Below are positions 1-64,000 of a DNA stretch of 64,000 nt, in pieces. The DNA is from an uncultured Granulosicoccaceae bacterium (lineage in GTDB: Bacteria; Pseudomonadota; Gammaproteobacteria; Granulosicoccales; Granulosicoccaceae). The notes under the pieces are model-generated. The model was not told the DNA's origin. It saw only the letters and a program-made list of their open reading frames with translations, and did no database searches. The stretch spans positions 1-64,000 of the forward strand of contig CALKXD010000147.1 of NCBI GenBank assembly GCA_938003855.1, read 5' to 3'. The stretch's first letter is position 1, and every line of letters starts with the position of its first letter. A program made the translations under genes and the position numbers.

Positions 1-115
1 CATTATGGCAAGTGCAAAGTTTTTTGTGAAAAAATCTTTGCAAATTGTTGAAAATTCTACCAAATTTTCGTTTTAAATCTTTAATCGAGCACATTTGCGG
101 GCGCTATCCCCTATC

Positions 116-1180
116 ATGAACTTCTCATTTGGAAATACACAATCGAACCTGCTTGGGGTCGACATCAGTTCCACGTCAGTCAAACTGCTGGAACTTAGTC
201 GCACCAAGACGGCGTACCGTATCGAGAGCTATGCGGTCGAGCCACTTCCGGCTAACGCGATGAACGACAAAAGCTTGCAGGATGTCGAGGCCGTCGGTGA
301 AGCTATCAAGCGAGCTCTGCAGAAATCGGGCTCCAAGAAGAAATTCGCTGCCGTCGCCGTTCCAAGCGCGATGGTAATCACCAAGGTGATTCAGATGCCA
401 GCTGGCCTCAAAGAGAGCGAGCTGGAGGCGCAGATTCAACTGGAAGCAGATCAATACATCCCCTATGCGCTTGACGAAGTGAATCTTGATCATCAGGTGA
501 TCGGTCCCTCAGAAGAGCAAACGGCCAGCAATGATGTTCTGCTGGTGGCATCACGCAGTGAAAATGTAGAGGAACGCACCGCCGCTTGTGAGATCGGTGG
601 CTTGTCAGCCAAAGTCGTTGACATCGAACCCTACACCATAGAACACACGTGCAAGCTGATTCAGCAGCAAACTGATGTGGACTGGGCAGACAAAACTATC
701 GCGGTGCTGGATATTGGCGCCACCATGACCAGCCTCAGTGTGTTTCGCGAAGACTCACTGGTCTATACCCGCGAGCAGCCATTTGGTGGCAAGCAGTTGA
801 CCGAAGAAATAATGCGTCGATATGGATTGTCGTATGAAGACGCCGGACGCGTAAAGCGTGTCGGAGGATTACCCGACAACTATGAACCCGAAATTCTGAC
901 CCCGTTCAAGGATCAGATGGTGCAACAGGCCAACCGATTTCTACAGTTTTTCTTTTCAGCAGATCAGAATGACTATGTTGATCAGATTCTATTGGCTGGT
1001 GGCTGCGCCGAGATTCCTGGTATTGCCGAACTGATCGAAGCACAAATCGGCACCCCAACCACAATTGCCAATCCCTTTCAAAACATCGAGTGCGCATCAG
1101 GCGTAGCGCAGCAGCGCTTACAGTCTGACGGACCCGCAATGATGATTGCCTGCGGCCTGGCAACCCGAGGTTTCGACTAA
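116..1180 (+). CDS. pilM: Type IV pilus inner-membrane platform protein PilM (actin-like)
   Basis: This 354-aa protein is the cytoplasmic actin-like ATPase fold that binds the N-terminus of PilN and links the pilus alignment complex to the cytoplasm. The N-terminus carries the actin-like phosphate-binding pattern GVDISSTSVKLLEL, and a second phosphate loop follows near residue 200 (LDIGATMTSLSVF). A TTG at 95 is in frame, but the ATG at 116 gives the usual PilM N-terminus (MNFSFGN) and is preferred. The stop overlaps the pilN start by one base, so translation is probably coupled. The 115 bases upstream are A+T rich and should hold the operon promoter, but no convincing -35/-10 pair stands out. 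Length and order match the family well. Confidence 0.95.
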   Translation: MNFSFGNTQSNLLGVDISSTSVKLLELSRTKTAYRIESYAVEPLPANAMNDKSLQDVEAVGEAIKRALQKSGSKKKFAAVAVPSAMVITKVIQMPAGLKESELEAQIQLEADQYIPYALDEVNLDHQVIGPSEEQTASNDVLLVASRSENVEERTAACEIGGLSAKVVDIEPYTIEHTCKLIQQQTDVDWADKTIAVLDIGATMTSLSVFREDSLVYTREQPFGGKQLTEEIMRRYGLSYEDAGRVKRVGGLPDNYEPEILTPFKDQMVQQANRFLQFFFSADQNDYVDQILLAGGCAEIPGIAELIEAQIGTPTTIANPFQNIECASGVAQQRLQSDGPAMMIACGLATRGFD

Positions 1181-1752
1181 TGGCGAAAATTAATTTACTT
1201 CCCTGGCGCGAAGAAGAGCGCAATCGCAAATCGAGGGAGTTCGGTGTAAGCGCACTTCTGACAGCGGCAATAGGCGCAGCGGTAGTGTTTGGCGGTGTGC
1301 GCTTTGCGCAGCAGAAAATTGACTACCAGGAATCTCGCAACAACTACTTGCAGACCGAAGTCGACAAGCTAAAAGCCGAACTCAAAGAAATAGAAGAGCT
1401 GGAATCAACCAAAAACAATCTGCTCGCTCGCATGGACATCATCCAGGAGTTGCAAACCAAGCGCCCTCAGGTTGTGCATACATTTCAGGAGTTGGCCGCA
1501 CGGGTTCCTGATGGTGTCTATCTGCTGTCGATGAAACAGGACCAAGATCGACTGACTTTTGAAGGCAGAGCAGATTCCAATGCACGAGTCTCAACACTGA
1601 TGCGCAACCTCGATGCATCAGACTGGTTCAGGCAACCGGGGCTCGATGTTATTCAGTCAGCTCAAGATAGCGGTATCAGCAGCTTTAAACTGCGATTGTC
1701 GCAATCCGTTGCGCCCAGCGACGACAATCAACTAGCGATAAGCGACGAGTAG
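1180..1752 (+). CDS. pilN: Type IV pilus assembly protein PilN
   Basis: This 190-aa bitopic inner-membrane protein of the PilMNOP alignment subcomplex opens with the motif MAKINLLPWREEER, which is the conserved PilN segment that docks into PilM. One transmembrane helix follows at about residues 22-42 and then a periplasmic coiled coil rich in Lys and Glu (about 50-85). The rest is the ferredoxin-like periplasmic domain that pairs with PilO. The start codon overlaps the pilM stop (TAATG). It lies in the second position of the pilMNOPQ operon. Confidence 0.95.
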   Translation: MAKINLLPWREEERNRKSREFGVSALLTAAIGAAVVFGGVRFAQQKIDYQESRNNYLQTEVDKLKAELKEIEELESTKNNLLARMDIIQELQTKRPQVVHTFQELAARVPDGVYLLSMKQDQDRLTFEGRADSNARVSTLMRNLDASDWFRQPGLDVIQSAQDSGISSFKLRLSQSVAPSDDNQLAISDE

Positions 1753-1763
1753 GGGGCTGGAAA

Positions 1764-2402
1764 GTGGATATAGGACAAGCAATTTCAGATGCGCAGAATC
1801 TGGAACCAAGTGACATTAAAAAGATCGGGTCTGCACCGGTTGCCGTAAAGGCTCTGGTTCTGGCACTCGGATTCGCCGCTATTGTCGGTGTGGGCATCTG
1901 GATGATGGTAATGCCGATGTTCAAAGATCTGGAGCAGATTGCCTCTAAAGAGGAGTCTCTGAAAACACTGTTTGATACGACACAGGCTAAAGCTGCAAAC
2001 CGCGAAGCCTATGTAGAACAACTCAGCGAAATGAAGCGTACGTTCAATGTCATGCTCCGGCAACTGCCAAACAAGACCGACATTGAAAGCCTGCTTATAG
2101 ATCTATCGCAAACCAGCGTTGCCGCCGGACTTGAAGTGGAATACTTCAAACCGGAAAGCGAAGTGGCAAGAGAGTTCTACGTTGAGTATCCCATTCGGAT
2201 CAGCGTCACCGGCAACTATCACCAGTTCGGAAACTTTGTCAGCGGACTGGCATCACTGCCAAGAATTGTGACTCTACACAATATCGCCATACAACCGGTA
2301 GGCACAAATCAAACGGTTAGTCGCAACAGTAAATCGCAGCAGAAACTGAAGATGGACTTAATTGCAACAACATACCGCTACCTTGAAGATGATGAGGGAT
2401 AA
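1764..2402 (+). CDS. pilO: Type IV pilus assembly protein PilO
   Basis: This 212-aa protein is the partner of PilN in the inner-membrane alignment complex. It has a short cytoplasmic N-terminus, a single transmembrane helix at about residues 28-52 (VKALVLALGFAAIVGVGIW), a coiled coil, and a C-terminal periplasmic domain with the family pattern around VEYPIRISVTGNYHQFGNFVSGLASLPRIV. Translation starts at a GTG eleven bases after the pilN stop, with a GGGG-type ribosome site just upstream. The gene sits in the expected third place in the operon. Confidence 0.95.
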   Translation: MDIGQAISDAQNLEPSDIKKIGSAPVAVKALVLALGFAAIVGVGIWMMVMPMFKDLEQIASKEESLKTLFDTTQAKAANREAYVEQLSEMKRTFNVMLRQLPNKTDIESLLIDLSQTSVAAGLEVEYFKPESEVAREFYVEYPIRISVTGNYHQFGNFVSGLASLPRIVTLHNIAIQPVGTNQTVSRNSKSQQKLKMDLIATTYRYLEDDEG

Positions 2403-2406
2403 GAGC

Positions 2407-2961
2407 GTGAATCAAACAAAATCCACATCCAGGTACGGCAATCTGCGTATCGCCCTGGTATCGCTCGCCGCGGCGGCAGCGCTGAGCGGGTGCAATAGCG
2501 ACATGGCCGACCTTGAAAGTTTCGTTGCTGAAACCCGGTTGAAACACCAGGGACGCGTCGACCCTCTACCAGACTTTGCACAATACGAATCTTTTACGTA
2601 TGCAGAGATGGACTTACGAGATCCGTTTAAACCACAAACGGAGCTATCAGCAACAACGGCGACAATGTCTTTGGGCGGACCACGCCCTAGCGACAACCGT
2701 CGTCGCGAGACACTCGAAGCCTACCCGCTGGATGCATTAAAAATGGTGGGCATTCTTAAGCAGCGAGCGTCCAGTTGGGCGCTTGTACAAGACCCGGACG
2801 GTACCATTCACCGTGTTCAGCCTGGTAATTACGCAGGCCAGAATCACGGCAAAATAGTCCAAGTTTCGGAAAACCAGATTAATTTGGTCGAGCTGATACC
2901 TGACGGTATCAGCGGCTGGATTCAACGTGAAGCCCAGTTGGCTCTAGGCGAGGACGAGTGA
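2407..2961 (+). CDS. pilP: Type IV pilus lipoprotein PilP
   Basis: This protein of about 184 aa connects the PilN-PilO dimer to the secretin PilQ across the periplasm. It has a lipoprotein signal with a lipobox ending LSGC, so it should be anchored in the inner membrane, and a long extended region before the C-terminal beta domain (MVGILKQRASSWALVQDPDG onward) that binds PilQ. The start is uncertain: a GTG at 2407 has a GAGGG ribosome site eight bases upstream, while ATGs at 2389 and 2392 overlap the end of pilO and lack a site. The stop overlaps the possible pilQ GTG start. Confidence 0.9.
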   Translation: MNQTKSTSRYGNLRIALVSLAAAAALSGCNSDMADLESFVAETRLKHQGRVDPLPDFAQYESFTYAEMDLRDPFKPQTELSATTATMSLGGPRPSDNRRRETLEAYPLDALKMVGILKQRASSWALVQDPDGTIHRVQPGNYAGQNHGKIVQVSENQINLVELIPDGISGWIQREAQLALGEDE

Positions 2962-2966
2962 TCGCA

Positions 2967-5087
2967 ATGACTGACCAGGCAAAGAAAAAAAGTAACATGA
3001 CGCGACGGAGAAAAACGGTGAATAAACCAACAGTCTGCGGCACACCATGCAGTGGCGGTACAACCAGGTGCTCGCACTTGGGCAAGCTGAGGCTGTTGGC
3101 GCTCGCCATGAGTACCACACTCATAGCGCAACATGGTTTGGCCGCTACCCTTGACGATATCAGCTATAAAACGCTGCCCGGAAACCAGCAACAGATTGCC
3201 TTCAAACTGAGTGAATCAGTCGGCAACCCGAAAAGCTTCAAGATCGAACAGCCGGCCCGAATCGCTATTGATTTGATGGGAACAACCAACGCGATAGACA
3301 AACGCGTCCTGCCAGTCGGCATTGGCAACCTGGACAGCGTTAACATCGTCGAGGCCAATGACCGTACTCGCGTCGTGCTCAATCTAGGGGAAATGACCGA
3401 CTACGAAACCTCAGTTGACGGTGACCGGTTGCTTGTTACTCTGGATACTGACGCCGAAGGCTTACTGTCCGACGCCATTGGCGACGATCAACCACTGATT
3501 CTGAATCAGGACGACAGCGCAGAGCCGGTTGCCGGGCAAATGGCTGACGCCATCGCAGATGACGGCACCATGGTCGAAATGCCCAGCAGCCTGCCACTCA
3601 ATTACGATGGACCCGCTGACCCGCAGGTGACTATCGATGAATCACCGTTGCAGGATGCTGTCACTATAGACAGTAGCCCTGACCTCAACGAATACGTCGA
3701 GCAGGCACCACTGGTTGAGCCGAAGATGCAGGATGTCGCCTACACGCCCGAAGCACCACCGGCACCCCGGCCAATTATAGGGCCATCGGCTACCGGCCTG
3801 GATTCAGGTGACTACAACGGTGAAGAACTGTCTTTGAACTTTCAGGATATTGAAGTTCGATCCGTACTGCAGTTGCTGGCTGACTTCACCGATCTCAACA
3901 TCGTCGTCAGTGACACGGTATCCGGCAAGCTGACACTACGCCTGAAGAATGTTCCCTGGGATCAGGCACTCGATATTATTCTTCGCACCAAAGGGCTCGA
4001 CAAGCGACGCTCGGGCAACGTTGTGATGGTCGCTCCCGCCGGAGAGATCGCCGCACAGGAAGCCTCTGAGCGGGAAGCGGCCCAGCAGGCAATCGCACTG
4101 GAACCTCTGCGAACAGAATTTGTTCAGGTCAACTACGCCAAGGCGACCGAAGTAGCTGCAATTCTTAAATCAGAGTCCGGCGGTGTATTGTCCGACCGCG
4201 GCAGTGTGACCATCGATGATCGCACCAATACCATACTCGTTAACGATACCCCGGACGTACTCGGTAAGGTTCGCGCACTGGTGACTCGACTGGATATCCC
4301 GGTTCGACAGGTATTGATTGAATCACGGATTGTTATCGCCACTGACGATTTCAACCGCGAGATGGGAGTACGCTTCGGTGTCTCTCGCGATACCACAAAC
4401 AACGACAACCAGGGTGTCGCACTGTCCGGCTCTTCGAGCGCTGTCAACAGTCTGCTGACTGGCGGTGAACTGGGCGTTGATCGCTTTAACGTCAATCTGC
4501 CTTCGGTTAATAGTGCCGGCAGTCTGGGTCTGGCGTTTGCCAAACTCCCCTTCGGAACGCTGCTCGAGCTAGAGTTATCGGCTATGCAGGCAGAAGGGCG
4601 TGGCGAGGTGATCTCTAGTCCACGTGTGATCACGGCGAACCAGCACGAAGCATACATCGAGCAGGGTGTTGAAATTCCGTACCTCGAGGCAGCATCAAGT
4701 GGCGCCGCGTCTATATCCTTCCGCAAGGCCGTTCTGGGCCTGAAGGTGAAGCCGCAGATCACACCGGATGAGCGCATCATTATGGACCTCACCGTCAACA
4801 AAGACACGGTCGGGGAAGTCTTCGGCGCCGGCGATACGCGGGTACCGAGCATCGACACCCGCGAGGTCAATACCCAGGTACTGGTCGCCAATGGTGAAAC
4901 GGTCGTGCTCGGTGGTATCTACGAGCAGACCATCATTCAGCAGCGCGAAGCGGTACCGTTCTTTGGCGACCTGCCACTGATCGGTAAACTGTTCCAGCAC
5001 AGCTCTTCAGAAGACGACAAAACCGAACTGCTGGTTTTTGTCACACCGAAGATTGTGAAAGACGGGACTTCCCAGCTCGATCGCTAG
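2967..5087 (+). CDS. pilQ: Type IV pilus secretin PilQ
   Basis: This outer-membrane secretin of about 706 aa forms the gated pore through which the pilus is extruded. After a basic n-region, an export signal runs to about ALAMSTTLIAQHGLAA. An AMIN domain follows (LDDISYKTLPGNQQ..), which binds peptidoglycan, then an acidic Pro/Asp-rich linker. Next come a secretin/TonB short N-terminal domain (LSLNFQDIEVRSVLQLLADF), an N1-type secretin domain (VQVNYAKATEVAAILKS) and the C-terminal secretin barrel with the family signature VPFFGDLPLIGKLF. Only one clear AMIN domain is visible, whereas many PilQ proteins have two. An ATG at 2967 or a GTG at 2958 could start it. It is the last gene of the operon and a terminator follows. 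Confidence 0.95.
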   Translation: MTDQAKKKSNMTRRRKTVNKPTVCGTPCSGGTTRCSHLGKLRLLALAMSTTLIAQHGLAATLDDISYKTLPGNQQQIAFKLSESVGNPKSFKIEQPARIAIDLMGTTNAIDKRVLPVGIGNLDSVNIVEANDRTRVVLNLGEMTDYETSVDGDRLLVTLDTDAEGLLSDAIGDDQPLILNQDDSAEPVAGQMADAIADDGTMVEMPSSLPLNYDGPADPQVTIDESPLQDAVTIDSSPDLNEYVEQAPLVEPKMQDVAYTPEAPPAPRPIIGPSATGLDSGDYNGEELSLNFQDIEVRSVLQLLADFTDLNIVVSDTVSGKLTLRLKNVPWDQALDIILRTKGLDKRRSGNVVMVAPAGEIAAQEASEREAAQQAIALEPLRTEFVQVNYAKATEVAAILKSESGGVLSDRGSVTIDDRTNTILVNDTPDVLGKVRALVTRLDIPVRQVLIESRIVIATDDFNREMGVRFGVSRDTTNNDNQGVALSGSSSAVNSLLTGGELGVDRFNVNLPSVNSAGSLGLAFAKLPFGTLLELELSAMQAEGRGEVISSPRVITANQHEAYIEQGVEIPYLEAASSGAASISFRKAVLGLKVKPQITPDERIIMDLTVNKDTVGEVFGAGDTRVPSIDTREVNTQVLVANGETVVLGGIYEQTIIQQREAVPFFGDLPLIGKLFQHSSSEDDKTELLVFVTPKIVKDGTSQLDR

Positions 5088-5106
5088 ACGGCACTGAGGT
5101 CCAGGT

Positions 5107-5139
5107 AAAAAAGCCGCGATTTTATCGCGGCTTTTTTTT
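5107..5139 (+). terminator. Rho-independent terminator after pilQ
   Basis: The hairpin AGCCGCGAT / ATCGCGGCT with a TTT loop is followed by eight T. It is preceded by a run of A, so it could also work on the minus strand. It separates the pil operon from aroK. Confidence 0.9.
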
Positions 5140-5197
5140 GTCTGAAATTTAAGCCTCAATCCTGTAATGTTCAGCCATCATCTTTTCACACAACACT

Positions 5198-5758
5198 ATG
5201 GCCAGCATTTTCCTGATCGGCCCGATGGGCGCCGGCAAAACTACGGTGGGCAAGCACCTCGCACGACGGCTGTGCCGCCCCTTCCACGACAGTGATCGTG
5301 AAATCGAGGCCGCCTGCGGTGTCGATATCCCGACGATATTCGACTTTGAGGGTGAGCCGGGGTTTCGGCGTCGAGAGGCGCGCATGATCGACCTCATGAC
5401 CCGCAAACAAAATATCATTCTGGCCACCGGTGGCGGTGCTGTGCTGCGCGAAGAAAACCGCCAGCGGCTGCATAGCCGCGGGATCGTGGTATTCCTCGAT
5501 GTCAATATAGATGTGCAGATCGAGCGGACTTCACGTACAAACACCCGGCCTCTGCTGCAGCACGGCGACCCACGCGCCACCTTGCTTGAAATGAGCCGCC
5601 AGCGCGATCCGATCTATCGCTCTGTCGCACACCTGCATGTCAGCACCAGCCGACAACGACACCGTCGTGTGGTTGAGCGGATCTGTCGTATGGTTGAAAA
5701 ATACGAACGCGACAACTCCCGGCAAGCCACTGTCTCTGCCAGCACACCTAAAGCCTGA
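5198..5758 (+). CDS. aroK: Shikimate kinase
   Basis: This 186-aa cytoplasmic kinase phosphorylates shikimate at the 3-hydroxyl using ATP (fifth step of the chorismate pathway). The Walker A motif GPMGAGKTT lies at residues 8-16. The shikimate-binding Asp follows in HDSDREIE (about 30-37), then EPGFRRREARM and the glycine-rich ATGGGAVL loop (about 76-83). The adenine-lid arginine region is RTNTRPLL. It lies six bases upstream of aroB, the usual pairing, and the two are likely co-transcribed. Length is slightly longer than E. coli AroK because of a short C-terminal tail. Confidence 0.95.
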   Translation: MASIFLIGPMGAGKTTVGKHLARRLCRPFHDSDREIEAACGVDIPTIFDFEGEPGFRRREARMIDLMTRKQNIILATGGGAVLREENRQRLHSRGIVVFLDVNIDVQIERTSRTNTRPLLQHGDPRATLLEMSRQRDPIYRSVAHLHVSTSRQRHRRVVERICRMVEKYERDNSRQATVSASTPKA

Positions 5759-5764
5759 ACTCCC

Positions 5765-6868
5765 ATGACCGCACCTAATCCAGCGCTAACCCTCGATCTT
5801 GGCGATCGCAGCTATCCGCTGTACATCGACAGCAACATCATCGCATCGACCGACATCTACCGGCAGCACATCAGCGGACGCAATGTGCTGATCGTCAGCG
5901 ATGAAAATACCGCCCCGCACTATTTGCCTGCGCTGACGGAAGCATTGTCGGGCTACCGTTGCACACACTTGTCATTGCCGGCTGGCGAAGCACATAAAAC
6001 ATTGGCGACTGTGTCGTCAATATACGATCAACTGATGACCGATCGCTTCGACCGCAACAGCACATTGATCGCCCTTGGCGGCGGTGTGGTTGGTGACATC
6101 TGCGGCTTTGCCGCGGCCACCTATCAACGCGGCGTGCGATTCATTCAGGTGCCGACCACTTTGCTGGCACAGGTGGATTCCTCAGTCGGTGGCAAAACCG
6201 GTGTCAACCACCCGATGGGTAAAAACATGATCGGAGCGTTTCACCAGCCCGCCTGTGTGATCGCTGACATGCAAACCCTGACCACCCTGCCCGAGCGGGA
6301 GTTAAAGGCCGGACTCGCAGAGGTGATAAAATACGGTCTGATTGACGACCCCGAATTTTTCAGCTGGCTGGAAACCAATCTCGACAACCTGCTGGCGCTT
6401 GAGCCGGCAAGCCTGACGCAGGCAGTGACACGCTGCTGCGAAAACAAAGCTCGAATCGTCGCCAGCGATGAACGAGAAAAAGGCCAGCGAGCACTGCTCA
6501 ACCTGGGTCACACCTTTGGCCACGCCATCGAAAACGCCTGTGGTTACGGCGTCTGGCTGCACGGCGAAGCGATTGCCGCGGGCATGTGCCTGGCGGCGCA
6601 ATTTTCTGTCGCTCTCGGCCACCTGCCACAGTCCAGCCTGCCCACCATAGAATCAATATTCAGCAAAACAGGCCTGCCGGTAACCCCCCCCGCTGAGATG
6701 ACCGGGAAACAATGCCTCGATTTAATGTCCCGTGATAAAAAAGTACGCGATAACGTCCTCACGCTAGTCTTGATGCAAGGCATCGGCGAAGCATTTTTAT
6801 CCAACGACTACGATCAGAACATCCTGGCGAAGACCCTCGACTCGGCCTTTTCGGGCTCAACAACCTGA
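5765..6868 (+). CDS. aroB: 3-dehydroquinate synthase
   Basis: This 367-aa NAD+- and metal-dependent enzyme converts DAHP to 3-dehydroquinate, the second step of chorismate synthesis. Visible family motifs are the NAD-binding GGGVVGDICGFAAATYQRG, the substrate loop PTTLLAQVDSSVGGKTGVN, and metal ligands in KAGLAEVIKYG, NLGHTFGHAIE and LHGEAIAAGM. It follows aroK at six bases. A run of eight C lies in the coding region at about 6684-6691; the frame is intact there, so the product appears full length. Confidence 0.95.
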   Translation: MTAPNPALTLDLGDRSYPLYIDSNIIASTDIYRQHISGRNVLIVSDENTAPHYLPALTEALSGYRCTHLSLPAGEAHKTLATVSSIYDQLMTDRFDRNSTLIALGGGVVGDICGFAAATYQRGVRFIQVPTTLLAQVDSSVGGKTGVNHPMGKNMIGAFHQPACVIADMQTLTTLPERELKAGLAEVIKYGLIDDPEFFSWLETNLDNLLALEPASLTQAVTRCCENKARIVASDEREKGQRALLNLGHTFGHAIENACGYGVWLHGEAIAAGMCLAAQFSVALGHLPQSSLPTIESIFSKTGLPVTPPAEMTGKQCLDLMSRDKKVRDNVLTLVLMQGIGEAFLSNDYDQNILAKTLDSAFSGSTT

Positions 6869-7227
6869 ATCACCACCCCAGTCGATGCCAACCACTGAAC
6901 CATTTAGTTGATTGTTGCAATTGTTTATTTGCCACCTATGATCAAGAGTGTTTATTACTGCAGGCTCTGTAGCGTTGCCGTGGGCCACTGTGTAATCTAA
7001 ACTTGTATTACTCAGCCTGAAAATACTGTTTTCTCAATGAATTAATCGATAATTTTCAGACATTTGCTCAAGTTACTGCTACGCAGAGTTGACTCACCGC
7101 TGCAGTTGTTTAAAGGACTGGCCCGGAATCCAGGCCAACAACAGCAGTAGACATGGCAGCAAAGACGTTTGCTACACCGATGAGTGGCTATTCCACTCGG
7201 ATATTCACCAACGCACCAGGTAGAACA
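6869..7227 (+). other. Intergenic region aroB to damX-like gene
   Basis: This 359-base gap holds no convincing gene. It is A+T richer than its surroundings and contains one plausible sigma-70 promoter (6915-6942). The in-frame ATG at 7153 would extend the next gene into this gap but has no ribosome binding site. Confidence 0.5.
6915..6942 (+). promoter_or_regulatory. Candidate sigma-70 promoter for the damX-like gene
   Basis: TTGCAA and TATGAT are separated by 16 bases, four and five matches to the -35 and -10 consensus. It lies in the aroB-damX gap and would leave a long 5' leader of nearly 280 bases. The call is by eye only. Confidence 0.35.
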
Positions 7228-9225
7228 ATGACAGTTGACGAAGCCAATGCTCAGGTCACCCTGCACGATGAGGCCATCGAAGAACTCGGTCTCAACGATC
7301 AACCTTTCATTGACAATAAAAAACGCAGTCGGTTTACCGATTCCACATCGCAGCGGACAAGCGCCACCCTCGAGCAGCACTTAAGGTTCGGCGAGCCGCT
7401 GCACTTGTTTCTGGGAGAAGCAGGTGTTGGCAAGACGGTATTCCTGTCACAACTGCTTAAAACCTGCAAATCCTCTATCAAGCCCTTTGTCGCAAAAGGC
7501 GCTGACAACTTCGAGGCCGTGGCGTTTCTGGCGGCGGTACTGAATCAACTGGGCGGCGAGCCGGCGGAGTCAATCTCAGACCACGTCGACGCGCTCATCC
7601 CGTTGTTCGAGGACCTCGCAGAGGAAAAACTCAATGTCATCCTTGCCATCGACGATGCTCATCTTGCGCCCATCGAAGAAATCGCCGAACTGATCGACAT
7701 CATGCCCTCGTTCACCATCGGTGACGAAAAAAATGCCCGGTTGCTATTGGTAGCCGAGCCTCGTTTAAAAGACGAGCTCAGCGCTATTGCCGATGAATTC
7801 GAAGACCTCACTCTCGACCACGCCACAACCGTGTTAGAGCCAATGGACACTGACCGCGTGCGCGGCTACCTGACTAACCGGCTGAATCAAGTCGGGCATA
7901 CCGACGTCTTTCCATTTACTGATAAATCCGTCGAAAAAATCCACCACGACTCCAGCGGCCTGCCGGGCAGAATTAACCCGCTGGCCGCGAAGTATCTGAA
8001 CAACGTCTATGCCGGCGGCGTCGCCCCCGGCAGCAAAGGTCTGTTGGCTGCTTTGGGCTGGCCAATCCTGGCTATGGGCGCTGCCGCGGTAGCCTTGATT
8101 GCGTGGGGCTTATCGATGTTCATCAGCGATGATGCACCAGAAGCCTCGATCGCTGCCAATGACGTAGTTGTTACCGAACCCTCGAGCGATATCGCATTGG
8201 TCCCTGAGCAAACCGACACTGTCGTCAGCAGCGTTAATACCGACACGGTTACCCCTGAGACATCGGTCACTGTCAACGACGCCACACTGCCGATGGTGGC
8301 CGACAACGCCCAGCAAGTGATCGAGGAAGACGACGGACTGGTACTGCCGGAAGACCTTCCCGACGCTGCGAATGACCTGGCAACCGACGTCACCCCGACC
8401 CTCGAAGAAACGATTGTGGCAACCGTCGAGGCCGAACCAACCGCACCCATCACCGAAGACCTCGTCGTTGAAGCACCAGCCGTGGTGATCGACGAGCCGG
8501 TGGAAACAGAAACCATTATCGCCAATGTAAATGCCACGACAACTACAGAGCCTGAACCGGTGGTAATTGTGCCCGAGCCGACCGCCCAGCCCGTCATCGT
8601 TCAGGCCCCGAAGAAAGTCACTGCCGCTGACCGTAAACCGGAACCGCTAGTGCCCGAGTCAGTGGTTGTCGATATTACCGACACACAAAACGCCATTGAA
8701 AACACGATTGTTTCCACCGCCACCACCGAACCCGTCAGTGTAGCCGTTGCCATAGCCGTCGACTCCGCACCAACCTCGTCCGGGGCTGTAGCAGTGGACA
8801 CTGGTGCCGCTGGCAGCAACGGGGTTGTGGTAACAGTACCCGAGCTCGACGCTGACACCGCACAGTCCGGTTCAGGAACCCGGCTCGCCACCGACCAACC
8901 CCCTGCCGTGCAAAAGGCCATCGAAAACGAACGCTGGGTATTGTTTCAGGCTCCCACCAAATTTACCGTTCAGCTGGCTACCTCCAGAGAGCGAAACTAC
9001 ATCATTGAACTGGCACAGGCGCTCGAAACAGAAAACCCGGTGGCGATCTACCCATTTCTGACCACCAACAGCAAAAACCCCGTGTTCGGGCTACTGGCAG
9101 GTCTGTACGAAACCCGCACAGAAGCTATCGAGGCGGTTGCCAATATGCAACCAGCTACTAAGCAATTCGGTGTATGGATTCGACCCATCAGCGATCTGCA
9201 GGCGGCAATTAAAAACAAGCCATAA
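7228..9225 (+). CDS. damX: DamX-like membrane protein: AAA ATPase plus SPOR domain
   Basis: This protein of about 665 aa is likely a division-site factor of the DamX family. It has an AAA-type ATPase domain with Walker A GEAGVGKT (residues 63-70) and Walker B-like LAIDDAH. A single transmembrane helix follows (LAALGWPILAMGAAAVALIAW, about 272-295). A periplasmic linker of about 280 residues is dominated by Thr, Val, Pro, Glu and Asp. The protein ends in a SPOR domain (WVLFQAPTKFTVQLATS..) that in this family binds denuded septal glycan. The start at 7228 is chosen because AGGTAG lies seven bases upstream; an earlier in-frame ATG at 7153 lacks a site. Its place after aroKB is the usual one. 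Confidence 0.85.
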   Translation: MTVDEANAQVTLHDEAIEELGLNDQPFIDNKKRSRFTDSTSQRTSATLEQHLRFGEPLHLFLGEAGVGKTVFLSQLLKTCKSSIKPFVAKGADNFEAVAFLAAVLNQLGGEPAESISDHVDALIPLFEDLAEEKLNVILAIDDAHLAPIEEIAELIDIMPSFTIGDEKNARLLLVAEPRLKDELSAIADEFEDLTLDHATTVLEPMDTDRVRGYLTNRLNQVGHTDVFPFTDKSVEKIHHDSSGLPGRINPLAAKYLNNVYAGGVAPGSKGLLAALGWPILAMGAAAVALIAWGLSMFISDDAPEASIAANDVVVTEPSSDIALVPEQTDTVVSSVNTDTVTPETSVTVNDATLPMVADNAQQVIEEDDGLVLPEDLPDAANDLATDVTPTLEETIVATVEAEPTAPITEDLVVEAPAVVIDEPVETETIIANVNATTTTEPEPVVIVPEPTAQPVIVQAPKKVTAADRKPEPLVPESVVVDITDTQNAIENTIVSTATTEPVSVAVAIAVDSAPTSSGAVAVDTGAAGSNGVVVTVPELDADTAQSGSGTRLATDQPPAVQKAIENERWVLFQAPTKFTVQLATSRERNYIIELAQALETENPVAIYPFLTTNSKNPVFGLLAGLYETRTEAIEAVANMQPATKQFGVWIRPISDLQAAIKNKP

Positions 9226-9302
9226 CCTAAACGCCTGATGTGCGCCCGGATGTAGCCAGTGCGACACCGGGCCACAACGCAATGCTGAAAAATCTGATAA
9301 CA

Positions 9303-9320
9303 AACGGCGGTAACGCCGTT
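9303..9320 (+). terminator. Hairpin after the damX-like gene
   Basis: AACGGCG and CGCCGTT form a perfect 7-bp stem around GTAA. There is no U tract, so it may be a weak terminator or simply a stable 3' hairpin. Confidence 0.35.
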
Positions 9321-9464
9321 TCCGGTACACAGCAGAAAATTCTCATCCGCGGATATTTTACCTGCTAAACGTCGCCATTGGCGGCAACGCCGATGCCGCG
9401 ACAGCATCGACTCATCACTATAAAAATATCACCCCGCTGGCGGAACAACTATTAAGGGGTTCTA

Positions 9465-12400
9465 ATGAACGCACTGGACAAACTGGCGGAGCATGGCCTT
9501 TACCGCCCTGACTTCGAACACGACAACTGCGGTTTTGGCCTGATTGCCCAGATCGACGGCACGCCAAGTCACAAGCTGGTCAAAACAGCGATCGACGCAC
9601 TTGGCCGCATGACGCATCGCGGCGCTGTAGCGGCAGATGGAAAATCCGGCGACGGTTGCGGCTTATTACTGCGAAAACCGGCTGGATTTCTACGCGAAAA
9701 AGCCAGCGAGCAAGGTTTCACTGTTGGCCGCAACTTTGCTGTCGGCATGATATTCCTCAGCACTGACTCCCATCAGGCCCAGCGTGCCCGCGCATTGCTG
9801 AACTCTGAAATCACTGATCGGGGTCTAACCGTTGAAGGCTGGCGTGTGGTGCCAACCAACCCGGACGCCTGTGGCACTGAAGCGAAAAAATCACTGCCCC
9901 TGATAGAACAGATATTCGTCACCGCACCGCGGCACATGGATGGCGCCGAGTTTAATCGCAATCTATATGTCGCCCGGCGCAAGGCAGAGCTGGCACTGCG
10001 TTCCCAAGACGCTGATTTTTACGTCTGCTCATTGTCGTGCGATGTCATCCTCTATAAAGGACTGATGATGCCGGATCGCCTGCCGGTATTTTTTGAAGAC
10101 CTCAACGACCCGACACTGGAATCCAGAATCGCCGTCTTCCATCAGCGCTTCTCAACCAATACTCTGCCCGAATGGCGTCTGGCACAACCATTTAGATTCC
10201 TCGCTCACAACGGCGAGATAAACACCATCCGCGGAAATCGCAACTGGGCCAATGCACGGGCCTCTAAATTCCACAGTGAATTGCTTCCGGAATTGAAAGA
10301 ACTATTACCGCTGGTGTCACTGTCCGGTTCTGATTCAATGTCCCTGGACAATATTCTGGAAGTACTGCTGGCAGGCGGCATGGATATTTTTCGGGCAATG
10401 CGATTACTGCTGCCCCCTGCCTGGCACAACATGAATTCAACTGACGCTGACATGCGCGCATGGCTGGAGTATGCGTCAATGCACATGGAACCCTGGGATG
10501 GTCCCGCAGGAGTTGTCCTGACCGATGGTCGCTATGCCTCGTGCGTGCTCGACAGAAACGGATTGCGACCTGCACGCTATGTCATTACTCGCGACAGGCA
10601 AATCACTCTGGCCTCCGAGATCGGTGTGTACGACTACGAACCCGAAGACGTTGTCGCCAAGGGCCGTGTGCAGCCCGGACAAATGTTTGCCGTGGATACC
10701 GAAACCGGCGACATTCTAGAACCCGAAAACATCAATGACCTCCTGAAAACACGCCGTCCATTTGCCCGCTGGCTGCAAAAGCACTCTCATCATCTTCGCT
10801 CGCGACTACGCGACACGCCACCAAGCTCGCCACCACTCGATGAGTCACAGTTACAAACTTACGAAAAAATGTTTGGTGTCACTTACGAGGAACGCGACCA
10901 GGTGCTTCGGGTACTTGCTGAAGATGCCCAGGAAGCGATCGGTTCGATGGGAGACGACACCCCCTTTCCGGTGCTGTCGGGTAACGTTCGATCACTGTAT
11001 GAAAACTTCCGCCAGCAGTTTGCACAAGTGACCAACCCACCGATAGACCCACTGCGGGAATCTATCGTGATGTCACTCGAAACCTGCCTCGGCGTTGAGC
11101 AAAACCTGTTTAAAGAAACAGTAGACCACGCCAGGCGTCTACTGGTCCGCTCTCCGGTGCTATCGCGCGAAAAATTCGAGACGCTTGTGGCAATGAATGA
11201 TGAGCCCGAGTATCGCAGCGTACACATCGATCTAAACTTCGATCCAAAACAAAAAAGCCTCGAACAGGCCATCATTGATATCACCGACCAAGCGCATGCG
11301 GCGGTGGCCCGTGAAACTGTCATCGTCATTCTCAGTGACCGCAACATTACCGCCGATCAGGTGCCTGTGCACGCACTACTGGCGACCGGCGCTGTCCACC
11401 ACAGGCTTATCAACGAAGGCTTGCGCTGCGATGCCAACCTGATTATAGAAACCGGCACCGCACGCGACCCGCATCATATTGCCGTGCTGCTCGGCTATGG
11501 CGCTACCTGCGTCTACCCCTATCTGTCCTACGACACCATTCAGGGCATGATTCGCCGCAACGATATTGGCAGTTCGGACTTGCCAAAACTGGAACAGAAC
11601 TACCGCAAGGGGATCAACAAAGGACTACTGAAAGTTCTGTCAAAGATGGGGATTTCCACCATTGCGAGTTATCGAGGTGCGCAGCTGTTTGAAATTGTCG
11701 GCCTGCACGACTCGGTTGTTGATCGTTGCTTTACAGGCACCACCAGTCGCATCCAGGGCGCCGACTACGATGATCTCTTTGACGATACCTGCAAGCTTGC
11801 AGAGGAAGCATTTAACCCGCGTAAAAAAACCAAACAAGGCGGTTTATTGAAATACATCGAGGGCGGCGAATACCACGCCTATAACCCGGATGTCGTCAAC
11901 AGCCTGCAGCATGCCGTCACCAGTGGCGAATACAGCGACTACCAGCTTTACGCCGACGCGGTCAACAATCGCGGTGCGACCACCTTGCGCGATCTGCTCG
12001 ACCTTAACCCCGCCTCAGCACCGATAGCACTCGATCAGGTAGAGTCGGCAGCCAATATTATAAAACGCTTTGACTCAGCCGGTATGTCACTCGGAGCACT
12101 GTCACCGGAAGCTCATGAGACATTGGCAGAAGCCATGAATGCACTTGGCGCACGCTCCAATTCCGGTGAAGGCGGCGAAGACCCGAAGCGATACGGCACC
12201 AGTAAAACCTCAAAAATAAAGCAGGTCGCCTCCGGGCGCTTCGGTGTGACCCCGCACTACCTGGTGAATGCAGAGGTGATTCAAATAAAGATCGCACAGG
12301 GCGCTAAACCCGGAGAGGGCGGACAACTGCCCGGCCATAAGGTCAACGACATGATCGCCAGTCTGCGCTATTCGATGCCCGGTGTATCCTTGATTTCACC

Positions 12401-13943
12401 ACCACCGCACCATGATATCTACTCTATAGAAGACCTGGCGCAGTTAATATTCGACTTAAAACAGGTCAATCCGAAAGCACTGGTATCGGTAAAGCTGGTC
12501 GCCGAAGCCGGCGTCGGTACTATCGCTGCCGGTGTTGCAAAAGCCTATGCCGATCTGATCACTATTTCGGGTTATGACGGCGGTACCGGTGCATCGCCAC
12601 TGACCAGCGTCAAGTATGCCGGCTCGCCCTGGGAGCTCGGTATGTCGGAAACGCACCAGATATTGCGAGCCAATAATCTGCGGGACAAAGTTCGTGTGCA
12701 AACCGATGGTGGATTAAAAACCGGGCTCGACGTTATAAAAGCCGCACTGCTTGGCGCCGAGAGCTTTGGCTTTGGCACAGGACCAATGATCGCGATGGGC
12801 TGCAAGTTCCTGCGCATTTGCCATCTGAACAATTGCGCAACCGGTGTGGCGACACAGCACAAGGTACTACGCATGCGACACTTTCGCGGCGACGTAGAAA
12901 AGGTAATCAACTACATGGAGTTTGTCGCCGAAGATGTACGGCGACAACTGGCCTTTCTCGGTGCCCGCAGTATTGATGAAATAATCGGTCGCACCGATCT
13001 GCTGATCGCCAACCCGGGTACTACCGCCAAGCATGCAAAAATAGATTTCAGTCGATTGCTGTCTGATGGCGGCGTGCCCCGTGAAGCACCGCGGTTCTGC
13101 ACACAAACACGCAACCGCCCCTACGACAAAGCCGAACTGGCAACGCAGATGGTGGCAGAGTGTCTGCCTTCAATCAAAGCGCAAAGTGGCGGCGACTTTC
13201 ACTACCGTATCGCCAACATTAATCGATCCATCGGCGCTCGACTGTCTGGCGAGATCGCCAAACAGCACGGCAATCTGGGTATGGCCGATAACCCGATCAA
13301 CATCCATTTGACCGGTACCGCCGGTCAGAGCTTTGGTGTATGGAATGCCGGTGGTTTAAACCTCTATCTCGATGGCGACGCCAACGACTATGTCGGCAAA
13401 GGGATGGCCGGTGGCAAAATCGTGATCAAGCCGCCAGCCGGGTCACGCTTCCGGAGCAATGAAACAACCATCCTGGGCAACACCTGCCTGTACGGCGCTA
13501 CCGGGGGTGAACTATACGCTGCAGGCCTGGGTGGTGAGCGTTTCGCGGTGCGCAATTCAGGCGCGACAGCTGTTGTCGAAGGCGTTGGCGATCACGCCTG
13601 TGAGTACATGACCGGAGGCTGCATTGCAGTGCTTGGTGAAACCGGAGTTAACTTCGGCGCCGGCATGACTGGAGGATTCGCGTTTGTGTTCGACCGCAAT
13701 AATTTATTTGTCGATCGCTACAACCACGAACTGATCGACATCCAACGCATCCACCCGGAATCCATGGAGGCTTATCGGCACGTATTGGAGGGGTTACTGG
13801 AAACACACATCGCAGAAACCCGCAGTGAATGGGCACAGGAGATTGTCGACAACTTCTACAGCCTTAGCTCCCGCTTCTGGCTGGTTACCCCGAAAGCCGC
13901 TGAGCTGACGGCTCTGTTGTCTACACTTAAACGAGCGGCCTAG
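9465..13943 (+). CDS. gltB: Glutamate synthase (NADPH) large subunit
   Basis: This 1492-aa subunit of GOGAT transfers the amide of glutamine to 2-oxoglutarate. A 21-residue propeptide precedes the catalytic Cys22 of the class II amidotransferase domain (HDN|CGFG). The central domain, the FMN-binding synthase domain ([27 protein letters not shown]) and the glycine-rich beta-helix C-terminus are all present. The 3Fe-4S cysteines lie in [21 protein letters not shown] lies six bases before the ATG. In most relatives gltD, the small FAD/NADPH subunit needed to feed electrons, follows directly; here the next gene is dnaG and no gltD exists in the window. Confidence 0.95.
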
Positions 13944-14058
13944 CTTGGCCGACAGCAAGAACAGGCAGCAACAAGCAAAATGGCGGGCATACCCGCCGTT
14001 GCGCCGCGCTGATAACCGCATGCGCGACAACCCGATTCTGTTCCGGTAACCTGTCGTT

Positions 14059-15813
14059 ATGGCCGGCAGGATTCCACAATCATTTATTGATGACCTCTTA
14101 GCTCGCGTCGACATCGTCGAGGTGATTGACCGCTACGTGCCGCTTAAAAAAATGGGGGCAAACCACAAAGCCTGCTGTCCCTTCCACGGAGAAAAAACGC
14201 CGTCCTTTACGGTCAGTCAGTCCAAGCAGTTCTACCATTGCTTTGGCTGTGGCGTGCACGGCACAGCGATCAGCTTTTTAATGGAATTCGACAATATGCA
14301 TTTTGTCGATGCCGTGGAGTATCTGGCCGACCGTGTCGGTATGACCGTACCACGAGACGCACTGGTACCGATAAGCGCCTCGCAACAGGGCCTATATGAG
14401 GCGCTTAAAAAAAGTGCTGACTACTTCCAGAGCGAGTTACGAGACTCCGGCGAGGCCGTCAGCTACCTGAAAAATCGTGGTATCACCGGTGAAACCGCAT
14501 TGGAATTTCAGCTGGGCTTTGCGCCATCAGCGTGGCACTCGCTTGTCAAAAATATACCAAACGCAGAATCATCGCTACTCACCAGCGGCATGCTGGTGCG
14601 CAACGACAGCGGCAAAACTCACGACCGTTTTCGCAACCGCATTATGTTTCCGATTCGTGATCGCCGCGGCAGAGTTATCGGCTTCGGTGGCCGCGTCATG
14701 GACCAGGGCGAACCAAAGTACCTCAACTCACCTGAGACCCCACTGTTTCAAAAGGGCCGCGAACTCTACGGCCTTTACGAATTGCGCAAAGCAACCCGCA
14801 ATAGCCCGGATCGCATTATTGTGGTGGAGGGGTACATGGATGTCATTGCGCTGGCTCAAGTCGGTATCAAATACGCCGTGGCAACCCTCGGCACCGCTAC
14901 TTCCAGTGAGCAGGTTGAACTGCTGTTTCGGGAATCCGACGAAATTGTATTTTGCTTCGACGGTGATAACGCGGGCCGAAAAGCGGCATGGCGTGCACTG
15001 AACTCGGCATTGGGCTCGTTGAAGTCAGGGCGTGACGCACGCTTTTTGTTTCTACCGGAAGGCAAAGACCCGGACAATGTCGTCGCTGAACATGGCCCGG
15101 AGCATTTTACCAATCTGGTCAGCAGTGAAGCCCTGGAAGCCTCTGCATTTCTATTTCAGGGCCTTCAGTTGCAGGCCGGCAAAGGCAGTGAAACCACCGG
15201 CACCGGGCATAAGGCACGTCTGGCTGAGTTGGCAAAACCGTTGATAAATAAAATACCTGCCGGTGTCTACCGTGATCTGGTCGCCGGGCAACTCGAGCAA
15301 ATCGTCGGGGTAACCGTTTTTACAGATAAACCCGCCAGCACCCCGCCCCGCCCGCCAGTAGCTCAACCCAGAGACAACGACCCGTCGAACCAGCCTTCGC
15401 CTGTACGGCGAGCGTTGACCGCTATATTAAACGACCCGTCTGTGGTGCTGAAGATCGACCCCGAAGAATTCGACTTCTCTGACCAGATTCCGGGGGCTTC
15501 GCTGTTGTTAACTATAATCGCTCTGGTCGAATCCCAACCCGACGTCACCAGCAGCGGGATACTGGAAAACTTCCGTGACCGGCCTGAATGGAACATTCTC
15601 AATAAACTGGCAATGGCAAACCTCGAAGAAACCGCAGAGTCCGGTATTAGAGACCCTCTAAGTATTGCCAGTCACGCGATCCGAAAGCTCAATGAAGAAT
15701 CACTGCGTCGCGAATTAAAAGCAGACGCCAGTGGATTGGCCAAACTGCCGTCTGCGATGAGTGAAGCGGAAAAAGAAGAATTGCGGCGACAAATTAATTC
15801 ACTTAAAAAATAG
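14059..15813 (+). CDS. dnaG: DNA primase
   Basis: This 584-aa primase makes the RNA primers for lagging- and leading-strand synthesis at the replication fork. The N-terminal CHC2 zinc ribbon has C40, H43, C61 and C64 (CCPFHGEKTPSF ... FYHCFGCGVHG). The catalytic core includes FRNRIMFPIRDRRGRVIGFGGR and the TOPRIM motifs VVEGYMDVIAL and FCFDGDNAGRKAA. The C-terminal DnaB-binding domain is present after a Pro-rich linker. Elsewhere in gammaproteobacteria dnaG usually sits between rpsU and rpoD; here it lies between gltB and rsmE. Its stop overlaps the rsmE GTG start. Confidence 0.95.
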   Translation: MAGRIPQSFIDDLLARVDIVEVIDRYVPLKKMGANHKACCPFHGEKTPSFTVSQSKQFYHCFGCGVHGTAISFLMEFDNMHFVDAVEYLADRVGMTVPRDALVPISASQQGLYEALKKSADYFQSELRDSGEAVSYLKNRGITGETALEFQLGFAPSAWHSLVKNIPNAESSLLTSGMLVRNDSGKTHDRFRNRIMFPIRDRRGRVIGFGGRVMDQGEPKYLNSPETPLFQKGRELYGLYELRKATRNSPDRIIVVEGYMDVIALAQVGIKYAVATLGTATSSEQVELLFRESDEIVFCFDGDNAGRKAAWRALNSALGSLKSGRDARFLFLPEGKDPDNVVAEHGPEHFTNLVSSEALEASAFLFQGLQLQAGKGSETTGTGHKARLAELAKPLINKIPAGVYRDLVAGQLEQIVGVTVFTDKPASTPPRPPVAQPRDNDPSNQPSPVRRALTAILNDPSVVLKIDPEEFDFSDQIPGASLLLTIIALVESQPDVTSSGILENFRDRPEWNILNKLAMANLEETAESGIRDPLSIASHAIRKLNEESLRRELKADASGLAKLPSAMSEAEKEELRRQINSLKK

Positions 15814-16541
15814 TGAGAATACCCCGCCTCTACACTGATCAGCGGCTTGCGCCGAACGACCTCATAACGCTCGACCACGATGCGTCAAAATACCTGACCC
15901 GCGTACTGCGCATGCAAACCGGCCACCAGCTAGTGCTGTTCAACGGTGATGGCTACAACTATGGTGCCGTCATCAGCAATGTGGCTAAGGCCACCGCCGT
16001 TACCGTCACCAGCTGCCAGCCCAACCCGTCCGAATCCCCCCTGAAGATTACGCTGGTGCAGTCACTTGGCAAAGGCGCGAAGCTTGATCTGGTCATTCAA
16101 AAAGCCACCGAGCTCGGCGCGCATCGGATCAGCCCGATCTCCAACGAGCGGTCTGTGCGTCGGATACCGCAGGATCGCACATCACGGAAGCTCGACCACT
16201 GGCGAAATATAGCCATCAGCGCCTGCGCACAATGCAATCGCAGCACCATCCCGATTATTGATCCGCTGGCGGACTTCAACGACTGGCTAACAGCGCTCGA
16301 CTCCGACAACGTCTATTTACTGCATCCCGAGGCTACGCACAGCTTTGCCGACATAGAACTCACATCACCCGACTGCACCTTGCTGGTCGGGCCGGAAGGC
16401 GGCTTCAGTGATGAAGAAATCACACAGGCGACAGCCACCGGCATCACGCCTCTGCGCTGTGGCCCGCGCATACTCCGTACAGAAACAGCCGGCTTCGCGG
16501 CAATCTCTATTCTGCAGGCACGCTTTGGTGATCTGCACTAG
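15813..16541 (+). CDS. rsmE: 16S rRNA (uracil-1498-N3)-methyltransferase
   Basis: This 242-aa SPOUT-family enzyme methylates U1498 of 16S rRNA in assembled 30S subunits using S-adenosylmethionine. It has an N-terminal PUA-like domain (MRIPRLYTDQRL..) and the C-terminal trefoil-knot motifs LVQSLGKGAKLDLVIQKATELG, LLVGPEGGFSDEE and CGPRILRTETA. The GTG start overlaps the last base of the dnaG stop, so the two genes are probably translated from one message. Confidence 0.92.
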   Translation: MRIPRLYTDQRLAPNDLITLDHDASKYLTRVLRMQTGHQLVLFNGDGYNYGAVISNVAKATAVTVTSCQPNPSESPLKITLVQSLGKGAKLDLVIQKATELGAHRISPISNERSVRRIPQDRTSRKLDHWRNIAISACAQCNRSTIPIIDPLADFNDWLTALDSDNVYLLHPEATHSFADIELTSPDCTLLVGPEGGFSDEEITQATATGITPLRCGPRILRTETAGFAAISILQARFGDLH

Positions 16542-16990
16542 CGCGGCGTTTTCCAACCCGGACCCACTGGCGGACTGATCTAAAAGCCACCATCACCGTA
16601 CTGCCCATCTTTAACAACACCCCATCCTCTCTCGACAACTGACACATGCAATAGCGCGCGGTCGCTTTCTGTAAACATGGCCCGCTTTTCGCACAAACGG
16701 CCAGCTGTGATCATCTATGCAGCGCTGAAATCAGGCGCGAATCATGCTCACCAGAAACCCAGAAAACGATGGCTGGTAAGTCGTTTGCACATACTGAATG
16801 TTGCAGAAAAGCTTTTGAGCCTCACTACTGATTCCCTAATTAAACGCGATGCGAACCTCAGCATGTTAATTACCCTAAAGTTGTTTCACCACCGGTCGCT
16901 AGCCCCATTTGCATCAAGTGAATGTAAAGCTTGCAATATCGCTTGTAAGTTGCGGATAACAAATAATCTATTTACCGGAGGTAAGTATCA
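16542..16990 (+). other. Intergenic region rsmE to dksA
   Basis: This 449-base region holds no supported gene. An open frame of 106 codons at 16677-16997 overlaps the dksA start, has no ribosome site and an unusual composition, and is discounted. The last 70 bases carry a candidate promoter and the dksA ribosome binding site. Confidence 0.5.
16931..16982 (+). promoter_or_regulatory. Candidate dksA promoter and strong ribosome binding site
   Basis: TTGCAA (16931) and GATAAC (16955) are spaced 18 bases apart and could form a sigma-70 promoter. GGAGGT at 16978-16983 lies eight bases before the dksA ATG and is a near-consensus Shine-Dalgarno site, suggesting high translation. Confidence 0.4.
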
Positions 16991-17398
16991 ATGTTGACGG
17001 AAGAACAGATCCTCGCTGCCCCAGAAGACGACTACATGAATGACGAGCAATTAGCGTTTTTTCGTCAACGTCTTATGGATATGCGTCAGTCTCTTCTGGT
17101 TGCCGATGAAGATTCCACGATCAGCCATCTTGACGTCGAGCGGCCCGCCGATGAATCGGACCGTGCCACCCAGGAAGAGCAGTACTGGATTCAAGTCCAT
17201 ATGAAGGAACGGGAGTCCAATCTGATCCGGGATATAGATAAAGCCATCCATCGCATCCGCATTGGAGAGTACGGCTACTGCGAAGATACCGGCGAGGAAA
17301 TCGGTATTCGCCGCCTGCTCATCAGACCTACATCGAAATACACAGCAGAAGCACAGGCACGTCGCGAACTACAGACTCGGCAGTACGCTGCCGCCTAG
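16991..17398 (+). CDS. dksA: DksA-family RNA polymerase-binding factor, cysteine-poor
   Basis: This 135-aa factor of the DksA/TraR family enters the RNA polymerase secondary channel and works with ppGpp to retune promoters. The N-terminal helices form the coiled coil, whose tip has the DxxDxA pattern at D54-D57-A59. The C-terminal globular domain matches the family (GEYGYCEDTGEEIGIRRLLIRPT). Only one cysteine (C97) remains where classic DksA has four zinc ligands; the second pair is replaced by YTAEAQARRE. Such zinc-finger variants are known in some DksA paralogues, for example DksA2 of Pseudomonas, and in alphaproteobacteria. No second dksA is present here, so whether this is the only copy is unknown. 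Confidence 0.9.
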   Translation: MLTEEQILAAPEDDYMNDEQLAFFRQRLMDMRQSLLVADEDSTISHLDVERPADESDRATQEEQYWIQVHMKERESNLIRDIDKAIHRIRIGEYGYCEDTGEEIGIRRLLIRPTSKYTAEAQARRELQTRQYAAA

Positions 17399-17415
17399 AT
17401 CTGCTTGAAGATGGC

Positions 17416-17450
17416 AACCCGTGGCTTCACGGGTTAGCGCTATTTTATAC
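17416..17450 (+). terminator. Probable dksA terminator
   Basis: AACCCGTG and CACGGGTT form an 8-bp perfect stem around GCTT, followed by a modest T-rich stretch (TATTTTAT). The U tract is broken, so termination may be partial. Confidence 0.6.
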
Positions 17451-17504
17451 TGCATTCCAGATGTGTTATAGACACACGCGCAACCATACAACCACTAAAC
17501 CCTC

Positions 17505-17586
17505 GCCCTTAGAACCCCTGCAGGTAAACACGATAAGCCACGTTTACCGGGTGCCGTTCTGTATGGTGCGATCTAGTGATAAGGGC
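17505..17586. repeat. 82-nt nested inverted-repeat element
   Basis: Several complementary arms nest inside each other: GCCCTTA (17505) with TAAGGGC (17580), AGAAC (17511) with GTTCT (17556), CCC (17516) with GGG (17549), and GGTAAAC (17523) with GTTTACC (17542). Together they would fold into one long imperfect hairpin with bulges. It matches no RNA family I recognise. It could be a structured RNA, a decayed mobile-element end or a recombination site. Confidence 0.5.
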
Positions 17587-17706
17587 TGAAGCACTGTCTG
17601 GTGCGAACACGCATCATGGCGTCAATACTCAACAGTCACCGCCCTGCGCGGTGCGGTAGCGGCAATGCGGGACGCTTGCGGTCAGATCAAATGCTCACCC
17701 GCCGTT

Positions 17707-18633
17707 TCACCGGCAACGACGGAACGGGCCACCGCGATCAAGCTCCCTAGACGTCCAGATCGCACTGAATCCGAGTGTTTTTGCCAGCTTACAGGCCGGT
17801 CGAAAATCCTGCAGCCGCTCCTGATACTCTGTCATGAAAACCGGTTTGTTCGCGTCGATAAAGATGCTGGCCCCGTCACACCAGTTATCGACAAAGCAAT
17901 TTTCGGTGAGCATCCAATCGACGTCGTCCAACACCGCTGGCGCTATCTCTTCGGCATTTTTTAAGCCGAAACCCAAGCCCCGCGCATGTGCCTCGGCAGC
18001 CAGCCATCGAATATAGGCAATACTCTGTTCGGCGGTTATTCCAAAATTAGTTCCAACACTCAGCAGTCGCCCGTTGCGGTCAAAAGTCTCTAGATTAAAC
18101 GCATCAACGTTATCACCTTCCACGGCATCAAAGCCCTTCGCCTGGCAACGATCCAGTCTGGCCAGCATCACCGCTGAGAGCGCGTCGATATCAGCGGTGT
18201 TCAACCACTGCTCATCCGGGTAGCCATCGTAACCCTGACCGATGGACGACCGGGGGAAGTTCACGGCATCGTCGCGAAACCATTCAACGGTCCCCGCACT
18301 CATGTAACAAATCAACCGGACACCACGGGCCTTGAGTTTATCCAGAACCACCTGCGGGGTATCGATGTCGACATTGTAGACCGCAACGTTATGAGAGGTG
18401 TCAACAGCACCCTGCAATTGCCAGTACCATTGCAGGTTCTGCACGGCGGCGGGCTTCCACCAGCGTTGTGGCACTGCCTGGCTATCAAGGGGTTGTTGAG
18501 GCCCCTGCTGGCCCGGATACGCAACAGTTGCCACAAAGCACCACAACAACGCCAGCGTACACGCGCCACCTAAGACGCCGGAGCGCCGCTTGCCCTGAAC
18601 GGCTATGTCAGCGTCCGGCGGTTTTTTGATCAA
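17707..18633 (-). CDS. Exported GH114-like (endo-alpha-1,4-polygalactosaminidase family) protein
   Basis: This protein of about 308 aa resembles the GH114 TIM-barrel glycosidase family. A hydrophobic segment (VLGGACTLALLWCFVATVAYP) near the N-terminus should direct export. The mature part has the family features WYWQLQG, YNVDIDTP, RLICYMSAGTVEWFRDD and AVEGDNVDAFN, with Asp and Glu in the places expected for catalysis, and later GFGLKNAEEI. Its substrate is not predictable; family members degrade galactosamine-containing exopolysaccharide. No ATG fits; a TTG at 18633 is the best start and overlaps the upstream nitrile hydratase accessory gene by 26 bases, so it is probably the last gene of that operon. 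Reading further upstream in frame runs antisense-free into the accessory gene and is unlikely to be translated. Confidence 0.7.
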   Translation of the reverse strand: MIKKPPDADIAVQGKRRSGVLGGACTLALLWCFVATVAYPGQQGPQQPLDSQAVPQRWWKPAAVQNLQWYWQLQGAVDTSHNVAVYNVDIDTPQVVLDKLKARGVRLICYMSAGTVEWFRDDAVNFPRSSIGQGYDGYPDEQWLNTADIDALSAVMLARLDRCQAKGFDAVEGDNVDAFNLETFDRNGRLLSVGTNFGITAEQSIAYIRWLAAEAHARGLGFGLKNAEEIAPAVLDDVDWMLTENCFVDNWCDGASIFIDANKPVFMTEYQERLQDFRPACKLAKTLGFSAIWTSRELDRGGPFRRCR

Positions 18634-18868
18634 CCAGTATTTCCAACGCGGTTTGCCATTGCGTGTAGTAGTCCGAACCGCTGGAAATAGCCGCAGACTT
18701 CTCTTGACTGGCAATGCACTGTGACAAAGTCTCTGCCCATTCATTCCAGGTGAACAAGCCGGACTCATGCAACTGCACCGCCATCGCAAAACTTCTCGCC
18801 TGCCAGGGTTCATCAAACACGGGTTCGCCCTGATCTGTCGGCAAGCCTTTCAGTAGTTCGGTATTCAT
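18608..18868 (-). CDS. Nitrile hydratase accessory protein (P14K-type metallochaperone)
   Basis: This 86-aa protein resembles the N-terminal half of the nitrile hydratase beta subunit (PVFDEPWQARSFAMAVQLHESGLFTWNEWAETL). Such small homologues act as self-subunit-swapping chaperones that load cobalt into the alpha subunit. It overlaps the beta-subunit stop by four bases. Its presence directly after the beta gene is typical of cobalt-type clusters. Confidence 0.85.
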   Translation of the reverse strand: MNTELLKGLPTDQGEPVFDEPWQARSFAMAVQLHESGLFTWNEWAETLSQCIASQEKSAAISSGSDYYTQWQTALEILVDQKTAGR

Positions 18869-19539
18869 GCGATTCCTTCACCGGTTGCCTGACTGATCAG
18901 ATAGGGTTCGAATAAATCGAGGTATACCGCCGATTTACCGTCCGTGTTGTGCTCGCCCCAGAGTTCTGAAGCATCGAAACACACTGTGTAGAGGTGTTCC
19001 GCTACCTTAGCGCCACTGCGACTGTGTTCATCGGCATATATGTGGGCACCGCGATGTGCCACTACCTTACCGGTTCGGCCTTTGACATAACCCGGTACCC
19101 GCGTATGCGTTACCGGATTATCGTGCGTTACCCGCACAACATCGCCGGGCTGGTAAGCAGGCCTCTTTTCTGTGTCTAGCAAAGTGGGCCCACCGGCAGC
19201 CAGTATCGCCGGTAATTTATCTGCGGTGACGGCAGTGAAATCAGCCGCCCGCTCGCTTCGGCCGCTGCAAAGTTCGTCTTCGCTAACTATGCCGCGCTCC
19301 AGCAGTAACAGTTCTAGCCCATGCAGCCAGTGCTCATAATAGCTACTGCTCAGATAGTGGGCAGGGTCCATCTGCTCACGGGCAAACCTCGATTGATCCA
19401 GATTCCACTGCCCCAGCAGGCCACAGGCCAAGGTCAGGCTGAACACCGACGCTTCCCAGTCTTCGGCAAAGTTATCGGTCTGCGAAAAATCGATCGGTGC
19501 AAAACCGTGCTTACCGCCTAAATCATGCGCGCCGTTCAT
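18865..19539 (-). CDS. nthB: Nitrile hydratase beta subunit
   Basis: This 224-aa subunit pairs with alpha to form the cytoplasmic enzyme that hydrates nitriles to amides. The N-terminus MNGAHDLGGKHGFAPI is the family hallmark. The C-terminal SH3-like barrel includes YQPGDVVRVTHDNPVTHTRVPGYVKGRTG and LYTVCFDASELWG. It lies five bases after alpha and overlaps the accessory gene by four bases. Confidence 0.92.
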   Translation of the reverse strand: MNGAHDLGGKHGFAPIDFSQTDNFAEDWEASVFSLTLACGLLGQWNLDQSRFAREQMDPAHYLSSSYYEHWLHGLELLLLERGIVSEDELCSGRSERAADFTAVTADKLPAILAAGGPTLLDTEKRPAYQPGDVVRVTHDNPVTHTRVPGYVKGRTGKVVAHRGAHIYADEHSRSGAKVAEHLYTVCFDASELWGEHNTDGKSAVYLDLFEPYLISQATGEGIA

Positions 19540-19544
19540 CGGAA

Positions 19545-20159
19545 CTACGCCGGGCTGTCGGCAAGTGCAACACCGATCATTGAGTCACGGCTCACCAACT
19601 CAGCCAATTGCTGTTCATTGAGATGCGACGTGTTGGCTGGTCTCATGGGCAGGACCAGGTAGCGTATTTCCGCCGTTGAGTCCCACACGCGAATCTCGAC
19701 ATCGGCGTGCGGTGTGACACCAAACTCACTCAGCACAGCACGCGGTTCACTGACGGCTCGTGCCCGGTAACTGGACGCTTTGTACCACACCGGGGGCAAC
19801 CCCAGCACAGGCCAGGGATAGCATGAGCACAGCGTGCAGACCACCATGTTATGAACCTCAGGGGTATTTTCGACGCAGACCATATGCTCGCCCTGCCGGC
19901 CCTGATAGCCGACTTCCATGATCGCGGAGGTCGCGTCAGTCATCAGCCGCTGCCGATACGCGTCGTCGACCCATGCTTTCGCCACCACCCGTGCACCATT
20001 TTTTGGTCCGACCTGGTGTTCGTAGGTATCAACCAGTGCGTCGAGCGTCTGCGGATCCACCAGTTTTTTTTCCAGCAGCAACGCTTCGAGCTTTTTGACT
20101 CGCTGCTCTATCTCGCTGGGTGGGGCATCGTGTGCATGATGGTGCGGATGGTCAGCCAT
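19545..20159 (-). CDS. nthA: Nitrile hydratase alpha subunit, cobalt type
   Basis: This 204-aa metal-binding subunit carries the active-site claw C108-T-L-C111-S-C113 (in [18 protein letters not shown]). In this family Thr at the second position marks cobalt enzymes and Ser marks iron enzymes, so cobalt is inferred. The N-terminus is rich in His (HPHHHAHD). It is the first gene of a minus-strand operon alpha-beta-accessory-GH114-like. No amidase, which normally processes the amide product, is adjacent. Confidence 0.93.
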
Positions 20160-20312
20160 TATGAGTTCCAGCTTGTAGCGGCAGTTGGCAACAGAATACC
20201 AGTAACGAACGCGATCTTCGTATCAACAGATATTGCGCTGTTTTTATTGTAATTTAAAGCTTAACTTCTTGCCATATCACTGTATAAACAGGGTTTAAAC
20301 GGAGTATTTATT

Positions 20313-20762
20313 ATGAAAACGCTTTTAATGGTTGTACTGCTAGCCGTGATTGCTGTGGCGCTGTTGCTGTGGATGCAGGCGCGCAAAGCCAGCCAGATGT
20401 CTCCTCCGGTATTGATCGACGGTGCCCTGCCTGTGTGCGGCAGCAAACCAAACTGTGTTTCAAGCACCGCCGGGGCAGACAGCAGCCACTACATCGAACC
20501 GATCCGCAGCGCCGGTGCCACCATGCAATCTGTAGTCGCCGCCATCGAGGCCCTCGGCGGACAGATCCAGACTACGGACGCAAACTCTGTCACCGCTACC
20601 TTTGCCAGCACAGTATTCGGCTTTATCGACGATCTCATCGTCACCGCCGACAGCATACCCGGGACATTTCAGGTTCGCTCCTCGTCCCGGGTCGGCTACA
20701 GTGACATGGGCGCTAACCGCAAACGGGTCGAGCAACTACGCACGACACTTGGCAAGCCCTGA
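20313..20762 (+). CDS. DUF1499 family membrane-anchored protein
   Basis: This 149-aa protein has an N-terminal hydrophobic helix (residues 4-21) and then a DUF1499 domain with the motif VCGSKPNCVSS and the C-terminal segment FQVRSSSRVGYSDMGANRKRVEQLR. The function of DUF1499 is not established. The strand and spacing make it divergent from the nitrile hydratase operon, with 153 bases between for the two promoters. A GGAG site lies upstream of the ATG. Confidence 0.8.
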   Translation: MKTLLMVVLLAVIAVALLLWMQARKASQMSPPVLIDGALPVCGSKPNCVSSTAGADSSHYIEPIRSAGATMQSVVAAIEALGGQIQTTDANSVTATFASTVFGFIDDLIVTADSIPGTFQVRSSSRVGYSDMGANRKRVEQLRTTLGKP

Positions 20763-20900
20763 ACCATTACCGGCTAATCGCGCCACAGGCAACGCGACAA
20801 GGACGGTTTCGGACAACGAATCGCTAATCCGCGACTATACTTTTAACGGTAACTATCCAGACCCCACTGCCAGCACACTGGCGATAACAGAGGATTGACC

Positions 20901-21599
20901 TTGAGCGAGCAGCCGCTACCTGACACCGTGCAAGATGTTGAAGCAGACGATGCCACCGGGGACGCTGCACAAGACAACCTGCTGTCCCCGATGGAATCGA
21001 GAATTCTAGGCGCACTGATTGAAAAACAACTCAGTACGCCTGACGCCTACCCGCTTACGGTCAACAGCCTGATAAGTGCCTGCAATCAGAAATCCAACCG
21101 TGAGCCGGTCAGCAACTACCAACAAGGCGAGGTGGTCAGAACACTAAGGCAGCTCGAACAACGCCGCTTTGTTCGCTATGAAATGGGCGCACGCAGCGAA
21201 AAATACGAGCAGCGTCTGGGTCACGAACTGTCTTTAAGTAAAAAACAGCAGGCACTGTTGTCTGTCATGATGCTGAGGGGGCCACAAACCCCGAACGAAC
21301 TAATGACACGATCACAGCGCCTGTATGAATTTGAAAATCGTGAGGACCTGATGGTCAGTCTGGAACGCATGACCCAGGGCGGTGAGCCGATTGCCGTGAT
21401 GATACCGCGACAATCAGGGCAGCGCGATGATCGCTATGGCCACCTGTTGTGCGGCCCGCCGGAAGTCGTTACCGCATCAACCGCCAGCAGCCCCCGGCGC
21501 CAGTCAGCCGATGACATCGATGCGCTTAGAAACGAAATCGCGACACTGCAGCAGCAGCTGACTCGCCTGTATGAACTGACCGGCCACTCACAGGAGTAG
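20901..21599 (+). CDS. YceH-like DUF480 protein
   Basis: This protein of about 232 aa belongs to the YceH/DUF480 family, which contains two winged-helix domains. Family segments are SPMESRILGALIEKQLSTPDAYPLTVNSLISACNQKSNR and LMLRGPQTPNELMTRSQRLYEF-like text in the second half. The role is unknown; nucleic acid binding is plausible. A short coiled coil (IATLQQQLTRLYEL) ends the chain. Two TTG codons could start it; the one at 20901 has AGAGG eight bases upstream and is preferred over 20895. Confidence 0.82.
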   Translation: MSEQPLPDTVQDVEADDATGDAAQDNLLSPMESRILGALIEKQLSTPDAYPLTVNSLISACNQKSNREPVSNYQQGEVVRTLRQLEQRRFVRYEMGARSEKYEQRLGHELSLSKKQQALLSVMMLRGPQTPNELMTRSQRLYEFENREDLMVSLERMTQGGEPIAVMIPRQSGQRDDRYGHLLCGPPEVVTASTASSPRRQSADDIDALRNEIATLQQQLTRLYELTGHSQE

Positions 21600-21650
21600 T
21601 CGTCTCAATCACCACTATCTGCCCAGATACACTAACAACGGAAAAAGAAA

Positions 21651-22916
21651 ATGACAGACACCAGAGCCTGGACCGAGGCAATGCCGGATTGGCAATTCGA
21701 CCTGATGCGGGACATGATCGCAGCACCCAGCCCTGTCGGCATGGAAAGCGCGATGACGCACGGCGTGATAAAGCCTTGCTTTGACGAGTTCTCACCAAAG
21801 ACCTGGGAGATGCATCGTTTCCAGGGTAACGCCGGTGTGGTGTGGGATACCCATCCGGATCAGGAGGATCTGTTCACCGTGATGATTATCGGCCATGCCG
21901 ACAAAATTCGCATGCAGGTCCGTAAGATCGGTGCTGACGGCAAAATCTGGATCAACACCGACGCCTTCCTGCCCTGCACGCTAATCGGTCACGAAGTCAC
22001 TCTCTACAGTGAAGACCCGAAAAAACCCGGCACCTACCGGGCATTGAATGGCGGTACCGTTGAAGCGCTGGGAGCGATTCATTTCTCTGAGCCGGCGCAA
22101 CGAACCGGCGACAAAGGCATCAGCCCGAAGCAGATTTATCTGGAGTTGCAAATTCACGGCGACAATAAAGCCGCACAGATCGAGCAACTGGGGATTCGAC
22201 CGGGTGATACGCTGTTACTGAATCGCCCGATCAAGCGCTCCTTCAGTCCAAACACTTTTTATGGTGCCTACCTGGACAACGGGTTGGGCTGCTTTGTTGG
22301 CGCTGAAGTCGCCAGGCTCATTGCCAGTGCCGGTGGACTGAAGAATGTTCGAACGTTGTTTGCGTTTGCTTCCCACGAAGAAATAGGACGTTTTGGCAGT
22401 CGCGTCATGGCAGGTGTTATGAAGCCGGATGCGATTATCGCCGTCGACGTCAACCATGACTACGTCGCTGCACCCAATATCGGCGATCGCAATATGTCAC
22501 CGCTCGAGATGGGCAAAGGCTTTACCCTTTCAACCGGTGCTATTGTCAGTGAGCAACTGAATGCACGAATTAAAACCACCGCGCTGAAAAAAGACATACC
22601 CGTCCAGCTGGATGTCTGTGGCAGCGACACTGGCACCGATGGTATGGCTGGTGTTCTGGCCAGCATCGATTGTGCAGCTACCTCAGTCGGCTTCCCGATT
22701 CGCAACATGCATACGATCTCTGAAAGTGCCAACACGTCTGATGTGCTCGCCTCGATTCACGCGATCTATGAAACACTCAGCGCTATGGACAAGGAAAAGA
22801 ATCTTCACGAGAGCTTCAAGGCAAACCATCCACGGCTGGACAAGGCAAACCCGTTAGTGCATCAAACCGCCAAAGCCAAATCCAAAGCAAAAAAGAGCAG
22901 CGAAAAAAAGAAGTAG
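21651..22916 (+). CDS. M42-family metallo-aminopeptidase
   Basis: This 421-aa protein is a cytoplasmic peptidase of the M42 (glutamyl aminopeptidase/endoglucanase M) family, which forms tetrahedral dodecamers that trim peptides. Metal-ligand motifs are GHADKI (H82, D84), YLDNG (D209), SHEEIG (E243, E244) and VDVNHD (D266), with a late His in NMHTISE. The usual GHMDEIG is changed to GHADKIR. An unusual Lys-rich tail ends the protein. It lies 51 bases after the YceH-like gene. Confidence 0.85.
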   Translation: MTDTRAWTEAMPDWQFDLMRDMIAAPSPVGMESAMTHGVIKPCFDEFSPKTWEMHRFQGNAGVVWDTHPDQEDLFTVMIIGHADKIRMQVRKIGADGKIWINTDAFLPCTLIGHEVTLYSEDPKKPGTYRALNGGTVEALGAIHFSEPAQRTGDKGISPKQIYLELQIHGDNKAAQIEQLGIRPGDTLLLNRPIKRSFSPNTFYGAYLDNGLGCFVGAEVARLIASAGGLKNVRTLFAFASHEEIGRFGSRVMAGVMKPDAIIAVDVNHDYVAAPNIGDRNMSPLEMGKGFTLSTGAIVSEQLNARIKTTALKKDIPVQLDVCGSDTGTDGMAGVLASIDCAATSVGFPIRNMHTISESANTSDVLASIHAIYETLSAMDKEKNLHESFKANHPRLDKANPLVHQTAKAKSKAKKSSEKKK

Positions 22917-22925
22917 CCAGCGTTG

Positions 22926-22953
22926 TCAGGTGACCGGGTAGCCGGTCACCTGA
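22926..22953. terminator. 12-bp hairpin between convergent genes
   Basis: TCAGGTGACCGG and CCGGTCACCTGA form a perfect 12-bp stem with a GTAG loop ten bases after the M42 peptidase stop. No U tract follows on either strand, so termination strength is unclear. Confidence 0.5.
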
Positions 22954-23117
22954 GAAGCGACAGATCGCACCGCTGGATTGTCGCGATCAAATTTAGAATT
23001 GCCGGGTTGCCATCGCACCGGCTCTCAGATACATCTGCCCGCGGTGCCTGAGCATCGATGGCGATTGCAGAGCCGTCCTGCGACTCCACAGGCCATCGGA
23101 ATAAACCAGACGGGTAA

Positions 23118-26100
23118 CTAATCTGACGAGAAGAGTTCCAGAATATCGTCTGCAGCCAGGCTCTGAATACTCTGATCGCGGTTTTCTATAACTATATTTG
23201 CCAGCTGTCTTTTGCGTTCCTGAAGCTCAACAATTTTCTCTTCCACGGTATTTTCAGTAATCATCCGGTACACAAACACCGGCTTATCCTGACCAATACG
23301 ATGAGCACGATCTATCGCCTGATTTTCAACCGCCGGGTTCCACCATGGGTCATAGAGAATAACCGTGTCCGCCTGTGTGAGGTTAAGACCGGTCCCACCG
23401 GCTTTCAGTGAGATCAGGAACACCGAGGCCTCACCCGATTGAAACTCATCAACCGCCTCATCACGTTTTTTAGTTTTACCAGTGAGCTTGGTGTAGGAAA
23501 TACCCGCCGCTTTAATTTCGTCTTCAATCAGAGACAGCATCTCTGTGAACTGCGAAAACAGCAATACCCGCCGGCCCTCTTCGACAAAATTAGGCAGCAT
23601 TTCCATCAGTGAGTCGAGCTTGGCTGACTGCGTGACGCTGCGCGCCTGCGACATTTTTACCAATCGCGGATCCAGGCAGGTCTGGCGCATACGCAATAAT
23701 GCATCAAGCACCGTAATATGACTTTGCCCCAAACCACTTTCCGCCAGTGCACGCCGGACCCGTGATTCCATAGAAGCACGTATGCCTTCGTACAATACCG
23801 CCTGCTCCGGATACAGCGGAACACGGTGCAGAATTTCAGTTTTGGCCGGCAGTTCAGAGGCCACAGCGTCTTTACTACGACGCAATATGAAGGGCTTCAA
23901 CCGCTTGGTCAGTGCCACCGCCGGCAGGTTCTGCGAGGTCTTTTCAATCGGATGGCGAAAGGTTTTATTAAAGTGTTTTTGATCACCGAAAAAGCCCGGC
24001 ATCAGAAACCGGAATTGCGACCAGACCTCACCGAGGTGGTTTTCCACCGGTGTACCGGTCAAGCACAGCTTGTGCTTCGCTTTCACATCACAGACCGCTT
24101 TGGCCTGCTTGGTGGAAGGATTTTTAATCGCCTGGGCCTCATCGAGAATCAGGTAGTGGTACTCGGTTTTTTGATGAATCTCGAGGTCACGCGACAGCAG
24201 TGCATAGGTGGTCAGCAGTAAGTCGTACTCACCAAGCTTTTCAAAAAACTCGACCCGCTCGATACCGTGCAGCACCATCACTTTTAATTCCGGCGCAAAC
24301 TTTTCGGCCTCGCGACGCCAGTTCCCCATCAAGCTGGTCGGCGCAACGACAAGCGACGGCTGAGTTGAACGCCCGCTGTTTTTCTCTACCAGTACAGTGG
24401 CAAGTGCCTGCACTGTCTTACCCAGTCCCATGTCATCGGCCAGAATGCCGCTAAAGCCGAACTCCCGCAAAAACTGCAACCAGTTCAGCCCGTCGCGCTG
24501 ATAGTCCCGCAGGTCAGCGGTTAACGATTCAGGCACAGGGACTTCGTCGATACCGTCAAACGATTTAATGCGATCGAGAATATCCGCCAGGCGACCCGGC
24601 ACTTCCCACTCGAGCTTAACTTCACCGGTCGCATTTATGCCTTCGGCGATATCATTGATTACTGTGGATTGCAGGTCTGAGAAGCGCAACTTGCCATCTT
24701 CGTGCTCGTGCATCTCAACCAGGACTTCGAGTACCGGGCGGATATGCCGAATTGGAAACTCGATCAGTGTTTCTTCATCAAGCCACACTGTGGCACTGGA
24801 CTCGGGGTCATCAAGATAGCGCTGCAGGTCTGCGCCAACTCGCTCGAGAAAACTTGCCAGTACGGGAATCAGCGCAATCGGCTGACCGTCAATGATGAAG
24901 TTCAGATCGAGATCAAACCAATGATTGGCGGCTGAGTGATCGACATTCAGTTGCCACTCAGTCGAGGTGATTATGCGGAATTCAAACTCGGGCGCGCGCT
25001 CGATTATCCAATCGTTGCGTTTGAGTTCAGCCAGCTTGCCATCGATTAGATCCTGCCAGAGCACCATATCGCGCGAGGTCTTGGCTTCGATATCCAGTTG
25101 TATCGTGCCCTGATGATGGCGTGTCGTCACCCACGCGGGCATGTTAGAGCCGGTCAACTCATTCATCAGGGCAAGCTCATCTTCCGGACGCCGGATCACA
25201 CGAACAAATTCGCCGTTACCCTGGCGGTGGAGAAATTCTTTTTCATCACCAATCGCCATCATGTGTGGCAGGCGGGCACCGTCGTAGTCGACCATGACTT
25301 CGGCATAGCGATGGGTGCCAGTGACATCCTTGCTGGCTGTTAACAGCACCACACCACGCGGCTTAACGCCGGCAATCTGGCGAATATCGATTGTTGCCGG
25401 TAGTGGCAGATCGACGGATTCCAGCGATTCGACCATCAACTCCGAAATGCGCATCGCATCGGCTTCAGCCACCGGCGGCAGATAGGGCACAGCGGACAAA
25501 AACTTAGGCGGCACATCAGTCTCGGTAACGCCACACTTGGCGAGGCGAGGCAGAATGTACCAGGGAGGCGAGGTCGGCAGACAGACAAACGGATGATCAC
25601 TATCGACCAGACTCAGCTGCAAGCTGCGCTTGCCGTCTTCCTGCTCAACCCAGTCCGCACAGATCGGTCGGTTGATATCGAGTGTGAGAGGTTCACTATC
25701 AAACGCCTCGTAGTAGCAACTGCCACTTTCTACCATCCAACGGAACACCATATAACCGTGCTCACCGATTAAATGCAGACCGGTCGGGCTGTCTTTTAAT
25801 CCAATCAGTGCGTTGCAGATTCGGGCATCGCGACTGCTGAGATCAGTGGCATCGAAGTGGCGCCGATCAAGCGTCAGAGGTGACGACTTACCCAGACCAC
25901 CGCTGCGCAACTTGCGCGCTGAATAAGCAGCGACTTCATAGCGTACACTTTGCTGCAAAGAAATCTGTCGGATTCGATATAGCACGACCACCAGATCGGC
26001 AGACAGTGAACCTTCGTCCTGATCGCGCTGGTCGTGCAGTGCGTTACGCCAGACTTCTATGGAGTCGGCACTGCTGTCCTGCTCTTTGTCCTGATCGAGC

Positions 26101-26420
26101 CAGGTCAGCAGGGTAGCACCGACGTGCTTGCAGTTGAGCCGCACCGGACAACTGCAGGTGCCACGCAGGCTGAGATTTTCCCGGCCACGGGTGATCACCA
26201 CTTTCAATTCATAGGCATTTTCATCAGACCCCTGCACATTGGCAGTAATGGTATTGTTGCCATTAAATTGCAGATTACTGATACGACCCTCGTCAGCGTA
26301 CTGCTGCGCGCGATTCAGAGTTACTTCATCAAACTCAATATCGCAGGCGCGCAGTACCGCACCTTTGTCAAAGGGATTTACTATTTCCTGCAAGCCCGAA
26401 GGGAGGTTTGCTGTGCTCAT
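23118..26420 (-). CDS. SNF2-family helicase with SWIM zinc finger
   Basis: This protein of about 1100 aa is a bacterial SNF2/HepA-type DNA translocase. The N-terminal SWIM zinc finger has C89-x-C91-x5-C97-x-H99 (TCSCPVRLNCKH). A long middle region (about 130-620) typical of SNF2-associated SWIM proteins follows. The ATPase core has DDMGLGKT (about 663), LILDEAQAIKN (about 757), LTGTPVENHL and the C-terminal RAHRIGQ (about 1038). The biological role is not known; RapA-like recycling or chromosome or defence roles are possible. The ATG at 26420 (MSTANLPS) is preferred; an earlier start would overlap the upstream gene. It lies 19 bases after the DUF1704 gene, so the two form a pair. Confidence 0.9.
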   Translation of the reverse strand: MSTANLPSGLQEIVNPFDKGAVLRACDIEFDEVTLNRAQQYADEGRISNLQFNGNNTITANVQGSDENAYELKVVITRGRENLSLRGTCSCPVRLNCKHVGATLLTWLDQDKEQDSSADSIEVWRNALHDQRDQDEGSLSADLVVVLYRIRQISLQQSVRYEVAAYSARKLRSGGLGKSSPLTLDRRHFDATDLSSRDARICNALIGLKDSPTGLHLIGEHGYMVFRWMVESGSCYYEAFDSEPLTLDINRPICADWVEQEDGKRSLQLSLVDSDHPFVCLPTSPPWYILPRLAKCGVTETDVPPKFLSAVPYLPPVAEADAMRISELMVESLESVDLPLPATIDIRQIAGVKPRGVVLLTASKDVTGTHRYAEVMVDYDGARLPHMMAIGDEKEFLHRQGNGEFVRVIRRPEDELALMNELTGSNMPAWVTTRHHQGTIQLDIEAKTSRDMVLWQDLIDGKLAELKRNDWIIERAPEFEFRIITSTEWQLNVDHSAANHWFDLDLNFIIDGQPIALIPVLASFLERVGADLQRYLDDPESSATVWLDEETLIEFPIRHIRPVLEVLVEMHEHEDGKLRFSDLQSTVINDIAEGINATGEVKLEWEVPGRLADILDRIKSFDGIDEVPVPESLTADLRDYQRDGLNWLQFLREFGFSGILADDMGLGKTVQALATVLVEKNSGRSTQPSLVVAPTSLMGNWRREAEKFAPELKVMVLHGIERVEFFEKLGEYDLLLTTYALLSRDLEIHQKTEYHYLILDEAQAIKNPSTKQAKAVCDVKAKHKLCLTGTPVENHLGEVWSQFRFLMPGFFGDQKHFNKTFRHPIEKTSQNLPAVALTKRLKPFILRRSKDAVASELPAKTEILHRVPLYPEQAVLYEGIRASMESRVRRALAESGLGQSHITVLDALLRMRQTCLDPRLVKMSQARSVTQSAKLDSLMEMLPNFVEEGRRVLLFSQFTEMLSLIEDEIKAAGISYTKLTGKTKKRDEAVDEFQSGEASVFLISLKAGGTGLNLTQADTVILYDPWWNPAVENQAIDRAHRIGQDKPVFVYRMITENTVEEKIVELQERKRQLANIVIENRDQSIQSLAADDILELFSSD

Positions 26421-26439
26421 CGACCAACCATGTTTATCT

Positions 26440-27711
26440 TCAACCGCCCATTTCAACAAGAGGAGCGCTACGAAGCAAATTTTCGTAGTGCGAACTCACC
26501 TTTTTGAAATTTATCGTATTTAAAAACCCGGAGTAAGCCAGGTAACTTAACAGAAAACGCATGTCACTGGCCCATGATGGCAAGTAACGCGGACTGCAAC
26601 ATAAACCCATTTGGGATAACTCGCACAATACCGGCATATCTTCCAGGTCCAGCTTGCCGCAAAATAACAGCAACATGCAGTCAGTGCGTCCATTGGCAAC
26701 CAGTGCACGCAGGAAGTTATGTACACGGATCAAGCCGTCGAGGTAGACAATATCCTTGGTAAACGGTGCCCCGCCCGTCAATACACCACCACGAAACACA
26801 CGCCTGGCGTTCTCAAACGACTGCTGGGCCGACCCGGTTCGCTCCATGAAATAATGATATACCTCTATAAAATCGGCACCATCTGCGGCCATTTGAATCG
26901 CAATAGTCCGGTCCGACAGGCGCCGTAGTCGATCAAGATCCATCGAACCGGTAATAAACTCGGCAAAAACCGCCAGGCCTTCCTGAGTACGAGTAGTACC
27001 GGGATGGCTTGACCCCAATATCGGTAAGTGCTGTTGATACATGCCATTCAGCGAGGTCGCTACATGGATACCGGCCTCGTGATGAATCAACTGTTCAATA
27101 TCTTTGTCACTGAAAGTCGCATCTTGGCGAATCTTGATTCGCACCCGTCCCGCCAGCGCGTTGGCCGACAGTTCGTCGACCACAAGTATCTCCGGCGCAT
27201 CTTCGGCAAACATCTTAGCCACCGCATGCTCAAGCCGCTCAGCCAGCTCAGCGCTGGTATAATCAACCTGAGCCAAATGCTTGTCATTAAAGCCATCGAG
27301 TTGCTGCAAAGCATCATCAAAGTCTCCCGCCAGTGTCAACGCGGTACTCACCCCATCCAACAGAACATCACCCGGTGCGCCGTATATCGAGCGTGACCAG
27401 TCAAAAAATTCCGGCGTGCCACAGGCCAGTAACATACGAGCACTTCGCTCCAGCGCCAGCGCCTGCCGTTCGAGCCAATCATCAATCGGTGAATGCTGCA
27501 TCAGCCGACGGGCTTCAGCCACCCGCTCCAGTACCGGCCCGGCGTCATATGCCGGATACTCAACCACTGGCAATTCGAGTGCCGCACTGCTGAGAAAGTT
27601 ATCCCTGATCCGGCCACTCCAGCGCAGATGCGTCAGCACTTTGGTTTTGCCAGCGGCATCCTGCAGCAATTCACAAATCCTGCTGATGCGGTTTTTCACA
27701 GGTTCAGCCAC
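26440..27711 (-). CDS. DUF1704 (QEGLA-motif) metallopeptidase-like protein
   Basis: This protein of about 423 aa has the motifs LIHHEAGIHVATSLNG and TRTQEGLAVFAEF, the hallmark of DUF1704, often annotated as flavohemoglobin expression-modulating QEGLA motif protein. The HHEAGxH and QEGLA elements match the active-site pattern of the MATCAP-like gluzincin peptidases. The cellular role in bacteria is unclear. A GTG at 27711 with GAGGTG five bases upstream is chosen; a GTG at 27744 is the longer alternative but has no site. It precedes the SNF2 gene by 19 bases. Confidence 0.8.
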   Translation of the reverse strand: MAEPVKNRISRICELLQDAAGKTKVLTHLRWSGRIRDNFLSSAALELPVVEYPAYDAGPVLERVAEARRLMQHSPIDDWLERQALALERSARMLLACGTPEFFDWSRSIYGAPGDVLLDGVSTALTLAGDFDDALQQLDGFNDKHLAQVDYTSAELAERLEHAVAKMFAEDAPEILVVDELSANALAGRVRIKIRQDATFSDKDIEQLIHHEAGIHVATSLNGMYQQHLPILGSSHPGTTRTQEGLAVFAEFITGSMDLDRLRRLSDRTIAIQMAADGADFIEVYHYFMERTGSAQQSFENARRVFRGGVLTGGAPFTKDIVYLDGLIRVHNFLRALVANGRTDCMLLLFCGKLDLEDMPVLCELSQMGLCCSPRYLPSWASDMRFLLSYLAYSGFLNTINFKKVSSHYENLLRSAPLVEMGG

Positions 27712-27909
27712 AGTTACACCTCGCCGGGTGCAGTTGATATGCACGACGAACCGGGTAGGTATAAAGGGTATTGTGGTGTGGTCAAAATGGATTCAATAGC
27801 ACTTGGCGGGGGTGGCGACGACGGGCATCTGTGGCTGGGGTGGCGGACTGGTCATCACTGGTCAATCGTATCGACAATCAAGTGGCTATCCAAGGACTGT
27901 ACCGTTCGC

Positions 27910-28467
27910 TTACATTGATCCTGCAAAAATACGCAAGACCAGATGACGAACCAGCTCTTCCTTCATTTCGGCACGCAGAATGCGTTCTTCGTCATCCTTG
28001 GCGAGCACGTCTTTTTCATCGTAGGTGTAGTCGCGTATTACCGAAACGGTTTGTGGATCAGGCAGATTTTCAGCATCGAGCGATAGCTCACCCGCTTTGA
28101 TACCGTCACGCGAGCGTAGTGTCAGCAGATCGACGGCGTGCAGGAGTTCGTACTCACGAACACGTCCGGCAGCACTGACCGACGCTACCCGCCGGGACAG
28201 CACCTCGTTACTGAGAATCACAACCGTATCAGCATCTTTGGGAAACAGCGCAAACTGTACTTGCTGGGCAGTCAGCCCATTGCGCAACTGCTGCAGAATA
28301 CTTACCCCGCCCTGATCCTGAATATGCACCTCACCGACGATCTGACTGCCCGATTGCCGGCCACTGCCGCGCAACTGGAAACCACAGGCAGACAACAGTG
28401 CCACCGCCAGCAATGCCAGTGCAGTGCGGCGAGTCTTTGCAACCCCGAAAATCCGGTCGATAGTCAT
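27910..28467 (-). CDS. lptE: LPS-assembly lipoprotein LptE
   Basis: This 185-aa outer-membrane lipoprotein plugs the LptD barrel and helps insert lipopolysaccharide. A signal peptide ends in the lipobox LLSAC, followed by the LptE pattern GFQLRG. The remainder fits the family ([20 protein letters not shown], and the conserved [21 protein letters not shown]). It overlaps leuS by four bases, the standard leuS-lptE pair. holA, which usually follows, is not here. Confidence 0.93.
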
Positions 28468-31073
28468 GAGACGACAATATTCACTAGCTTCTCCGGCACG
28501 ACAATTACCTTGCGTACAGTTTTGCCATCAGTGTGTCGCTGAATATTTTCGTCCGCCAGCGCTGCCGCTTCGCAATCGGCCTTGGACGTACCACTGGGCA
28601 CAGTGATTTTACTGCGCAGTTTTCCGTTTACCTGCACGACTATATCGAGCTCGCTGCGCACCAGTGCGGATTCATCGAGCACTGGCCAATCGGTATCGAC
28701 GGCCGCCTTGCTGTTACCGAGTGCAGCCCACAGCACATGCGAAACATGCGGCGTTACCGGCGACAACATCAGTACCGCCGACTCCAGTGCCTCTTTGATA
28801 ATCAATCGGTCGATAGCGGTTGGCGCCGCCCCGGCGCTGCTCTGATAGCGATTAACGTCGTTGAGCAGCTCCATAATCGCGGCAATTGCCGTGTTAAATG
28901 TGTGGCGTCGCTGCATATCGTCGGTGACTTTGCGGATCGTCTCATGGGTCTTGCGTCGCAATCCACGCTGATCATCATCGAGCGCAGCTTTGTGGGTTTC
29001 GCCAATTGCCTCAGCCGGTAACCCGGCAGCAATAAATCCATGGGTAATCTTCCACAGCCGTTTTATAAAGCGGTTTGCGCCTTCGACTCCAGCATCATTC
29101 CACTCCAGTGACTGATCAGGTGGCGAGGCAAACATAGAAAACAGACGGACGGTATCAGCGCCATACTGATCGATCAGGGTTTGCGGGTCGACGCCATTGC
29201 CCTTGGATTTCGACATCTTCTCCATCCCGCCAATCGACACCGGTGAGTTGTCGTGCCGGCTTTTTGCAGCGACGACTTTACCTTTGTCGTCACGACTCAC
29301 TTCGATATCAGCGGGTGCCACGTACTCCTTACGGCCACGATCATCTTCCGTAAAATAAGTCTCTGCCACTACCATGCCCTGCGTCAGCAGTCGGGTAAAC
29401 GGCTCATCCGATGTCACCAGTCCCACATCACGCATCAGCTTGTGAAAGAAGCGGGCATACAGCAAGTGCAGCACAGCATGCTCGATACCACCGATATATT
29501 GATCAACGGGAAGCCAGTAGTTGGCCCTTTCATCAAGCATCGAGTCAGCGTCGACACAGCAGTAGCGAGCGTAGTACCACGACGATTCAAAAAACGTATC
29601 GAAGGTATCGGTTTCGCGGGTGCCGGGCTGATCCGTGCCGGGTACGGTAGTCTCGTAGAACTCCGGATCTGACTTGATCGGTGAGTTAACCCCGGAAAAG
29701 GCAACGTCTTCCGGCAGAATCACCGGCAGATCAGATTCGGCAACGGCATGCACTTCGCCGTCGGCATCGTAGACCATCGGTATCGGGCAACCCCAGTAGC
29801 GTTGTCGTGACACGCCCCAATCCCGCAGCCGATAGTTAACTTTGCGCTTACCTACCCCCTGCGCTTCCAGCTTGCTGCAAATGCCATCGAAGGCCGCCTG
29901 GAAATCGAGGCCGTCAAACTCAGCGGAGTTACACAATGCACCGTGAGCCTTCACCGACGCTTCGCTGATGTCTGCGGGACGACCAGTGTCATCGCAAATG
30001 ACCACACGTTTTTCAATATTGTATTTTTCGGCAAACTCCCAATCGCGCTGATCGTGCGCGGGCACAGCCATGACAGCGCCGGTGCCATAGCCCATCAGTA
30101 CAAAATTGGCGACCCACACCGGGATTTTTTCACCGGATAACGGGTGCTGCAGAAAAATATTCAGCGGCATACCCTTTTTTTCCATGGTCTCCATATTGGC
30201 TTCCGAGGTATCCGTACGCTTGCACTCTTCCAGAAACTGCTGCAACTCGGGGTTACTCCCGGCCGCCGCCTTGGCCAAAGGGTGCTCAGCCGCGACTGCG
30301 GCATAGGTGACCCCGTAGATGGTATCCGGCCGGGTGGTGTAGACGCCCAGTGTGCCGCCACCATCCACGTTAAACTCAAACTCGACACCTTCCGAGCGGC
30401 CAATCCAGTTACGCTGCATAGTACGCACGGAATCAGGCCAGCCATCCAGGGTATCGATATCGTTTAATAATTCTTCGGCGTAAGAGGTAATACTGATAAA
30501 CCACTGCGGGATCTCACGTCTTTCGACCAATGCACCGGAGCGCCACCCCCGACCGTCCACCACCTGCTCATTGGCAAGCACGGTTTGCTCTTCCGGATCC
30601 CAGTTGACCACGGCCATTTTTTTATAGGCCAGACCTTTTTCCACCAGCTTGGTAAAAAACCACTGCTCCCAGCGATAGTATTCCGGGGTACAGGTAGCAA
30701 GCTCGCGAGACCAGTCATAAGCAAAACCCAGGCTTTGCAACTGATCCTTCATGTAAGTGATGTTTTCGTAGGTCCATGCCGCTGCCGGCACCTGATTTTT
30801 TATCGCCGCGTTTTCCGCTGGCAGACCAAACGCATCCCACCCCATCGGCTGCAGTACATTTTTACCGAGCATGCGCTGAAAGCGCGAAATCACATCACCG
30901 ATGCTGTAGTTTCGCACGTGCCCCATATGCAGCTTGCCACTGGGATACGGAAACATCGCAAGACAATAGAATTTCTCTCGCGTCGGATCCTCAGTTACCT
31001 CAAAGCTTTTGTTCTCGTCCCAGAAGGTCTGGGCTGCTTTTTCTACCGCACTCTTGTTATAGACTTCTTGCAT
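28464..31073 (-). CDS. leuS: Leucyl-tRNA synthetase
   Basis: This 869-aa class I aminoacyl-tRNA synthetase attaches leucine to tRNA-Leu in the cytoplasm. The HIGH motif is seen in [19 protein letters not shown], the KMSKS motif in [14 protein letters not shown], and the CP1 editing domain lies between. The C-terminal tRNA-binding domain ends in [17 protein letters not shown]. The length is close to E. coli LeuS. It is upstream of lptE and overlaps it. Confidence 0.98.
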
Positions 31074-31378
31074 GTTGCGCCGGATTGAGGAATGGAGTTC
31101 AAGGTGACCCGACAGGGAAAACGTCAGGGCTTCAGCATGATACAGGATTGGCGAATTTTTGTATGCTGTACCGCCTTAACAGCACATCACCGACCCACTG
31201 CACCACCCTGGAAGATAGCGCAAAGGCAGCACAACTCAAACTGAGTGTTTGCAGTCAGGGATTTGGCGTCACCTGACAGCGGCACTGATCAGTACGCAAC
31301 GCCAGCAAGTAACTCATCGGCGCAGCGGCAACGCCGACAACAGGCAGGTTGAAAGCAACAGCTCAGTACTGCGGATTC
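31074..31378. other. Intergenic region upstream of leuS
   Basis: This region of 305 bases separates the end of the HD-domain gene from leuS. It must contain the leuS promoter on the minus strand; a TATCAT box is present about 60 bases before leuS, but no convincing -35. Nothing else recognised. Confidence 0.4.
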
Positions 31379-33511
31379 TCAGGCAGCTTTGCGGTAGTCG
31401 TAGAGCGAAACGATATCGCCAAGCGCTGATTCTACGGTCTGCTGCTCGAGTTCGAGACTGATAGCAATCCGGGTTCGCTGCAGCGCCGCAGAGCGATACT
31501 GAATAAAAGTACTGGCGTCCGCACGGGCTTTACCGCCAGCGCGCTTGGTATACATGGTGACGTAGTTTTCCGCTGGCACCTGCCCGTCACGGATGCGCTG
31601 TTGCAGTCGCCGCTCGTCAAGCAGACAAGGAACGATCTCACTGCGATAGGCTTTCTGATCAATCGAGGCGTCGAAAAAAGTACTGATCAGTTGCTGACGA
31701 TGATCGGGACCCAACCCGTACTCATCAGCGATAATCGCCAGATTTTGCACAGCGTACTGATCCGCTGAGCAAATCGAATAATCGACCAATCGTCGCAGGC
31801 CGCCGACCAGCTCGGTGCTCATGGCCGCGGTAGCGACACCCTCGCCGGCTTCATGACGCTTGATCTCATTGGTCAGCTTGCACAATAGCGGACGCACGAC
31901 TCTGCCACGCACATGATACGACCAGTAAATCCGGATACCACTGTGACGCCACCAGCTCGACATGATATCAGGGTCGCGAATCCCCTCTTCTTCACTGATT
32001 GCGGTATCAATAATTTTGGTAATGATACCGCCAAGCGTGTAGGGCTCATGCGTTGCTGTTGGTTGCAGCGTCATTTCGGTAAATCGATCAAAGTTATACT
32101 GCTGCTGAGGCAGGATCAGGGAGTCGCAGCGCAGGGTGGCCTCAGCCTTTTGATGCGCGGCAATCGTTGACTCACAATCGGTAAGCTCCGACACCATCGC
32201 AGCCAGCGGACCACCAAAGCGCTGCTTTATATTGTTGAGAGATTGATCGTAACCGGCGACCGGCCGCGAGCCGTCTTCGACGACATCATGCAACAGCGCA
32301 GTGGTGGCAATAGAGGGCTCAAGTGCCTCACCGAATAATCGCTCGGCGACGGCGGCAATCCGCAGCGAATGACCCAGCATGGTGCAGGCCGATTTGCGTC
32401 GCCCTTTCTCTAGATACTGCATCATTTCCAGTGCCGCGATGTGCACAGTCGCCAGTGAATTGTAGTTTTCACCAGCATTAAACGATTCTGCCAGGGGCAG
32501 GTTTTTGTGCACGTCGTAGACGGCTTTTCCGCGCCTGCCAACCAGCCGCCGTCGCTTGGTGGAATCATCGAGTACATCCGCTACCGCCGCCATCAGGGTC
32601 TGCTCCAGCGGCTCCCACAAGGCGCAGTAGTCCACCCCGGACAACGCCAGCGCGGCCTGGGTTCGACGGTAATGCAGATCGAGCCATTGACGCTCAGGAA
32701 AATCACCATCACAACAAATACCGGCGGCTTGCGCTTCACGTTGCAGCGACTTGCTTAAGTTAGCGAGAATTTCATCACCCGCAGCACGAGCGACCAGCCG
32801 CAACTGGGAAGCCTCTATTGCCGCCATAACGGTGGCGTAGGGTCGCGGCAGCTCAAGCAGATGGCAGCTGTTGTCGGCAAATGCTTCGTCAAAGCTTCGC
32901 TGTATATTGGTCAGCACATCGAGATGTGCGACGACCTTCTCGCCGAACAACTCACGCAAACTGTCCGCATCAACCGTGTGATATTGCCCGGGTAAGACTG
33001 CTGAATAACGATCAATGCAACCTATCGTGTTACGCACCATCGACGCGGTGATGAGATCGTTATCAAGCTTGATCGAACCACTGCCACGATTACCGTACTT
33101 CTGCACGCCAAGCAGCATCACACCGAGCAGCAAATCCGCTGCAATCGCGGGCTCGAGCTTAGCCAGGCTGTTGCTGTTGACGAGCTTATCGCTGTATTGC
33201 AGTTGTATCTGCAAAGCGACGGGATCAATGGATTCAGGGTTGGCATCAAGGTCGGGCATCAACGCATCACAGAGCACTTGCCTGCCACGCACCGTGTTCA
33301 GTACGCCGAGCGGGATATCCGCCAGCGCAATCCAGTCTTCGCGCTCTGACTGCAACCAGTGTCTGGACACCCTGCCGACTATTGCACGCTCATCGTCGCG
33401 GGTGGCAACCAGCAGGTTGTAGGCGCGCAGCAGGTTTCTGATATCCCCCGAACAGGCTTTCCCGCGGGATGTTTCTTCGGAACAAACTTTTTCCGGCGAG
33501 CCTTCTTGCAT
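31379..33511 (-). CDS. Large protein with RelA/SpoT-like HD hydrolase domain
   Basis: This protein of about 710 aa is not matched to a named family by eye. The middle shows an HD phosphohydrolase domain close to that of RelA/SpoT proteins: GHSLRIAAVAE (H381), TALLHDVVEDG (H408, D409), then FGGPLAAMVSELTD and TKIIDTAI (D502), comparable to the KLADRLHN segment of RSH enzymes but without its Asn. No ppGpp synthetase motif, TGS or ACT domain is seen. The first 340 and last 200 residues are helix-rich and unrecognised. Hydrolysis of ppGpp or a related nucleotide is a hypothesis only. The ATG at 33511 is preferred over a TTG at 33517. It is flanked by 221 bases before ubiH, so likely has its own promoter. 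Confidence 0.6.
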   Translation of the reverse strand: MQEGSPEKVCSEETSRGKACSGDIRNLLRAYNLLVATRDDERAIVGRVSRHWLQSEREDWIALADIPLGVLNTVRGRQVLCDALMPDLDANPESIDPVALQIQLQYSDKLVNSNSLAKLEPAIAADLLLGVMLLGVQKYGNRGSGSIKLDNDLITASMVRNTIGCIDRYSAVLPGQYHTVDADSLRELFGEKVVAHLDVLTNIQRSFDEAFADNSCHLLELPRPYATVMAAIEASQLRLVARAAGDEILANLSKSLQREAQAAGICCDGDFPERQWLDLHYRRTQAALALSGVDYCALWEPLEQTLMAAVADVLDDSTKRRRLVGRRGKAVYDVHKNLPLAESFNAGENYNSLATVHIAALEMMQYLEKGRRKSACTMLGHSLRIAAVAERLFGEALEPSIATTALLHDVVEDGSRPVAGYDQSLNNIKQRFGGPLAAMVSELTDCESTIAAHQKAEATLRCDSLILPQQQYNFDRFTEMTLQPTATHEPYTLGGIITKIIDTAISEEEGIRDPDIMSSWWRHSGIRIYWSYHVRGRVVRPLLCKLTNEIKRHEAGEGVATAAMSTELVGGLRRLVDYSICSADQYAVQNLAIIADEYGLGPDHRQQLISTFFDASIDQKAYRSEIVPCLLDERRLQQRIRDGQVPAENYVTMYTKRAGGKARADASTFIQYRSAALQRTRIAISLELEQQTVESALGDIVSLYDYRKAA

Positions 33512-33738
33512 GGGCAACGTCCGTACGCTTTAGCGCAGTGGTTTCGACAGCTATGGGCACGATACGCAGAACCCGCCACAACCGGCCACTCCACGCGTCG
33601 TACCCAAAGTCGGCGGCTTGGTACCAGCGAACTTGATATCGACTGGATCGTCAAACCGCCAACCCGCGCGATACTGTGAAACAGTCGCCAAAACCGCTGC
33701 CCCGTTGCAGAGACACCACTTTGACAAAGCAGACCCCG

Positions 33739-34935
33739 TCAGTGCCGAAGCAAGCCGGAGTTGTCTGACGGCAATCGCAAGCCGGCGTTGGCAGCGCCGA
33801 ATCTTTTTCGAAACGCTGGGATGCCGTCAAGCATCACCATAGCGGTACTTCTGAGCAGAGAAAACGGCTTGTCGATCAATCGGGGTTGCTTGAGAAACAC
33901 TCTGGCCAGTCGATCAGTCTGGCTGATCACCTGCTGTTGGTCAGCACGTCGACTGATCGAAAAACGGTCCAGCGCGGCGGCTATCGGCTGCCCCGGGCTG
34001 ATCTGTGCCGCCAGCTCAAAGACATCTCGTAAAGCCAGATTGAGTCCCTGGCCTGCGACCGGATGAATGGTACGGGCCGCGTTACCGATCAACACACTGC
34101 AACCAAGCGTCTGGGCAGAACTGACAATTAACTGAAGCGGAAACACCACGCGCGAGCCAACCGACTGCAAACGGCCCAGCTTGCCGCCAAATGACCGTTG
34201 AATCGATGCCAAAAATTCAGTATCGGTCAAGCCGCGCAGGTGATCGGTACACTCACGGGTGGCGCTGTAGACCATCGCCATCTGGCGGTCGCCAAACGGC
34301 AACATCGCCAGCGGACCGTATTCGGTAAAGCGTTCGTAGGCGATATGCTGATGCGGGCGCTGACAACGAATGTTGGCGACGGTGGCAAATTGCCCGTAGT
34401 CCTTATTGGATGCAGCAATGCCGAGGCTGTCGCGCAACGCTGAATGGCTGCCGTCCGCCGCGACCAGCAACGCCGCCGTCAACTTGCGCGAGCCGATCTG
34501 CAAAGCCACATCGTGATCCGAATTGGCAACCAGAGTGGCCTTACCGGGACACACAAAATCTATATTCGGCTGATCTTTTATCTGCTGCATCAAGCTTGCC
34601 TCGAGCTCAGCGTTTGCAATCACATACCCAAGAGTATCGACATCCAGATCGTTGGCGGTGAGCCTGACCGATCCAAATCCGCCACGCTCCGAAGCGTGTA
34701 CTTCTCGAATGGCACATCCCAGAGATTCCGGCCATAAACCGCTATTCTCCAGCAATTGCCGCGAGCGACACGACAACGCCACAGTGCGAACATTGAGGCC
34801 TCCGGCATCGGGCACAGTCTGGCGCGCCTCGACCAGCGTCACATCAAACCCGCTGCGCGCGAGCAATAGCGATTGCACAGAACCGACAATACCGGCACCG
34901 GCAATAACCACATGGTTACTCGAATTAACCATCAT
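33739..34935 (-). CDS. ubiH: UbiH-family FAD-dependent ubiquinone hydroxylase
   Basis: This 398-aa flavoprotein monooxygenase belongs to the UbiH/UbiF/VisC family, which adds hydroxyls to the ubiquinone ring. The FAD-binding GxGxxG is VVIAGAGIVGS, the DG motif appears in ADGSHSALRDSLGI, and the second FAD motif is GNAARTIHPVAGQGLNLALRD. The GNAA form of that motif is seen in UbiH itself (others have GDAA), supporting UbiH over UbiF. The pairing with pepP upstream is the classic pepP-ubiH order. The ring position is inferred, not shown. Confidence 0.88.
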   Translation of the reverse strand: MMVNSSNHVVIAGAGIVGSVQSLLLARSGFDVTLVEARQTVPDAGGLNVRTVALSCRSRQLLENSGLWPESLGCAIREVHASERGGFGSVRLTANDLDVDTLGYVIANAELEASLMQQIKDQPNIDFVCPGKATLVANSDHDVALQIGSRKLTAALLVAADGSHSALRDSLGIAASNKDYGQFATVANIRCQRPHQHIAYERFTEYGPLAMLPFGDRQMAMVYSATRECTDHLRGLTDTEFLASIQRSFGGKLGRLQSVGSRVVFPLQLIVSSAQTLGCSVLIGNAARTIHPVAGQGLNLALRDVFELAAQISPGQPIAAALDRFSISRRADQQQVISQTDRLARVFLKQPRLIDKPFSLLRSTAMVMLDGIPAFRKRFGAANAGLRLPSDNSGLLRH

Positions 34936-35112
34936 AAAGCCCTTTAACTGCCCACCAGTGGCCTGTGCGGTAAATTTATTCCCTGCGAAACAGCCACCGG
35001 GAGGGATATTTTTAATTATTCAAAGCGCAGAAGTATTCAGAGTGGCGATAGTAATTGCAAACACGCTCCGTGCGGGCACATTGGCAATCATCGGGATGAT
35101 GCCATGTTTCTA

Positions 35113-36432
35113 TCACGTTGCCTGCATCAGTGCTTCTATCTCATCGATCTGCTTCACGACACCAGCGGTAATTACCTCCGGACCGTCGTCGGTCACGATC
35201 ACATCGTCCTCAACACGCACACCGATATTGCGATACCGCCTGGGCACCGAGGTTTTGTCAGGCAGATAAATTCCCGGCTCTATTGTCAGCACCATACCGG
35301 GCTCCAGCAAACGCCACTTACCGTCGATCTTGTACTCGCCGACATCATGGGTATCCAGCCCCAGCCAATGTCCAGTGCGATGCATAAAGTAACGGCGATA
35401 TTCCTCTTCTTTAATCAGGGTTTTCAATTCCCCTTTCAGGATACCCAGATCCATCAGTCCGCGTGTAATCACCCGGACCGCCGCGGTGTGGGGATCATTC
35501 CAGTGATTTCCGACCACCGCTTTATCGATAGCCGCCAGGTTCGCCTCCAGCACAATGCTGTAAATCTCGCGCTGCACCTCTGAAAACTGTCCGTTCACCG
35601 GGTAGGTCCGGGTGATATCGCCTGCGTAACAATTCCACTCAGCACCGGAATCGACCAACACCATGTCGCCGTCTTGCAGCACCATGTTATTTTCTGTGTA
35701 GTGCAGGATGCAGCCATTAGCACCACCGCCAACTATGGGCAGAAATGAGTGCTCGGCACCACCGGCCCGGTAAGTGGCAATCAGTGCGGCTTCAAGTTCG
35801 TACTCCATACAACCGGGTCGACACACTTGCATCGCTGCCACATGGCCGGCGGCGCTGATCTTCGCCGCTTTGCGCAGGGCGGCGAGTTCAGTGCGACTCT
35901 TATACAGTCGCATTTCCTGCAAATGAAAATCGAGAGAAACAAACTCACTCGGAACACTGGCGCCTGATCCGGACTTGGCTTTAAGCTGGTTGATCCAGCC
36001 AATGATGCGGTTATCGAACAGAGTTTCGCGCCCCATCGAATAAAATACTCTGTCGCGGCCTTCCATTAGCCCGGGCAGAATATCGTCTATATCATCGATC
36101 GGGAACGCGTCATCAGCGTCCAGCACATCGGGGGCCTGATCGACACCCAGACGTCGGCCATTCCAGGTTTCCATATGCTCGTCGCGCTCACGACAGAACA
36201 CAATGTACTCTGCTGCCCGCCGGCCGGAAATCAGGACCGCAACCGACTCGGGCTCTTCAAAGCCGGTCAGGTAGTAAAAATCGCTGTCCTGTCGGTAGCG
36301 GTAATCAGTATCCCGGCTGCGCATCTTTACCGGTGCGGAGGGAATGATTGCGATTGAGTCTTTGCCTATCGCACGCATCAGATTTTTGCGTCGACGGGCA
36401 CGCTCTCGTCGAATAGTTCGGGAGTCCGGCAT
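35113..36432 (-). CDS. pepP: Xaa-Pro aminopeptidase PepP
   Basis: This protein of about 439 aa is a cytoplasmic M24B metallopeptidase that removes the N-terminal residue before proline. Dinuclear manganese ligands lie in LVDSGAEWNCYAGDITRTYPVNG (two Asp), HRTGHWLGLDTHD (His), and the glutamates of LTIEPGIYLPD and VRVEDDVIVT. The start at 36432 has an AGGGT site five bases upstream; an ATG at 36447 is the longer alternative. It sits beside ubiH and a UPF0149 gene, as in many gammaproteobacteria. Confidence 0.93.
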   Translation of the reverse strand: MPDSRTIRRERARRRKNLMRAIGKDSIAIIPSAPVKMRSRDTDYRYRQDSDFYYLTGFEEPESVAVLISGRRAAEYIVFCRERDEHMETWNGRRLGVDQAPDVLDADDAFPIDDIDDILPGLMEGRDRVFYSMGRETLFDNRIIGWINQLKAKSGSGASVPSEFVSLDFHLQEMRLYKSRTELAALRKAAKISAAGHVAAMQVCRPGCMEYELEAALIATYRAGGAEHSFLPIVGGGANGCILHYTENNMVLQDGDMVLVDSGAEWNCYAGDITRTYPVNGQFSEVQREIYSIVLEANLAAIDKAVVGNHWNDPHTAAVRVITRGLMDLGILKGELKTLIKEEEYRRYFMHRTGHWLGLDTHDVGEYKIDGKWRLLEPGMVLTIEPGIYLPDKTSVPRRYRNIGVRVEDDVIVTDDGPEVITAGVVKQIDEIEALMQAT

Positions 36433-36694
36433 CAATGACCCTGTCATAGTCTGGAAGATTAGTGATTACTGCACCCCGCTACTTTAACAATTTCTCGGCG
36501 CTGCAGGCGACTGCAAACCATCCCGACACGCAACGCCCACGGCTCGCGGCTCTTAGGAGACCCGACCAGCCGGGCCAAAAGTGGCGGCAACTCAGTTTCT
36601 CTGACGCCAGAGATGCGTCGCCACAGAGCAGTCCATTGACTGAACCACGAAGCAGCTTACCTCTATGCTATTGACCGCCACCAACCGGACGGAG

Positions 36695-37252
36695 TCAGTG
36701 AATGGTCGGCGAGGTTGCCAGCGGCTGGAGCTCTTCGTTAAGCAGTAACACCCCCATGCGAATATACTCTTCGATCTCGGACAGTGACTCTTCGCTTTGG
36801 TCCTCGCTGTCCTCTCCGGCTGAAGAGCAGGCGCTGGCGATGTGCTGCAGATCTTCGAGGAATTCGCGGGCTTCTTCGTTGCCAAGCATTTTATCCTGCA
36901 ACCCGCCCATCGACAGACCCAGACTGAATCCACTGCACCAGTCTGATACTGCCAGCAAACGCTCGACAAGGAGTTCATCGTCGGGCGGCAACAACAGGGT
37001 GAATTCCAGATTCTCGTGGTTGATCTCGCTGAGCGTGCTTTGATGTACATCGTGCAAAATCTGCAACGCGCTTTCGGTGATATTACTGTTTTCGTCGCGC
37101 TGCTCAAACAGGTAACCCACCCAGCCTTGCATATCGGAGGCCCCCGATGCGCACAGGATTCCACACAATACACCGTGACACTCAGCGGCTCTGACCACTG
37201 AGCCTCCTGACGACAAGGCTTCATCTACTTGTGAAAATGCGGGTAATGTCAT
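36695..37252 (-). CDS. UPF0149 family protein (YgfB-like)
   Basis: This 185-aa acidic, helical protein belongs to the UPF0149/YgfB family. Family text includes ECHGVLCGILCASG near the N-terminus, DDELLVERLLAVSDWCSGFSLGL in the middle, and the C-terminal EEYIRMGVLLLNEELQPL. YgfB has been tied to regulation in Pseudomonas, but its general role is unclear. It is divergent from the zapB-like and zapA genes, and this ygfB/zapA arrangement is a conserved neighbourhood. Confidence 0.88.
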   Translation of the reverse strand: MTLPAFSQVDEALSSGGSVVRAAECHGVLCGILCASGASDMQGWVGYLFEQRDENSNITESALQILHDVHQSTLSEINHENLEFTLLLPPDDELLVERLLAVSDWCSGFSLGLSMGGLQDKMLGNEEAREFLEDLQHIASACSSAGEDSEDQSEESLSEIEEYIRMGVLLLNEELQPLATSPTIH

Positions 37253-37414
37253 TGCTGTTTACAAACCTTATTTAAAATTGTTTTTGAGGGTTTTCCTCAT
37301 ACATTCACAGGAGTTACCGCTACAGTTTTTATTCAGGTTAACTATTGTTCATGTAATCAGGCCAATGCTGCATTACCATTGACCCGGCTGCTACCACAAA
37401 ATACTATCTTGCCG

Positions 37415-37639
37415 ATGGAAAACAACCCAAAGAATCTCAAAGACCAACTTCTCAGCCTTGAGAACAAGTTGACCGAGCTTATCGATATGGCCGATCGACT
37501 GAAGGTAGAGAATGAGTCACTGCGGGCGCAGCAGGGAAACCTGGTAGAGGAACGCTCTCGACTTATTGAGAAAAATGACCTCGCCAAGTCCAAAGTTGAG
37601 GCTATTATAACGCGTCTCAAATCATTGGAATCCGCCTAA
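37415..37639 (+). CDS. Small ZapB-like coiled-coil protein (TIGR02449-type)
   Basis: This 74-aa protein is almost entirely coiled coil (LKDQLLSLENKLTELIDMADRLKVENESLRAQ). It matches the small ZapB-related family found just upstream of zapA. A role at the division ring is inferred from position and fold. The ATG at 37415 is chosen; a TTG at 37379 would add 12 residues. The stop overlaps the zapA start (TAATG). Confidence 0.8.
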   Translation: MENNPKNLKDQLLSLENKLTELIDMADRLKVENESLRAQQGNLVEERSRLIEKNDLAKSKVEAIITRLKSLESA

Positions 37640-37974
37640 TGCCGGTAAATACGGAAAAGTCATTGGTCACGGTCAAAGTAAATATTCTCGAAAAGGAATA
37701 CCAGATCAAGTGCGGGCCGGCAGAAAAGCAAAATCTGATCAAGGCCGCCATGGATGTTGACAGCCGTATGCGCATTGCCAAGCGTGGCGCCAACATCAAC
37801 GCTGAGAAAGCTGCCGTGCTGACAGCACTGAACCTCGCCAACGAGATTCAGGAAGACCAAGAAGATTCAGAAATACTGGAATCAGCGACAAACAGCATTA
37901 TCGATATGAACGACCGCATTGATAAAATACTCACCAAGAGCAAAATTTCGAGTATCGTTCAAGATATCGGCTAG
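37639..37974 (+). CDS. zapA: Cell division protein ZapA
   Basis: This 111-aa protein bundles FtsZ filaments at the division septum. The N-terminal domain has VTVKVNILEKEYQIKCGPAEKQNLIKAA, then the helix with IDSRMR-like text (VDSRMRIAKRGANINAEKAAVLTALNLANE), and a C-terminal coiled coil. It overlaps the upstream ZapB-like gene by one base. The 6S RNA gene follows, a conserved order. Confidence 0.92.
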   Translation: MPVNTEKSLVTVKVNILEKEYQIKCGPAEKQNLIKAAMDVDSRMRIAKRGANINAEKAAVLTALNLANEIQEDQEDSEILESATNSIIDMNDRIDKILTKSKISSIVQDIG

Positions 37975-38050
37975 CGGTTCGCAAAGCGATAAAGCGACCC
38001 GGTACCCACGCACCATCCACTGATGTGTGGCGGTCAAGTGTTAAGTTAGG

Positions 38051-38238
38051 GTGTCCTCTGCGGTGTTCGTTAGTGAACCCGTAATATCCCTTGAGCCTAA
38101 TTCGCTACATCGGGAACTGGTTATTAGTTGTTGTTGTGCATATCCGCCACGGCGGGGAGCCTGATACAACAGTAGCTGCTCCCACCTGAACCAATTGGTT
38201 CAAGGTAAAAGGCTCACGACGGCACAGGTGGAGGACAT
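38051..38238 (+). ncRNA. ssrS: 6S RNA
   Basis: This RNA of about 188 nt binds the sigma-70 RNA polymerase holoenzyme and mimics an open promoter. The closing stem pairs TGTCCTC (38052-38058) with GAGGACA (38231-38237). The 5' arm has CTGCGGTGTTCG and the 3' arm has the typical CCTGAACCAATTGGTTCAAGG hairpin and the GGCTCACGACGGCAC segment, both similar to E. coli 6S RNA. The location directly after zapA and the length both fit. Exact ends are estimated. Confidence 0.85.
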
Positions 38239-38607
38239 CCGCCTACAAGCAGTGCACCCCCGCTCCAAGTCGGGTCGGGGGATCACCTGCAACCTGTCCA
38301 AAACGGCCCAGACGACAATGTTCTGGCCACCCGTTGCCGGCAGCCCTGCTCAAATAACGAAAATCCTGCCAAAAACTGTCCCCCTTACTGCTACAGAGCA
38401 AGGTACACTCTCCGGTGGAGATAGCCTGCGGCGGCGGCAATTCAACCGATCAACAATTTTCGGAACTGATAATCAGCCACCCGAACCAAACTTCGATACA
38501 ATCGGCATTCGTTTCAGCCGCTTATTATTTTCGTACACTCAGGAACCAACGTTTGCAGTTCGGACTATTCCGATTAGCGTAATCCCAGCTGACAGGTAAA
38601 AATCAGA
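38239..38607 (+). other. Intergenic region 6S RNA to LuxR-type gene
   Basis: This gap of 369 bases has an open frame that runs through the 6S RNA and is discounted. In many relatives a 5-formyl-THF cyclo-ligase gene follows 6S RNA; none is here. No other structure was recognised. Confidence 0.45.
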
Positions 38608-39756
38608 GTGGACAACAAAACCACGATTGCACTGACATCTATCTACGACGCAGCCAGTAACTCGGAGTTATGGGGCCCCGCGCTTGACGCCTGTGTGGAA
38701 AGCGTCGGCGCCAAAAGCGCCAATCTCATGTTTCACGAAAACAGCGAGGTTTCGCGCTGGCGATTCGCTGCCGGCAGCCGCTTGTGGCGACGCCTGGCAC
38801 CTGAACACATGCAGCAAAACATCGAGTACTTTAAAAAGTATGACCAGAAAGCCTGGGATTTTGTCTATGAACACCCCAAGCAAACCATACTCTGCGACAC
38901 GGACTTCTGGCAAAACGGCGAAAACATCGAAACCCGCGAAGACTATGTGTTTTTAAAGAAGTACATGGGCATCGTCCGCAAAGCAGGCTGCGCACTGAAC
39001 GACAATCTCTGTTGGAACGACAACATTGCCTTTCAGTTTGATCAAAACCTCAGCACTATTCCGGAAAAGCCTCTCACTCAGATGCGGTTTTTACTGCCTC
39101 ACGCGGCTAAAGCTGTGGAAATGTGGCGTACTTTTTCACTCCTGAAAGAACGCTACAACGCGGTGCTAAGCGCGCTCGACTACGTCGATGTGGGCATTTG
39201 CATTGCCAACAGCACCGGCAACATTATCGTCAGCAACAACGAAGCAGATCGAATTCTGGACGCCAAAGACGGTATTTCTCTGGGTAAGGACGGCAAACTG
39301 CACTGCAAAGATACCGATATCGATCGCGCCGTCAGGTTCGCCATCGCCAAGACCAGCGCCACGGCAATCGGTGATGAAAACATTGCCGAATCCCTGCACA
39401 GTATTGCTCGATGCGGCAGCGATCATCCGCTGTTGCTGGAAATTTCACCGCTGCGGGATTCAGCCTCCGAACTCGCCAAGCAACTCGGCGGCACGATGAT
39501 TACCCTAATTGATCCCCTCAACCCGGTTGAGTTCGATACCAAAAGAGTCGCTGAGGCCTACAAGCTGACCCGTGCTGAAAGTGCCGTGTGCAAGCTATTG
39601 GTCGACGGCTGGACAAGCCAGCGTATCGCCGATGAGCGAAATGTACAGATTGACACAATCAAATCTCAGGTAAAGAGCATTCTGTCAAAAACCAAAACCG
39701 ACCGGCGCTCTGAACTTATTCGACTGGCTCTGAAGGCAACCCCACCGGTCCGATAG
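38608..39756 (+). CDS. LuxR-type transcriptional regulator
   Basis: This 382-aa regulator ends in a LuxR/FixJ helix-turn-helix (LTRAESAVCKLLVDGWTSQRIADERNVQIDTIKSQVKSIL, about residues 312-352). The central part (about 195-290) looks PAS-like: LDYVDVGICIANSTGNIIVSNNEADRIL. The N-terminal 180 residues are unrecognised, and no autoinducer-binding or receiver domain is seen. The start is a GTG at 38608 with a weak CAGAG site. Targets are unknown; it is followed by the convergent ilvA. Confidence 0.75.
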   Translation: MDNKTTIALTSIYDAASNSELWGPALDACVESVGAKSANLMFHENSEVSRWRFAAGSRLWRRLAPEHMQQNIEYFKKYDQKAWDFVYEHPKQTILCDTDFWQNGENIETREDYVFLKKYMGIVRKAGCALNDNLCWNDNIAFQFDQNLSTIPEKPLTQMRFLLPHAAKAVEMWRTFSLLKERYNAVLSALDYVDVGICIANSTGNIIVSNNEADRILDAKDGISLGKDGKLHCKDTDIDRAVRFAIAKTSATAIGDENIAESLHSIARCGSDHPLLLEISPLRDSASELAKQLGGTMITLIDPLNPVEFDTKRVAEAYKLTRAESAVCKLLVDGWTSQRIADERNVQIDTIKSQVKSILSKTKTDRRSELIRLALKATPPVR

Positions 39757-39774
39757 CTCTGTGACAGCGGAGCA

Positions 39775-41319
39775 TCACTGCAGAAAAGTCTGGTACGCCG
39801 GATTATCGTCCTCACACCAATAACGATAGCCGAGGTTGTCGACAAACTGCTGAAAGTCGTCGTTGTTATCGGGCGTCGGAATCTGCATTGCCACCAGCAC
39901 CCGCCCATAGGCGGCTCCGTGGTTGCGATAATGAAACAGCGTGATGTTCCAGTCACGCCCCATGGTATTCAGAAAGGTAAACAACGCACCCGGCCGCTCT
40001 GGAAACTGAAAGCGGTACAACCGTTCTTTCCCGGCACCTTCCATAACGCAGGATGACGCACGCCCCCCCACCATGTGTCGGACGTGCTGCTTGGCCAGCT
40101 CATTTTCGGTAAGGTCTTCGACGTCGTAGCCGGCGTCCTGCAGCGTTTGCATAATCTGCTGTCGTTCGGTCTGCCCTCCGGTTAATTGCACGCCAACAAA
40201 AACCACCGCCGTCTCGCTGTCCGAACGACGATAGTTGAATTCGGTGATACTGCGCTTGCCCAGTATTTCGCAAAAATGCCGGAAACTACCGGGCTGCTCA
40301 GGAATCCTGACCGAAAACAGCCCCTCACGATTTTCGCCAATTTCGGCTCGCTCGGCGATGTGACGCATGCGATCAAAGTTAACGTTGGCCCCCGTTGTGA
40401 TCGCAATTAAATTCTGATTAACGACACCCTTTTCGGCAGCGTATTTTTTTAGTCCGGCCACACTGAGGGCACCTGCCGGTTCCATCAGGGTTCGGGTATC
40501 GTCAAACACATCACGTATTGCGGCACACATTTCATCGACAGTAATAGTGATTATTTCGTCGATGGTGTCCTTGCAGATGCGAAACGTTTCATCACCCGGG
40601 CTTTTCACCGCGACACCATCGGCAAAGATACCCACTTCCGGCAACGTTACCGGGCAGCCCGCCTCCATCGAGGCCTTCATGCTCGCGGCATCGACAGGTT
40701 CGACACCGATAATGCGGGTCTCAGGCCTGAGGTATTTCATCAACAACGATACCCCCGATGCCAGCCCACCACCGCCGATCGGTAAAAAGATGGCATCAAT
40801 CGCCCCAGGATTCTGCCGACAGATTTCCACCCCGACAGTCCCCTGCCCGGCAATGGTATCGGGATCATTGAACGGGTGGATAAACGGGTAGCCGGTGGCG
40901 GCTTCCAGTTCGCAGGCGTGGGCATAGGCGTCGTCGTAAGCATCGCCATGTAATATTGCCTCGCCGCCCAGGGCACGCACCGAGTTGACCTTAATCAGGG
41001 GGGTCGTTTGCGGCATCACAATCTTGGCAATGAGCCCGAGCTTGGCCGCCGACAACGCGACTCCCTGAGCATGATTGCCGGCTGATGCACAGACGACACC
41101 CTTAGTGTCCGGGAACTGCTGCTTGAGGTTATAGATCCGGTTGTACGCCCCCCGGCACTTGAACGAAAAAACCGACTGTGAATCTTCACGCTTCAACAGC
41201 ACCCGGTTACCGGTTGCGGCCGTTAAATTGGGCGCTAATTCGAGCGACGTCTCGCGGGAAACATCGTACACTCTCGCGGTAAGTATTTTTTTTAGGTAGT
41301 GATCCATCAGCAACGGCAT
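39775..41319 (-). CDS. ilvA: Threonine dehydratase, biosynthetic
   Basis: This 514-aa PLP enzyme deaminates threonine to 2-oxobutanoate, the first step to isoleucine. The PLP lysine is K54 in SVFSFKCRGAYN; the phosphate loop is GGGGLASGV. Two ACT-like regulatory domains occupy the C-terminal 180 residues (LFSVRIPEQPGSFRHF and LYRFQFPERPGALFTF), which mark the isoleucine-inhibited biosynthetic form rather than the catabolic one. The length equals E. coli IlvA. It is divergent from rpiA, the standard ilvA-rpiA pairing. Confidence 0.95.
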   Translation of the reverse strand: MPLLMDHYLKKILTARVYDVSRETSLELAPNLTAATGNRVLLKREDSQSVFSFKCRGAYNRIYNLKQQFPDTKGVVCASAGNHAQGVALSAAKLGLIAKIVMPQTTPLIKVNSVRALGGEAILHGDAYDDAYAHACELEAATGYPFIHPFNDPDTIAGQGTVGVEICRQNPGAIDAIFLPIGGGGLASGVSLLMKYLRPETRIIGVEPVDAASMKASMEAGCPVTLPEVGIFADGVAVKSPGDETFRICKDTIDEIITITVDEMCAAIRDVFDDTRTLMEPAGALSVAGLKKYAAEKGVVNQNLIAITTGANVNFDRMRHIAERAEIGENREGLFSVRIPEQPGSFRHFCEILGKRSITEFNYRRSDSETAVVFVGVQLTGGQTERQQIMQTLQDAGYDVEDLTENELAKQHVRHMVGGRASSCVMEGAGKERLYRFQFPERPGALFTFLNTMGRDWNITLFHYRNHGAAYGRVLVAMQIPTPDNNDDFQQFVDNLGYRYWCEDDNPAYQTFLQ

Positions 41320-41477
41320 TTCAGGGGGTCCGGTACACTCTAGCGAATGTGTGGTACTGGTGGAAGCTCATTGACGTCAAATTCCTCACCCGGGCGCCTG
41401 CGCGATAGAAAATATGCTGCAGCAGGTAGCGCCCTGCCAGTGCGATCTCACCCTAACCTCTGAGAGAAACCCAAACT

Positions 41478-42143
41478 ATGTCCAGTGCCACTATGAAAAA
41501 AGCCGCCGCTGAAGCCGCCATGGAATGGGTTATCGACGGCAGCATCATTGGCGTGGGAACCGGGTCTACGGCAGATTTTTTTATCGAAGCGCTGGCTCGC
41601 AATCCAATGAAAATTAAAGGGGCTGTGGCGAGCTCAGACAGCACGGCCGAAAAACTGCGCAGTGCCGGCATCGACGTCTTAGACCTGAATGCCACCGGTA
41701 CGCTGTCCCTCTATGTGGACGGTGCAGACGAGGTGAACCCCCGACTTGAACTAATCAAAGGTGGGGGAGGCGCACTGACTCGCGAGAAAATCGTCGCCGC
41801 CGCCAGCACCCGGTTTGTCTGTATTGCAGACAGCTCTAAACAGGTAGACCGGCTGGGTGAGTTTCCGCTGCCAATTGAAGTGCTGCCGATGGCGCGCAGC
41901 TATGTGGCCAGAGAGATCGTCAAGATCGGCGGAGATCCCGAGTTACGCGACCGCTTCACGACTGACAACGGCAATGTAATTCTCGATATATACAACATGA
42001 ACCTCAGCGACCCGACAGCGGTTGAGCAGCGCATCAATCAGTTAGCCGGCGTTGTCACGTGCGGTCTGTTTGCGCTGCGACCCGCGGATATTCTGCTGGT
42101 CGGTCGGGACGGCGGCGAGGTTGAGAAAACCACCCGCGACTAA
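41478..42143 (+). CDS. rpiA: Ribose-5-phosphate isomerase A
   Basis: This 221-aa enzyme interconverts ribose-5-phosphate and ribulose-5-phosphate in the pentose phosphate pathway. Family motifs are [50 protein letters not shown] (catalytic Asp and Glu) and [10 protein letters not shown]. It is divergent from ilvA. A GAGA-type site precedes the ATG. Confidence 0.96.
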
Positions 42144-42186
42144 ACGCCCGAATACTGCAAAAACCATAGCGGTCAATGATGTACCG

Positions 42187-42957
42187 CTACTCGTCAACGG
42201 CAATATCAGCATGATTGGCAGAGCGTGTTTCCGGGATCGGACGATTCAATGCGTCGTGATAGGTGTAGACCAGTGATTTTTTTACGCCATCACTCTGATT
42301 ACGGCCCGCCGCATGGAAAGTACGACAATGAAAAAACAGCGTGTCCCCGGCACTCAGTTGAGCCGGGATGGCACGATCAAGCAGCGACCGGTTTTCTTCG
42401 ATATCATCACGCAGAAATAGCGCCGCATTGAGACGCCCGCGCGGCAGATCCAATGTGTGAGAACCGGGAATCAACAGCAACCCGCCGTTGTCGGGGTATT
42501 CATCACCCAGCGCCAGCCAAACACTGACAAGCTCAGGCTCATCAAACGACCAATAGCGTATATCCTGATGCCAGGACGTCACACTGCTGAAGCCCGGGTA
42601 CTTGGTCATGATGCAGTTATGGTGATTTTGCGACACCATAACGCTGTCGCAACTGAGCATCTGCCGCAAGCGGCTGACAACCGACTCGCTTCGCGCCCAG
42701 TCCCGAAAAACAACATCGCGTGCGTAGGCATTCAGCAGCCGCCGTGGTGTTTGCCCACCGGGGGCGCTCTTGCTGATCGGTGCGCCGGGATAGTGGACAT
42801 CGGCTTCATACTCAACCGGTGCCAGTGCAGGGCGCACTGAGTCATCGATAATGCGATTCAACGACGCTACCGTAGCCGCATCAGCCAACCCTCTTTCTAT
42901 GAGATAGCCGTCCTTTTGAAATGCTGCGATTTGCGCTGCGCTAAGGGGATTCTTCAT
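42187..42957 (-). CDS. Phytanoyl-CoA dioxygenase (PhyH) family protein
   Basis: This protein of about 256 aa is an iron(II)- and 2-oxoglutarate-dependent oxygenase of the PhyH family. The iron-binding HxD is in WHQDIRYWSF, and the later His and 2-oxoglutarate-binding Arg fall in FFHCRTFHAAGRNQSDGVKKSLVYTY. The substrate is unknown; this family includes ectoine hydroxylases and tailoring enzymes, but the ectoine operon context is absent. The ATG at 42957 (MKNPLSAAQIAAFQKDGYL) begins at the usual family start; the open frame runs 53 codons further upstream. Confidence 0.8.
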   Translation of the reverse strand: MKNPLSAAQIAAFQKDGYLIERGLADAATVASLNRIIDDSVRPALAPVEYEADVHYPGAPISKSAPGGQTPRRLLNAYARDVVFRDWARSESVVSRLRQMLSCDSVMVSQNHHNCIMTKYPGFSSVTSWHQDIRYWSFDEPELVSVWLALGDEYPDNGGLLLIPGSHTLDLPRGRLNAALFLRDDIEENRSLLDRAIPAQLSAGDTLFFHCRTFHAAGRNQSDGVKKSLVYTYHDALNRPIPETRSANHADIAVDE

Positions 42958-43162
42958 GCTGAAAACCAGGTTGTTTAAAAAAGTAGTCGCCACGTAAAAG
43001 TCATTGCACCGGAACGCCACCGTCGCCTTCAACGACAGTTGGGGCACTGGCGTAATAACGATACACCGACACCTGTCATCGAACCACAAGTTCGCGACAA
43101 GCGACTGACCGATCAATATACTGGTCGTTTACCTGCTTTGCACACCGCGATCAACTGATTTC

Positions 43163-46100
43163 ATGTCGATAAAAAAAATTGTTGTTAAAAATGCCACCCA
43201 GAACAACCTGAAGAATCTCGACCTGGAGATTTCACACGGTGAACTGGTGGTGATTACCGGTGTCAGCGGATCTGGTAAATCGTCACTGGCGTTCGACACC
43301 ATCTATGCCGAAGGTCAGCGCCGCTATGTGGAAACCTTCAGCCCTTACGCCAGACAGTTTCTTGATCGCATGGACAAACCGCAGGTCGACCGCATCACCG
43401 GTATCCCACCTGCAATTGCCGTCGATCAGACCAATCCGGTGCGTACCTCCCGCTCGACCGTCGGCACCATGACCGAGTTGAACGACCACCTTAAGTTACT
43501 GTTTGCCCGCGCGGCCAATCTGCACTGCCCGGGTTGTGGCAGGCAAGTGATACGTGAGTCGCCCGAGCATGTAGCCAAAGAGTTAATCACCGCCGCCGGC
43601 AAAGACAGCAGAGCGCTGATCACATTCAAGGTAAAAGTTCCGGCCAACTTTGACGCTGATGAAATCGAAGGCTGGCTGCAACGACAGGGTTACACGCGCC
43701 TGCATAAACGCCAGCCAGATGCCATAGAAGTGATACAGGACAGAGTTCGCGTTAGCGCAGAAAATACCGGCAGAATAACGGAAGCACTGGAGGCGGCATT
43801 CAAGCACGGCAGCGGCACAGCCACTGTCTATTCACTTGACGCTGATCGAAAACCCGGTCGTGGTAAAAAATTCTCCGGCGATTTTGTCTGCGCCACCTGC
43901 GACACCCGATTCCGGCAACCGGTACCAAGCCTGTTCAGCTTTAACTCCCCGATGGGTGCTTGCGAGGCATGTCGCGGGTTCGGGCGTACAATGGGTATCG
44001 ACTATGGTCTGGTGGTTCCAAATGAATCACTGACACTGGCCGGCGGCGCAGTCAAACCCTGGCAAACCAAAACCAACGAAATCTGCCAGAAAGACTTACT
44101 CAAATACGCCAAAAAACACGATGTACCCACAGACGTGCCATGGAAAAATCTGTCACGTAAACACCAGAAATGGGTCCTGCAGGGCGATGGTGAATGGGAC
44201 GGCAAGCATTGGTATGGAGTGCAGCGCTTTTTCGACTGGCTGGAAACCCGCAGCTACAAAATGCACGTACGTGTGTTGTTGTCGAAATACCGCTCCTACA
44301 CACCGTGCGAAACCTGCGACGGTGCCCGACTAAAACCCGAGGCCTTATGGTGGAGGCTCGGCTCCACCGCCAACGCGAAAGCAGTATTAACACCCGCAGA
44401 TAGATTCGTACCACGCAGCAACACACTGGCAACATCCAGATTTCAAAAACTACCGGGCCTGCTGTTGCACGATGTGATGCAGTTACCGCTCAGCACATGC
44501 GCCGAGTTTTTTGCCAGCCTGGAACTCGCCAAACCAATCGACGAGGCGACCACTCTGCTGCTCGACGAAATTTGCACCCGACTCCGCTATCTGTGTGAAG
44601 TCGGCTTGAGCTACCTGACACTGGACCGACAGTCCCGAACCCTCAGTGGCGGTGAAGTCCAGCGGATCAACCTCACCACCGCACTCGGTACCTCTTTAGT
44701 TAATACGCTTTTTGTGCTGGACGAACCCAGCATCGGTCTGCACCCCAGGGACATTGATCGAGTCATCGGTGTGCTACAGCGCCTGCGCGACTCGGGCAAT
44801 ACACTTGTCGTTGTTGAGCACGACCCGCAAATCATTCTGGCTGCTGACAAGGTTATCGATATGGGGCCGGGACCGGGCAGCGCCGGCGGCGACATTACCT
44901 ACTACGGCAATACAACAAAGCTCGCATCAGCAAAAAAATCACTCACTGCAGACTATCTAAACGGCACTAAAAAACTGCAACGACGACAGCGCATAACCCG
45001 CACGACCGCTAAAGCGCCGCAGATGCTGACTCTAAAAGAGGCGAGTGAAAACAACCTGCAGGGCATCACCGTTGAATTCCCTTTGCAGCAACTGGTGTGT
45101 GTCACCGGGGTCAGCGGGTCGGGAAAATCGACACTGGTACAAGACACGTTGCACCGGGCACTGTGTCGCGCATTAGGCAAGCCCACCGAGATCGCCGGCG
45201 TGCATAAATCACTGTCCGGGGTAAAGCACATTGACGATGTTGTACTGGTCGATCAATCGCCTATTGGAAAATCAGCACGTTCGAATCCAGTGAGCTATAC
45301 CGGAGCTTTTGATGGCATCCGCAATCAGTTTGCCCTGGACCCTGAATCCAAACGACGCGGTTACACCGGCAGTAGCTTCAGTTTTAATTCAGGCATGCGT
45401 TGCCCGAGCTGCTCGGGCAACGGCTTTGAACACGTTGAAATGCAGTTTCTCAGTGATGTCTATATACGTTGCCATGCATGCAACGGCAGCCGGTATCGCG
45501 ATGAAGTCCTTGATATAAAACTGGTGCACCCGACGAAAAACGAGGCTTTTAATATTGCTGAAATATTAGCAATGACCATTGATGATGCGGTGGAGTTTTT
45601 CATTGACCACAAAGACATCAACAAAGCGCTGGCGCCGTTAATTTCGGTGGGGCTTGGCTATCTGACCCTCGGCCAGCCGGTGCCCACCCTCAGCGGTGGT
45701 GAGGCGCAGCGACTTAAACTGGCTGCCCATTTGGCAAAAGCTAAAAAAGCATCAAAAAATGCCAGTGAGAAAAAACTGTTTCTGTTCGACGAACCGACTA
45801 CCGGGCTGCACTTCGACGATATCGCCAAGCTGCTCGACGCACTCGAACAACTACTCGACGACGGACACTCAGTAATCGTCGTTGAGCACAATCTCGACAT
45901 CATCAGCAATGCCGACTGGATTATAGATCTTGGTCCGGAAGGTGGCACACACGGCGGTCAGCTACTGGACTGCGGCAACCAGGACACACTGGTCGCCAAC
46001 AAAAAAAGTCACACCGGCCGCGCACTGCGGGAGTACGCACAAGCTTTGAATGAGTTTGCCCGGGCGGCCAACGTTGCAGAAACCACAGGCGGACGCCAGC

Positions 46101-48721
46101 TCGTGGCAGAGTCCCGTAACAGCTACGACGCCAACAGCATCAGTGTGATCAATGCCCGCGAGCACAACCTGAAAAATATCGATGTACAGGTACCGCGCGA
46201 TAAATTCACCGTCATCACCGGCTTGAGCGGCAGTGGCAAGAGCACGCTGGCATTCGATATTCTTTTTAAAGAGGGACAGAGACGCTATCTGGAATCTCTG
46301 AATGCCTACGCACGGCAATTTGTACAGCCGGCCTCACGCCCCGATGTCGATGCGATTTACGGTATTCCCCCGACCGTTGCAATAGAACAGAGAACCAGCC
46401 GTGGCGGGCGCAAGAGTACCGTGGCCACGATGACCGAGATTTATCACTTTCTGCGCCTGCTGTTCGTCAAGCTGGGCACTCAGCACTGTCCTGACTGCGG
46501 CACAGCAATCACAGCACAATCACTCGAGAGCATTCAGGCACAGGTGAGCAAAGACTGGAAAGGCAAAACGGTCGTCATCCATGCTCCGCTAATTGTGGCA
46601 CGCAAAGGCTACTACACCGATCTAGCAAAATGGGCCGGCGGCAAGGGCTTTGACACACTCCGGGTCGATGGCGAAAATCTACCTACAGAGAACTGGCCTC
46701 GTCTTGATCGCTTCACAGAGCACGACATCGATCTGCCGGTAGGTCGTGTCGCAGTTTCAAACAAGACAGAGGCAAAGTTACTGGAACTATTGCAACGCGC
46801 ACTGGATTACGGCAAGGGTGTGTTGAAAATAGACATTGAAAAAAGTAGCCGCGCCAGTCGCGGGAAATCTAAAACTGAAAAGCTGTTTTCAATCAAGCGC
46901 GCCTGCCTGAGCTGCGAGAGCAGCTTCCCTGAACTGGACCCGCGTCTGTTCTCCTATAACTCCAAGCACGGCTGGTGTGACAGCTGCTTTGGCACTGGTG
47001 TTTACGCACCGGAATTTGACGAAGAGCAAACCGGAGAAGAAAAAGACTGGCTGGAGAACGACAACACCATCAGTGCATGCCCGCAATGTGAAGGTCAGAG
47101 GCTCAACCCTGTGGCGTTAGCGGTACGCTACGAAAAACTGAGCATCGCGCAACTTAACAATTTATCGATCGAAGCCGCGACAACCTGGTTTGACAAACTC
47201 AAACCAGGCGGACGCGAGGTCGATATCGCACGTGATATTCTTAAAGAGATACGCTCGCGCCTGCACTTTCTGCAAAAGGTTGGACTGACCTACCTGACAC
47301 TGGACCGGGCAGCACCTTCACTGAGTGGCGGCGAAGCACAACGCATACGGCTAGCCTCACAGCTCGGCTCTAATCTGCAAGGCGTGTGCTATATCCTCGA
47401 TGAACCAACCATAGGCCTGCATGCCCGCGACAACCGGATGTTGCTCGATACACTCGACAGCCTCAGAAGCCATGGCAATACGGTGGTGGTGGTTGAACAC
47501 GATGAGGACACCATCAGGCGTGCCGACCATGTTATTGATATCGGGCCGGGTGCCGGTATCGAGGGTGGTCAGATCGTCGCCCGCGGCACACTAAAGCAGC
47601 TGATGAAAAACAGCGACTCAGTAACCGGTAGAGCACTGTCTGCGCCATTAGTACATCCATTATTCCCACCGCGCAAAGTAGACTACGGCTGGATCAATAT
47701 TAAGGGCGCCAGCCTGCATAATCTAAAAAATATCGATGCCCGGCTTCCGATAGGTAAGCTCAGTTGCGTCACCGGGGTGTCCGGCAGTGGTAAAAGCACA
47801 TTGGTGCGATCAGTACTCGGTGACAACCTGAAGCTACTGCTTCAGGATACTAAAAAGGCAAAACGCAAAAAGCCACTCGGGTGCAAGAGCATCGACGGAT
47901 GGAATGTGATATCACGAGTACTTGAGGTCGATCAAACCCCGATTGGCAAAACACCCCGCTCTTGTCCGGCCACCTATATCGGCTTCTGGGACAACATCAG
48001 ACGCATTTTTGCAGACGCTACCGAAGCTAGAATTCGCGGCTATACCGCCAGTCGATTTTCGTTTAACGTCAGCGCAGGGCGCTGTGCCAGTTGTGAAGGC
48101 CAGGGCATGACGCGGATCGAAATGAATTTCCTGCCTGATGTCAGGGTGCCCTGTGACACTTGCAATGGCGCACGATTTAATTCAGAAACGCAAAGTGTGT
48201 TGTACAAGGGCAAATCCATAGGCGACGTTCTATCCATGAGTATAGATGTTGCCGTGGAGTTCTTTGTTGCGCACAAAAACATACACCATCCGCTGCAACT
48301 ACTAAAAGATGTCGGGCTTGGCTATCTGACGCTGGGACAACCCAGCCCGACGCTTTCGGGCGGTGAAGCACAGCGTATAAAGCTTGTCTCAGAACTCGCC
48401 AAAGCGGGCACCGGTAAAGAAGAACGCAGAGGACGAAAACTCAACCATACTCTCTACGTGCTGGACGAACCCACAGTAGGATTGCATATGGCAGATGTGG
48501 CAAAACTGATTCAGGTACTGCACCGACTGGTTGAATCGGGCAATACCGTTATTCTGGTTGAACACAATCTGGATTTAATGGCCAACGCCGACTGGATACT
48601 TGATATGGGCCCGGAAGGTGGTTCCGGTGGCGGGCGCATTGTTGCACGCGGGCAACCGGCAAAAATTGCCAAATCCAAAACCTCCCGCACTGCACCATTT
48701 CTACAACGACTTCTTACTTGA
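43163..48721 (+). CDS. uvrA: Tandem-fused UvrA (two UvrA units in one chain)
   Basis: This 1852-aa protein contains two complete UvrA-like units joined by a linker near residues 955-985. Normal UvrA is about 940 aa and acts as a homodimer in nucleotide excision repair. Four Walker A motifs are seen: GVSGSGKSS (33), GVSGSGKST (about 650), GLSGSGKST (about 1017) and GVSGSGKST (about 1537), each with an LSGGE signature and a DEPT/DEPS Walker B. Zinc-finger cysteines recur (CPGCG, CATC..CEAC, CPSC..CHAC, CPDCG, CLSC..CDSC, CASC..CDTC). It would work as a built-in pseudo-dimer. Whether it replaces or supplements a standard UvrA is unknown. It is the first gene of a plus-strand run to coxE. Confidence 0.9.
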   Translation: MSIKKIVVKNATQNNLKNLDLEISHGELVVITGVSGSGKSSLAFDTIYAEGQRRYVETFSPYARQFLDRMDKPQVDRITGIPPAIAVDQTNPVRTSRSTVGTMTELNDHLKLLFARAANLHCPGCGRQVIRESPEHVAKELITAAGKDSRALITFKVKVPANFDADEIEGWLQRQGYTRLHKRQPDAIEVIQDRVRVSAENTGRITEALEAAFKHGSGTATVYSLDADRKPGRGKKFSGDFVCATCDTRFRQPVPSLFSFNSPMGACEACRGFGRTMGIDYGLVVPNESLTLAGGAVKPWQTKTNEICQKDLLKYAKKHDVPTDVPWKNLSRKHQKWVLQGDGEWDGKHWYGVQRFFDWLETRSYKMHVRVLLSKYRSYTPCETCDGARLKPEALWWRLGSTANAKAVLTPADRFVPRSNTLATSRFQKLPGLLLHDVMQLPLSTCAEFFASLELAKPIDEATTLLLDEICTRLRYLCEVGLSYLTLDRQSRTLSGGEVQRINLTTALGTSLVNTLFVLDEPSIGLHPRDIDRVIGVLQRLRDSGNTLVVVEHDPQIILAADKVIDMGPGPGSAGGDITYYGNTTKLASAKKSLTADYLNGTKKLQRRQRITRTTAKAPQMLTLKEASENNLQGITVEFPLQQLVCVTGVSGSGKSTLVQDTLHRALCRALGKPTEIAGVHKSLSGVKHIDDVVLVDQSPIGKSARSNPVSYTGAFDGIRNQFALDPESKRRGYTGSSFSFNSGMRCPSCSGNGFEHVEMQFLSDVYIRCHACNGSRYRDEVLDIKLVHPTKNEAFNIAEILAMTIDDAVEFFIDHKDINKALAPLISVGLGYLTLGQPVPTLSGGEAQRLKLAAHLAKAKKASKNASEKKLFLFDEPTTGLHFDDIAKLLDALEQLLDDGHSVIVVEHNLDIISNADWIIDLGPEGGTHGGQLLDCGNQDTLVANKKSHTGRALREYAQALNEFARAANVAETTGGRQLVAESRNSYDANSISVINAREHNLKNIDVQVPRDKFTVITGLSGSGKSTLAFDILFKEGQRRYLESLNAYARQFVQPASRPDVDAIYGIPPTVAIEQRTSRGGRKSTVATMTEIYHFLRLLFVKLGTQHCPDCGTAITAQSLESIQAQVSKDWKGKTVVIHAPLIVARKGYYTDLAKWAGGKGFDTLRVDGENLPTENWPRLDRFTEHDIDLPVGRVAVSNKTEAKLLELLQRALDYGKGVLKIDIEKSSRASRGKSKTEKLFSIKRACLSCESSFPELDPRLFSYNSKHGWCDSCFGTGVYAPEFDEEQTGEEKDWLENDNTISACPQCEGQRLNPVALAVRYEKLSIAQLNNLSIEAATTWFDKLKPGGREVDIARDILKEIRSRLHFLQKVGLTYLTLDRAAPSLSGGEAQRIRLASQLGSNLQGVCYILDEPTIGLHARDNRMLLDTLDSLRSHGNTVVVVEHDEDTIRRADHVIDIGPGAGIEGGQIVARGTLKQLMKNSDSVTGRALSAPLVHPLFPPRKVDYGWINIKGASLHNLKNIDARLPIGKLSCVTGVSGSGKSTLVRSVLGDNLKLLLQDTKKAKRKKPLGCKSIDGWNVISRVLEVDQTPIGKTPRSCPATYIGFWDNIRRIFADATEARIRGYTASRFSFNVSAGRCASCEGQGMTRIEMNFLPDVRVPCDTCNGARFNSETQSVLYKGKSIGDVLSMSIDVAVEFFVAHKNIHHPLQLLKDVGLGYLTLGQPSPTLSGGEAQRIKLVSELAKAGTGKEERRGRKLNHTLYVLDEPTVGLHMADVAKLIQVLHRLVESGNTVILVEHNLDLMANADWILDMGPEGGSGGGRIVARGQPAKIAKSKTSRTAPFLQRLLT

Positions 48722-48738
48722 GTACGGCACTATCCGGT

Positions 48739-49902
48739 ATGGCTAACCCAGTCAAACAGAGCACAATAAACAGCGCGAGGCTCAATCTGCGGCCGTTTCA
48801 ATGGTCGGACAAAAGCAGCGTCGAAAACCTGATCGCGGACCCGGCACTCACTGAGCAAACCAACAAGCTGTTGCATCCCTTCACGAATCAGCAGGTATCG
48901 AGCTGGCTGATGTCGCATGAGTCTATGTTCAAGCAACGGCTCAAAGCCAGCTGGGCGATTACCCTCAGGGACAACTCACCGCCGATCGGCTGTATCACAT
49001 TAACTTTCTCCAACGACTCAAACTCGGCGGAGGTAGGCTACTGGCTGGGTACCGATTACTGGCAGCGAGGCTACGCTACCGAAGCCTGCAATACCGTCGT
49101 GCAACATGCTATGGACGATCTGTCAGTCAATCGCATCTTCGCCTTTGTGCTGCCGGGCAATACCGCCTCGTTCAGGGTGCTGGAAAAATGCGGGCTGGTT
49201 GTCGAGGGCACATCGAAATCAATATTTTTTTTCAACAACCGCTACCAGGATGCGACGCTACTCGCGCGGGTATCCGGCAACAAGCCTCATCCGGACGCAC
49301 CGCAAAATGCCCTCGATGTCCTGCCGCTCGGCCATCCTCAGTTACTGCAGACAGCCAGCGCGGTTGAGCCGGGCACCATTGCCACCCCGGAGTTTCAGCA
49401 GTTGGTCGATCAATTGATTGACACACTTAGACACTTTGACTGCATGGAGCTCAGCGCTGTGCAACTGGGCCAGCCACTACAGCTACTCGCCATCGAAGTA
49501 AGCAACACGCTCTATCAACCGTATCGCGAAGAACTGCCACTGATCATTGCGATCAATCCGACCCTTGAAATTCTGAGTGATAATTTCTTCAATTACTACG
49601 ACAGCTGCATCTCGGTACCGGGCATGGTTGCCAACGTGCAGCGACCGGCTGAAATTCAGTTATCCGCGCTTGACCGGCATGGAGAGCCCTTTACGCTGAC
49701 CATCAGCGGTATTTCTGCTGCATTGATACATCATGCCTGGGAACATCTGCAGGGCAGACTCTTCACTGACCATCTGACCGACATCAGCGCACTGATCAGC
49801 CAACGCTATTTCCACCAGTATATCGAGGCCGACTATCGATTCTCTATGCTGCAACTCAAGCGACGGTATCGACAACCACTGGTTGCCGGAGACCCGGCTT
49901 AG
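48739..49902 (+). CDS. Fusion of GNAT acetyltransferase and degenerate peptide-deformylase-like domain
   Basis: This protein of about 387 aa has two parts. Residues 10-180 are a RimJ-like GNAT domain (INSARLNLRPFQWSD, YWLGTDYWQRGYATEA, NTASFRVLEKCGLVVEG). Residues 200-370 resemble peptide deformylase: CMELSAVQLGQP replaces the GxGLAAxQ motif, DSCISVPG (C290) replaces EGCLS, and HHAWEHL (H332, H336) replaces QHEIDHL. The three metal ligands remain but the catalytic Glu of HExxH is Ala333, so deformylase activity is doubtful. Function of the pair is unknown; a role at protein N-termini is an inference from both families. The open frame starts with a TTG overlapping the uvrA stop; the ATG at 48739 is preferred. 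Confidence 0.8.
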   Translation: MANPVKQSTINSARLNLRPFQWSDKSSVENLIADPALTEQTNKLLHPFTNQQVSSWLMSHESMFKQRLKASWAITLRDNSPPIGCITLTFSNDSNSAEVGYWLGTDYWQRGYATEACNTVVQHAMDDLSVNRIFAFVLPGNTASFRVLEKCGLVVEGTSKSIFFFNNRYQDATLLARVSGNKPHPDAPQNALDVLPLGHPQLLQTASAVEPGTIATPEFQQLVDQLIDTLRHFDCMELSAVQLGQPLQLLAIEVSNTLYQPYREELPLIIAINPTLEILSDNFFNYYDSCISVPGMVANVQRPAEIQLSALDRHGEPFTLTISGISAALIHHAWEHLQGRLFTDHLTDISALISQRYFHQYIEADYRFSMLQLKRRYRQPLVAGDPA

Positions 49903-49953
49903 CCGTAGTGTAGGCACCAGCTCCGGAAAACCACGATTAGCGAACCACCACCG

Positions 49954-50946
49954 ATGAAAAACAGCGATACCGAAGTACTTTCTCAGGCTATTGAGTGGCT
50001 CGACCAGGGACACCAGGTTGAGCTTATCACCGTGGCAAGAACCTGGGGCTCCTCACCACGCCCCCCGGGTTCGCTTGCAGCGGTTCGCGAAGATGGACAT
50101 CTGGTCGGTTCGGTGTCCGGTGGCTGCATAGAAAAACAACTGGCTATACGTATAGACAATGACAATCGCAGCACCTCATTCGCCCATGAAATAAGCAACG
50201 AAGAAGCAAAAAAATTCGGCCTGCCCTGCGGCGGGCAACTGGAACTTGTCTTCGAAGCACTAAGTAACTCAAGCGAGCTGTCCAGAGTACTCGAGCTGGT
50301 CTCAGAGCGAAAACGCATCGCACGTACCATTACCCTGGATACCGCTGAAACAACCCTGGTCGAGGTAGACCGCCACACCGATTTCCAATTCAACGGCACC
50401 CACCTGCGCAAAGTATTTGGCCCCGGTTGGCGGATGCTGCTGATCGGCGGTGGCCAGCTGTCACGTTATGTTGCCCAGTTTGCTCAGGCACTCGACTACG
50501 AGATTATTGTGTGCGAACCACGCGCCGAGTTTTCCAGTAGCTGGAGTGTGCCGAATTGTACGATCACGACCCTGCTGCCGGACGAAGCTGTGCTGAAGTA
50601 TGCAACCGATCAACACAGCGTGGTGCTGGCACTGACCCACGACCCTAACCTCGACGACTCGGCACTGATTGAGGCCCTGCCCTCTGAGGCATTTTTTGTC
50701 GGGGCACTCGGGTCGCAGGCAAACAACGACCGACGCCGCAAACGGCTGGTCGGCATTGGCGTCGACCAGGAACACACCAATCGACTGCATGGCCCGGTGG
50801 GATTGCCAATTGGCAGCCGCAGCGCAGCGGAAATTGCGGTGTCGATCGTCGCAGAACTTGTCCAGCTACGCAATTCAGGCGACCTGGCCAACCGACGCTC
50901 ACAACGCGCCACCGCACCGTCATCCGACCCAATCCACGTAAGCTAA
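49954..50946 (+). CDS. XdhC/CoxI family molybdoenzyme maturation factor
   Basis: This 330-aa protein belongs to the XdhC family, which binds molybdenum cofactor and aids its sulfuration for insertion into xanthine-dehydrogenase-type enzymes. The N-terminal domain has the pattern VARTWGSSPRPPGSLAAV and GSVSGGCIE; the C-terminal Rossmann domain has MLLIGGGQLSRYVAQFAQ and FVGALGSQANNDRRRKRL. No large molybdenum hydroxylase gene lies next to it. It precedes a Rieske oxygenase and cox-like genes on the same strand. Confidence 0.88.
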   Translation: MKNSDTEVLSQAIEWLDQGHQVELITVARTWGSSPRPPGSLAAVREDGHLVGSVSGGCIEKQLAIRIDNDNRSTSFAHEISNEEAKKFGLPCGGQLELVFEALSNSSELSRVLELVSERKRIARTITLDTAETTLVEVDRHTDFQFNGTHLRKVFGPGWRMLLIGGGQLSRYVAQFAQALDYEIIVCEPRAEFSSSWSVPNCTITTLLPDEAVLKYATDQHSVVLALTHDPNLDDSALIEALPSEAFFVGALGSQANNDRRRKRLVGIGVDQEHTNRLHGPVGLPIGSRSAAEIAVSIVAELVQLRNSGDLANRRSQRATAPSSDPIHVS

Positions 50947-51028
50947 CGCAATACTATTCGCCACCAGCCACTTTATATTATATTCCCACCTGAACACTCT
51001 ATTGATCGCACCCCGTGAGTACACCAGC

Positions 51029-52192
51029 ATGAACACACGCCGTCCTGTAGAAGAAGCCCTGCAACGAGTGCATTTGCCGATCGAATCGGCAAGCGGCCTG
51101 CCCAATAGTTGTTATACCGAGCACAGTGCCTTCGAGCAGGACAGAGACACCGTTATCGCCCCGAGCTGGACCTGCATCGGCTTTGGCACCGATGTACCAG
51201 TCAACTGGGCAGTGCCGGTTGACCTGATGGGCTACCCTCTGTTGATCACCCGGGACAAAGCTGGAACTGTGCGGGTTTTTCATAACGTTTGCAGCCACCG
51301 CGGCATGAAACTGGTGCCCGAAGCCGGCAAGCTCGGCACCGGTTTGATTCGGTGTAAATACCACAGCTGGGCTTATGATTTCAGCGGTGAACTGATCGGC
51401 ACCCCATCGCTTGGCGGGGCAGACATCAACGAGCACAAAGATTTTGATCCAACCGTCAATGGCCTGAAACCGATCCGAAGCACCGTCTGGATGGACAATA
51501 TATTTATTAACCTGAGCAATAGCGGTGAGTCGTTCGATGAATTCCTTGCCCCGTTGATGCAGCATTGGAGCAAATGGGTCACGGCCGAGTCACTGAATGA
51601 GTTCAAACCAGCAGCCACACACGGCAAGCTGGAGCTGGTCGTAAAGAGCAACTGGAAACTTGCCATTGAAAATTTTCTTGAAGCCTACCACCTGCCGTGG
51701 GTGCACCCGGGGCTGAACAGCTACTCACCATTGTCACAGCACTACGATATCGAAAGAGGACAAAATTTCAGTGGCCAGGGCTCCAGCAGCTATACATCAC
51801 CAGCGGGTGCTGACGGCAATCTAAGTACATGGCCCAAGGAACAACTGAAATACGCCGAATACCCGGTGCTGTACCCCAACACGCTGTTAGGCTTGCAGTC
51901 GGATCATTTTTTTACCATGACTATCCTACCGCTCAGTGAAACCGAATCACTAGAACGCGTACAACTTTTGTTTCTTGGCGATGTTGCGGATGCAGACACA
52001 CACGAATCACACCGGCAATCAATACTGGAGGGTTGGCGTGAGGTATTTAGCGAGGACATCTTCGCCGTCGAAGGCATGCAGCAGGGGCGCAGTTCTCCCG
52101 CCTATCAAGGCGGAGTATTTTCCCCTGTGATGGACCAGCACACGCTGCACTTTCATCAGTGGGTTGCCAACCGCTTCGCCAACGGCTTGTGA
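51029..52192 (+). CDS. Rieske non-heme iron oxygenase, alpha subunit
   Basis: This protein of about 387 aa is an aromatic-ring or amine hydroxylating oxygenase alpha subunit. The Rieske 2Fe-2S ligands are C88, H90, C109 and H112 (NVCSHRG ... IRCKYHSWAY). The mononuclear iron site lies in NWKLAIENFLEAYHLPWVHPGL. The type is close to the one-component-alpha group that includes glycine-betaine and carnitine monooxygenases; substrate cannot be assigned. No reductase gene is adjacent. The ATG at 51029 is chosen over a TTG at 51002. Confidence 0.87.
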   Translation: MNTRRPVEEALQRVHLPIESASGLPNSCYTEHSAFEQDRDTVIAPSWTCIGFGTDVPVNWAVPVDLMGYPLLITRDKAGTVRVFHNVCSHRGMKLVPEAGKLGTGLIRCKYHSWAYDFSGELIGTPSLGGADINEHKDFDPTVNGLKPIRSTVWMDNIFINLSNSGESFDEFLAPLMQHWSKWVTAESLNEFKPAATHGKLELVVKSNWKLAIENFLEAYHLPWVHPGLNSYSPLSQHYDIERGQNFSGQGSSSYTSPAGADGNLSTWPKEQLKYAEYPVLYPNTLLGLQSDHFFTMTILPLSETESLERVQLLFLGDVADADTHESHRQSILEGWREVFSEDIFAVEGMQQGRSSPAYQGGVFSPVMDQHTLHFHQWVANRFANGL

Positions 52193-52293
52193 TAGATCGG
52201 CAGGTATTGATCGCTATCGCTGTGGTCACATTGGAAGAACCGCGCCGGCCGCCATTCCTACGCGCCCTCCAGACGTCGAGATTATAGAGTTCC

Positions 52294-53175
52294 ATGCAAG
52301 AAATTAATATCCTTCAGACAGCGCTCCGCAATGCCGGCTATATCGCCGATACCGATCTCGCCACTGCGATCCACCTGACCCAGGTATTGCAGCGCCCGCT
52401 GCTGCTCGAAGGCGATGCCGGCGTCGGCAAAACAGCGGTCGCGCAAGCCATGGCTGAAACCCTTCAGCATCAGCTCATACGCTTACAGTGCTACGAAGGC
52501 CTGGACGTCAACACGGCACTGTACGAGTGGAACTACCAGCGTCAGTTAATGGCCGTCAGACTGCATGAAAAAGACTCCGCCAGCCAAAGCACCATCGAAG
52601 CGGAAATATTCAGCCGTGACTACCTCTTGCCACGCCCGTTGCTGCAGGCCATCAGCACCACTCAGCCGGCGCTACTGCTGATAGACGAAATCGATCGCGC
52701 CGATGATGAATTTGAAGCCTTCCTGCTTGAGTTACTGGCCGACTTCCAAATCACCATTCCCGAGATTGGCACCATCAAAGCCGTGCACAAACCTACCGTG
52801 ATACTCACCTCCAACGCCACACGCGACCTGAGTGATGCGCTGAGACGGCGTTGCCTCTACCACTTTGTCGATTACCCCGGCAAGCACAAGGAACTGCAGA
52901 TACTCAACACGCAGTTGCCGGACCTCGACCGGCAACTGGCGTCTTCTATTGTGGATTTTGTACAGAAAATACGACAGGAGCATCTTAAAAAGATCCCCGG
53001 CGTTGCCGAGACACTCGACTGGGCAACCGCTTTGATGCACCTGGACACCACCGACCTTGACCACTCGTTGCCGCAGGTTGAAGCCACCTTGAGCTGCCTG
53101 CTAAAGACCCGCGCAGACCGGGAATTAGCCACCACCGAGTGGTTGAAAAAGATCACCCGGCCCGAAACAACCTGA
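52294..53175 (+). CDS. MoxR/CoxD-type AAA+ ATPase
   Basis: This 293-aa AAA+ protein has Walker A LLEGDAGVGKTAVAQAMA and Walker B LLLIDEIDRADDEFEAFLLELL, then the sensor 1 sequence VILTSNATRDLSDALRRRC. It fits the MoxR family, most like CoxD of CO-dehydrogenase clusters, which with CoxE acts on the Mo-Cu active site. It is six bases upstream of the VWA gene, the canonical MoxR/VWA partner pair. Confidence 0.88.
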   Translation: MQEINILQTALRNAGYIADTDLATAIHLTQVLQRPLLLEGDAGVGKTAVAQAMAETLQHQLIRLQCYEGLDVNTALYEWNYQRQLMAVRLHEKDSASQSTIEAEIFSRDYLLPRPLLQAISTTQPALLLIDEIDRADDEFEAFLLELLADFQITIPEIGTIKAVHKPTVILTSNATRDLSDALRRRCLYHFVDYPGKHKELQILNTQLPDLDRQLASSIVDFVQKIRQEHLKKIPGVAETLDWATALMHLDTTDLDHSLPQVEATLSCLLKTRADRELATTEWLKKITRPETT

Positions 53176-53180
53176 CCACA

Positions 53181-54362
53181 ATGACGACCCTAAAGGCCAA
53201 TGCCACCGGCGACCCGGTGTCGATCATCAGACGACGGCTCACCGTCTTTGTCGAGCATTTGCGACTGAATGGCTTCGAAATCACGGCCAACGACATATCC
53301 ACCGCACACGCACTGTTCTGCACCCCGTATCTGTACGACCGGAAATACACGCGCTCCTCACTGCGCGCCGTTTTCTGTAAATCAAAAAGTAACTGGAAGG
53401 ACTTCAGCGCGCTGTTCAACGGCTACTGGCTGATGGGTATCGAGCCAGAAGATGTGCACATGGAATACCAGTCAGCGACAAGCGGAGGAGGAGCGTCAGG
53501 CCTGTCTTACTTCTCCGAATCAGAAGCGCAAAACACAGCAACGGAGGCCAACAAAGCTGACACCGTCGATACAACAAGCGGTGGTGCAAGCGATGCCAGA
53601 GTACTTGCCCAGCGGGATTTCAGATTCGTATTCAATGCAAACGATATGCGCAACGTCGAACACCTGGTCGATGATCTGGCACGCCAGGTTCAACGGCGCA
53701 CCCGCCGTCGCACGCAAAGCTCCCGTAAAAAAGGCCGGCTCGATCCGCGCAACATCACCAGAAAAAACCTCGGCCATGGCGGCTGGCCATTTGAACTGAG
53801 CTTTCAACGCAAGCGCAAAACACCGGCACGGTTTTTACTGTTGCTTGACGTCAGCCAGTCGATGGAAATATACAGTTACCTGTTTCTACGCTTCGCGCGC
53901 GGCCTGCTGCAGGCTTTCTCCGACACCGATGCTTACGCGTTTCATACCGACTTAGTCCACATCGGCAGCGAATTGAAAGATAAAAACACCAACAGGCTAG
54001 AAGCAAAGATGAAAGATCTTTCCAGTGGCTGGCTTGGCGGCACCCGCATAGCAGATTCGCTTACCGAGTTTAACCAGCAGTACGCACAACGCGCGGTGAA
54101 TCGACACACCATCGCATTTATCTTCAGCGACGGCTACGACAGCAGCGAACCCGAGCACCTGGTCGAGCAGGTACTGTCACTGAAGGAACGTGCGCGTAAA
54201 ATTGTCTGGGTAAACCCGCTTCTGGGTCGCAACACGCAGGCGACCACATCGCTTGCGGTAGATCGGTGTATGGATGCGGTCATTCCCCACCTTGACCTCT
54301 ACACCAGTGCTCACAACCTCAACTCGCTGCGGGAGTTAGGTCCAGCCTTTTCACTGCGCTAG
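53181..54362 (+). CDS. CoxE-like VWA-domain protein
   Basis: This protein of about 393 aa has an N-terminal helical region and a C-terminal von Willebrand factor A domain. The MIDAS motif is LLLDVSQSME (DxSxS), with the threonine in LGGTRIADSL and the aspartate in FIFSDGYDSSE. It matches CoxE/DUF58-type partners of MoxR ATPases. A middle basic stretch (QRRTRRRTQSSRKK) precedes the VWA. The ATG at 53181 follows the CoxD-like stop by five bases; the open frame itself extends upstream and overlaps it. Confidence 0.87.
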   Translation: MTTLKANATGDPVSIIRRRLTVFVEHLRLNGFEITANDISTAHALFCTPYLYDRKYTRSSLRAVFCKSKSNWKDFSALFNGYWLMGIEPEDVHMEYQSATSGGGASGLSYFSESEAQNTATEANKADTVDTTSGGASDARVLAQRDFRFVFNANDMRNVEHLVDDLARQVQRRTRRRTQSSRKKGRLDPRNITRKNLGHGGWPFELSFQRKRKTPARFLLLLDVSQSMEIYSYLFLRFARGLLQAFSDTDAYAFHTDLVHIGSELKDKNTNRLEAKMKDLSSGWLGGTRIADSLTEFNQQYAQRAVNRHTIAFIFSDGYDSSEPEHLVEQVLSLKERARKIVWVNPLLGRNTQATTSLAVDRCMDAVIPHLDLYTSAHNLNSLRELGPAFSLR

Positions 54363-54494
54363 CATCTGCGTGGGCCCGCAGCATTCTGTGGCGAGCTCAT
54401 ATCCCTGGCGGGCCTTGTGCCGCGATGCTCAACGGAAGTCGCGCTACCCCCACAGCACGGAGGGGGGGGTGATTTTTTTAATTAGAAACGAAAA

Positions 54495-54513
54495 AAGCCC
54501 GCATTGCGGGCTT
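54495..54513 (-). terminator. Terminator of the rplM-rpsI operon
   Basis: AAGCCCGCA and TGCGGGCTT form a 9-bp stem with almost no loop. On the minus strand it is followed by TTTTTTCG, so it ends rplM-rpsI; on the plus strand a shorter TTTT could also serve the coxE-like gene. A G8 tract followed by seven T lies just before it (about 54472-54489). Confidence 0.8.
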
Positions 54514-54550
54514 TTCTGGATTTGCCAGCGACTGTCTCCAGTCGCGGCTT

Positions 54551-54940
54551 TTAGCGCTTCGAGTACTGAGTAGCGCGGCGTGCTTTTCGCAGGCCAACTT
54601 TCTTACGCTCAACTTCACGCGCATCGCGAGTCAGGAAGCCCGCTTTACGCAGCGCTGAACGGTTTTCTTCGTCGTATTTCAGCAACGCTCTTGAAATGCC
54701 ATGACGGATAGCACCGGCCTGACCACTGTTGCCACCACCGGCTACAGTAATGTTGAAATCGAAGTTGGTCAGTACTTCCAGAGTTTCCAGCGGCTGTCGA
54801 ACAATCATGCGCGCGGTTTCGCGGCCGAAGTATTCGTCAAGCGGACGGTTGTTTACTTTGATGTCGCCCTTGCCAGCTTTCATGAACACACGAGCACTGG
54901 AAGTTTTGCGCCGGCCTGTGCCGTAATATTGTTCTGCCAT
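54551..54940 (-). CDS. rpsI: 30S ribosomal protein S9
   Basis: This 129-aa small-subunit protein has the family text [31 protein letters not shown]-like sequence and the basic tail [18 protein letters not shown] whose end reaches the P-site tRNA. It lies six bases after rplM. Confidence 0.97.
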
Positions 54941-54946
54941 TGTCTG

Positions 54947-55378
54947 TTACCTGAGTTCCAGTGTTTCTGGTGTTTGCGCCGCATGTCGGTGTGCAGTGCC
55001 AGGGTATACCTTCAATTTGCGTATCATTGCCCGACCCAGTGCATTCTTCGGCAACATGCCCTTCACTGCCAGCTGGATCACACGCCCGGGCGCTCTTTCC
55101 TGCATCTTCTCAAAGCTGACTGACTTGAGGTTGCCGATATAGCCCGTGTGGTGATGATACATTTTGTCAGAGCGTTTTTTGCCCGTAACAGCCACTTTCT
55201 CTGCGTTGATCACAACGATGTAATCACCGGTGTCGACGTGAGGTGTGTACTCAGGCTTGTGCTTGCCACGCAATACCCGTGCGCACTCACTTGCCAGACG
55301 GCCCAGCGTTTTGCCTTCTGCGTCAATGATGTACCACTGACGTTTTACCTCGGCCGGTTTGGCGCTAAAGGTTTTCAT
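54947..55378 (-). CDS. rplM: 50S ribosomal protein L13
   Basis: This 143-aa large-subunit protein begins [20 protein letters not shown] and includes [36 protein letters not shown]. An upstream in-frame start at 55396 would add six residues; 55378 matches the family length. It forms the usual rplM-rpsI operon. Confidence 0.97.
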
Positions 55379-55755
55379 TGAAACTCCGTGACCCAAAATT
55401 GAGTAACTTTAACTCGGAAAAGCCCTCCATTTTAGGATAAGACTCATCTTCGCACAAGCTCTGTACAAGAAAATAGTACGTAAATACGTCGTATCAGGGT
55501 GAATCCGCAGTAAACAGAGTCTCCCCTGCACACCCGCACCACCCTGAATGCCACTTTCCGTCGATGTTTTCCGGATTCCCGGACCACCGCTGAAAGCAAT
55601 TTTTCTAACTGACCTGCCAACTGGTGGCAAAAATCACCCCAACCCCCGACTCAGCGGGGAGTCAACGCATCATTGCAGCCCGATTGTCCGGCCTGCACAG
55701 CGTAACGCTCTGCGTTCGAACGCGAAGGCGGCAAATACTGCCAAGGGGATAAATG

Positions 55756-55780
55756 AACCCGCAACCGTCAGTTGCGGGTT
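55756..55780. repeat. 10-bp perfect stem-loop
   Basis: AACCCGCAAC and GTTGCGGGTT flank the 5-base loop CGTCA. It looks like the stem of a terminator but has no U tract on either strand. Confidence 0.6.
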
Positions 55781-55970
55781 TCAGAATAAAGCGACGCGAT
55801 CCAGAGGATTGCGTCTAACCAACCGTAGGAGGATGGAGGAGGAAATCATTAAAGCGTTTGAGCTTTTGATGCATGTTACCCGCACATACCGGGTAAATCA
55901 ACTGCCTGTATTATATGTGACACACTATTTGAGAATTCGATCACTGTCTGGCTGCAAAAAAGACTCCCTG

Positions 55971-55986
55971 CTCTGACATGTCAGAG
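55971..55986. repeat. 16-bp perfect palindrome
   Basis: CTCTGACATGTCAGAG reads the same on both strands. It lies 30 bases past the OsmC-like stop and could be a protein binding site. Confidence 0.55.
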
Positions 55987-56015
55987 AATCTCTACCTTCA
56001 TTACTTACCCGTGCG

Positions 56016-56441
56016 TCAGTTTTCTGACTTCTCAATAACCGTCACCTCGTGATCGATCTCCACAGTGCTCTCCAACATCTTAGTGACGGAACAGTATTTT
56101 TCAACCGACAAATTCACCGCACGCTGCACTTGCTTCTCAGATAAGGAGTGACCCGTGACGAGAAACTTCATGGTAATCCGGGTAAAAACGGCGGGTACTG
56201 AATCGGCCCGACTCGCCTCTATCGACACTTCGCAGTCGACCACGTCCTGCCGGCCCTTTTTCAGCATTGACATGACGTCAAAGGCCGAGCACCCGCCAAG
56301 GCTGATCAGCAGGTTCTCCATCGGACGGACGCCCATGTTACGGCCTCCATGCTCCGGTGAGCCATCCATAACAATACTATGACCACTGCCGGACTCACCC
56401 ACAAAGCTCATGTGATCCAGCCATTTAACACGCACATGCAC
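56016..56441 (-). CDS. OsmC/YhfA family protein
   Basis: This 141-aa protein belongs to the OsmC superfamily of small peroxide-reducing or redox proteins. The two family cysteines are C51 (LISLGGCSAFDVM) and C117 (VEKYCSVTKML). The subgroup resembles YhfA, which is also next to crp in E. coli. The peroxidase role is known for OsmC/Ohr but not shown for YhfA-like members. It is divergent from crp. Confidence 0.88.
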   Translation of the reverse strand: MHVRVKWLDHMSFVGESGSGHSIVMDGSPEHGGRNMGVRPMENLLISLGGCSAFDVMSMLKKGRQDVVDCEVSIEASRADSVPAVFTRITMKFLVTGHSLSEKQVQRAVNLSVEKYCSVTKMLESTVEIDHEVTVIEKSEN

Positions 56442-56472
56442 GATTACGCCCTCCCTTCGGAAATAGAATTGG

Positions 56473-56580
56473 TCCGGAATTGGACATCATATTGCACTGG
56501 TTCACATATATTCATTCATTTTTGGAATTAATTGGGCTGCTGTGAACAGTTTTTGCTCTAAGTCCTTCCGGAAATTGAAC
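56473..56580. promoter_or_regulatory. OsmC-crp divergent control region
   Basis: Two similar motifs, TCCGGAATTGGAC (56473) and TCCGGAAATTGAAC (56567), bracket the region. Within it GTTCACA (56500) and TGTGAAC (56541) are inverted CRP-type half-sites, too far apart for one CRP dimer. Autoregulation by CRP is possible but not shown. Confidence 0.35.
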
Positions 56581-56606
56581 CAGTGAAATACCCGGAGAAC
56601 GGACAC

Positions 56607-57245
56607 ATGCTTCCACCACGTAACACGCCCCAAAAAGCTGAATGGATAGAGACGTTGCTGCGCCACAGCCACCGACGCCAGTACCCGGCAAAAACCACCA
56701 TTATCCACCATGGTGACAAACCTGACACCCTTTATTACATGGTCGATGGCTCGGTGAGTGTTGTGATCGAGGACGATGAAGGTCGGGAAATTGTACTCGC
56801 CTACCTGAACAATGGTGACTTCTTCGGTGAGATGGGTCTGTTTGACGAAGAAAGCGAACGCAGCGCCTGGGTTGTTGCGCGCAATAAGTGCGAAGTTGCT
56901 GAAATAAATTACGAGCAATTCAAACGGCTTGCCGAACAGTCGCCTGAAATTCTTTTTGCACTTTCAACACAGCTTGCAGCACGACTACGTAAAACAAGCA
57001 CTAAGGTCCGCGATCTCGCATTTCTGGATGTTACCGGACGTGTCGCCTCGACCCTGCTTGATCTGGCACAGCAGCCCGATTCAATCACTCATCCCGACGG
57101 CATGCAAATTCGCATCACCCGACAGGAAATCGCCCGCATCGTCGGTTGCTCCCGTGAAATGGTCGGCCGCGTATTGAAGGATCTGGAAGACCGCGGTTTG
57201 ATACACGCTCGCGGCAAAACCATGGTGATCTTCGGCACACGCTAG
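56607..57245 (+). CDS. crp: CRP-family cAMP-responsive regulator (Crp/Vfr)
   Basis: This protein of about 212 aa is a global regulator. The cAMP pocket is [20 protein letters not shown] (residues 73-91, with the R-S pair that contacts cAMP phosphate). The C-terminal helix-turn-helix is [24 protein letters not shown], close to that of E. coli CRP and Pseudomonas Vfr. The ATG at 56607 has GGAG nine bases upstream; a GTG at 56583 would lengthen it by eight residues. It is convergent with trpC. Confidence 0.92.
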
Positions 57246-57317
57246 TCTGCCGGGCACTAACTGCCATTCTGTTTCCTGCCTTTCTGCCGCACATTTGTGT
57301 CGGCAGACTGCAGAGCT

Positions 57318-58124
57318 TCAGTGAAATAGTTCGTGCAATGCATCACCGGGCGAATCGGCACGCATAAACGTTTCTCCGACCAGAAATGCATGAACATTGT
57401 TTGTACGCATGACCGTGACGTCCTGTTCGGTCACTATGCCACTTTCAGTTATAAGCAGGCAGTCCTGCGGAATATGATCGAGCATCGCCAGTGTGGTGTC
57501 GAGCGTTACCTCAAAGGTGCGCAGATTGCGATTGTTTATGCCAATCATCGGTGGCGACAACTGCAGCGCACGATCAAGCTCATCACGATCATGCACTTCT
57601 ATTAACACATCCATTTCAAGGTGCTGCGCCAGTCCGTACAACTCCCGAAGTGCGGCATCACCCAGCGCTGATACGATCAGTAGAATACAGTCAGCCCCCA
57701 TCGCCCGTGCTTCATAGACCTGATAGGGATCAATGATGAAATCCTTGCGGATGACTGGCAGATCGCAAACGCTGCGAGCTTGCTGCAAATACTCAGGCCC
57801 ACCCTGAAAAAAATCACGATCAGTGAGAACCGACAAACAGCAGGCTCCGCCCTGTTGATAGCTTTTTGCTATAGCCGCCGGGTCAAAGTGCTCCCGTATT
57901 ACCCCTTTACTGGGCGAGGCCTTTTTGATTTCTGCAATTACCGCAGCCTGGCCGGTGGCAATTTTATCCTGCATGGACTGCAGGAAACCTCTGACCTGCG
58001 ATGCGTTTGCAGCGCGTTGAGACAGTGCCTTTAAGGATTCTCTCTCGCAGCTATCGGCAATTTCCTCTACTTTGCGCGCTAGAATTTTTTTTAGAACATC
58101 CGGGGTATCAATAGCCATCGGCAT
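57318..58124 (-). CDS. trpC: Indole-3-glycerol phosphate synthase
   Basis: This 268-aa TIM-barrel enzyme closes the indole ring in tryptophan synthesis. Motifs are [63 protein letters not shown] and ESGI. It is not fused to TrpF. It overlaps trpD by one base and is the last gene of trpE-G-D-C. Confidence 0.96.
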
Positions 58125-59155
58125 TAGCGCTTTTCATTGCTGCAGGTAATCAGTTCGGCCAGCTTGTTTTTTGCATGACCATCGGCAATCAGTTGCAGGG
58201 CACGCTCGACACCTTGCTGGTGCGTTTCAGCAATACCTGCAACATAGATCGCTGCCCCGGCATTCAGAGCAACAATATCGCGAGCCGGCCCGGGGATATT
58301 ATCGAGCACCTGATTTACCATCGCCAGACTTTCTACAGCACTCGACACTTTAATGGCAGAGATGTCCGTTTTCGCCATCGAAAAGTTCTCTGGCTCTATA
58401 ACGTAGCTTTCGATATCGCCGTCTTTCAGTTCGGCCACATGCGTCGATGCACCAATGGTAATTTCATCCATACCGTCTTCGCCGTGCACCACCATCGCGC
58501 CGACACTGCCAAGCCGTTGTAACACCTGCGCCATCGGCTCGACCAGGTGTCGACTGTAAACGCCCATCACCTGACGCGGTGCAGATGCCGGATTGGTCAA
58601 CGGCCCAAGCACGTTAAATATGGTGCGCATACCCAGTTCCTTGCGCGGGCCAATGGCAAACCGCATGGCACCATGATGACGCGGCGCAAACATAAAACCG
58701 AGCCCGACTGTATCAACACAATAAGCCACCTGCTCTGCATCCAACTCTATATTGACACCGGCGGCTTCCAGTAAATCGGCAGCACCTGAACTGCTGGAGA
58801 CCGCTCGATTGCCATGCTTGGCGACCTTCACACCCGCCGACGCAGCCACCAACGCACTGGTGGTTGAGATATTAAACGTACTGCTGCTGTCACCGCCGGT
58901 TCCCACTACATCGAGCAGGTCTGACGATTGGCAGCTCACTCCACTGGCCAGATCACGCATTACCTCAGCGGCGGCCGCAACCTCTACCACAGACTCACCT
59001 TTGCAACGCAGAGCAACCAGCAAACCGCCGATTTGCGCATCACTGCAACCACCAGACATTATTTGCCGCATGGCCTGCACCATCTCGGCGGCATCGAGGT
59101 CGTGACCGTCGGTTACCTTTGCAATCAACTGGCGGATATCCGCGTCTTCAGTCAT
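58124..59155 (-). CDS. trpD: Anthranilate phosphoribosyltransferase
   Basis: This 343-aa enzyme joins anthranilate to PRPP. The PRPP-binding glycine loop is [17 protein letters not shown], followed by [21 protein letters not shown]; the metal-binding DE is in HGEDGMDEI. It overlaps trpG by four bases and trpC by one. Confidence 0.96.
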
Positions 59156-59739
59156 ACGGTTGTTCTCATCAGAAAGCGGTTTAACATGGCGTGACCGTGC
59201 TCGGTCAAGATAGATTCCGGATGAAACTGTACCCCTTCTACATCCAGAGTGCGGTGACGCACACCCATGATTTCTTCAATATTACCATTTTCGTTTTGCG
59301 TCCAGGCGGTGACTTCAAGGCACTCGGGCAAAGTCTGTTGCTCTATCACCAGTGAATGATAGCGTGTGACGGTAAAGGGACTTGGCAGGTCTTTAAACAC
59401 GCCCTGGTTGTTGTGATACACCGGAGATGTTTTGCCATGCATAATCTGTCCGGCGTTGACAATGGTGGCACCAAACGCCGACCCGATACACTGGTGCCCG
59501 AGGCAAACCCCGAAAACCGGTATCTGCGCTGCCAGACGATGTATCAATTCCACCGAGATACCGGCTTTTTCCGGAGTACACGGCCCCGGAGACACAACCA
59601 GATGATCAGGCTTTGCCTCGCACACCTGTTGCACGGTGATGCAGTCATTGCGATGCACCTCGACATCAGCGCCCAGCTCCGCAAAATACTGAACCAGATT
59701 GTAGGTAAACGAGTCGTAGTTATCGAGCATGATCAGCAT
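59152..59739 (-). CDS. trpG: Anthranilate synthase glutamine amidotransferase subunit
   Basis: This 195-aa class I amidotransferase supplies ammonia to TrpE. The nucleophile lies in [11 protein letters not shown] and the catalytic His-Glu in VQFHPESIL. It overlaps the end of trpE by seven bases. Such subunits can also serve aminodeoxychorismate synthase, but its place inside the trp operon favours TrpG. Confidence 0.95.
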
Positions 59740-61232
59740 CGCGGCAATCCTCCCGAGTTATCGAGCCCACCCTCGGCAAGTGCTGCAGCGCGAAATACGG
59801 CTCTGGCTTTATTTAGAGTTTCCTCCCATTCACTGTTCGGGTCTGAGTCATAGACGATACCCGCACCGGCCTGTATCGATAGCACACCGTCTTTCACCAC
59901 CGCGGTGCGTATAGCAATGGCCGTATCCACATTGCCATTCCAGGATAGATAGCCGACCGCACCCGAGTAAACGCCACGCTTGACGGGCTCGAGTTCGTCG
60001 ATAATTTCCATCGCTCTGATCTTCGGCGCGCCACTGACAGTGCCGGCGGGAAAGGTCGCGCGAATAACATCCATTGCGGTCATACCGTCTTTAATCTGAC
60101 CAATCACGTTAGAGACTATATGCATCACATGTGAATAGCGCTCGACCAGCATTTTCTCTGTTAGCTTGACGGTGCCTGTCTGCGCCACACGACCGGTGTC
60201 GTTGCGGCCCAGATCAATGAGCATTAAATGCTCGGCCAGTTCTTTTGGATCACTGAGCAGGCTCGCTTCCAGCTCGACGTCCTCCTGCTCGGTCGCACCG
60301 CGTGGCCGGGTACCGGCGATTGGCCGGACGGTTACCATGTCATCTTCCAGGCGCACTAGAATTTCGGGAGATGATCCAACCACCTGATGATCCCCCAGAT
60401 CCAGATAGTACATATAGGGGGACGGGTTTAACATTCGCAATGCTCTATAAAGATCAATCGCCGGTGCACTGAAATCGGTTGTCAGCCTCTGTGACAACAC
60501 CACCTGCATGCAATCACCCGCGGTGATGTACTCGCGAATCCGCTCAACGCCTGCCATAAAACTGTTTTGTCCAAACATAGAAACAAAACTGCTGTCATCG
60601 AGGTGTCGCGACTGATGCACAGCCAGTGGCGGCATGGGTGCGCGCAACTGACGTTCAATCTCGTCCAGACGTGCTCCACTTTGTGCTTGAGACTCTGAAT
60701 CAGTGTGCACAACAATAATCAACTTGCCAGACAAATTATCAAACACCACTACCTCATCTGATATCAGCAGCAGGATATCCGGAGTGCCCAGCGGGTCGAG
60801 TTGCTCTGACGCGACAAGGCTTGGCTCAATGTAGCGAATAGTTTCGTACCCGAAGTACCCCACCAGACCGCCCGTAAACCGCGGCAGTCCTGTGACCTCG
60901 GCAACATCAAAACGAGATTGAAACTGTTCAATCCATTGCAATGGATTAATCACTTCCTGCTGCTCGACAACGGACCCGTTGTGTTCATGAACAATCGTAT
61001 GTCCAACCACTTTGATGGCATCGCTACACGGTAGCCCGATTATTGAGTAGCGTCCCCACTTGTCACCCCCGGTAACCGATTCAAACAGGTAACTGCACGG
61101 ACGGTTGGCAACTTTCAGATACACCGATAACGGAGTATCGAGGTCAGCGAGAATTTCGCGGGTAACTACCTTACGCGGTAGTGATTGGCCGGAAAAGGCT
61201 TGAAGGCGATCGGTGGCGGGAGGTACTGTCAT
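59733..61232 (-). CDS. trpE: Anthranilate synthase component I
   Basis: This protein of about 499 aa converts chorismate to anthranilate. The chorismate-binding core has [26 protein letters not shown]-like text, [32 protein letters not shown] and [24 protein letters not shown]. The N-terminal feedback motif is present near [20 protein letters not shown]. The ATG at 61232 is chosen over a TTG at 61301 because it matches Pseudomonas-type lengths. It heads the trpEGDC operon. Confidence 0.95.
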
Positions 61233-61499
61233 TAGGGAGCTCGTGGTTTTCGGCAGGATCAGGGGGAGTAGTACAGGCTTTGCGGATGCAACGGGTGTCA
61301 ATTAACCCTCGCCAATGCCAACTGTGCAACCACGCTGTTTGTGATGTACCTGCTAGGACCATTTTCTCTGAGTTTGACGGCATACCGCGCAATTTATCCA
61401 CACGCCGCGACCGAGTCAAGTCACTTGCAGGTAGCAGTATGGTGCCAAGATGCCGAACAAGCGCTATATTAGAAAGATTCCCACAACAAGCGAGCGCGC

Positions 61500-63026
61500 A
61501 TGACAACCATCCAACAAGATCACCTGATCGACAGCGTCGCCGACGCGCTGCAGTTTATTTCCTACTACCACCCGAAAGACTTCATCGACGCTGTGCATCG
61601 AGCCTATGAACGTGAAGAATCAAAGCCCGCCAAAGATGCCATGGCGCAAATCTTATTGAATTCACGACTGTGCGCCGAAGGCCACAGACCTATATGTCAG
61701 GACACCGGTATCGTGACGGTGTTTGTCAAGGTCGGTATGGACGTCCGCTGGGCGGGCTCCAAGACCCCGGCCGACATGATCAACGAAGGTGTACGCCGCG
61801 CCTACCTGCACCCCGATAACAAACTGCGCGCCTCTATTCTGGCCGATCCGGCCGGCGCTCGCAGCAATACAAAAGACAACACCCCGGCGGTCATCCATAT
61901 GGAAATCGTTGCCGGCGACAAAGTTGAAATAGACATTGCCGCCAAAGGTGGTGGTTCGGAGAATAAATCTAAAATGGCGATGCTGAACCCCAGTGACAGC
62001 ATTGTCGACTGGGTCGTGAAGACCGTGCCAACCATGGGTGCCGGCTGGTGCCCGCCGGGTATGCTGGGGATCGGGATCGGTGGCACAGCAGAAAAATCTG
62101 CCGTGCTTGCCAAGCAGGTGCTGATGGACCCGGTGGATATTCACGAACTGAAAGCTCGCGGACCCGCCAGCCGAATTGAAGAACTGCGGTTGGAGATATT
62201 CGAGAAAGTCAACGCGCTGGGCATTGGCGCACAGGGGCTGGGCGGGCTCACCACGGTTCTCGATGTGAAAATCGCTGACTACCCGACCCACGCAGCGTCA
62301 TTACCAGTCAGCATGATCCCGAATTGTGCCGCCACCCGCCATGCACATTTTGTTCTGGACGGCAGCGGCCCTGCCCTGCAAACACCACCATCATTGTCCG
62401 ACTGGCCTGAAATCACCTGGGACGTCGGTCCAACCGCACGTGCGGTAAATCTCGATACGCTGACTGCAGAAGAAACCCGCTCCTTCAAGCCCGGGGAAAC
62501 CCTGTTACTCAGCGGCACGCTACTGACTGGACGTGATGCGGCGCACAAGCGCATCAAAGAGTTGCTCGATCAAGGCAAGCCCCTGCCTGTCGACCTCACC
62601 GGAAAACTGATTTATTACGTCGGTCCCGTCGACGCGGTACGTGACGAAGCGGTCGGACCTGCAGGACCAACCACATCGACCCGAATGGACAAGTTCACTG
62701 AAATGATGCTGGCCGAAACCGGCATCCTCGGCATGGTGGGCAAAGCAGAACGCGGTCCCTCCGGACTCGATGCCATCAAAAAACACCAATCGGTGTATTT
62801 AATGGCGGTTGGAGGTGCTGCGTATCTGGTCTCACGTGCGATCACCTCGGCAAAGATTGTTGCGTTTGAAGAACTCGGCATGGAGGCCATCCACGAATTC
62901 ATCGTCAAAGACATGCCCGTGACCGTGGCGGTAGACAGCCAGGGTGAAGCAGTCCACCAGACCGGCCCGGCACTCTGGCAGGGAAAAATAGCCAGCGGCG
63001 AAGTTCAACCGATCTATTTCAACTAA
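61500..63026 (+). CDS. Class I fumarate hydratase (iron-sulfur)
   Basis: This 508-aa enzyme of the TCA cycle hydrates fumarate to malate with an oxygen-sensitive 4Fe-4S cluster. Three candidate cluster cysteines are C66 (ICQDTG), C183 (AGWCPPGM) and C276 (PNCAATRH). The C-terminal half has GTLLTGRDAAHKRI and MGVGKAERGPSG-like text. It is a single-chain FumA/FumB-type enzyme, divergent from trpE. A TATATT box lies 30 bases before the ATG. Confidence 0.93.
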   Translation: MTTIQQDHLIDSVADALQFISYYHPKDFIDAVHRAYEREESKPAKDAMAQILLNSRLCAEGHRPICQDTGIVTVFVKVGMDVRWAGSKTPADMINEGVRRAYLHPDNKLRASILADPAGARSNTKDNTPAVIHMEIVAGDKVEIDIAAKGGGSENKSKMAMLNPSDSIVDWVVKTVPTMGAGWCPPGMLGIGIGGTAEKSAVLAKQVLMDPVDIHELKARGPASRIEELRLEIFEKVNALGIGAQGLGGLTTVLDVKIADYPTHAASLPVSMIPNCAATRHAHFVLDGSGPALQTPPSLSDWPEITWDVGPTARAVNLDTLTAEETRSFKPGETLLLSGTLLTGRDAAHKRIKELLDQGKPLPVDLTGKLIYYVGPVDAVRDEAVGPAGPTTSTRMDKFTEMMLAETGILGMVGKAERGPSGLDAIKKHQSVYLMAVGGAAYLVSRAITSAKIVAFEELGMEAIHEFIVKDMPVTVAVDSQGEAVHQTGPALWQGKIASGEVQPIYFN

Positions 63027-63033
63027 ACCACCA

Positions 63034-63062
63034 TACGGTGGCGGAGCATCACCGCCACCGTA
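63034..63062 (+). terminator. Hairpin after the fumarase gene
   Basis: TACGGTGGCGG and CCGCCACCGTA form a perfect 11-bp stem around AGCATCA eight bases past the stop. No U tract follows. A second hairpin, AACCTCG / CGAGGTT, lies at 63133-63152. Confidence 0.55.
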
Positions 63063-63170
63063 GGCAGATTCAGCAATTTTGTGAGCGGGTATACACCGTC
63101 AGACGCCAACATGTCTGACCGTCTCTGCCGATAACCTCGCTACGACGAGGTTCTTCAGGCGCGCTCCGCA

Positions 63171-64000
63171 ATGCGTAAAAACACACAGGCAATCGACGCG
63201 GCAGGCAGATCATCAATGCATGCCGCCGTCACTGACAGTCCCGGGTTACTCGACTTCGACGAGTGGCTCGACGCTGCCAATGACAGGAATATTGATCCAT
63301 TCATTTGCCTGAAAGATATCATCGAAGCGCGTTTGAAACACGGCCACTGCGAAATCCATCTGCAACAAGAAGCTGACATCTGTCGAGTCAGAAGCAGAAT
63401 CCAGGGCAAACTCGACGAACTGAGAATCACCTCAGAATCGATGTTACCGGAACTGCTGGCGCAACTTCACGCTGCCACCGGGGCGCCGTACCAACACCAG
63501 CTCGGTGGCGAGGTAATTACCGCCACCCGGATCGCCGGCAGGCAATGCCGGCTGGAAGCCAGCTACTTCCCGACCGCCCTGGGCTGCAGCCTGACACTGA
63601 CCATCACCCGTATCGATGCCATTCCGGAGACGCTTGATCAGTTGCCGATAGCTGCGCATACCATCGATGCTATCCGACGCCATTACCAGAGCACCGCTCG
63701 TGGCATTACGCTGGTGTGTGGCAGGAATATAGAACAGTTGCACATGCTGTACTATGCCTTGCTGGGTGAATCAAACACTCTTGAAGAAAAGGTGATATCT
63801 CTGGAACGCTTTGTCACCAAGCCGTTTCCGCGAATTAATCAGATTCGAATGACAAACGAGACCAGTCACATTGCCGAGTTTGCCACACGGCATGCAGACC
63901 GGATATTTGTTGACTGCACCGGTACCAGTCAAGCGACATACGTGAATGAACTGATCGCAATGCGCCAGCCGGCGTCGCTGCTGTTGTGCGCCTCTGACTC
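63171..64000 (+). CDS. Degenerate GspE/PilB-like protein (partial, runs off the window)
   Basis: This incomplete gene of at least 276 codons is open to the window end. Its layout follows the type II/IV secretion ATPase family: CEIHLQQEADICRVRSRIQGKLDEL resembles the SDIHIEP..VRFRIDG segment, and later ISLERFVTKPFPRINQIRM resembles the EDPVEY..INQVQV segment. Where family members have the Walker A GPTGSGKTTTLY, this one has CGRNIEQLHMLYY (184-196), and the Walker B/Asp-box region is RHADRIFVDCT. It is therefore probably not an active ATPase. The start ATG at 63171 has no clear ribosome site, so the N-terminus is uncertain. No pilus gene lies beside it. Confidence 0.6.
   Translation, partial: MRKNTQAIDAAGRSSMHAAVTDSPGLLDFDEWLDAANDRNIDPFICLKDIIEARLKHGHCEIHLQQEADICRVRSRIQGKLDELRITSESMLPELLAQLHAATGAPYQHQLGGEVITATRIAGRQCRLEASYFPTALGCSLTLTITRIDAIPETLDQLPIAAHTIDAIRRHYQSTARGITLVCGRNIEQLHMLYYALLGESNTLEEKVISLERFVTKPFPRINQIRMTNETSHIAEFATRHADRIFVDCTGTSQATYVNELIAMRQPASLLLCASD

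Follow-up and report, generated by a model that had tools for sequence, protein, structure and literature searches.

Accessory peptide deformylases (PDFs) are common. A recent survey found that many of them deviate from the catalytic motifs and left their role open; it also describes inactive type 3 PDFs, with changes in motifs I and II, in S. aureus, S. pneumoniae and some protists, and a def-fmt fusion of Exiguobacterium that retains both activities (PMC12690207). Mutants of active enzymes provide a further guide. In B. subtilis DefA, E133A inactivates the catalytic site while inhibition of the kinase PtkA is retained (PMC11194573). In an Arabidopsis enzyme, replacement of the first motif I glycine (G41M or G41Q) lowers kcat/Km about 1000-fold and the enzyme is unable to close (PMC3101196). 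Outside the deformylases, the dead aminopeptidases Tma108 and Ebp1 use their old pocket or a ribosome dock for nascent chains (PMC11266112).

We have analysed a gene that joins a GNAT acetyltransferase domain to an altered PDF domain. It lies in a 64,000-nucleotide stretch of DNA (the window) from an uncultured Granulosicoccaceae bacterium. PDF-fmt fusions and inactive type 3 PDFs have already been described (PMC12690207). For the pairing of a GNAT with a deformylase, dead or otherwise, or for a deformylase pseudoenzyme, we found no description in open-licence full texts, most matches being judged by title and abstract; an earlier note on this DNA likewise knew of no described protein with this pairing. 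The features of the gene and its two neighbours are as follows.

43163..48721, + strand: double-length UvrA, upstream neighbour and left border of the insertion slot
48739..49902, + strand: GNAT–pseudo-peptide-deformylase fusion gene, 387 amino acids, ATG start
48778..49197, + strand: GNAT domain (Acetyltransf_3), residues 14-153 (Pfam 1.3e-31, and alignments)
49273..49314, + strand: linker, residues 179-192, poorly conserved (29% identity to the orthologue)
49315..49782, + strand: pseudo-peptide-deformylase domain, residues 193-348 (Pfam 5.7e-34, AlphaFold2 pLDDT 88.3, Foldseek E 8e-17)
49441..49464, + strand: altered motif I, CMELSAVQ, residues 235-242 (Gly replaced by Glu237, Gln242 retained)
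49600..49614, + strand: altered motif II, DSCIS, residues 288-292 (ligand C290 retained; E288D, G289S, L291I)
49729..49749, + strand: altered motif III, HHAWEHL, residues 331-337 (H332 and H336 retained, catalytic Glu replaced by Ala333, D335E)
49780..49872, + strand: C-terminal helix, residues 348-378, ending in the basic patch LKRRYRQ
49954..50946, + strand: XdhC-like protein, downstream neighbour and right border of the insertion slot

An alternative in-frame TTG at 48718, 21 bases upstream of the ATG, would add seven amino acids. We have taken the ATG at 48739 as the start because the orthologue (see below) also begins at ATG, and the coordinates given in the earlier note, which run from this ATG to the stop, are correct. 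Both domains score well above the Pfam gathering cut-offs: 110.6 bits against 25.4 for Acetyltransf_3 (PF13302) and 117.4 against 22.8 for Pep_deformylase (PF01327). These matches are far beyond chance, and with so significant a PDF similarity the PDF-like C-terminal domain proposed in the note is well founded.

Structural comparison gives the same answer. Among solved structures, the C-terminal half is most closely related to peptide deformylases (best E 1.1e-24). An AlphaFold2 model of this half, built with 54 viral PDFs, has a mean pLDDT of 88.3 and a pTM of 0.79, and a Foldseek search of the PDB with it gave PDFs alone among the 50 matches listed. At their head were the Leptospira enzyme and mitochondrial PDFs of the human type (target TM-scores about 0.75-0.90, E 8e-17); identity to human PDF itself was 36%. 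The predicted structure thus confirms a PDF fold for the C-terminal half. A full-length model built with PDF rows only is reliable in this half and unreliable in the GNAT half. The basic patch that ends the C-terminal helix is preserved in the orthologue by Lys/Arg exchange (LKRRYRQ versus LKRKFKQ). The ribosome-docking contacts of the E. coli enzyme, L149, K150, R153 and K157, correspond to I, S/N, I/L and Y in the fusion and to M, K, R and K in def1, the genome's own deformylase; since these contact residues are not conserved in the fusion, docking on the ribosome in the E. coli manner is unsupported.

The active site was examined by aligning the domain with 66 other PDFs: 12 intact bacterial sequences and 54 from viral contigs, the latter collected with a scan pattern that permitted Ala at the position of the catalytic Glu. 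The alignment confirmed the retained metal ligands C290, H332 and H336 that had been read from the sequence in the earlier note, as well as the note's substitution of Ala for Glu in HExxH. The oxyanion residue Q242 and R302 are also unchanged. Motif III reads HHAWEHL, so that the general-base Glu is Ala333; Ala is absent from this position in all 66 other PDFs. The description of GxGLAAxQ as damaged holds in part. The change from Gly to Glu237 at the third position of motif I is severe (65 of the 66 have Gly and the last has a gap). Human PDF also has the first-position Cys and the Ser, and the Gln of the motif remains. The alteration of motif II (DSCIS for EGCLS) had not been mentioned. In all, the changed positions other than Ala333 are G235C, G237E, E288D, G289S, L291I, Q331H, D335E and Val297, the equivalent of R97. 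This last position is variable across PDFs (def1 of the same genome has Tyr) and Val297 therefore says little about catalysis. The domain also falls below the NCBIfam equivalog/subfamily cut-offs for PDFs, with 100.5 bits against 125 (NF001159) and 78 against 104 (TIGR00079).

The N-terminal half is an apparently working acetyltransferase. All the residues conserved among its relatives in alignments (W108, G111, E115, A116, N141, G152) are present, including the CoA-binding motif residues G111, E115, A116 and N141. Its best relatives among solved structures are PA3944 and other GNATs; MccE is also among the PDB relatives. The 'RimJ-like GNAT' of the earlier note is thus a GNAT, and its likeness to RimJ is loose: it scores 35.5 bits against a cut-off of 184 for the NCBIfam RimL equivalog and 26.3 against 190 for RimJ, and other weak matches below cut-off include the bleomycin acetyltransferases TlmB and BlmB. 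Because this likeness is loose and below cut-off, action of the GNAT on protein N-termini is not established.

A survey across genomes, which the note had proposed together with a check on Ala333, identified the fusion in two of 48 genomes of the family (the same 48 also served for the order), both from one genus. No further fusion, the window's own genome aside, turned up in samples covering the class (369 genomes), the phylum (398) and Nitrospirota (118), at thresholds that very divergent fusions could escape. The Nitrospirota genomes gave single-domain matches only, and one wider contig scan returned relatives with the GNAT only. The second carrier belongs to another species of that genus; its protein is 70% identical, shares the domain architecture and is encoded at the corresponding location. 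Sequencing or assembly error is ruled out by this second species, in which both the architecture and the residues recur. Its motifs are CMELSAGQ, DQCIS and HHATEHL. Ala333 and seven of the other changes (C235, E237, D288, I291, V297, H331, E335) are identical in both carriers, and residue 289 differs. Neither protein has the motifs of an active PDF (HExxH with Glu, EGCLS and GxGLAAxQ), and the only other homologue of the whole fusion that was found thus also lacks an intact HExxH.

Between the two, the GNAT half shows a nonsynonymous difference of 0.170 and a synonymous difference of 0.62; the corresponding values for the PDF half are 0.174 and 0.84, the last near saturation. Since the nonsynonymous differences are equal and the synonymous far larger, purifying selection on the PDF half is as strong as on the GNAT half and the domain is not decaying, a conclusion drawn from one comparison between the two carriers found. 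Selection is therefore keeping the PDF domain, which argues for some role. The linker, in contrast to the two halves, is free to vary, as judged from its 29% identity. A recent accidental fusion, heading for decay and with no function of its own, would fit the narrow distribution (two carriers in one genus) but is very improbable in view of this constraint and of a frame that is open in both species.

The genome of the window also encodes an intact def (def1), adjoining fmt, and an intact second enzyme, PDF2; the second carrier likewise has two intact PDFs. The fusion is therefore not needed for ordinary deformylation, which the def that adjoins fmt carries out for the cell. PDF2, which has an extended C-terminus, is present besides this def in nearly all sampled genomes of the genus and in some relatives. 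Loss of deformylase chemistry in the fusion, as the earlier note had supposed, is well supported by analogy with published mutants: Ala333, fixed in the two carriers, is the counterpart of the substitution in the inactive DefA E133A (PMC11194573). The fusion has not only lost this Glu but also has bulky residues in the motif I loop to which G41 belongs.

The fusion gene occupies the interval between uvrA and xdhC (48722-49953). Direct inspection of this junction in the 12 other sampled genomes of the genus showed that the fusion gene is absent from all 12. The gap is 21-191 bases in nine, and in three a membrane-protein gene (one confirmed as TauE) lies between the borders. The interval is thus a variable slot: empty in nine genomes, with a TauE/SafE-like permease gene in three and with the GNAT–pseudo-PDF gene in two. 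Given its absence from the slot in the 12 other genomes, the gene was most simply gained once. As the slot is variable, the neighbours (the double UvrA on one side and the XdhC, Rieske oxygenase, MoxR and CoxE-like genes on the other) give no hint of function. The UvrA (1852 amino acids, two UvrA units in tandem) adjoins xdhC across the whole of the genus sampled, and is of the tandem kind known from Chlamydia. On the other side, genes for XdhC-like, Rieske ring-hydroxylating oxygenase, MoxR-type AAA ATPase and CoxE-like VWA proteins follow in a row (49954-54362) that resembles a molybdenum-enzyme maturation cluster.

Several possible sources of the gene were considered. In trees, the PDF half belongs neither to the def1 clade nor to the genus-wide PDF2 clade. 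Two of the trees group it with human mitochondrial PDF (support 97/93 and 93/91), a kinship that may reflect long-branch attraction because both branches are long. Derivation from PDF2 is unsupported, the fusion domain lying outside that clade in three trees. No GNAT gene was found within about 1.5 kb of the PDF genes in the relatives inspected, which does not favour an origin from adjacent genes. The plasmids, phages and viral contigs searched contained no full-length match, only weak short repeats were found as traces of mobile elements around the gene, and PADLOC gave no match to a defence system.

The best explanation, to which we assign a probability of roughly 45%, is that the protein is a GNAT acetyltransferase whose C-terminal pseudo-deformylase pocket recognises its substrate. 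By sequence and comparison, the PDF half has kept the PDF fold, the Cys-His-His metal site and the oxyanion Gln, with the catalytic Glu fixed as Ala and a motif I glycine replaced by Glu. With moderate confidence, we infer that the pocket with its metal continues to bind a ligand, in all likelihood the N-terminus of a peptide or a molecule resembling a peptide. The binding module with lost activity suggested in the earlier note is supported in part, the loss of activity more firmly than the binding. That such binding guides or gates the attached GNAT, either by delivering the target to it or by regulating it, so that reader and writer would be combined in one chain, is a weaker, low-confidence suggestion. 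A more specific form is put forward tentatively and has the odds against it: the pseudo-deformylase, in effect an E133A mutant fixed by nature, would bind formyl-Met or another peptide N-terminus, leave it uncleaved, and direct or gate the GNAT. Acetylation of a formylated N-terminus itself is impossible. Were formyl-Met the ligand, the GNAT would have to modify some other group or a different chain, or else the module would be a sensor. Glu237 counts against this explanation since, to judge from the nearby G41M and G41Q mutants, it should hinder the closed, tight-binding state.

The PDF half might instead have no ligand and be simply a spacer or dimerisation unit that stabilises or oligomerises the GNAT. 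Some pseudoenzymes do work through surfaces rather than pockets (PMC11266112), and the inhibition of PtkA by DefA, which does not need the catalytic residue (PMC11194573), is an example from the PDFs themselves. However, an unused pocket is unlikely to have kept every metal ligand and the oxyanion Gln in both carriers, and we consider this alternative unlikely, if still worth weighing.

The same retained residues would equally suit a re-wired hydrolase, in which Glu237, fixed in both carriers where other PDFs have Gly, lies beside the metal as a relocated general base and the domain hydrolyses some amide, perhaps not that of N-formyl-Met. In E. coli PDF, hydroxamate inhibitors make contact with the backbone of this glycine when bound, so that the side chain of Glu237 would be near the metal. 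Against this, we found no earlier example of a PDF with a relocated base, and bulky side chains only two residues earlier (G41M/Q) lower activity about 1000-fold (PMC3101196). We regard this proposal as improbable.

Much the same low likelihood attaches to an antibiotic decoy. Here the pseudo-PDF would capture an actinonin-like PDF inhibitor, which the GNAT would acetylate or sequester, and the real deformylases would be protected. The weak GNAT matches to TlmB and BlmB and the relationship to MccE and PA3944 point in this direction, and reduced susceptibility to PDF inhibitors is a known effect of accessory PDFs (PMC12690207). Nevertheless, there is no resistance context nearby, the R97 equivalent is Val and motif I contains Glu, and R97Y and bulky motif I changes reduce actinonin binding or susceptibility (PMC12690207, PMC3101196).

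If the preferred reading, a pocket that still recognises N-termini, is correct, the fusion would be to prokaryotes what the nascent-chain-binding pseudo-aminopeptidases are to eukaryotes. In this protein nature has fixed what is essentially the biochemists' killing mutation, kept the metal site, added a second enzyme and held the product under selection. This makes a non-catalytic role of a deformylase directly testable in one small protein. The narrow distribution of the fusion limits its general weight.

Among known systems, type 1A PDFs of the human mitochondrial kind (PF01327; HsPDF 3g5k, AtPDF1A, LiPDF 1y6h) share the fold, the metal ligands, the oxyanion Gln and overall sequence with the fusion. 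HsPDF also shares the motif I Cys and Ser, and support for joining it to the fusion domain is moderate to good in two trees. In these trees, built without type 3 reference sequences, the domain resembles type 1A. It differs from type 1A in the Ala for the catalytic Glu, the Glu for a motif I Gly, the altered motif II and its position behind a GNAT. Type 3 PDFs, compared by description, resemble it as accessory homologues with motif I and II substitutions that accompany an active PDF, whereas the fusion has also lost the motif III Glu and has a GNAT attached. The Exiguobacterium def-fmt protein likewise joins a PDF to another enzyme of N-terminal metabolism in genomes that encode an intact PDF as well, but the partner is a formyltransferase and both activities are kept. 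RimJ/RimL/SpeG-like GNATs (Acetyltransf_3; PDB 3fbu, 6edd (PA3944) and 2fck) have the fold family and conserved motifs of the N-terminal half, which differs from them in that every match is below the curated cut-offs of the named substrate classes. Finally, Tma108 and Ebp1 resemble the fusion as dead or possibly dead relatives of N-terminus-processing metalloenzymes and have kept a binding role (PMC11266112). They are, in contrast, eukaryotic, of another fold and without an acetyltransferase, and ribosome association has been shown for them only.
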